Part shown: positions 1 to 64,000 of the stretch, in pieces
Layout of the letters: each line of letters opens with the position of its first letter
Position numbering within the stretch: position 1 is the stretch's first letter
NCBI GenBank assembly: GCA_949361645.1
Contig: OX442436.1
Span: forward strand, 3,844,032 to 3,908,031
Origin: Spongilla lacustris
Lineage: Eukaryota; Porifera; Demospongiae; Spongillida; Spongillidae
Length of the DNA: 64,000 nt
Direction of reading: 5' to 3'
Program-made: the position numbers and the translations under genes
The notes under the pieces: generated by a model
What the model was told of the DNA's origin: nothing
Database searches by the model: none
Seen by the model: the letters and a program-made list of their open reading frames with translations, nothing else

Positions 1-671
1 CAGCAAAGAAGGTAAAGCCATTTATGTTAGCTTTTAAGATGTGTTATGAATGTTGGGAGTACTATTTTCATTTCTAGTAACAGTCCTCCAGGTACTTAGT
101 ATTATGGTGTAGTGTTTAATTGATGTGCTAACTCTTGATGGGTGTTACCACTCTTATATTAGAGCCCACTTTATTTTTGACAGTGTAACAATAAAGAGTG
201 GAGTACCACTATCTAACCCATGGTTTGCCAATTTGACAGCTGTGGCATGTGGAGTGTATTGTTGGGTTCATGTAGAACAATATGATGTGCTTGGAGACAG
301 CAGATTTGATAGACAACTTTATAGCCTTCATTGTGCCTAGCAAAATGGCATTGTTCTTGCCATTGCTTTGATTCAGCTTTTCAGGGGTTAATGGAATAGG
401 GTATATAACATGAAGTGGCCCACAGTCCTGTTCATTGCAGTTGCATGCATTTAGCTAGCTTCATAGTGTAACCACGATTTGGTTTGGAGGCCCTTCACAA
501 CTTCCTGGTGGGCTTCATTTTGGCCACATAAGTTGGCAGGTTCCTTTGCACGTAAATGTAAGATACCATCAGTCACCTACTGGTGTATGTGGGGCTCCAG
601 GCTTTTGTACAGCTTTTGTGTGGTTTGTGATGAGTCTCTCCCTCCCCTTTTGTCTACACACCCAGCCAAGA

Positions 672-19913
<19,242 letters not shown>

Positions 19914-21205
19914 GTGCAAAGACTTGTTAATTTGCACTATTTATTGTGTGCTTTGCTTTTTTTCTACACTGGTTTTTCCCACTTAGTGTTTCCTTAAGAC
20001 GCTTTACTCTCTTGCAATTTTTGCTGCTCCTCTCACTTTTGTTATGAGAATGACTGTATATATATATATGTAACTCCTTACTCCTTTGTATATTTCCATT
20101 CAAACTTTGTCTGATACATGTATGTGTGGAGAACTGAGCAGTAAAAACACCAAGCGTGTAGCTGCTGTATTTGGGTTACAATGAATCCACAATGTGGCCA
20201 AGTAGATTTAAAAAATGTGCACCTCTTACACATGACACCATACCCTTGAATGACACCTTACACATGGCACCATACCCTTTAATGACACTATACCCTTTAA
20301 TGACACCATACCCTTTAATGACACCTCTTACACTGACACCATACCCTTGAATGACACCTTACACTCATGACACCATATCCTCTAATGACACCTTACACTC
20401 ATGACACCATACCCTCAAATGACACCTCTTACACTCATGACACCATACCCTCAAATGACACCTTACACTCATGACACCATACCCTTGAATGACACATGAT
20501 GCACTCACCCTATGCATGTATGGTAATCATGAAATTAAATTGTATATCGTGCACGTGTATATTATGGCATTGAAGAGTGCATGATGTGTGTGTGTGATAC
20601 TATATAAATTATAATTATTAATTATATTGTATCACCACGCATGCATGTCTTGCGCACATGTAAGGACGGAACACTTCTTAATTGCAATGTGCTTTCTGCA
20701 AGGGTCAAGTGTAATGGTATCACTTGTACATGTGGAGGTGGTGGCATGCCACAAAACAAGCTTCAGATTGTACTCAGCAGGTCATCAAACCTTGAAGATG
20801 GGTGTGGCCTTACTCCAGACCATACATCTATGGGCTGGCTAGCTGTCACTACAGCTGATCTTGTTGGAAGTGGGAGTGACTAATAGTACACCTGTGTATC
20901 CATTCTTCAATGATGTAAAATGCAATGCACTTGGATGGATTGACATCCAATTGGTGGTGGAGAAATCTATGGAGTGTGTGGTAAGAATAGTCCACGGTTG
21001 TATGCGTTGTAAGTCAACAATTAGATCATTAACGGTATTACCATGGCCACATGCACATACATATATTTCTAAACTGATGGCTCATTATAGACATCTGATG
21101 TTTAAAAGCAAACCATATGACTCACCAGAACTAGCAAATCAAAAAGTGAAAACGAACTCAAACACTGCATTAATTCCTATTCCTGGCATGTCCAGTCAAT
21201 GCGCC
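19914..21205. other. Intergenic sequence after PTB
   Basis: Probable PTB 3' UTR, with no clear AATAAA seen close to the stop, then a TGACACCATACCC minisatellite (20225-20500). Small ORFs at 20627-20883 overlap in two frames and show no recognised family. Nothing else can be supported. Confidence 0.5.
20225..20500. repeat. Minisatellite with TGACACCATACCCTT-type units
   Basis: Roughly ten irregular units built from 'TGACACCATACCCT' and 'AATGACACCTTACACTCA'. Unit lengths vary (about 17-36 bp), so it is a degenerate tandem array and not a CRISPR array. Confidence 0.8.
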
Positions 21206-21725
21206 CAGGGGCGGATCCAGGATTTAGGAGCGGGGGGGGAGGCAAGGTGATACAAGTGCAAGGGCGTGGCAGGACACGCCTACCACCAGCAAGGGGGTAT
21301 GGGGGAGCGCTGTAAGCCCCCCCATCGGGGTCTGGGGCGGAGCCCGAGCCGCTTTGCAAATTTTGTACTTTTAATGTCACAAAACATAGCATAATTGCGT
21401 AGAAACATGCTAAAACCAGGTAGAATAGTAAATTACTTGCTTCCAGACTTTCCTGTAGTATTGAACGGCATAACGATCGATATACGGTATCCGCTCAAAG
21501 ATCCGCCATAGTTAAATATTCCAAAGTACAATAGGTTGTATATATAGATCGGAATATTTAACTACATCCTGTGGGCTGGGACATCTATAACAATCACTCC
21601 ACCTACCACTATTGGAAGGATCGTTGCGCCGTTAACGCGTTCAGTACCGTAAGAAGTCATGAATTTTTAATAACAGGTTTTGCGGGGGGGGGGGGGGGGG
21701 GGGCCCCCCCCTGAACCCGCCACTG
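21206..21725. mobile_element. hAT-like MITE (CAGGGGCGGATCC termini), about 520 bp
   Basis: Starts CAGGGGCGGATCCAGGAT and ends with CCTGAACCCGCCACTG, the inverted form of the widespread CAGxGGCGGATCCAGG terminus of animal hAT MITEs. TGCGC flanks both ends as an imperfect target duplication. A poly-G/C block sits next to the right end. Another end of this type is at about 43941-43960 (CCCTGGATCCGCCACTC). Confidence 0.75.
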
Positions 21726-22299
21726 TGCGCACAATTGAAATTCCACATAAATAGCATGCGCATACCGTTTTGCAAGGTCACACGATACGTATTTAGGAGG
21801 AGGGCGTTACTAAATTCGACGACGTAGCCTTTGGTGACTTAACTGGAAGGTAAGCGTACTACAGCGATGCTCAGGAGGCATGTGCATGACTACCAGAATT
21901 TACTAACCTGAAGTGGTTCTGTCACCACGAACAAGCTGAGCGTATTGCATGAAAATCGACGTATTACGTTGTGGTTTTGCCCTATACATATAAACATAGG
22001 TATGGATTACAATTTCCAAGCACAGGGCAAAGAAAAGAACCAGCTCTTAGTGCATAGCATTCTCAGCTGAGCTGAAAATAGCTTTTGACATTGACACATC
22101 TGGGGATCAGTGATGTCGCCCTGAGATGTTCTGCATGCATTGTAAGCTGGGTATGGAGAGAACCATCTGTGCCATCACAAAGTTGATGCACATTTTTGTG
22201 GCAATACAAGTAAACATATGACATCATGGTGAAGAGGTAAACACTTGGTAGAGGTCATCTTGGGAAGATTGCCCCTCCTCTAGTTCTCCATAGTGAGCC

Positions 22300-23250
22300 T
22301 AGCCCACCTTTGGCAAGAGCTAACAACCTGTCAATGCTAAAGGAGCTGAAGTGTGCACTGTGCTCCAACACCCCTCTCACAGCCACTGGAACTGCAGTGG
22401 GGTGCACAGGTGTGCTCCAAATGCCTCTGGGAGTGGATAGCAGCATATGATGCTATGAACCGTCCATGCTGCTCCAGAGGATGGATAGTCCTCTGCTGCT
22501 CGAGATGGTCCCATGTTGCTCAGAAGATGGTCCCATGCTGCTCAGAGGATGATCCCTTGCTACTCAGAGGGTGGTCCCCTGCTGCTCAGAGGATGGTCCC
22601 CTGCTGCCCAGAGGATGATCAACTGCTGCTCAGAGGATGGTCCCCTGCTGCTCAGAGGATGGTCCCCTGCTGCTCAGAGGACGGTCCCCTGCTGCTCAGA
22701 GGATGGCCCCCTGCTGCTCAGAGGATGATCCCCTGCTGCTCAGAGGATGATCCCCTGCTGCTCAGAGGATGATCCCCTGCTGCTCAGAGGATGATCCCCT
22801 GCTGCTCAGAGGATGGTCCCCTGCTGCTCAGAGGATGGCCCCCTGCTGCTCAGAGGATGGTCCCCTGCTGCTCAGAGGATGGTCCCCTGCTGCTCAGAGG
22901 ATGGTCCCCTGCTGCTCAGAGGATGGCCCCCTGCTGATCAGAGGATGATCCCCTGCTGCTCAGAGGATGGTCCCCTGCTGCTCAGAGGATGGTCCCCTGC
23001 TGCTCAGAGGATGGTCCCCTGCTGCTCAGAGGATGGTCCCCTGCTGCTCAGAGGATGGTCCCCTGCTGCTCAGAGGATGGTCCCCTGCTGCTCAGAGGAT
23101 GGTCCCCTGCTGCTCAGAGGATGGTCAGGTCCCCTAGTCAGACCATCATCAAGTGTGATAATGCTGCTGCTGTCACATGTTCTGGAGCACTGTATACAGA
23201 CTATGAATTAGAGCATGAGTGTGTACCAACACTTACCAAGCAGCGGGATT
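22300..23250 (+). pseudogene. Decayed RING-type zinc-finger gene split by a minisatellite
   Basis: At 22340-22400 the plus strand reads 'LKELKCALCSNTPL'. After a frameshift it reads 'PLEL', 'GAQVCSKCLWEWI', 'AAYDAMNRPCC', which together follow a C-x2-C ... C-x2-C ... PCC RING pattern. The 22-bp minisatellite begins right at the 'PCC' end. Beyond it (23125-23250) come 'VRPSS' and 'IKCDN...EHECVP', resembling the region that follows the RING in transposon-associated zinc-finger proteins of marine invertebrates. The frameshifts make it a pseudogene. Family identity is from memory of the pattern and is uncertain. Confidence 0.35.
22490..23126. repeat. 22-bp minisatellite, about 28 units
   Basis: Unit GGTCCCCTGCTGCTCAGAGG plus AT, very homogeneous, with variant units carrying GATC or GGCC at one position. 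Because 22 is not divisible by three, three units (66 bp) form a 22-codon super-repeat, and long ORFs result without implying a protein. Confidence 0.95.
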
Positions 23251-23783
23251 GCTGAAGAGGGCCATCTCTACCTGTCCTGACAAAGCCATCATACAACTTG
23301 CTACAGGGGAAGCAGTTGTAGCATTTGTATAAAAATACTGCAACTGCATGCTTACCTTCTTGCAGTCACAAAATGATAGAACATCGATGAAGGGATATCA
23401 AGTTGGTGGTGTTGCTCTTCATGTACTTGACTTTATATTGCTATTTTGTATTAATAATCATTGCACTGATTTCATTCAAAGCATTGAATTAATCATTTAT
23501 CATTATTATGTACCAGCTGAACAATTATCTTGTGCAACCTGTTTATTTATTTTTTTACTTTTGGGTTTAATTCTTGTATGTATTACTACATGTAGTTATG
23601 TAATAAATAAAGAAGCTCTATGCTGTAAAAAAAATTATTGTTGTTTTAAAACGCATTTGTAAATAACCAAAGTACTTTTAAGAATATTGGTTACATTATA
23701 GTACTAAACTTACAGCAAATACACACACATACAGCCATTATACATATCACATAACTTATGAGAATTTTTAACCAATAAATGGT

Positions 23784-24968
23784 TCAATGCATGATTGAGT
23801 AAAGAGCGGCCCCATCCTCAAAGCCCAGGCCACTTCTCCACTTTACTCTGGAACCCCTTAGGCATAAGCTGGCTGCTCTGATGATGGCAAATGAAAGCCT
23901 TGCTCTGATGTAGCCACATGTTTGTGCATAAGACTTTTTCCATTTGCTTGCAACACATGTGGCCATTCTCTTCAGGAAGTGCTCTGCTTCCCGGTGAAGA
24001 AGTCCATCAACTGAAGTCACAAAGGGTGTAAAAGTACCTCTCCGATCTTCAACTGCTTGCCTGTAAATTCTCTTTTTTTCCTGAGCACCCGATTCAAGAA
24101 CTGATTCTGGCGAGCGATTGCTGTATGATGGGGCATCTGTATCAATGACCTTGAAGTCAAAGAGCGCCTCTGCCTGAGGTTGCCAAACACCACGCACCCC
24201 CAAATCCAGCCTCAACCCTGAGTCATCCACTTGTGTTTCTGCCTCTCTAACGATTGGCTCTCTGACAACCTGTGTCCACACCTGTGCTGCAATATCTCCA
24301 ACGCAATCTCTGATCTCATTATGTCTCTGGATAACTAGGCCACCAACCTTACAGTCAAGAGCATGTTGCAATGTTAATGAGGCTCCACAACCATCACACT
24401 TTGAAGGAAGGTCTGTCGGGTCACGCATATAGCGAACCGCTAACCCATCTCTAAATTGAGCTGGAGACAGGTCAAAGTGACAGGTAGCGATTGGAAGGAC
24501 AGATAACCATGCCGATGTTTTGCCGGAGATAGCTCTTTTAATGGCTCTTTTTCGCTTTGATGTGAACTGCATTAAAATACTGTCAAGTGCAGATTGGTAA
24601 GTCTGTTCCTTGGTGGTAACATGGTGTTTTCTAGCATCCCAAAGAGTATCTAAATGTTGTACTGGATCAAAGACATCAACTCCTTTCACTGCTTCAACTA
24701 ACACTTTAGTTCCTTGTCTGGATGTCTGGTAAGCTAAAGTTGCTGTCTTAGTGGGGTCAAAAATCCCTAGTCCTGCTAGAGATGTTGGTTGCGCAACGGG
24801 CCGACCGGTTACGTAACTTGACACACTGGTAATGCATCGGGCCAACCGGTTACGTAACCGGCTGGCATTACACACTGGTAATGCATCGGGCCGACCGGTT
24901 ACGTAATTATAACCGGACGACCGGTTACGTAACGGGTGGCCCGTTACGTAACCCGCCAAGTTACGCAT
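23784..24968 (-). CDS. RLE-type retrotransposon ORF, C-terminal part (zinc knuckle and endonuclease), 5'-truncated
   Basis: Non-LTR elements of this class (R2-like in design) use a reverse transcriptase followed by a zinc knuckle and a restriction-like PD-(D/E)xK endonuclease that nicks the target. The ORF keeps the part after the RT: basic region near residues 138-150, C-x2-C-x7-H-x3-C knuckle at residues 191-206, an 'RHNEIRD' motif (215-221), then 'LRLDLG' with Asp255 and 'FDFKV' (Asp271, Lys273) as likely catalytic residues. The next stretch 'DTDAPSYSNRSPE' is characteristic of the family in marine invertebrates. The first 60 residues translate a palindromic repeat (24790-24965) and are not part of the protein; no RT domain is present upstream. 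The long open frame suggests recent insertion or capture. Confidence 0.75.
   Translation of the reverse strand: MRNLAGYVTGHPLRNRSSGYNYVTGRPDALPVCNASRLRNRLARCITSVSSYVTGRPVAQPTSLAGLGIFDPTKTATLAYQTSRQGTKVLVEAVKGVDVFDPVQHLDTLWDARKHHVTTKEQTYQSALDSILMQFTSKRKRAIKRAISGKTSAWLSVLPIATCHFDLSPAQFRDGLAVRYMRDPTDLPSKCDGCGASLTLQHALDCKVGGLVIQRHNEIRDCVGDIAAQVWTQVVREPIVREAETQVDDSGLRLDLGVRGVWQPQAEALFDFKVIDTDAPSYSNRSPESVLESGAQEKKRIYRQAVEDRRGTFTPFVTSVDGLLHREAEHFLKRMATCVASKWKKSYAQTCGYIRARLSFAIIRAASLCLRGSRVKWRSGLGFEDGAALYSIMH
24790..24965. repeat. Palindromic CCGGTTACGTAACCGG repeat cluster
   Basis: At least five copies of CCGGTTACGTAA-type words separated by GCATCGGGCC and ACACTGGTAATG. One copy is a perfect 16-bp palindrome. 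They lie at the 5' break of the retrotransposon ORF. Confidence 0.8.
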
Positions 24969-25009
24969 CCTTGCGGAACATGGATACGCATGGGTGTGGC
25001 TACGTCAGA

Positions 25010-25560
25010 CTATACGGTGGGGGGGTGTCCAAAATGAATTGAATTTGATGAAAGGGGCGGGACGGAAGGAGCACTGTAAACATATATGACCCATAGCCCT
25101 GTACCTTATTAATATTATCTGCTTGAAAAGTCCTCACCACCATGGGGCCTTCAACTTGGATACCATTGACGTATTGCATGACTTTGGAGCTACTCATTAC
25201 AGTACTGAAAGACGCAGTTCTAGTTTTAAAGTCTTGCCGCTATAATCTGATATTGATCTTAATGACGTGCTGAGTATATCTCCTTGTGTATATTCAAACA
25301 TTGCTTTTTCAAAATACTGATGGAGCATTGAAAAAAGTAGATAAAAACATTCATTGTGAGAAAGTTGGTGGTACATGTATTAACATACGGCTTGAAGGCA
25401 ATATAGTAGTGTAAAATCCAGGGAAACAAGGGTGGGTACATGAACAACTTAACGTCAGAATACAGGTGTACACTAAATAGGACTCTGCATTAGACTCTTT
25501 CTACACTTCAAATCCTATACACCACAAACTTTCTCATTGAAAATGTTTTTATTAACTTGG
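25010..25560. repeat. Dispersed segment shared with 55290-56300
   Basis: Matching blocks in the same order and orientation: GGGGGTGTCCAAAAT, 'TTTGATGAAAGGGGCGG', 'CTTGAAAAGTCCTCACCA', 'CATGGGGCCTTC', 'GGAGCTACTCATTACAG', 'GCTGAGTATATCTC', 'TATTCAAACATT', then the family A MITE. The 55.3-kb copy is the upstream flank of the ABCG gene. Confidence 0.8.
25342..25550. mobile_element. Family A MITE copy
   Basis: Inverted ends ATAAAAACATTCATTGTGAG and TCTCATTGAAAATGTTTTTA, with internal 'GGGAAACAAGGGTG'. The same element with the same flanks recurs at 56051-56291, showing that a larger segment was copied (see the 25010/55290 repeat pair). Confidence 0.7.
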
Positions 25561-25767
25561 TTAGATTATAGCATAGATATTAAAGTAAGGGGATTGGAAA
25601 CGGATCAATGAATCTAATTAGTCACGTACAGTCCATATGCGGCTGGAAACAAGATTTTACAATTAGAACGCACGGTATGTATGTCCATAATTGAAAAGGA
25701 ACACCTCATTACTGAACACCCGTGTTTCGAAGCTCGTAACACCTCAGTAAAACCAGCAAATCAAAAT

Positions 25768-26411
25768 ATATGGGAGGTGATTAGTGCCCACAGAATCACG
25801 TGCAGCGCAGCACTCGATGACGCAGCGCAGCACTCGATGTTGCAGCGCAGCGAGACTTGCAGCGCAGCGATCTCGTTCCCAGGTGTGTTATAAACAAAAT
25901 CATTTATGTTTATAAAAATAGTGCTCTACAATTAGGATACACAACTTGCGTGTCCACTTTCAGATCATGACTAGGTGAGAGATTGTTATAATTATGACCC
26001 ATAAGTTTCTGTTAGAGCTACTGTCCTTTGTTGCACTAAAGAATAGTATTTGTGGTAGGTCTATAAGCGAAGACCACCCCATTGATTCCGATCCAATAAT
26101 CCAGCTCTGTGCTGTCATCTCTGTACGCGTATATCTCCTTCTGATCCCTGACTTTATTTCCCGCCGCTACCGAAGGTTTTCACCGGGTCGTGATGATGGG
26201 TACGACCGGATTCATCGAATTGGCCTATAGGCCTACCACTCGTCCGTCTACACGTCTCGCAACCTGACATTAAATTAGTCGACTATTCGGTCTGGCCTGT
26301 CTATGGCCCTTGTGGAAGGTGGCCCTCTGAACAAAAGGAGGGGGCAACCCCTTCAAGTACTATAACAGTGCCAGGTGAGGGGCTAATTACTTGACAGCAC
26401 TTTGACTGCTC
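25768..26411. repeat. Left outer arm of a large inverted repeat
   Basis: Inverted match to 37664-38298, including the GCAGCGCAGCACTCGATG tandem motif, 'CTGTCCTTTGTTGCACTAAA', 'GGTTTTCACCGGGTCG' and 'CAAAAGGAGGGGGCAACCCC'. Both arms run inward into (GT)n/(CA)n tracts. The arms look like the ends of one 12.5-kb unit that contains further nested repeats. Confidence 0.85.
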
Positions 26412-26581
26412 TGTGTGTGTGTGTATGTGTGTGTGTACGTGTGTGTGAGTACAATGTGTGTGTCTGTGTGTATGAGTACAGTGTGTGTATGTGTGTGTGA
26501 GTACAATGTGTGTGTATGTGTGTGTGTGAGTACAATGTGTGCGTATGTGTGTGTGAGTACAGTGTGTGTATGTGTGTGTGA
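26412..26581. repeat. (GT)n-rich tract with GTGAGTACA interruptions
   Basis: Irregular GT/GTAT array with a repeated GAGTACAATGTGTGTG motif. It continues as (GT)n after the 1.25-kb element (27844-27922). Confidence 0.9.
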
Positions 26582-26587
26582 GTACAG

Positions 26588-27838
26588 CAGACCTGCCAAC
26601 TGTGCTTTGATAACTTGCTTGAGCTTGGGCATGATTTTGCGGGAGAATGGGCAATTTTAGGGTTGTAATGATGATAAACTTTCCGCTTTGGAACTACCTA
26701 CATTAACATAGGTGATGACAAGCAAGTTAACACACTATCCACATCACACATGTCTATGGATCACATGCACGGTTCCCAATCCTTCAACTCTATGGTTAAA
26801 CAAAGACAGAAGTAAAAAAAAAATTGCATTAAGTTAACATCGCATCCATGAGAAACACAGGGAAATTTTGGGGCATTGTGGATATTGAATATTCCCTCCT
26901 ATCGTTTTCTTGATTCGAAAAATATATAATCAGAATGCTCACTCATGCATTTGTAGAGTAATTATACCTTCTTTTATAAATGGCTCTCTGTTTCATGAAA
27001 AGTTATAGTTTTTGATGTGAAAAATGCCCTCGGGTACACTTTTCAGGGTCATGTTTCCCATTCATGCACAACCTTGAGCACTACTGCATTAAACATTGGT
27101 TACACAATTATAGGAGGGTGCATTTTTTTTTTTTCAAACAAGCCAAAGCTTCTATTGTACTCATTTTGCAGCAGTGAGTTGCAAGACATTTTCGCTTGTG
27201 GTAGGCAGGGGGCGTGATTCGTCCATTCAAACTGCCAGCGGAGGCATGCAAGTTTTGCAAGTTTAACCAGCAAATTCAGTCTGTACCTGCCTGGATAGAG
27301 TCATGGTTTGTTATTTAGTAAGACAGGAAGAAAGATTCTTGAAGTCTGCCCACGCAATGCATATCACTCCTACCTTGAGAGTTGATTACATGTATTTAAT
27401 TAATAGCCTCAATTTTAAACCATTTTCACGACGTTTCATATGCAATTTTTGCAACACTCTAGAAGGAATACGTTGTTTTAAAAAGTCTGTACCTCTTACG
27501 CAATAAAGCTACAACCATGCACTCAACTTAGCAGTGATGTTTTGAGCCAATGGTATGCCTGTCAGTTTGAGATACAAAAATAGAATCTGCCTAATAAATG
27601 GTACATGTAGTGTAACCTCCACTCAAAACCAAGCAATTCTGTCTAGATGGAATTAATCGCTTTTCAGTTTGCCCAAAAATTGAATAAATTCTCCGCGTTT
27701 CTCATGGATGCGGTGTTAAAATATTTCTGCAAAGACGTAGAGGGATATGCGTGAGAATAGACATAGCTAGCGGGAGTGCGTGAGAGTGGCTGTAAATGCA
27801 TGAGTCTCCCGTGAAATGCATGAGAATTGGCAGGTCTG
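26588..27838. mobile_element. TIR element CAGACCTGCCAA (1251 bp) with 6-bp target duplication
   Basis: Ends CAGACCTGCCAA and TTGGCAGGTCTG; inner GCGGGAGA and TCTCCCG repeats are also inverted. GTACAG is present exactly on both sides (26582-26587 and 27839-27844). The element splits the left (GT)n tract, and the right arm of the large inverted repeat has no such insertion. Small ORFs inside (27017-27217, 27303-27506) match nothing known to me. Confidence 0.8.
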
Positions 27839-27843
27839 GTACA

Positions 27844-27860
27844 GTGTGTGTATGTGTGTG

Positions 27861-27922
<62 letters not shown>
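27844..27922. repeat. (GT)n microsatellite
   Basis: Second half of the tract interrupted by the CAGACCTGCCAA element; ends in (GA)n. Confidence 0.9.
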
Positions 27923-27924
<2 letters not shown>

Positions 27925-27932
<8 letters not shown>

Positions 27933-28375
27933 TACAGTGTATGTATCCAGGCAACAATCTGCACAGAATCCTGAGCACCTATCCCTCTCCCTGGAGATAC
28001 TTCAAGGCATATGGAGGTTGGCAAAAGTGATATTTAATCATCTCATACATTTCCCAATCATGTTGTCATATTGTCTAAAAGTAAAGAGGAAGTGTAAGTG
28101 GAGATTTCAATAGAGGTAAGGGAATAGGAGACAAGGAAATGTCATCATGCTATGGGGGTTTACATATACACAGGTTTGTACAGTGGTGCCTGTATTATGG
28201 AGAGAAGGACCAAGGGATACTAGCTCTGTTTCTGAGGAGGCAGAAGTTGCTCAAAACATTGAGAGAGAAATTTGAAAATGTGAATTTAATCTTGATTGGA
28301 CACAGGCACTTTTTGTGACACTGTGTGTTGTATTTCATATCTTGTTTCTTTGACATAACTGTCACACTTTCCACC
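27925..28375. repeat. Nested inverted repeat, left copy (partner 36960-37394)
   Basis: Shares, in inverted order, 'GCACAGAATCCTGAGCACCT', 'AAGGGAATAGGAGACAAGGA', 'GAAGGACCAAGGGATACTA' and 'TCTGAGGAGGCAGAAGTTGC'. A third partial copy, oriented like the right one, lies at 32090-32300 and 32505-32605. Confidence 0.8.
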
Positions 28376-28379
28376 CAAG

Positions 28380-29460
28380 CTCATGTTGGTATTTGTAAAA
28401 CCCAAACAATTGCTATATTATTATCAATTATATACACAAAACAAACACAACTAAACATCATTTAATGAGGGCATTGAGGGGGTGGATGGACCCAAAGGAT
28501 GATGCATTCCCCTTCTGAATGGCAACAGAGAACTTTTGCAGAAGGTATGCAAGGTAGTTTCATCGCCAGTGATGTTCACAACGCTGTGACTCAAGTTTGT
28601 CAAAAAAGGCATGGAGTGAGGGCCACAAACTCCAGTAGTTTCAAAGGCAACAGGTGTCAACATATTGACAAAAAATGTGCAAGGAGCAACTGCTCTAAAT
28701 GATATGTTCTAAAAAGAGCTAGCCATGATCCTTGGAAGTCAGGTGACCACTTAATGCAGGAAAATGTAAAGTCATTGTTTAATGCCCATGCAGTCTACAT
28801 GCATGTTTTTAAAATATTTATTTATTTATTTATTTATTTATTGTATATTTAAATAAGGAAGCACAGCCTCAGATCTGTGTATTTAATTACAGTAGACCAG
28901 CTTGCAGTATAGTATAGGGTGTTCCACAATCAAGGAATACTTTAAGCACAATTAGTTTATTGACAATAAAAACAGGCAAATTAACATTCCTATTAATAGT
29001 AAATTAATGATTGATCAACCACTTAAAGTACATTGTCCATTGATAAATTCTTTATTGCAACGTTAAATGAATTAGACAGTTTATGTAACTGCGTGGCTAT
29101 TATATCATTACGGGCAAAGCCCCAAATGAAATATCTGCTTGCATAGCTGGAGCAGGTCTGACAGTGCTAAACAAGCCTAATCCAGGGGATGTCCATCCTA
29201 TTGCAGTTGAAGATGCCCTCTGCTAGTTAAAAACAAGTGACTCTGTGCAGCAGTGAAGTTAAAGCAGCTGAGTTTTGTAAATGCCAGTCAAACCATCCCC
29301 ACCATGACATTCCGGGGCACTCTGACATAGGTGATATACAATTCTGTACCTCTTGTGTTTCTGCTGCTGACAAATATTTTCTCTACTGGCTTGTCTTTCC
29401 CCTGGGACAGTAGTACTGTAAGGACTTGTTAAGGCCAACAACCAATGCCATCATTTTAAG
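28380..29460. repeat. Direct repeat unit 1 (partner 34600-36110)
   Basis: Shared blocks: 'GATGCATTCCCCTTCTGAAT', 'AAAGAGCTAGCCATGATCC', 'GACCAGCTTGCAGTATA', 'GGTCTGACAGTGCTAAACAA' and 'CATTCCGGGGCACTCTGACA'. The partner has about 370 extra bases at 35517-35893. Includes a (TTTA)n run at 28817-28846. Confidence 0.8.
29113..29226 (+). pseudogene. Reverse-transcriptase-like fragment in direct repeat unit 1
   Basis: Encodes 'GKAPNEISACIAGAGLTVL' then 'NKPNPGDVHPIAV' and a stop. The 'L-x2-L-x-K...RPIAVGE-x-LRR' pattern is the N-terminal motif of the RT domain in the same retrotransposon class as the ORF at 23784-24968. Only about 37 codons remain. Confidence 0.5.
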
Positions 29461-29799
29461 GTTCTCATGCTTACAGCATACTATTATTGCTTGCTCACAT
29501 TATATACCATGCTAGTGTATTGTATCATTATATGTACCATTGGATTTTAAAGATTTAACTGATTTTCTATACATAAGTATCGGCTAAACATAATTGATAG
29601 ATTATTAATAATGTTGTGTATATTCATTTATCCTGCAATATGATTAATAGTTATTACTAAGTATATCATTCTTCATTAATAGAACATTTAGCACAAATTT
29701 AACATCAAGTTTTAACTGTTATACATTTGCACAGATGGTAAATGCAGCATTTGGTGCTTTACTATCTAGGTGTAACAGTATAATGAAATTTAATAATGC

Positions 29800-30345
29800 T
29801 TCGTATTTCCCTAGTCTAATCATTATAAAATGTAAATCTGATCCTAATATGAACGTTCTTTTTACACTCCAATTATAAACCAATTGCAAATTGAAGGATT
29901 TTAGATGTAGTGAATCAGTTTTAAATTAAAAAAATAGCGTCTTGGAAATTGCAATTGACTTCACCAGCTATAGGGTAGGAATGATAAAAACAATGGATAT
30001 GCCTATTTATACTTTGATGCTGAGCACATACATATAGTTAAATTACTATGAGCCTAAAAATCACTTCAATGCTTCTACAACTATGATAAATTAATTACAG
30101 CATTACAATGATTTTTTCAGCATTGTAGACATATGCAAACACAAATTTAAGTTTCCCCAAAAAGAACATTTTGTTATCCCAGAGTAGTGATTCATATTTA
30201 ATAATAGTCTACTGCACAATTATCCGGCATACCCTATTATAAAAGTAAATTCATTTCTTTACAATGAACAATAACAGCTGCTGTTTTGAATGCATGCACT
30301 AGCATGAAACAGTGATATTATGGAACTGGTGGGACTATCAATACT
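29800..30345. repeat. Direct repeat unit 2 (partner 34020-34560)
   Basis: Shares 'GTATTTCCCTAGTCTAATCA', 'CCAATTGCAAATTGAAGGA' and 'GCATGCACTAGCA(T/C)GAAACA'. In the first copy unit 1 precedes unit 2; in the second copy unit 2 precedes unit 1, so the block has been rearranged. Confidence 0.8.
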
Positions 30346-30484
30346 GAGTGCATCGTCCAACAAAGTGAACCTGGCAATTAACTAATAACCAAAATCTCAA
30401 CTCTTGTTAGAATTGGAGTTGAAATTTTATATGCATTGCTTCATGTGACTTCTGGAATAACATTTTAGTGTTTCTGCTAGTTCA

Positions 30485-30965
30485 GATCTAGGACAGCCTA
30501 TTGACAATGCTAAGAACAAGCTAGCCCCGGCCCTGAGGTCCTCCATCCCTAATGCAACTTATAGTGCTGCAGGCACACATGTGTAGTTGTACTGACTTAA
30601 TTTTTTTTACTTCTGAACCAGAAATCAGTTCATGCTGTACTGACCTGTTATCAGTTGACATTAGTTGAATAATGTGACATATACATAAGGTATTGTTATA
30701 ACCCTTCTCTTATGAATTTCTGTAATGCTTCTTACAGTATGTGTGTACTGCATATGTGTGTGCATGGGCATGTACTCCCTGACCAAATTAAAGTTGCCCT
30801 ACAGCTGGAATTTTGCCTCATGCCAGAGTGAGAGTGCCATATGGTTAAAATAGGGGTCAGCACAAGCTATGTGGCTACTATTTATGGCTATTTATACTTT
30901 TTGTGTTGCAAACATCCTGATGACTGCATTGCCCCATCCAGCTGCAATTGAATTTAGCAGATTTA
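30485..30965. repeat. Nested inverted repeat (partner 36400-36860)
   Basis: 'CTTCTGAACCAGAAATCAGT', 'GGGCATGTACTCCCTGACC' and 'GGGGTCAGCACAAGCTATGT' occur as reverse complements in 36400-36860. Confidence 0.85.
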
Positions 30966-31489
30966 TAGTGCTTTTATAAATAACATTTAACTATCAACTA
31001 CACAGCATAATACATTGCTGCAATAACACATTTAAATTGCAAGTAATGAGAGGCAAAAGACACTCGAGCATTTCACTTCATAGTGTCTAATGTTTTATTA
31101 CTATGTAGTGAGAGATCCAATGATAAGTATGCAGTAAGAGGTAAGTAAGAGTTGCATTTGGTCTCGCGCTTAAATAATCGTAAATATACTCATTGCTCTC
31201 ATGTCAGTATAAATGCAGTCTGTAATAGCAAAAACTTCTCCCAAAGTACATGTAATACTAATAGGAGAACATCCTATTACTTGGAGCAACTGTCTTTCTG
31301 GTCTTTCATACCCACTTTGAAACACCTAATTCAGTAATGTTGAAGCATACTATTTGTCTGTGAGAAAGTTGCATTGAGTAATATGAGTCCACATTATGTA
31401 CTGGATGTGTTAATTACAATAGGTTTATATATTCTATGTATGCTGCAGGTGACTTTACACATTTGCAAATAAGCTTCAAGAAATTATTC

Positions 31490-31745
31490 TCATGGTTTAA
31501 GAATTACAGCAGTTCTTACACCAACTTGGTTCCCTCAATGGAACTGATGTTAACAATAGAAAAAAACATCCATGATTGGAGTGACAACAGTTGATTTGGT
31601 TCCCACATAACCATCATAACCAATAAAACTTTCTATTGTCTAAGCTGTACTATATAACTGAAACAAACATTCCAGAAGTGATACAAATGTTAATTGCAAC
31701 ACCCAATCCTTACACACAACAAGAATTAAAGTACTATAAATTTTC
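31490..31745. repeat. Nested inverted repeat (partner 33610-33850)
   Basis: 'CAGTTCTTACACCAACTTGG' and 'CATGATTGGAGTGACAACAG' have counterparts on the other strand at 33610-33850. The minus-strand reading at 33639-33878 is open for 79 codons but unrecognised. Confidence 0.75.
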
Positions 31746-33474
31746 CTGAATCAGTCTGATATGTTAAGTAGTGTTTCCTTTGGTATCAATTTACTAAAAT
31801 TGTGCTATATTTATATATGGCTACAATTTTTCTTCCATCAGCCCCAGGATGAGGTCTTATCAAAAGGGGCTACAGGATGGTTAAGGACTCCCAGTGATCA
31901 GAGCACAGTGCAAGTCAATGGTGTTTCAGGAAGCATATCTGTGTGTTTCACATATGCAACCACATTTCCATTATAGGGTGCATGCCATGATTGAATAATT
32001 TTGTACATAAAAACTATTAAGTATTATACATACATGTACATGTAAACAAAACAGTGAATAGGTCCAATCATGGACAATACACTTCTGCCTTAATTCTCAG
32101 AAACAGAGCTAGTATCCCTTGATACTAGAAGCACCACTGTAAAAACCTACTGTATATGTAAACCACCATAGCATAATGACTTTTCCTTGTCTCCTATTCC
32201 CTTATCTCTACTGAAATCTCCATTTACCTTTGGATGATATGACAGCATGCATGGGAAATGTATGAGATGTCCCTCTCGTAGTGGAGGCATATGGAGGCTG
32301 GGGAATCACTGCAAAAGAAACATTCTCAAGAATTGCTAGGCGTTTGGCCATCCACTCCCACTCATCCAATACTGAAATGCTAAATGCAATATATTGTTGC
32401 CTCGGCACTGTTTTGATGAGGCAAAATGCCCGAGCCCTCCTGCATGGCTCGATCGGCATCATTTTCGTGACTTGTATGTATAATCCTTGAGATGATCAAA
32501 CATGATTTTTGCCATCCACCATAAACCTAGAAGTATCTCTTGGGAGTTGGGTATGGCATGTGTTTCTCTGCATTGGAGGAAAAGGTGCTCAGGATTCTGT
32601 GCGGATTGCCCGGTGTCATGGGATAATTGGCACCCCCAATGATTGGCACCCCCGTTCCAAATATCCTAGGATTCTTGGTACCCAATTCCAAATTTCCTAT
32701 GGTATTTTCGGAATCCTTTAGGATTTCTGTACCCTCATGTTCAAGGCGACAAAAGTAGATTTGAGTTGAAGTCTGTTCATGACCTTGGGAACATTTATCT
32801 CTTTATGAGCCCTTATGATCTGGATAAAATGTGTGAGTGGGTCAGTGATGGGTTACTAGAATATGGATAACAGTGTAGCAGTAGCTTATCATCTCAGGTT
32901 TTAGAGATTAGTAGAGATTAGATGGTTATTGCATCTTTTTCAAAATGTTTATTGAAGTTAGTTATATATGCCTTCAGCTTGATGCAAGTCAGGGTTAGTT
33001 TCCTATGGCCATGAATGCTTGAGCCATTTGAATATTTCTCAACATTTGGCACATATATAAATTGTTGTATTAAGCAATGATGCTGGTGCAATGACCTCCA
33101 ATTCCTAACCCAAGTGCCCCAGAGTCTGCATCCTTGATTGTTTCATGCTAGCTTTCCATAGAGCTGCATGTATCTGGGGATCCATGGGAAGATAACATTG
33201 GATCTGTTGATTGTTGGATCATGTACGTTGTGATCAGCAGACGCAGTTTATTGTGACCTCCTGTGATCTTACTTACAGCTATAGAAAAAATCTGAAAGAA
33301 ACTATTTCCATCTGCAGCAATCCTAGCTGTTGCTAATAGGCAGTGTGACACCACAATCATTGATGGCTGTGTCAAGTGAGAGTGATTCACACGGACTAAT
33401 GTCAAGAGCACACCTCCACTCACTGCAAACTGGCTGGCAATTGATCAATGTTATAATTATGCACTTCTTTGGTA

Positions 33475-33850
33475 ATCTCTAAAACCTTAGATGATAAGCT
33501 ACTGCTACTCTGTTTTCCATATTCTAGTAACCCATCACTGACCCACTCACACAATTTAAAGATGCATCAGAAAATAAATGTTCCCAAGGTCATGAACAGA
33601 CTTCAACTCAAATACATATCAGACTGATTCAGGAAAATTTATGGTACTTTCAATTCTTGTTGTGTGTAAGGATTGGGTGTTGCAATTAACATTTGTATCA
33701 CTTCTGGAAGGGTTAATTTATTGGTTGTGGGGACCAAATCAACTGCTGTTGTCACTCCAATCATAGATGTTTTTTTTTCTATTGTTAACATCAGTCCCAT
33801 TGAAGGAACCAAGTTGGTGTAAGAATTGCTGTAATTCTTAAACCATGAGA
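33475..33850. repeat. Innermost inverted repeats (partners 32755-32930 and 31490-31745)
   Basis: 33475-33625 is the reverse complement of 32755-32930 (for example 'GTTCATGACCTTGGGAACAT'); 33610-33850 is the reverse complement of 31490-31745. Together they mark the centre of the composite palindrome. The spacer 32930-33475 shows no gene. Confidence 0.75.
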
Positions 33851-34019
33851 ATAGTAATAAATTTGCCACATTTGACACTATGAAGTGAAATGCTTGAGTG
33901 TCCTTTGCCTCTCAATACTTTCAATTTAAATATCTTATTGCAGCAATCTGGTTTGCTATGTAGTTGATGGTTAAATGTTACTTTTAAAAGTCCAAAGCAT
34001 GTGACAGTATAATTAATAA

Positions 34020-34560
34020 TGTAATTCGTATTTCCCTAGTCTAATCATTATAAAATGTAAATCTGATCCTAATATGAACATTCTTTTTACACTCCAATTA
34101 TAAACCAATTGCAAATTGAAGGATTTTAGATGTAGTGAATCAGTTTTAAATAACGTCTTGGAAATTGCAATTGACTTCACCAGCTATACAAAGAGTGATA
34201 AAACAATGGATATGCCTATTTTTATTTTGGTGCTGAGCATATACATACATTTCATAGACAAATGACCATGAGCCTAAAAATCATATCAATGCTTCTACAA
34301 CTATGATAAATTAATTACAGCATTACAATGATTTTTTCAGCATTGTAAACATATGCAAACAAATATAAATTTCCCAAAAATGTCATGTTTTAATTTCACA
34401 GAGTACTGATTCAAATCCTTTTAATAATAGTTTATTGCAACATAATCTATTATAAAAGTAAATTCATTTGTGTACAATGAACAGTAACAGCTGCAGTATT
34501 GAATGCATGCACTAGCACGAAACAGTGATATTATGGAACTGGTAGGACTGCCTATTCTGG
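34020..34560. repeat. Direct repeat unit 2, second copy
   Basis: Homologous to 29800-30345, same orientation, with small indels. Confidence 0.8.
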
Positions 34561-34599
34561 GTGGCAAGCAAAGAAATGGAGAGACATTGAACATCCTAA

Positions 34600-36110
34600 C
34601 ATCATGTCGGTATTTGTACTATTTGTAAAACCCTAACTATTGCTATGTTACTTTTTTATTATTATCAGTTATATAAGAAACACACACAACTAACATCATT
34701 TAATGAGGAGGTGGATGGTTTCCCAAAAAAGATGATGCATTCCCCTTCTGAATGGCAACAGAGAAGGTATGCAAGGTAGTTTCATCGCCAGCGGTGTTCA
34801 CAACGCAGTGACTCGAGTTTGTCAAAAAAGGCATGGAGTGAGAGACACAAACTCCAGTAGTTTGAAAAGCAACAGGCGTGAATTGTATTAAAATGTGCAA
34901 GTAGCAACTGCTCTAAATGATATGTTCTAAAAAGAGCTAGCCATGATCCTTGGAAGTCAGGTGACCACTTAATGCAGGACAATGTAAAGTCATTGTATAA
35001 AGCTCATGTACATGTAGTCTATATATACATGCATGTTTAATAAATCAGTTATTATAACATTTTTAGTTTTATACTTTTATCTTACTCAGCCTCAGATGTG
35101 TGTATTTAATTACAGAAGACCAGCTTGCAGTATAGGGTGTTCTACAATCAAGAAATACTTTAAGCACAAATAGTTCATTGACAAAAAATAACAGGCAAAT
35201 TAACGTTCCTATTAATAGTAAATTAAAGAATGATCAGAATCTCAAAACCACTAAAGTACATTGCTAAGTTCCTTAAATGAATTACACAGTTTATGTAACT
35301 GCGCGGCTATTATATAATTACAGGCTACTTTCAACTTACTATTCATCGGCAAAGCCCCAAATGAAATATCTGCTTACATAGCTGGAGCAGGTCTGACAGT
35401 GCTAAACAAGTCTAATCCAGGGGATGTCAATCCTATTGCAGTTGGAGAAGCCCTCTGCTGGTTAAAAAACAAATGACTGTGCAGCAGTGAAGTTATAGCA
35501 GCAGAGATTTGTAAACGCTGTATGGTCATTTAATATGGTGTCCTGCCAAGCAACTCTCGATCTCTTAGTGTTGAAAGGACATTCTGGAATTTTTACCTCT
35601 TTCATGGATGAGCAGGAGTTATTGCAATCATCCTTTCCTATGGCACCTCATGGGTTCATTGACATCAGAATCAGCAGGGTGATCCTTATTCTCCTTCGTA
35701 CTGCACATGCATGCAATATTGAAGGACAGTACCAGCACTCAGCATGCTTGATTTATGGATGGTACTGTCTTTGCTGGCTGAAGGTGTACTCTATGCAAAG
35801 TCCTAAGCCATGCTGACATGATTAATTTTTGAACAAAATGTGGCTTAGGTTTTCAGCTATAGCAGCCTAGAAACATTGGTAGACCAGATAAAGACGTCAA
35901 ACCATCCCCACCATGACATTCCGGGGCACTCTGACATAGGTGATATACAATTCTGTACCTCTTGTGTTTCCACTGCTGACAAATATCTTCTCTACTGGCT
36001 TGTCTTTCCCCTGGGACAGTATCAAAGTCCTCAGTAATGCAAGGACTTGTTGGGGCCAACAACCAATGCCATCATTTTAAGGCTCTCATGCCTACAGCAA
36101 ACTTTTTATT
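34600..36110. repeat. Direct repeat unit 1, second copy
   Basis: Homologous to 28380-29460 in the same orientation. An ORF at 35535-35816 lies within the extra segment absent from the first copy and has no recognised family. Confidence 0.8.
35342..35476 (+). pseudogene. Reverse-transcriptase-like fragment, second copy
   Basis: The same motif as at 29113-29226, slightly longer: 'FIGKAPNEISAYIAGAGLTV', 'NPIAVGEAL', then a stop. Closer to the family consensus ('VGEAL') than the first copy. Confidence 0.5.
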
Positions 36111-36399
36111 GCTTGCTCAAATTATACACCATGCTAGTGTATTGTATCATTACATGTACCATTGTATTGTGAAGGATTTTATAATATTAAATAATTATGA
36201 TTTAACTAATTTTAAATTCCTTTATATAAGTATCTGATTCTTCATTAATAGAACATTTAGCACAAATTTGACATCAAGTTTTAACTGTTAATTTTCCTTT
36301 ATTGAACTATATGTTAATGATCTTATGAAGTAAAGCCGTCATTTGCACAGGTGGTAAATGCAGCATTTGGTGCTTTACTATCTAGGCTATAAATCTCAG

Positions 36400-36860
36400 T
36401 GCTAAATTCAATTGCAGCTGGATGGGGCAATGCAGCCATCAGGATGTTTGCAACACAAAAGTATAAATAGCCATAAATAGTAGCCACATAGCTTGTGCTG
36501 ACCCCTATTTTAACCATATGGCACTCTCACTCTGGCATGAGGCAAAAATTCCAGCTGTAGGGCAACTTTAATTTGGTCAGGGAGTACATGCCCATGCACA
36601 CACATATGCAGTACACACATACTGTAAGAAGCATTACAGAAATTCATAAGAGAAGGGTTATAACAATACCTTATGTATATGTCACATTATGCAACTAATG
36701 TCAACTGATAACAGGTCAGTACAGCATGAACTGATTTCTGGTTCAGAAGTAAAAAAAATTAAGTCAGTACAACTACACATGTGTGCCTGCAGCACTATAA
36801 GTTGCATTAGGGATGGAGGACCTCAGGGGCTAGCTTGTTCTTAGCATTGTCTACGCTGTA
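36400..36860. repeat. Nested inverted repeat, partner of 30485-30965
   Basis: Reverse complement of the left copy over its whole length, among the best preserved of the nested repeats. Confidence 0.85.
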
Positions 36861-36959
36861 CTGTTATTCATGAAGCAATACATTACAAATCGCAACTCCA
36901 ATCCTTACATGAGTTGAGATTTTGGTTATAAGGTAATTGCCAGGTTCACTTAATTGGAT

Positions 36960-37393
36960 GATGCATGGAAAGTGTGACAAAGAAACAAGATATATATGAA
37001 ATACAATACACATTGACACAAGACAGTGCCGGCGTCCAATCAAGATTAAACTGATTCACATTTTCCAAATTTTCACTAATGTTTTGAGCAACTTCTGCCT
37101 CCTCAGAAACAGAGATAGTATCCCTTGGTCCTTCTCTCTGTACTAGAGGCACCACTGTACAAACCTGTGTATACGTAAACCACCATAGCATGACGACATT
37201 TCCTTGTCTCCTATTCCCTTACCTATATTGAAATTTCCACTCCTTACTTTTGGACGATATGACAACATGCATGGGAAATGTATGAGATGATTAAACATCA
37301 CTTTTGCCTCCTCCATATGCCTAGAAGTATCTCCAGGGAGTGTTTGGAGGGAAAGGTGCTCAGGATTCTGTGCGGATTGTTGCCTGGATACAC

Positions 37394-37394
<1 letters not shown>
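36960..37394. repeat. Nested inverted repeat, right copy
   Basis: Reverse complement of 27925-28375. A 67-bp-scale difference near 37010-37060 and several indels show divergence greater than in the outer arms. Confidence 0.8.
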
Positions 37395-37660
<266 letters not shown>

Positions 37661-37663
37661 GCA

Positions 37664-38296
37664 GTCAAAGTGCTGTCAAGTAATTAGCCCCTCACCTGGC
37701 ACTGTTATAGTACTTGAAGGGGTTGCCCCCTCCTTTTGTTCAGAGGGCCACCTTCCACAAGGGCCATAGACAGGCCAGACCGAATAGTCGACTAATTTAA
37801 TGTCAGGTTGCGAGACGTGTAGATGGACGAGTGGTAGGCTTATTCGATGAATCCAGTCGTACCCATCATCTCGACCCGGTGAAAACCTTCGGTAGCGGCG
37901 GGAAATAAAGTTAGGGATCAGAAGGAGATATACGCGTACAAAGATGACAGCACAGAGCTGGATTATTGGATCGGAATCAATGGGGTGGTCTTCGCTTATA
38001 GACCTACCACAAATACTATTCTTTAGTGCAACAAAGGACAGTAGCCTAAACAGAAACTTATGGGTCATAATTATAACAATCTCTCACCTAGTCATGATCT
38101 GAAAGTGGACACGCAAGTTGTGTATCCTAATTGTATAGCACTATAAACATAAACGATTTTGTTAATAATACACCTGGGAACGAGATCGGTGCGCTGCAAG
38201 TCTCGCTGCGCTGCAACATCGAGTGCTGCGCTGCGTCATCGAGTGCTGCGCTGCACGTGATTCTGTGGTCGTAATTGTGGCACTAATCACCTCCCA

Positions 38297-38298
<2 letters not shown>
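37664..38298. repeat. Right outer arm of a large inverted repeat
   Basis: Reverse complement of 25768-26411 with few mismatches. Its outer end abuts a 320-bp (GT)n tract, beyond which the PTB pseudocopy begins. Confidence 0.85.
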
Positions 38299-38618
<320 letters not shown>

Positions 38619-38783
38619 TTAGGGGTGGCAGTCGTACAAGGGGCATCAGGGCCTGCAGGCTGCTCCGTTTTCCTCGTCTCCAACCTGAACGAGAAGGTAT
38701 GCCAATATTGGAAGTTCTTAAACAAGGATCACCCAAGTTGATTGTTTTTTTTTTTTTTCCCCTGATCATATACTAGCCTCGTC

Positions 38784-39026
38784 CCCAGGCCCTGTTTTTA
38801 TTAAAGTTACAGGGCGCATGCGCTACTTTGTTAGTTTTGGAAACCGTCGTCTGATTTCGCTCGTTAAGACACGATAAAGAATAAACCACCGCTTTTCGGA
38901 ACTCAACAGAATACGCCATCGCGAAATCAGACGAGTATACGGAATGGTTTCCAAAAGGAAATTACGATTACCCCAGGTATTTTGGGACAAACTATAGCGC
39001 ATGCGCGCTAGGACTCTAACAGGCCC
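38784..39026. mobile_element. Foldback MITE, family D (about 243 bp), only in the pseudocopy
   Basis: Ends CAGGCCCTGTT and AACAGGCCCTG. Inside, GGAAACCGTCGTCTGATTTC is inverted as 'GAAATCAGACGAG...GGTTTCC', and GCGCATGCGC occurs near both ends. The parent copy at about 10967 lacks it. Confidence 0.8.
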
Positions 39027-40659
39027 TGTTTTTCACCCCCTACATGTACATGTATATGGCTACATGGAGTACAATGTACATGTACATATGCATGTATATT
39101 GCAATGTACATGTACATATAGGTACTCTGTAATGAACAATATGGGGTGGGGATTGTGTGTGCAGCAGGTAAAGGGTTAGGACAGTGTTGAGTGCTTTGGT
39201 GCTGCTACTGTTACTGCATGCTAACAGTTTCTGCTTCTCTTTCTCGCTCTCTCTCTCTTGGCCCTTCCTCCTGTGTGACCTCCTCCTTTCTTCAAGATGA
39301 TTACTCCTTGTGTTCTCTTCATTCTCTTTGGTATGTCCCTTTTTTTACTACATAGATCTGTCTCTGTGTGTGCCTATGTGAGTATGTGTCTGATGTGCTC
39401 TGGATGGCTGTGCTTGTGTATATGAGGTGTTGTAACTTGCGTATGTAGGCATATCAGGCTATGTTCTTGGTGGTGTTTGAGCAGTGTTTGAATTACAGTC
39501 CTAGAAGGTGTCATGTCTATTGGTATTGAAGGCAATTGATTTACATGTACATGCAGCATCTACATGTAGGTGTATCTACAGCACATAGTGTGCATGAACG
39601 TGGATGTCTTTCAAATGATTAATGCTATCAACTTTATATTTCAGCTTCATTGTATCGCACTACTTGTCTATAATCTGATGTTGTATTGCAATGATACCCC
39701 AAGGGGACCGTGCATGTGCTAGTGCAATTATGGCCAAACTGGTTCATATTAGGTAAAAACATGTACACTGCACTGTACCTGTACAGAGTTGTGTAAGTAT
39801 TGATTTGTATATGTACATGTGTGTGAAGGAGATCCATGTACATGTATGTGCTTATTTTGCTATGCAATTTGCCCCAATCTATGTGTACTTCCCGCACATT
39901 GAATGGAACACATAAATTGTTGGTGATGGAATGAATGCATAACTGTACATGCATATCTCTGTAATGGATGACATAAAAGACCAACGATCTAAAGAATTAA
40001 TAGTTGAGTCTTCTGTATGTGCATTCGTACATAAACCACAACTGTACATTAAGTACACATGTACATGCTCATTGAAATACAGCAGAACCTGCATTAACAG
40101 TCATCTCTGCATACCTGTCACATAACTAAAGTCATCAGTATGTGGCTGCTGTACAAATGGTTCTGCCACCTGTCTACATGGTCATCTATTTTTAGCCCGA
40201 TTGTGACCGCTTTAGACAGGTTCCACTGTAGTATTACAAGTACCACATGTGCATGTGAAGTGCTTTGAATGCTCTTCCAAAAAGATATGTCACTTCTGAA
40301 CATTGGTGGTGCATGTAGATGTATCAGACCATGCTTAGTTGACAAAGAATTCATGTAAGGACACCAACATACATTTCCATGTAGAGGAGAAATGGTACAT
40401 ATACATGTATGTGTTGTGTGATATGTGATGTGTTCTAGGGATTGATTAGTGTGGGTACCAGACCCTTTATAATTTATATTAGTTACACGTACATGTAGAT
40501 ATACATGATGATAATAAAGGGTCTGATCTCTAAGTACATTAATGGTATGCTTAAATGTTACAAAGGGCGATAAAAACATGTTGGCCCACACACAAAAAAA
40601 ACACAATGAAGTTATTTTCATGTTGAGGATCAGATGTGATGGAATGGCCTAGCCTCACC

Positions 40660-41045
40660 CATGGTGGCAAGCGTTCTTGCCCCCTCGGTGGCTTCCTGTT
40701 GTGGGTGGCAGATGTTTCTTCTCCCCAGTGGCAAGCATTAATATTCTTACATTGTGTTGGCAGGTGTTCTTACCCCCTGGTGGCAGGTGTTCTTACCCCC
40801 TGGTGGCAGGTGTTCTTACCCCCTGGTGGCAAGCGTTCTTGCCCCCTCGGTGGCTTCCTGTTGTGGGTGGCAGGTGTTTCTTCTCCCCAGTGGCAAGCAT
40901 TAATATTCTTACATTGTGTTGGCAGGTGTTCTTACCCCCTGGTGGCAGGTGTTCTTACCCCCTGGTGGCAGGTGTTCTTACCCCCTGGTGGCAAGTGTTC
41001 TTACCCACTGTTGGCAGGATTTTGTCCCCAGTCTTAGGATGCTCC
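40660..41045. repeat. Minisatellite, 23-24-bp unit, expanded copy
   Basis: GGTGGCAGGTGTTCTTACCC units in two higher-order blocks that each include a CTTCTCCCCAGTGGCAAGCA variant and ATTAATATTCTTACATTGTG. The higher-order duplication is absent from the parent array at 12440-12615. Confidence 0.85.
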
Positions 41046-44027
41046 TTCCCAGTGGCAGGACTAGTACTCTTCCTCCAGGGCTGACTCTCCTGTCTCCTAC
41101 ATCCAGCAGCTGCTCCATTTGCGGAACTCTTTAACACAATCCATGCACATATTATAAGACAAGATAATCCTTTATTGCATACATTCCAATGTGTTAATAA
41201 TCGCATATACCGGTACCTGTAATCCTATTGATGGTGCGAATATTCAGGTGATACCAATTGATGTACTTAGAGTTACCAGACCTTTTATTATTTATATGTA
41301 GTTCATTAAAATGTCAGTACTCATTCTAGACATTGATGTGTGAAGGATACAGGTTCTAGCCGGGTTTTACCATGAAATGACTGGTAAATCAGGTTATTTC
41401 CCTACAAGTAAATAAACGTGTGCATATACTGTACCTGTACACATGCATGAACAAAGGTATAGCAGTGTAAAAAGGCATGGGAAAAGTTATACTAGTTAAA
41501 GCAAGTTGAGTGTACTTGAATAAAGCCTTACATGTACTTTCCTTGGCATGGTAACTATTCTGAATGCTTTGCATTCCAACCAATGTTGAACCGATCTTGT
41601 CACGTACAATATTATATTGTTACATATATCTGCCTGAAGAATCCAATGATGCTATCGGTGTTAATTGCATTTAAAAAATACAAATGATTTGTCTATTATG
41701 GTGCGGGTTGGTGTAGCTATATGTATTTGTGGCTGCAATATAGTTGACCCATACACCTATTGTAGTGGGTCTCAGGACCATTGTAATAAGTGTCTAACCA
41801 CAAGTTTTGTATCTGCAGCATCATTATCAGAGTAGCAGCTGTTAAGCTTACAATGATTGTTATTCATCATGATGTAATTTTGGTCTGTGTAAGTGGAAGG
41901 GAGGAGAGGTGTAGAAGGAAGTGTTGGAGATTAGGTTACTAGGGAAAGTGCATGTACATGTACGTGTGTACATGTACATGTTGAACTGATTGTGGTTGTT
42001 TATTCATTTATCATCCCTGGGTGTGCATGATGGAGATGTCACTCAAGTCAAAGAGTGCTTTATAACAAGAGGGACTCTGCCCTTATCCATACAAAGAACC
42101 GCATCAATCACAAACAGGTACGGCATACATCCACTGTGCTTGTCAGCATCAGGGGCGTACTTTTTAATTGTATGTAACTTGAAATGCATGATTTCAATGT
42201 CCGTATAAATTTCCCATCTAGTGTACATAACGATATATTATAAAAAGCTATAAACATCTGCAATGATGTGAAATAATTAAACCAGCATTACATCACGTTG
42301 CAGTTATTAATATCACTTCTTGCCTTACAAAGGGCATTGCATGGCATTTAAAAATTCAAGTGGGTCTATCAAAGAGCAACAAATCGTTCACTGAACACTC
42401 CAAAGTGCACTATAAAGTTGCGAGACAAATTTGATTACTTTAACGTAAAGAGGATTAAGTACACGCAATGCCTACTAAGTCTACAAAACAATTTGAGTAT
42501 CTCTGTCATAGTTTTTAAGCAGGGGATAGTATAGAATACCATTAGTTTGAGAATTACAATGTGGCATATACATGTGTATGAGTTATTAATTCCCTAGCTG
42601 GTGCTGTTGGGAGCAGTCTCGTTTTGTCGTTTGGCTGCAAACAATGTAAACACATATGTCAGAGCATTCTTGGTATATATAATATTATTATTATATGTAA
42701 TGGGACATACATGTATGAGAAGCTGGGAAACCCTGACTACAGCCATTGTACTCCTGGATTAAAACAGTGTCAATGCTGTGCATACTGTATAGTTTTCTAT
42801 TTGGCTTCTTTCCCCTCCATTATATCTACCGTAGTTTCAGTCCTTTTTTGTTCTATTGACACACAAATACAGGTACATGTACATGAAATTTATGCATTTT
42901 GAAATAGGTAACTTGATAATTACTAATTGCTAATAATCCAATATGGTGTTATTGTTACCGTTATTTGCTGCACATGTACACTGTAAAATGGCTACTGCCA
43001 CGGAGGTTCCAAAGTCCAAGGGCAGGAAGCATGTCTGGTGGCAGCAATAATTAATCAATCGCTTCACTCAAATTCGTTATTAAACAAATTATAACAATGT
43101 ACTTGTATTCCATTTTAGCTCATAACGAATCACTAAAAAACAAACTTGAACAATATCATGCAAAGCGTCGACAAACTCTGAAGAAAAAACCCCTGAAAAT
43201 ACGGTAATTTGAGGGGAAGTACTGTGCCACCATGCATGCTAAGGAGCATCTTCCATATGTAATTATTTATGAAGTGGCTGGGGGGAAGTAGGGGTTGCAG
43301 CACTAACTGTTTCATCATGACCTTGACCTCACTACTTTAAAGAGGCTAAGGACTAATACCACATCTTCATCCTATGCCTTTTGCAGACAAAGTTAACTGG
43401 GTTACCTTGCAGGAGCCACTCGGAATGCACACTGCATCTCTTGCGAATGAGCTCATTTGCTAGCCAATATGCTCCTTGTGGCTGCAAATTATGCTGTAAT
43501 CCATTTGCAGTCAATAGGAGCATCAATTCTATTTCGATCAGCGTTATTTATTGTCGATAGTCCATTGTGGCATTGATTTAACAACCTTCTCTGCCAGCTT
43601 CCAAACCTAAAGCTTCTCGGATCCTTTCCCTTGGTACCATTTTGCTTACGTAACACGCAGCTACACGCTCCACCCACTCTGCCCCGGCTAAACTGCTTCG
43701 CTATAAGGTTTTGCCAGATTTCAGTGATAACAAGTGATTTATATATCTGTAGTAATTAAAATCACCAACCTTATTTGTAACATAATTTGTCCTTATTTAA
43801 GGGTCCACCGTCGTATTTTCAAGATTGAAGAATAAAAATTAATACACATACATGTACATGTGCAACGATCAGTATATGGGTGGACAAATGTTGGGCTGAA
43901 ATAATTTTAGTCAAGCATATACTGAAATACTTGGCGTGCCCTGGATCCGCCACTCTGACTGTACATGTAGTTTGTTGTGGGCCGTGGGCACCCCATTTAG
44001 AACGGATTTCATGGCAGGCTGTTAGAA

Positions 44028-44033
44028 TTTATT
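44028..44033 (-). terminator. Candidate poly(A) signal of the ABCG gene
   Basis: AATAAA on the minus strand (TTTATT on the plus strand), about 240 nt after the stop. It is the first such hexamer downstream; use is not shown. Confidence 0.3.
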
Positions 44034-44221
44034 CGTTTTAATAAAGTTACCTCACATTTGCTAATTTTCATTTTTACACATCATGTATGTTTCCACCACT
44101 ATTGCCTTCAAATCCTATGTACCAACAACTTTCAGGTTCGTAAAATTGATGGAATACAAAACATCTACTTTGTATATACAAGTACAGCACATACTACAAG
44201 CAAACACGTGTATTTCGAAAT

Positions 44222-44224
<3 letters not shown>

Positions 44225-44265
<41 letters not shown>
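44225..44265. repeat. (CA)n microsatellite
   Basis: Only 8 bp downstream of the ABCG stop codon on the minus strand, hence in its 3' UTR. Confidence 0.9.
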
Positions 44266-44267
<2 letters not shown>

Positions 44268-44272
44268 TTTTG

Positions 44273-47200
44273 TTACTTCTGTCTTGCTACAAGTCTCAGT
44301 ACTACATATCCCATTAGCAGCAATATGACAGACATGCTGCCCAGAGCAATCTCGTCATACCACAGCCAAATAGTGGTTGACTCAAATCCAAGTGTCCGGA
44401 GCTGATCTGTGCCATTGAAGCACGTTGAAGTACTACAGGTACTGTTGTTCATTAGACTGTAATCTCCAGATGTCCTATATTTAGGACAGAGTTGTAATTA
44501 ATGTATACAGGCCATAGGTTTTCCTTATTTTGATTTGCCAAGTTGCTCAAAATGACAGTTGTAACATGCACTGCAAACTTTCTCTTACATTAACCAACCA
44601 AATGGGTGCATGACAACCACTTTGCAAACCATGATGTCCAGCAGTGTGGTTTTATTTATTTTTACAAATCCAGCCAGGTTACATTTTGCTAAGCTCAATC
44701 AGTCCTAGTGGAATGGTCACAACTGACGCATTGAACTAACCCTAAAAAAAATGGAATACATGTGTACATGACTATGTACATGTACATGTTGCCTTACAAC
44801 CTAGCACTTGTGCTCTACCATGGACTATTAACTACCAGCAGGCAATTTTGAAAAGTTACAATTCTACATGTATATATCAAGTACATCAATGAGTTATATG
44901 CAGTAACACCATAACCAGCAGTAGAGCATCAACATACCTAGTAATATTAGTACCATTTTTGGGGCCACAGTCCCCAAATGGTTTGCCCATCATTTCATTG
45001 ATTGACAGAGCCTGCAACAGACACATCCAATGTCAGATAATGTGGAAAGTAAACATATACCTACCTCAGTTCCATAGCGAAAGAAACTGGCATATTTTAA
45101 CCACTGCAACCATTTTGGCAAGGAGTCGAGAGCGATCAAGAATCCCCCAAATAACTGTATATGGAAACAGATCAATACATGTGTAACAGCTTACAATGTA
45201 TGACATGGTCCATTATACCATGGACATCACATAAACCAAGCCAATACACAGAGTGGCTATGGCGGTGACACTGGTCCCAGCACTGATAGCAAAGGCTATT
45301 GATGAGGATGCAATAGATGCCAAGCACACAGTGAGCAAGAAAATGAAGAAAGGTTTCACGTCCTCTTCCAAGCCTTCACCAGAAGTGAACGAAATGAGCA
45401 CACTTCAGTTGTGGTAATGCACAGCACTTACCAATCATGAAATATGCTACTGTGCAGTAGACAAGGAGAGGCACAATTCTTGCTGGTATGAGGTCTGTAA
45501 GTACCTTGGCAATGAAGTATGCCGACACACGATAGTAGCCACTGGCATTCTCATGCCTGCAATGTAAATAAAGTAAAATTACTCATGTATTTCATAGGCA
45601 GTCCTGTCTGTACATTTCCTTTGAAGCCTATGTTTAATTTCAGGCTTAATACATCCATGCAGACATTTTCATGTATATAGTATACATGTGTACATGTACT
45701 TATACATGTACATGTTACATAAACCCCTTTAACTCAAAGTACAGAATAGTGCACTGTACTCATTGCACATCTATATGTACATGTATATCAGTGACCTGTA
45801 TCAGTTGATAATACTTATTCCATCGTGTATGTGAGAAGTCATGTACATGTCTTGTACGGGAGAATTTTTGCCCATAATATGATCATCTCCGGGTACGTTT
45901 ATGTACATGTACTAAGATATGTACAGTGTAACTGGTATTGAGGCCCCGTGTGGTGCTAATAGGTGAACCTGACAGAGTATGTATAATCACCATCCATTCA
46001 AAATGAGTCACATCCTACAGGTAGTGTACATGCATGATATATAAAAGCTAGCATTCCTTAGTTATGTCACAAACAAAAATTGAGGAGTTTTGATAAATAC
46101 ATGTGTACAGAAGAAGTCATGTATGATATAAACTGGGTCACATTTGTACATTGTGATATGATATTGTTATATGGTGTTATCACGTTGGACAACATGTATG
46201 TAACAATTCAAATAGGTAACATGAACTACACAGATAAAATTGTACAAAGAGTTCCGAATTTAGAATCTATATGCCACATGCAAATCTAAAGTCTGTTACG
46301 CACGGATCAATCCAACTATTGTGAGCAAGAGTTGTGACTCACGTCTTCTGACTTTGCTCCAACTTCTCATATATGTTGGTCTTGATATGAAAGTGACTTG
46401 TACTATTTATTGTGTTAATAACGTTAATGGTTTACGAAATACACGCCACTGAATAATTGATCTGTTCCTAAATATTACAACTTTGCACATTCATACATGT
46501 ACTGGTAATTATACATGTAAGGTTTAAGGTAGTTAAACCAAGTTAACCGACAAGCCCGACAACGTGCTCGCGTGAGCACGATTGCCCCAGCTGTATAAAT
46601 AGTTCATCGCGCCTGCGCGAATCACTGTTCTCCACGTTGCCCAAGTGCGGAATGAGTGTCTTGTCTTATCTTTTTTGTTTTGTTTTGGCTCTCTTCTTTC
46701 ACCTTCCTCCGTCATCCATGGTGGATGATGTCATACTCCGGGCATGTATATCTGGCACCGTACGACGGGGGAGTGCCATCTCACCACACCCCCAAACATG
46801 GTGCTACAAAGCCAACCACGAAGCCCGGGGCACAGCCAATGGTACAAACTAGCTATAAGTATCATGCACACATCGACTAATTCGAGCGTGAGAAGGTTAA
46901 TACAATTGACAGAGGAGTTTTTGGCATCAAATTGAAGGACATGATCAGTAGAACTGACCTATGATGATTAGTTTGGGGTCTGGGTTAAGGGTTAAATTTG
47001 TAGCAACTTCAAAGCACCTCTTGCAATATAGAGGTGTCGTCCATATTAAAACACAAACCTTTTGTTTACATAAGTGTAGGGAACTATCAATGTTAGTATT
47101 TTTCAAAAATAAATAGTCTGTGTATTGACCACCCCTGAGAACCACGCAAGGTTTTACTTGGGGGTGCCAATTTTGTCTCATCAAAATTCAGTTTTGTTTA

Positions 47201-50200
47201 CATAGGTTACAAGTGGTGTTAGGTAAGCTGTCTTACATGTATGAGAAGTTGGAGTAAAATCAGAAGACGTGAGTCACAACTCTTGCTTACAATAGAAAAA
47301 GGATTGACCCAAATACTATATGTACATGTAGATCTGTTCAAACACTATTGAGCTGTTTTGTGGACTTACAGAAATGATACTCTTTGCTTTATAAACAGGT
47401 CCACAGCTGACATATTTACAAATGCATTGCTGGTAATGATGAAGAAAAATGCACCAAGCCTGTGAAAAAAAAAAAGATTTTAATAATTACATGTTACTGT
47501 AAGTACATGCATCATATGTACCGGTTACTGAATCCAAGTATACTGTCATCTAGGCGATAGTAAATGGTTCCAACAAGAAGGGCAAGAACTACCCTTGACA
47601 ACAACTGGATGCATGAAATCCCAGGTGTGATTATGTGCATACATGTTACATGTGTACATAATTACATGCGTAATAACTTGTAGCTAGAATTGAGGTCTGC
47701 TTATACATATGCATGTATACAGTATGTAGATGCTGCAGATTTAGAGTAGTTTTATATTACAATGAAATAATGCATATAGGCTATAACATGAACTTATACA
47801 AGAATAAAATAGCTGGCTTCAAAATCTGGATACACATTACACGTATAATAAGGTTAGCCTGAACAATAAGTTACCACTCATATTAATCTATATATGTACA
47901 AATTACAATACAGTTTAGCATGTACTGTAGAGTACCACGATATATCCCCCCTCCCCTCCGCCACCACCGAAAAAAAGGCCCGTGTTTAAATGAGTGTATC
48001 TTCGTAATCGCTAATGCTTCCGCATACCTGTTTAAACATTTCAGAAAAGAACTGGCACTCCCAACAGGATTTTAAAGAATAGCACGCAGCTGCGTTCCTA
48101 ATTACATCGATATGCTCGCTTAAACACGGGGCCTTTTTTTCTTAGGTAGGGGCAGAGGGGGGTGATATCTCACGGTATTCTACAGTATATGTACATCTGT
48201 CTACATATGTATGTGTCCTTTGAGTAGTACAGATTTATCTACACAACTGCTGTACGAAGTCCAATTGGACCATAATGGATTTCCAATGCATGCATTGTAG
48301 TGTTTTACAGGATTTTGATTTTTACAATCATCCGTCTGGATATGAACAATGGAATTCAAAATCTGTTGTTGCAATAACTGTAAATGTATAATGTATATAC
48401 ATGTACATGTGTGTAGACCACAAAATGAAATCAATTTGTAGTGCAGATACATACGTACAAAAACTATTGTGATGCTTGGTCAACAATGTTCATCCATACA
48501 TCAAGGTACATAATTTATTGCACATAATCTATACAAATACTCCAGATGGGACATGCATATTAAGCAATTATAGAAAAGCACATATTGCATGCATACCTAC
48601 CTGAAATACCGATGTTGCTGGATTTCGTAGCAGGTTAAGACCAGATCGATATGTCACCACCAACAGCTAAAATCATAACAATTGAGCAGTAACACAGAGC
48701 ATTGATCAGTAATGCTACTGTAGCTAAATTTATCACATTCTGAGTTGCATTAGCAACTTCCATATAGGATTCGACCCCAATTATGAATGTTGTTAAAAGA
48801 TGCACCCAGTGCTTCTAACGAGACTTTTGAGGATTTGATCATTTACTGCACATGTAGCTTGTTGTCGTTATTGGGGGGGGGGGGGGGGGGAGGGGGAAAG
48901 GATAGACAAACAACGTCATGCCTACAAACGCATGCTAAATATTTTGTTTCTCCTTATTATTAGACCCTTGTTTCCCTGCTTTTTACACCACATTTATACA
49001 TACCATCAACTTTCTCATACAATATTCACTTGTGTTACTTGCATATATCAAACCTGCCATAAGAAGGTAGTAGCATAGGAAGGTATAGGACCAACATTTC
49101 CCTGTTTCTCCCGTGAGCGTCTCATGATACCACCCAGTTCCTCCACAGCAACCCTTCTCTCCTCTGACCCCTGGTACAAGGCCACCAAATCAACACTGTT
49201 GTCCGCCTCTTTCTTCTCCTCATCTCCTGCGTACCCCAACACATGACTTCAGCTGCCATACAGGTACATGTACATGTACAAACATTGTGCATACATACCA
49301 AAGGTTGCCGCCGCTGTTGCTGCGGTCCCTCCGGTATGCTCACACTGTATAATGACATCAAGGAAGAAGTCAGCAGCATTCTCATGCTGGTCACAGTGAA
49401 ATCCTATAAGTGTGGGGAACAAGTTATACACACACCCAAGTACATTGTACATAACAGTTCACATGCTAATTGCATACATATGTAAACATGTGTAACTGTG
49501 GAGGATAATGTGCGCATGACAGTACATATGCATAAAACTACTTCTTACTCACACTCGGCTATTATAGGTCAGGTGCAGCTGTTATTGATTATTACAATGA
49601 TGCATACTACTCAGGTGTGTTAAGACTGGCTACACTTAAAATGTTTAAATGGCTACCAAAGGAAGCGTTTATTCATACTCAGACGTTACCACACGATTCA
49701 TAATGTTTGGATTGATAACACTTAATAACTGTATAATTATATAATGTTGTTTCTATGACAACGGTTACACAGGGTGAAATAATTGAGTTGAACATTAGAA
49801 TTGAAAACCCAGAAGGATAAAAAATCGCTTTTCGCATGTTTCTGCAGTTAATACCCACATACATGTACTAGGCAAATACATGTACATGTAGATCCAATAT
49901 TTCGAAACGCTTAGAGTGCTTGCGGACAAACATCAGAATTGTGAAAAATTCAGCACAAAATTGTTGTGCAACTTACGCAAACGATGTTATGTTTCATTAT
50001 ACCTACCCACAGTAGCTAGATCAGTATCAAATAGACAATATATGACTTCTTTTGTCCAAAAAAAAAACCGATATATAACCACCCGGATACACAAAGAAAT
50101 ACCCCCATATTTCGGAGCGCGAACGACTATGGTTGCGATGACAACTATCAAATAAATTAATTTGCAGGATCATTAAACAAAGATTTGGTATAAAGAAAAT

Positions 50201-53200
50201 AGCTACAAGAAGCATCCATACAGAAAAGCGGCATCTTGTAATGTTTGGATTTGCAGATATTTCTAATTCCAAATATAGGTGTAGCCAGTCTTAACCTACT
50301 TGAGTTAGAGCTATACATGTAGCTGTGGTTGCTCCCCCGGCCCTGCAACTACTGTATATCATTTTTATATATTATATACACAAACATGTGCATTGCCACA
50401 AATAAATGTATGTGTATATGTACTGGGCGTCCACGAAGATGATCAGTGTAGCTAAATTTATTCAGTCTAAATTAGGCAAATACAAATAATTTCATTAAAA
50501 CCAAATACCATTAACAAGAATATACTAACATGTATATGTACAAGTATTAATTCAATGTGGTACAATACAACAATCACAGTGGCAGTACACACACAAGTAC
50601 AGTATAATGACCTACAAATGCCGATAACACACAGACTACAGGGTACATGTAGCTGCAGTTCTGGGTGCTCTGTACAGACTGGCCCTTTCCCTGGTGGTAG
50701 TCAAGACCTTAAATATGCCCCAAAAGTGACTATGTGTATGTTTCCCACTCCATTGTCATTCAGTTAATAATTAACATGTATTAAGGTGGTTCTTACTTCT
50801 GGAATAATTTTAAAAACGGACCAAAAGGGACAAGGTTTGACAATCGTTTAGTCCACAGAATCTGGGGAGCCAGCTCCATCATGGACAGTACTTAGAATTT
50901 TTTTATTAACAGATTGAACATTAATAACTTCAAGCAAATTATGACCTTAAATTTTAATAACTCACTATTGAAGATAATAATATGAAATCCACGATGCTTC
51001 AATGCAATAAGCAAGTATTTAAATTACCTCATATCTTTGATAATAGGTTTTGAATATGTTGAATGTGGGGTTTGATTAAAGTACTTAAATTTGGATTACT
51101 AGTATTTCCCTAACGACTATTATGTGTATAAGCAAATTATTAAGTTGGTTACTTGATTTTAATAAGACATGGATCATGGATTTCAATTTACCAGTTTAAT
51201 TGTGATTAAGGTATTAGTTTGCACCTTATAAACATTTATAATGCGTTAATGCAGCCTCCAGTAGAGCCACACCACCATAGGTACAATGTAGGACTAGCAG
51301 AACTATAGAACAGCACACGGAACACAGTTTTGCATGACCATTTACATAAAACATATGCTTCTTAATTAACAGTGTATTAATGAACTGAGAGACACCATTT
51401 GATTTGTTATTATAATGTCAGCAGTACTAATTAAGTGTGGTGGTCTCTTAGTGTCATTTATTGTTATAAATATAATGCCAATGAAATTTTTCATGCAGGT
51501 TATTGTTATCAGTTCTGCGGTTTGTAAATATTTAATTTGTGTGCCACATTAGTTAATTAATAGCTATCTGATTGTACATTGTACCTTCTGAATTATTAAA
51601 TTATTGAATAAATCAATCCGTATTATGCCTAACCTTAGTCATTGTATAGTAATATATTTAGGCATGCATAAAAGTACTACATGTACATGTACATACAATG
51701 AACACACAAACACATGCACACATACATGTACAACACCTCCCCCCCATACACACACACCCAAGCACACTCCCACATACTGTTAGCTCCTGCTTACCAGCTC
51801 TTGCAAAGTACTGCACAGCCTTATCCTCAGCAGGACCATGGTACACCATACTACCTTGGGAAAGCAGTGTGATTGTGTCAAACAGCTTGTAGATGGAATA
51901 GCGTGGTTGGTGGATGGACATCACCACTATACGGTTGTTAGACCTACTAAGGCTGAGAGGAAACTGAAAATGATGCAGAATGGATTCAACATAGTAAATT
52001 GTTAGTTTGGTTACGATGCTTTGGTCAGAACAAGTACACACATGCACATTCTCTCTCTCACACTAACTGTCTTTGCATATGCTTTACTTTTTCAGCAGTT
52101 GGACAACAGAGGCAGCTGTTCTGGCATCCAGCCCAGTGGTGGGCTCATCAAGGAACAGGACCTGGGGCTCAATGATCAGCTCCATACCAATGTTGGTGCG
52201 CTTCCTCTCACCACCAGAGACCCCACGAAGAAACTCTGTACCAACCTGAGAAGAAATGCATCCATATTGATAAAATGTTACACTAATTCACAAATGATTT
52301 CTACATGTACCTGACACTGTTTTTACCTTAGTATCTCAACCATTGCCACAAGCCCTCTTACCTCAATGTTTGGCATAAAAGGTTAAAGTTGGCTCAAACC
52401 ATGTATAGCCTACTCTATAAATTGCAGTTTTAAAATGTCAGAGCAAGATTGCAAAGCTTAGTATTATATGACATAATTTAGCCTGCATCCAAGGTCATAA
52501 AGTGGGTTGGGTTTTGATGATTTATGTGTTCCTCTGGCATAGAACCTAAATGAAATGAACTATTTATGTACACCTCTAGCTTCGATTATGTTTATTATAC
52601 ACATATATGTGTACATGATGTTGATATTGAAATTGAAATTGACATGAAAAATAAATAGCAGAGAACCCATACAGGTCAGCTGCAGTTTCGAGGGCAAGAG
52701 AATGAAACTCAGCAGCCTGCCGAAAAGGTCTCCAAGAAATTGAGACTTTGGAATGTTGGTTTTAATGCCTACATGCCTGCACTGTAGCTAACACTGCAAG
52801 TAGACTATGGTTATACACACTAAGAAACCATGTATAACTGTGCTATAAGCGCACATAATCAAATTATGTGCGCTTATACCAAAGTTATACATGGTGTATA
52901 ACCATAGTCTACTTGCAGTGTAAACAACAGGATGTTTTACAGCTGGCTTCTACTCCCCAAGCTCCATAAGTTCTCTACAGCAAGAGGGATACAAACCCAG
53001 CCACGTTTAGCGCAATTAGAATCATTTCCCTCAAACTTCCTAGTTTTTGCATCCTTGGCAGCCACACCAGCAGAAACCCCGCTCCAGGTCCATGTATAAT
53101 ATTGGTATTTAGCAAGTACAGTTTGATACGAAGTCACGATTTCTTAATTTAAGATATATCACTTTTCTGTCTAGCCTACACTACATGTACGTTTCTTTTT

Positions 53201-55271
53201 TTTAAAATGTTATATACCTGAGGACTGAGATCTAACACTTCTTAACTGGTACAACATTTACAACAGTAAGCAAAAAGTGATACATTTGTGTACCTTTGTA
53301 TCAGCACAGGCTGTCAGTCCAAGTTCCTCTATCACGTTCTCCACTCTCTGCCTTCTCTCCTTGTAAGTCATGTTTGATGGGAGACGCAGGGATGCAGAAA
53401 AGGTCAGATTCTCCCTCACAGTTAATGTGCCCATAACAATATCATCCTAGAGATAAGACCAATGTAACAAAGGTAGAGTGAACTCACAAGGCTCTCACCT
53501 GTACAACATATCCTGAGACCAGCCTGAAGTTTGGAGGCTGTTGGACTCCATTCACAAGCACAGCTCCCTGAATGGCTCTCCAGGACTTTCGGCCCGCAAG
53601 AATATCCAGAAGACTACAGAATATGTACAATCATGTGGTATTTCAAAAAGCCCACAAAGTCATACAAATGCTACACGGAACACACCCATGTCAACCACAC
53701 ATCTACCCTTGCTGACATGACTTTTATTTCCCTTTGCCATCCACATCAGTATGAGGTCACCTTACCTAGCAGATTGTGGCTAAGGTTAATTGCACATGAT
53801 CTCTGATTCCAGTGATCCTCTATTCCCATCTCTCAAGTGAAATATATTACTATGAAACTGTTACATTTGACCTGAAGATTCTGGTGTTTCTATCACTCCT
53901 AAGGACTGCGAGGCACAAAAATTCCATTTTTTAAATAAACAAAGTACGGTATGTGAGCATTATTTGATTGAGACTATGAGGCAGTACTTAAGTGTCTTCT
54001 TCTAGGCAGACAAATTGTACAACACTATAACGCACAATTGTCATACTGCATTGAGATTGGATCAAACCAAAGCTGGTTCGATGGGAGTTACATAGCAACA
54101 TTGCATAACACATAATGCATACCAAGACAGTACTGTTTTTGCATTAGTACATGTGTAACCATTTATAAATGATATTAATTATCACCAATTATTGTACATG
54201 TGACATCATATTTGGATCCAACAGACCCATGTCTTTGAACCTTTTTTTGGTTAGCTCCGCATGTGGAAATGAAGAGTAAGCCATGTATCGCGTAACTTTA
54301 GCACTACACTTGCGTCACAGATCTAAGCCAAAGGATGCACCAAAATCATCTGCTAGGCTGCCTGTTATGCAGAAACGATCCAACATAACACTCCATGATT
54401 GAAAGTCACCCTGATATGTCGCAGGAGAAGGTTGACACCTTTCTCTTAAGTTGAAGAACAGATACGAACTAGAACTAGAATTGCGCATTAATGATAACCT
54501 AAATTCACTGCCCTCGATGAGACATGTTATTTGCCCCGATGTTGAAAAAGCGCTTCTTTATGGGCCAAGCACATGCATGGGAGAGGCCCTGCATGTATGC
54601 TGGTGGCAAAACGAGCGGATTTTGAGAAACCGTTTAATGTCCCTGAGGATGAAGGGCTTGCAAGTGAGGGTTGGATTGCTTTGTTCTCAGGACCAAGGAA
54701 CGTTGTCGGCATGGTGAGTTGATCTCCAAGCTGTAGAACAATAGTAAGCCAGAGTTGCAGCCATTCTCCACCAATACAAGCCCAAACCATCATTACGCAT
54801 TATGAGCAAGTGCACTGTATTGCTAAATCGATTTCCACCTGTAAAGAACATTATTACATGTAGACAAAAAAACCCTAAATAATAATTATTACATGTACAT
54901 ATACTGTGTTAGATAATTATGTACATGTAGGTATACAGGTATGTAACGATAATGCCTCATTGCTCACGTGGTTTTTCCACTTGCAGTAGGACCCATCAGC
55001 GCATTCAGTCCGGGAGGAAGGACTCCGCTAAACGCAAGCCCAACGTCACCATGGCATACTGCATGCTGTCCTGCTGAGCAGAAACTTACCTCACATCGTT
55101 CAGGATGATTTTTCTTTTCTTCCTAATTAGCTTCCTCTCAACAACGTAACTGATGTTGTGAAACGACAGGCACGCGTCCTGCTGCGCTCGACTAGGCTGA
55201 ACCGCCGCCCCGCCGTCTAATAGGCTACCGTAACCAGCTGGTCGCGACAGGTGATTGTTAAGTCTTTCCAT
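44273..55271 (-). CDS. ABCG2: ABCG2-like half-transporter, 16 coding exons, 660 aa
   Basis: ABCG half-transporters dimerise in the plasma membrane and export lipids, sterols, urate, porphyrins or xenobiotics using ATP. Exons, 5' to 3' on the minus strand: 55271-55090, 55027-54968, 53613-53499, 53446-53294, 52245-52088, 51946-51795, 49403-49299, 49226-49054, 48666-48601, 47604-47522, 47459-47370, 45556-45432, 45373-45219, 45154-45065, 45011-44938, 44474-44273. All are GT/AG and in phase; total 1983 nt. The order is N-terminal nucleotide-binding domain then six membrane spans, the reverse orientation typical of ABCG. Length is close to human ABCG2 (655 aa), and 'HCDQHENAADFFLD' and the Cys-containing last extracellular loop resemble ABCG2 more than sterol ABCGs. 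The ATG at 55271 is the only plausible start in the first exon. Substrate is not predictable. Confidence 0.93.
46594..46602 (+). promoter_or_regulatory. TATA-box-like TATAAATAG upstream of the small ORF
   Basis: Preceded by a GCTCGCGTGAGC palindrome (about 46566-46577) and followed by GCGCCTGCGC. Typical spacing to a start site near 46625, but there is no evidence of use. Confidence 0.3.
46652..46852 (+). CDS. Candidate small secreted peptide ORF (66 aa) inside the intronic element
   Basis: The ATG at 46652 opens 66 codons: an ideal-looking signal sequence 'MSVLSYLFCFVLALFFHLPP' followed by a polar, basic segment with two cysteines (residues 32 and 51) and stop at 46850-46852. A TATAAATAG at 46594-46602 lies 50 bp upstream, followed by a pyrimidine-rich start-site-like sequence. 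The island is more GC-rich than its surroundings. No homologue was recognised; a chance hydrophobic ORF in a transposon is the alternative. Confidence 0.3.
   Translation: MSVLSYLFCFVLALFFHLPPSSMVDDVILRACISGTVRRGSAISPHPQTWCYKANHEARGTANGTN
47923..48187. mobile_element. Foldback MITE, family B, copy in an ABCG intron
   Basis: Ends TACTGTAGAGTACCACGA and TATTCTACAGTA, with inner 'GGCCCGTGTTTAAATGAG' and its complement. Same length as the PTB copy but with its centre in the opposite orientation. Confidence 0.8.
48945..49022. mobile_element. Family A MITE fragment in an ABCG intron
   Basis: Contains 'CCTTATTATTAGACCCTTGT', 'TTTTACACCACA' and 'CATCAACTTTCTCATA', i.e. one arm of family A directly beside the exon ending at 49054. 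Confidence 0.6.
49610..50304. mobile_element. Non-autonomous TIR element (about 695 bp) in ABCG intron 6
   Basis: Left end CTCAGGTGTGTTAAGACTGG and right end CCAGTCTTAACCTACTTGAG are imperfect inverted repeats of about 26 bp that share GTTAAGACTGGCTACAC. No transposase ORF. Confidence 0.65.
50420..51270. mobile_element. Diverged family C-like element
   Basis: Starts with GGGCGTCCACGAAGATG, similar to the family C end, followed by 'TTAGGCAAATAC' and 'TTTTAATAACTCACTATTGAA' as in 12853-13649. The right terminus is not clearly visible. Confidence 0.45.
52791..52921. repeat. 131-bp near-perfect palindrome (foldback)
   Basis: The arms 52791-52859 and 52863-52921 pair over about 59 bp around an AAATT centre, with one 8-10-bp bulge in the left arm. 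It lies in ABCG intron 4 and is a likely MITE remnant or hairpin. Confidence 0.85.
54520..54800 (+). mobile_element. Decayed pogo/Tigger-like transposase fragment (CENP-B HTH)
   Basis: Plus-strand readings, with a frameshift, give 'PDVEKALL' then 'AKRADFEKPFN' and 'LASEGWIALFSGPRNVVG'. The P-x-VEKAL ... F-x-A-S-x-GW-x-x-x-F order is the CENP-B/Tigger DNA-binding half. No catalytic DDE part was found nearby. It lies antisense inside ABCG intron 2. Confidence 0.45.
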
Positions 55272-55289
55272 CCTTGGTTCCTCCCACCG

Positions 55290-56300
55290 TTGCCGTGGGG
55301 GTGTCCAAAATCATAGATATATGCCAAAATGAATTTGATGAAAGGGGCGGGGCGGAAGGGGTACAGTTACTAGGGCGTTTACATGTATAGGGGAGCGCTG
55401 TAAACAAAAATAACATTTGGCGAGTAATTAATACATGACCTACGACCCTTAACCTTACGATACGAGCAGCTTGAAAAGTCCTCACCATGCACCATGGGGC
55501 CTTCTCCAGTTTAAAAAGACCACTCAACTTGGATACGATTGACGTATAGTGTAATGTATGACTCTGGAGCTACTCATTACAGCAGAGATGATCCTGCTCG
55601 CAGTTTAAAAAGTCTTGCTGTAATCTGATATTTTTATGTAAGATCACTTCATGGTGAAAACATCTAATAATTATAAAGGGATGGAAAGTGGTGGCCTTGG
55701 AGATTAGATCTTAATGATATGCTGAGTATATCTCTTTGACTTTGTGTATATTCAAACATTTATTATGTGTACATTGGCTTCTACATAACACATGTCGGCA
55801 ATTATTATTGGGGAACAATATGAAAACTGACATAGTCCCATATTTAGCACTTTTGTAGACGTCCATTGCACTAATGTGTTTTCCTATTAATGCAGAACTG
55901 AGTATATGTTTTCATATCGTTGGGGTCAAAACATGATATTCATTATTCAAGTTAGTTTTGTATCTCTGGTTTTAATATTTTGATGCAACATGTCTATCCT
56001 AACACTGAATGCTTTCTTTTTTTAAAAAAAGGAGCATTGAAACAAGTAGGTAAAAACACTAAATTTGGTAGGCAATAGTAGTGTAAAATACGTATACATG
56101 TATATGCAGGGAAACAAGGGTGAAAAACGAAACAGTACGTCATTGTAGCACATGAACAACTTAACTTCAGAAAACAAATGTACACTAAATAGGACTCTAG
56201 CTATTTCAATTTCCCCAATGCATGTATTAGACCCTCTTTTTATATACTATACATGTATACCCCCATCAGCTTTCTCATAGAAAATGTTTTTTTTTTTGCT
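55290..56300. repeat. Dispersed segment shared with 25010-25560 (ABCG upstream flank)
   Basis: This interval separates the ABCG start codon (55271) from the stop codon of the next gene (56470). Its blocks recur in order at 25010-25560, with extra sequence here (for example 55360-55440 and 55740-56030). It must include the ABCG promoter, so a piece of that promoter region also exists at 25 kb. Confidence 0.8.
56051..56291. mobile_element. Family A MITE copy between the two minus-strand genes
   Basis: Degraded left end near 56051, internal 'CAGGGAAACAAGGGTGAAAA', right end 'AGCTTTCTCATAGAAAATG' at about 56270-56290. Shares internal sequence 'TTCAGAA..ACAAATGTACACTAA' with the 25.4-kb copy. Confidence 0.65.
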
Positions 56301-56469
56301 TTTTTAAATAGACATAGAATCACAGTTAGCAGTAGATATAATCATCCATCTTGCTCATCTTCAAGGTGAACAAGCATGAGTACCATGCAGTATCTAGTAG
56401 CTACATATTCGTCTTTCAAGTGAGAAATGTATAAAGTTATGTAGAATTTGAGACTAAATATAATCTGAC

Positions 56470-57667
56470 TCATAGTGCAGTATAGCTAAGGTCACACATA
56501 GTATAATCATAAAATGGTTCAAGCCTTCTTTCATCAATATGATCCTTTGGGAACTTTTTATAATACTGTTTCTGCATTGCGTAGGTACAACCACCATTCA
56601 CAGCTGCAAACGTGGCATCATCTAATAAAAAGGTTGTAATAAAAGTGCCTAACAATAATATAGCCTTACCATGTGCAATTACAATGTATGTTTTGTCTCT
56701 TTTGATCAAATTGTTCCTGATGTCTTTAATAATGCTCTTTTCTTTGGCTGGGGAATTTTTAGCTCAATTAAAAAAAACTCACAGCATATTAACCTGCATA
56801 AATGATAAATGATGAACTCACTACAAATCACTGCATTTTTCTTCAAACTACTTTTCATCTCTGCATTCTCACCACACTCAAATACACATCTTTCAACTAA
56901 GCTTGCAAGGTGACCTGGAGTAGCACTTGAGGAATCGCATGACAGTGACTTTGGACACTGCTTCCCTCTATATACTGCAGCACATGTCACCTTTTCTTTG
57001 CCAATGTCAAGTACTACCCCACAGGTCATGTCCATGCTGGTATGGGTATCAGATCAGTATGACAGTTTACATATATAAATGAATGAAGAGATGGCATGTA
57101 CATGCAACTTACCCAGCTAAAATGGCCACCGCAGAGCTCAGATATGCTACCGAAGGGCTGAAAAACTGCCGCAAAAATGGAGCAGCTATCCTAGCTCGAA
57201 TCTCATCATTCCACAATCCAGGGGGTTCCAAGATAATCACTGGACAATACCTAGGGTGAGCATGGGTATCTAAAAAGCAGCTAACTATTAACTCAGGTAG
57301 GAGTTCTTCACGAATTGGCAAGCCCTTCTCTATCACATGTACAATACTATCAGGATACTTTTCCTTTGCATTTCTTCCACAGAAATAACGCTCATAGAAT
57401 GCTCTCCGAATATGGAAATCAAACACACCAGGAACCTAATTCAACCAAAGGATTAATACATCAAAAAAGAAGTTAAACTCTTACCAATGCTACAACAGAC
57501 TCAACACTACTGGTAGTGATGCTAGAGTCTGTTCTGTTCAATAGTGCAAACTTGCAGGAGTAGCTGCCCAAGTCCACACATGCTAACCTCTGGTATGTAG
57601 GCAGACTTATAATGATACATTGCTTGTATTTCCCATACCAATCCTTGGTGAATGGAGCTGGATCTAA
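56470..57667 (-). other. Actin-like domain of the fusion (exons 6-10)
   Basis: Phosphate-1 motif 'ACVDLGSYSCKFAL' with Asp427, 'VIILEPPGLWND' (the LTEPP-like strand), 'SSAVAILAG', and phosphate-2 motif 'GVVLDIGKEKVTCAAVYRG' with Asp574. It then diverges: the C-terminal third is shortened, with 'IVIAHGDDATFAAVNGGCTY' and no recognisable barbed-end or polymer-contact loops. About 295 residues against 375 in actin suggests an Arp-type nucleotide-binding module rather than a filament former. Confidence 0.75.
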
Positions 57668-59145
57668 CTGAAATACACGGGAGTAAATGATATGATTAAG
57701 ACCTGCAAAAATTTTACGTTAGTGGTATTAGTTGATGCTGTAGCATGATGAGATTGACGCATATCTGGCCACTTCCTTTTATACAGTTGGTACCATAACT
57801 GTCCATCCATACACATGGTATACCATGCCTGCATTTATAGGCAGTAAATATAGTTATGTAGCATACATGTGTACATACAGGGGTGAATGTAATCACCTTA
57901 CAGACAACCATTGCAGAACAGAGGTCCTCTACTGACAAATACCCAAATATTTTCATGAATAATTCATAGGGCAAGACTTGAGCAAAAATCTCAACTGTAT
58001 CCCTGCTCACAGTCCTCTGTGCTTGACACTGGAGTGCAAGCCCCTCCATATATGTGTCAGTAAATCCTTGGACATCTCCAGCTATATATGTGTAAAGTCC
58101 CTACATCTAATAATAAAGACTGTATTATACTTTCAACAGTACCTTGTTCAAGCTTCCAGGACTTTGTGTAAAGGACCACAGTTTTGAGATAATTTTCATT
58201 TTCTCTATAGGACGAGGGATTGGGCAGCATCTCTGTGTCCACTCGTTTAAACATGACCTCTGTTCGAATGATGTATTTGGTACCCTCAGTTACTGGTTGG
58301 CCCTCATGCAAGGTGTCATGGTTGAAGATCAGTGCTGTCCCAGCTCTTGGTGATACAGAGCACACCTCATCATGATCTACATGTAGAGGATTTTTTAATG
58401 AACTCATCTACATGTACATGCAAACTGTATACCTCCTTCAGAGAGAAACGATGTAGCCCCTCCCCCAAAGTCAGCGTTCAAATATATCACCACTGTAAAG
58501 ATAGAGCTCTCTTCCTCGTTAGGTACCCATGGACCATCGAGGTGGGGGCTGAAGTGATCACCACATCTGAAGTATGAACGCGTTATTTTATCACACAGTC
58601 CGCACGAAGCTCACGTGTGCTTACTTGTACTTCCCAAATTTGCAACATTCATTCAAGCGAGATGGCTTCCAAGTACCTTCATTACCAAATCCCACAGGTC
58701 GAATGCATATAACCTCCCTGCGCGTGAAGAAGGGTTCTATTCTCCTCCACAAGCACTCCACCAGGGGCTTGCATATGGACAGAACTCGATCGTTGGAGCG
58801 ATACTTCACTGGAAACAAACTAGCGAGGTCTGCATAACCAACTTGCTCCGTCTCGTGGATGTAGTGTGCACATTCTTCGGGCATAAGGACAGAATGAAGT
58901 AGAAAACATCTGGATCCAGGGACATTAAGCTCCTCTCTAATGATACCCGGAGGCGAATAGCATGACTCGATGGTAGGACAGTCCTTAACTGTTCTGAAGT
59001 TCTTCTGGGCGGTCACAAGCATCGGACGGATCTCAAGCTTCGGTTCCCCATTGCCGCCAGGAAACGTGAAAGCTTCACAAGATGTAGTAGTTCGTGGCGG
59101 TTCAGTAGCACTAGCACAGCTAGATCGAGACGATTTGTTGCCCAT
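56470..59145 (-). CDS. 2OG/Fe(II) oxygenase - F-box - actin-like fusion protein, 10 exons, 711 aa
   Basis: Three known folds in one frame. Residues about 55-295: prolyl-4-hydroxylase-type 2-oxoglutarate oxygenase. Residues about 330-390: F-box, the Skp1-binding module of SCF ubiquitin ligases. Residues about 415-711: actin-like ATPase domain. Exons, 5' to 3': 59145-58625, 58566-58433, 58376-58143, 58081-57897, 57828-57718, 57667-57485, 57435-57113, 57036-56822, 56747-56670, 56621-56470; all GT/AG, total 2136 nt. The 57668-57717 intron is only 50 nt; an alternative donor at 57702 would leave 35 nt and was rejected. No signal peptide or membrane span; the Gly2/Ser-rich start 'MGNKSS' fits an N-myristoylation pattern, which is speculative. 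F-box plus actin-like is known from plant ARP8; the added oxygenase is not known to me. Chimerism from two neighbouring genes is unlikely because phases and short introns run through without an internal stop or start. Confidence 0.85.
57718..58081 (-). other. F-box domain of the fusion (exons 4-5)
   Basis: Residues 333-386: 'LPYELFMKIFGYL', 'VEDLCSAMVVCKAWY' (across the exon 4/5 junction) and 'GQLWYQLYKRKWP', the full F-box helix pattern with the LP start, the hydrophobic core and the terminal W-x-L-W motif. Confidence 0.8.
58143..59145 (-). other. Oxygenase domain of the fusion (exons 1-3)
   Basis: Double-stranded beta-helix signature: 'GDHFSPHLDG' with iron ligands His182 and Asp184, and 'HDTLHEGQ' with the third ligand His242. 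Lys252 or Arg256 in 'TKYIIRTEVMF' should bind the 2OG carboxylate. The preceding 'VVIYLNADFGGGATSF' is a typical P4H-family strand pair. All ligands are present, so it should be catalytically competent. Confidence 0.88.
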
Positions 59146-59164
59146 TTTGTGACGTTCAACATAA

Positions 59165-59300
59165 CGTCATGTCACTCCCCCTCCGCCCGCACCATAAATG
59201 GCTCGTATTGTCGTAATCTCGAATGCTGCTGCACGCCGTTCTTAATTCATCATTTCTCATTTCGTTAAATGTTTAGATAGGTACGCGCTCACGATTTTAT
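59165..59300. mobile_element. Family B-like MITE fragment just upstream of the fusion gene
   Basis: 'CTCCCCCTCCGCCCGCACCA', 'GGCTCGTATTGTCGTAATC' and 'GCTGCTGCACGCCGTTCTTA' parallel the left half of family B. Its position, within 20-150 bp of the fusion gene's start codon, means part of that gene's promoter or 5' UTR may be transposon-derived. Confidence 0.45.
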
Positions 59301-59739
59301 AAGGCTGGAAATTAAGTACATATGCATGTACTGTGTAGATCATTTACGTTATTACCACATCATTCTAAAATCTTGCCCGGCTCATTATAGACATATTATG
59401 TTTTTAAAAGCTGCCTATGAGTCTATGGTCCGTGTATAAAGTGACAATTTGACTTCTCCTTATTCTATTTATACTGCTTGCGTATTCCTGGGTCCATGTT
59501 CTATATTTCGCCAAATGCAAATCGAATTTAGGGCTTACATCCGGTTCCTCCTAACAAATTGGAAAATGAAAAATGACAAAACGACATAAAGAAAAGTGAG
59601 TCCGTTTTTTATCTGTGAGCAGAACCGAGTAGTGTGGAACCCCGGGAATGGGCCTTTTAACACGGAACACGACCAGTCGAGAGAAAGAGGGCGTGTTCGC
59701 ACACTTTTGTAAACACGTACAGCACATTTTGTATACGTT
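59301..59739. other. Upstream flank of the fusion gene
   Basis: No coding region recognised. Contains 'GACATATTATGTTTTTAAAAG', similar to sequence at 21085-21105, indicating another dispersed repeat. Confidence 0.4.
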
Positions 59740-60260
59740 CTCTAGTGGATGCACACTTCAGCTTTGTCGCGCGCGTGTTGTGCGTGGTTAGTCGTGTACA
59801 TTACGTACTATGACGTATGGGCACATGTTTTGTTCGGCAGAACCGGCAGAGGGGTGCACGTGCCCCGCCCCCACCCTACCACATATTTTTCTTCACAACA
59901 TACTTCAGTGAAGAATGTGATCATGTACGTTCGCATACTTTTGTACTAGCACAATGGATAGGTGCACACCCCTTCTATAGGTAGGTACACACTCCTTTAA
60001 CCTCTTCCCCGTATCTCTGGGACAATATTAAATTTAGTAAGTACGCAAGATAAAAAGAAACCAGTCAAGTAGACTGATCAGATGATATGCATACATGAGG
60101 CTTCTAAAGCATATTTCCATTACTGAGAGTGACACCGTGATGTTGACCAATAGTATGCCATGTATATGTATGATCAGTTCACTGAGTGGCTAAGAATTAT
60201 AATTAGAGACTTTAAGAATGTTTTCAGTTCAACATTATGCATGGTTAAGGAAGTCTGTTT
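59740..60260. repeat. Left arm of a 3.7-kb inverted repeat (partner 62985-63470)
   Basis: Inverted matches: 'GTACTAGCACAATG', 'CACCCCTTCTATAGGTA', 'GACTGATCAGATGATATG', 'AGTGACACCGTGATGTTGAC', 'CCACCCTACC'. A second partial unit of the same family follows at 60335-60800 (TGTTCCTGAGATTGT repeated at 60359 and 60719). No ORF of significance between the arms. Confidence 0.8.
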
Positions 60261-61357
60261 GATAGCAAGCTAGTGGAATCACACTTAAGCTTTACTGCTT
60301 AATATACAGTTATTTCTATAGATAATATAGAACATAGGAGATCCTTATCTTGAGTACTGTTCCTGAGATTGTATATGAATTCCCATGATTTTGACCAATA
60401 GCATGCCAAGTGTCCAATCAGTACAGTGGGTAGAAAAAATTATTAGAGCCTCTCGGTATGTTTTGAGCTCAACATCATGCATGGTTAGGGAAGTCATACA
60501 CAATCCCTGTTTGATGGCAAGTAGGTGTGTGTCACACATTTTGTATACATTCTAGTGGAATGGCACTTAAGCTTTGTCAGTAGCATGCTGTGCATGGCAG
60601 CTGATCAGTCTGCATGTCATTGATATCCCTCTACTGCATGATATACATGTAGTACCTTGACTGGATTTTATCATATAAAAGAATCATTTCTTATCTTAAG
60701 TACTCAGTTATTAATACTGTTCCTGAGATTGTGTATGATTTTGCACGATGTAGACCAACAGTATACCATGGGTCCAATCAGAACAGTGCCCCTTTGCATC
60801 ACATGCAAGTAGTCATCTATTACATGGGCATTTAATCTATCCACATACACTGATAGACATAAGTGAAAATTTCTCTCTGCAAAACTAAGTGGCATATCAA
60901 ATTTGAATGGTGTAGAAGGGAACTTGCCTTAATCAGAAATACAAAAACGTACTTAGCACTTTTTGAACTGAGTATTTATGTTTCTCTATTACACTTTAAA
61001 ACAATTGCTTCCTTCCTTTTTACACCATGCGCCATTGCCTTCAATTCTTATACAATCATGCTCATGTGACCTATATCAATATAAATTAGATACTTAGTTC
61101 TTGTGTTTATAATAGTTGTATTCATTCTGTACACAGTTTAGGGCTGGGGACTACTGAAGTTTTAGTTCCTGCTGTTACGTACACACCATACCAACATTAC
61201 GTTTTATGTTTGGCTGGCCTTATGTACACCTGCTTACTATACAGACAATAGGGTGTGTACCTATGGAAAGAACACACACATGTACAAACACTAACACTGT
61301 ACACAATGAAGGTGAAGGATATGATGTACTATGTCACACTCAGTACACCTAATATGG

Positions 61358-61437
61358 ATTACACACACAAACACCTAGGTACAATAATTATACGGGATCC
61401 AATATAATTATTGTACCTAGGTGTTTGTGTGTGTAAT
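61358..61437. repeat. Perfect 35-bp-arm hairpin
   Basis: ATTACACACACAAACACC... and its exact complement are separated by a 10-base loop with GGGATCC. A cruciform-capable sequence between the long inverted repeats. Confidence 0.9.
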
Positions 61438-61810
61438 GTGTCCAAAAATGCCATGCAATTCATGGTAGCCCCAGTATTTTCTTAGGGTAGGGAAGAAGTT
61501 AGTGGAGGGGAAAGGCATACACACACAAACACCAACACACAATACCTAGTAGTATACTAACTGCCAATATAAGTGTCTTTATGGAATATGTGGTAATACG
61601 TAATTCATAGGCAACACCAGTATTTTACCAAAAAGAGGGGCTGGGAACATTTTTGATGTTTGACTCTGAAGGTAAATGCAAGTGAACATTCAATAATATA
61701 TCCACATGCTGCATCTCCATGCTCTATTGTAAAGATGTGGAGGTGGTGAAGGAGGGGCATCGTAGCTAGGGGAAGAGCATGCCCCCCCCCCCCCCCCACT
61801 ATCTATGCTT

Positions 61811-61991
<181 letters not shown>

Positions 61992-61999
61992 AATTTTTG

Positions 62000-62984
62000 G
62001 ATGATGGATGAGTAATGTTGTGAGAATTGATACAAAGTGACAAGCAAGCACACAAGAAACACATCAGGTAGATACCCCTTAGGTTCTCCATATGTACACA
62101 CCCCTGCAGTATTGTCTGGATAGTAAGCAATTCATGTCAGCCCCTCACTTTTTGTCCCTCCCCCACTTGAAGGGAAAGTAAATCATAAAATTATTTCTCC
62201 AATAGCTTCCACACTTCCAAAGGGAGGCAGCACATCCCCCTCCAGCACCCCCACTCCCCTGCCTGGCAACTGTCCCTTTAGCACCCCTCACTTAAAGATA
62301 TGCCACTGACATGCACACATAAAATAACAAATTTGTTCATGCCACTCAACATAACTAGCTCAAGTGAAGAGGTCTTATAACAGTCATACATGCAACCACA
62401 GAGTGTGAGTGCTTCAACTGCAAAGTATCATTACATATGGCCAGACAATTCCCAGCCCTAAACTATGTATTTGCACTTCTTTGATTGCATACATGTACAG
62501 TACAATGGATTGATTTTAAAAATGAATCATAACTGTTATCATTTTAGAGTAAGTGATTGAATGTATATTAATTATACATCATGTGACCATTTTTTTTTTT
62601 TGAAGTGGTGTAACAGAAGGGAGGAAACAAGGGTTTTAAAAAAAGACCTAACTTGTGTTTTTTCAAGTTTTCAAATCATTTCATTATTGAAGAGATTATT
62701 TATAATTTCTTTCTCTTTCTTACACACTAGAACATCATAGTTACAGTGGACTGATTTTTTAATTAAACTTACATTTCAATTCCATGTGTCAACTTTTGAT
62801 GCACAATCGTGGATATTATGACATGTCTCAAATACTCAGTTCAGTAGGGCTAAGTGTATCTACTATGCCAAGTTTCCTTCTTTTCACACACTATTGCCTT
62901 CAAATTTGATATATCACTCAGAGCTTTTATAAGAATAATCAATTAAATCGCCCCCACCCCCTCCTCCACCTTTGAATATCGTCT
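62000..62984. other. Non-coding interior of the long inverted repeat
   Basis: No gene visible. 62590-62650 and 62868-62930 carry inverted family A MITE pieces ('GGAAACAAGGGTTTT', 'CTATTGCCTTCAAAT'), suggesting one diverged MITE. Confidence 0.5.
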
Positions 62985-63470
62985 GCTGTAACAGGGATTG
63001 TGTATGACTTCCCTAACCATGCATGATGTTGAACACAAAACATACCTTAAAGACTCTAATCATTGTTCTTAGCCACTGTACTGATCATAGACATGGCATA
63101 CTATTGGTCAACATCATGGTGTCACTCTCAGTGCTTTAGAAGCCTCAAGTACATTCACGTACATATCATCTGATCAGTCTGCATGGCTCATTTATTTATC
63201 TTGAGGAAGAGGTGAAAGGAGTGTGTACCTGGTACCTATAGAAGGGGTTTGTACCTATGCATTGTGCTAGTACAAAGGTATGCTTAAGAACATGCATCAT
63301 CACACATGCCTAAGTTCTTCATGTTTTGTAGAGAAAAAAAAACCAGGTAGGTAGGGTGGGGCATGTGACCTTCTGTGAAACAAAAGACGTATGCATACAA
63401 CATAGTAATGTACTATACAAGCAACCACACACAGCACGTGCATGTCAAAGCTTAAGTGGCATACTAGTAT
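62985..63470. repeat. Right arm of the 3.7-kb inverted repeat
   Basis: Reverse complement of 59740-60260, with indels. The element, about 59740-63470, may be a long-TIR foldback transposon. The interior (60800-62985) includes a hairpin, (GT)n and family A scraps, and no transposase. Confidence 0.8.
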
Positions 63471-63554
63471 CCAGGCGTGGAAGATTTTGGAGAAATAGTT
63501 ATATGGTTTACTTTCTGGCAGTGCTTTATATTATGGGCATACGCAGCCTACAAG

Positions 63555-63675
63555 AAGGGGGGGGGGGGGGGGGGGGGGACCTTACATACCTGCCCAGGTA
63601 CAAAAATTGAGGGGGGGGGACCTTACATACCTGCCCAGGTACAAAAATTGAGGGGGGGGGGGGGGGGGGGGGGGA
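63555..63675. repeat. Poly-G with tandem 'GACCTTACATACCTGCCCAG' units
   Basis: Two copies of a unit of about 46-55 bp, each led by a G run (22 and 8 G), ending in another long G run (about 63652-63674). A further G tract is at 63882-63905. Potential G-quadruplex formers. Confidence 0.85.
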
Positions 63676-64000
63676 AAGGGAGGCCAGCATGAATCATTTA
63701 CCAGTTAGTGATCATTAGTAATGGTAGCAACTTTGACCAAGAGTGGTGCTAGAGTACCTGGAGCACCACCCTGGATATGCCACTGCATGGTTTGCTCGGT
63801 GTGCTAACACCATTACAAGTCATGAGCTCCCTCTATTCTCCCCCATCCCTGTTCAAGATATGGCCATCAAGTAGAGAGTAGGGGGGGGGGGGGGGGGGGG
63901 GGGGGAACGGAAGGGCCTTTCCCTAGTTATTACTTTCATAACTAACAGAGTCAAACATCAAAAATGCCGCACACATTAACATCTATAGACACACATGCAC

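Follow-up and report, generated by a model that had tools for sequence, protein, structure and literature searches.

A sponge gene joining a prolyl-4-hydroxylase-type oxygenase, an F-box and a degenerate actin-like fold

F-box proteins set what SCF ligases destroy, and O2, iron and metabolic state are among the signals that 2-oxoglutarate (2OG) oxygenases can follow. Animals have proteins with both parts in KDM2A and KDM2B (FBXL11 and FBXL10), histone demethylases of the JmjC class that also carry CXXC, PHD and LRR modules; they are not of the prolyl-4-hydroxylase (P4H) type and are not known to have an actin part. Prolyl 4-hydroxylases (bacterial P4H, P4H-TM, algal P4H) are not known with an F-box or actin partner, and neither is PhyA, a separate prolyl hydroxylase that is likewise tied to the SCF complex, through Skp1. 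An F-box is also joined to a dioxygenase in JcdI/Fbxo13 and JcdH of Dictyostelium; JcdI is reported to be a nonheme dioxygenase that depends on O2 and to use its F-box for binding Skp1, and the same paper states that the JcdI and JcdH groups lack metazoa (PMC9485057). Both differ from the sponge protein described here in their JmjC (JmjD6-like) domain, in an F-box near the N-terminus and in having no reported actin half. Plant ARP8/SUSA2 (At5g56180), which has no oxygenase, shares with the sponge protein an F-box followed by an actin-fold half; according to PMC7562919, it binds ASK1, its ACTIN domain is thought by the authors to bind substrate, and the F-box–ACTIN combination is confined to the plant lineage. 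Here we describe a gene of Spongilla lacustris that encodes three domains, oxygenase, F-box and actin-like, in an order that recurs among relatives, with the iron site kept, the nucleotide site degenerate and the rates of change unequal.

One gene, its relatives and its two conserved domains

The gene lies in a 64-kb stretch of DNA (hereafter the window; C24:3844032-3908031 of the 248.6-Mb assembly), at window positions 56470-59145 on the minus strand, where ten in-phase exons splice into a single open frame. Its nine introns are all GT-AG and 48-76 nt long, and with the exon-9 acceptor at 56747 the refined model gives 711 residues and a single terminal stop, reproducing the 711-codon frame of the original prediction. 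That acceptor was picked under an alignment guided by a protein of Ephydatia muelleri (P0001) and agrees with the 78-nt exon of a paralog on C3; the alternative at 56762 would add five residues (716 aa). Exon 1 (58625..59145) encodes the N-terminal part of the oxygenase and stops at a residue equivalent to that in both paralogs, in which the following exon is in the same phase. The remaining borders were drawn from the gene model and paralog comparison: exons 2 (58433..58566) and 3 (58143..58376) carry the oxygenase core, with the HxD motif in the former and the distal His and presumed 2OG Lys in the latter; exon 4 (57897..58081) carries the linker TDTYMEGLALQ and the first part of the F-box; exon 5 (57718..57828) its end and a variable linker; exon 6 (57485..57667) the segment DWYGKYKQ and the phosphate-1 motif, already in the actin-like half; exon 7 (57113..57435) the actin-like core; exon 8 (56822..57036) the phosphate-2 region; and exons 9 (56670..56747) and 10 (56470..56621) the end, with the stop codon in exon 10. 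At the exon 5/6 border, a Halichondria query favours another position. Spliced alignment of Ephydatia P0002 scored 2429 at the locus vs 34.8-60.4 in eight control alignments (four other window stretches, both strands).

The protein starts with MGN (59134-59145, minus strand), as do all six readable members of its own genome and Ephydatia: MGNKSS in the window, MGNLCN on C3 and MGNSAS on C15 (L029, L030), and MGNISS twice plus MGNKSP among P0001, P0002 and P0004. Position 6 is Ser in four of the six, as in N-myristoylation sites; Halichondria P0003 begins MSKAG. Elsewhere in the window, Rfam gave no match at gathering score across the 64 kb, an open frame at 459-1040 (+) has an RRM-like stretch that we take to resemble polypyrimidine-tract-binding proteins, and a 406-aa open frame at 23784-25004 (-) resembles the terminal part of a reverse transcriptase from a retrotransposon.

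A first protein search returned five relatives: P0001, P0002 and P0004 from E. muelleri (order Spongillida), P0003 from Halichondria panicea (a different order, Suberitida) and P0005, a 1037-aa protein with the record name of a Trinity contig, which was taken as an RNA assembly. Further members came from profile searches: P0006 (an ORF of 976 aa on a contig of 3050 nt, in which each of the three Pfam domains exceeds its cut-off), P0007 (oxygenase plus ankyrin), P0008 and several fragments. Compared domain by domain, the window protein shows 55-89% identity to P0001 and P0002, and its oxygenase identity is 0.67 to Halichondria, 0.51 to P0006 and 0.45 to P0005. A protein search of its own genome found further loci with all three parts at C3:10434213-10436835 and C15:4749011-4752688. 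The intron phases of the window gene (2,1,1,0,0,0,2,1,1) are repeated in both, counted from the exon after one ending near residue 173, and both models are without an internal stop, C15 using one GC donor; the first residues of both and the last of C15 were force-placed and are uncertain. The genome thus carries at least three predicted triple-fusion genes, on three contigs. Side observations on the relatives are a weak WWE-like match upstream of the oxygenase in P0005 (residues 109-152; 13.4 bits vs a cut-off of 21.1) and a C-terminal stretch of P0001 (residues about 690-834) that has no counterpart in other members and is perhaps an over-joined gene model. The viral contigs and the genome contigs, scanned once each for relatives in viruses and prokaryotes, gave 192 and 42 stretches matching a short pattern, and no relative was confirmed among them.

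Residue conservation was counted over a table of 15 rows, outside which stand P0009-P0014 (other architecture) and the fragments P0017, P0018, P0019 and P0022; P0020 covers only the Asp of HxD and is uncounted there, P0007 has no actin half and P0015 is gapped at the adenosine GG. The counts are not independent, because the tail of P0020 is also that of P0021, and P0001 closely resembles P0015. P0004, an out-of-frame model, was excluded from alignments A2-A6, of which A3 also omits P0001, A5 omits P0001, P0005 and C3, and A6 omits P0001, P0002 and C3 and includes P0007 and one C19 oxygenase.

In the window protein, the oxygenase profile 2OG-FeII_Oxy_3 (PF13640) scores 50.6 bits (cut-off 27), and it exceeds the cut-off in all eight full-length members scanned (46.1 in C3, 48.5 in C15). 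All five residues named in the original prediction (His182, Asp184, His242, Asp427, Asp574) fall where it had placed them. The iron ligands His182-x-Asp184 (58536..58544, minus) are kept in 10/10 members covering both, and the third, His242 (58306..58308, minus), in 10/11. Lys252 (58276..58278, minus), the presumed ligand of the 2OG C5-carboxylate at His+10, is Lys in 10/11; the exception at both is P0004, apparently out of frame there. By its HxD...H triad and basic 2OG ligand, and by a fold and sequence profile shared with bacterial P4H, P4H-TM and algal P4H, the domain is classed as a P4H-type 2OG/Fe(II) oxygenase, and its O2/2OG site is intact. An NCBIfam scan of P0002, P0003 and P0006 gave just weak 2OG dioxygenase matches, far under cut-off. 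Weak Pox_C4_C10 matches were seen in the oxygenase part of P0002 (13.4 bits), P0020 (21.1) and the C15 paralog (19.2; cut-off 25), a family that, we presume, may share the prolyl-hydroxylase fold. The domain also has other partners, since P0007 (521 aa; 51% identity over 30% of the query), with neither F-box nor actin half, joins it to ankyrin repeats. At C19:7028609-7032980 (L031), two inverted, very similar stand-alone ORFs of 257 and 265 aa (L031 2092-2865 (-) and 5705-6502 (+)) carry the oxygenase unfused, with the motif HYFGPH(T/C)DG and the end KKYIMRTD.

The F-box, predicted at residues 333-386, was recovered complete with Pfam bounds of 332-375 (57778..57977, minus, split by the intron 57829-57896), scoring 58.4 bits as F-box-like (cut-off 24.3) and 34.5 as F-box (cut-off 20.5). 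F-box-like is above cut-off in 8/8 full-length members scanned (56.3 in C3, 50.2 in C15), barely so in P0005, whose second F-box profile is slightly under. The closest solved F-boxes in the PDB belong to KDM2B (E 8e-7) and KDM2A (E 1.4e-6), and with the family profile as query KDM2A comes first (E 6.2e-10). The intact F-box makes the suggested recruitment of Skp1/Cul1 plausible. At C15:6.11 Mb (L032 about 2812-3033 (+) and 4808-5029 (-)), inverted copies of one stretch each contain a small family-related F-box fragment, probably a relict.

Unequal rates and the proposed function

The three parts of the gene change at different rates. For the window gene paired with C3, NG86 gives dN/dS values of 0.34 for the oxygenase, 0.24 for the linker and F-box and 0.79 for the actin half (0.49, 0.19 and 0.91 by YN00). 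Replacement and silent codons number 28:28 over residues 40-403 and 76:23 over residues 404-690 (Fisher P 0.0012), and the other two paralog pairs, which are not independent, agree on the contrast (P 1.8e-4 and 6e-5). Furthermore, in 28/28 pairs of eight members the two proteins resemble each other more in the oxygenase than in the actin half. Part of the contrast may come from gene conversion in the 5′ part, as P0001 and P0002 are 0.96 alike in the oxygenase and 0.55 in the actin half, and the actin-half ratio near 0.8-0.9 may reflect a relaxation of constraint and not adaptation.

An SCF receptor that recognises clients through its actin fold would fit these features: the catalytic domain and the ligase adaptor are conserved, and the actin fold changes fast and has a broken nucleotide site. 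Our preferred reading, to which we give roughly even odds (about 0.5), is an F-box receptor of the SCF type that carries an oxygenase of its own, in which the actin fold binds a client and the client or a complex neighbour is hydroxylated. The F-box would dock on Skp1-Cul1-Rbx1; the C-terminal actin fold, fast-changing and with its ATPase features lost, would serve as the client-binding module, as proposed for ARP8/SUSA2; and the P4H-type domain, with Fe(II), 2-oxoglutarate and O2, would hydroxylate either that client or a protein next to it in the complex, such that ubiquitination or the choice of client would depend on oxygen and metabolism. SCF assembly, protein hydroxylation, the nature of the client and oxygen dependence are what we infer here. 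Against this reading stand an Actin score below the Pfam cut-off in the window protein, the failure of a profile of own-genome actins to recover it, a shallow structure model and the existence of an actin-only model, P0015. A stricter form, in which one polypeptide hydroxylates a client and presents that same client to the SCF as an oxygen-gated degradation device, uniting in cis the roles that PHD and VHL have as two proteins in animals, is tentative, with the odds clearly against it.

Alternatively, the F-box might be a mere handle for stability or localisation on what is mainly an oxygenase, whose target would be a cytoskeletal or actin-binding partner held by the actin-like half. The greater likeness of the oxygenase in every pair compared would suit such a protein, as would the MGN start, which hints at membrane attachment. 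The overexpression oxygen phenotype of JcdI is reported to require the enzyme and not the F-box (PMC9485057), so that oxygenase and F-box activities need not be coupled. However, the F-box itself shows no decay in any full-length member scanned, and we regard this alternative as unlikely.

Somewhat less probable is a Skp1 hydroxylase, in which the F-box would bring Skp1 and the oxygenase would hydroxylate its C-terminal proline, the reaction of PhyA in Dictyostelium and Toxoplasma. The oxygenase is of the P4H type, and the proline targeted by PhyA is present in one sponge Skp1 gene (the exon at C2:7813566-7813661 reads NDFTPEEE; of two Skp1-like places, C2 and C11, the former was read), at which human Skp1 has Glu (PMC7864055); Skp1 is therefore still a candidate substrate. 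The 2OG ligand of PhyA is Arg (Arg276 in DdPhyA), whereas the presumed one of the sponge oxygenase is Lys252, and the Skp1 C-terminus, including Pro143, is described as disordered in free Skp1 and would be engaged upon F-box binding. Because F-box binding should occupy Skp1, and because the presumed 2OG ligand is Lys and not Arg, hydroxylation of a client was ranked above that of Skp1. PhyA structures were not among the best 50 matches of the clearer structure comparison, which is neutral on a PhyA relation.

An actin fold with a degenerate nucleotide site

An actin fold is present in the C-terminal half, and the original prediction of an actin-like ATPase with both phosphate motifs held in part. 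Asp427, in the phosphate-1 motif DLGSYSCK (57572..57574, minus), and Asp574, in the phosphate-2 motif DIGKEK (57006..57008, minus), were found as claimed. Across the family, D, G and K of the first motif are kept in 13/13 members covering it; Asp of the second is kept in 10/12 and replaced by Lys or Asn in 2/12, and the word ATPase is unsupported. The adenosine GG is absent from the window protein and missing in 7/10 members covering it (retained in P0006, P0008 and P0016); the residues aligned with actin Gln137 and His161 are Ser and Thr in the window protein; and ~85 residues between actin 180 and 290 have no counterpart. By sequence, then, the half appears to lack the complete nucleotide site of the Actin family.

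The profile evidence varies among members. Actin (PF00022) scores 19.8 bits in the window protein, under the cut-off of 27, so that of the three predicted domains two clear their Pfam cut-offs and this one does not. Actin exceeds the cut-off in three of eight full-length members scanned (C3 29.2, P0003 34.2, P0006 31.5) and in the fragments P0008 (54.5) and P0016 (37.1), and misses in the C15 paralog (17.4), P0001 and P0002. A profile built from four actins of the same genome gave the window protein 6.0 bits (E 0.25 for 1000 sequences) and C3 5.0, with C15 unlisted. The tail of P0005 had no significant match to own-genome actins (hhalign E 0.065, probability 0.9%) and matched the family profile over 70 columns (E 2.7e-5; both are one-template E-values), with 18.4 bits vs at most 2.3 among 200 shuffles. 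The structure model of the window protein was shallow (seven sequences, mean pLDDT 58.8, pTM 0.39), with Foldseek query TM-scores of 0.18-0.26 among the best 50 matches listed; a second structure comparison was clearer.

These features bear on the earlier idea that the actin half is an ATP-driven, nucleotide-gated switch for the oxygenase or ligase. The invariant phosphate-1 residues and the GG of three members speak for it; the lost GG elsewhere, the substituted Asp574, Gln137 and His161 equivalents and the unmatched segment speak against it. Moreover, alanine changes at the predicted nucleotide-binding residues of ARP8/SUSA2 are reported to leave its function unimpaired (PMC7562919). We consider such a switch improbable.

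Recurrence and meaning of the architecture

That two or three adjacent genes were misread as one is highly improbable: an actin-only model (P0015, record name Em0011g548a, its start apparently in intron-like sequence) and the P0001 extension indicate that models here can be over-joined, but the order is the same at three loci of one genome with identical intron phases, in Ephydatia and Halichondria, where the original prediction had proposed to look for it, and in P0005 (a complete ORF, its actin half recognisable only via the family profile) and P0006.

Open-access literature searches found no description of the oxygenase–F-box–actin architecture, in line with the claim that none was known. 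Two-domain combinations have precedents; the triple is real, recurring and apparently undescribed. A profile search with the F-box–actin part returned no plant-named protein among 10 matches, most of them nameless, in a search dependent on shared exact words. With or without a common origin with ARP8, the sponge genes are, as predicted from sequence, a counterexample to the plant-only statement on the combination in PMC7562919. The sources of P0005 and P0006 could be sponges; if they are not, the triple fusion is older than sponges, and in either case animal F-box–actin proteins exist.

The recurrence of the three-part protein suggests an uncharacterised oxygen-dependent protein-tagging enzyme. 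It extends the F-box–actin combination beyond plants and adds another kind of F-box/oxygenase hybrid beside JcdI and KDM2. A family that fuses an F-box to a 2OG oxygenase, and in which a degenerate actin fold probably serves for recognition, would make it possible to test directly whether ubiquitination is coupled to oxygen in an early animal lineage.
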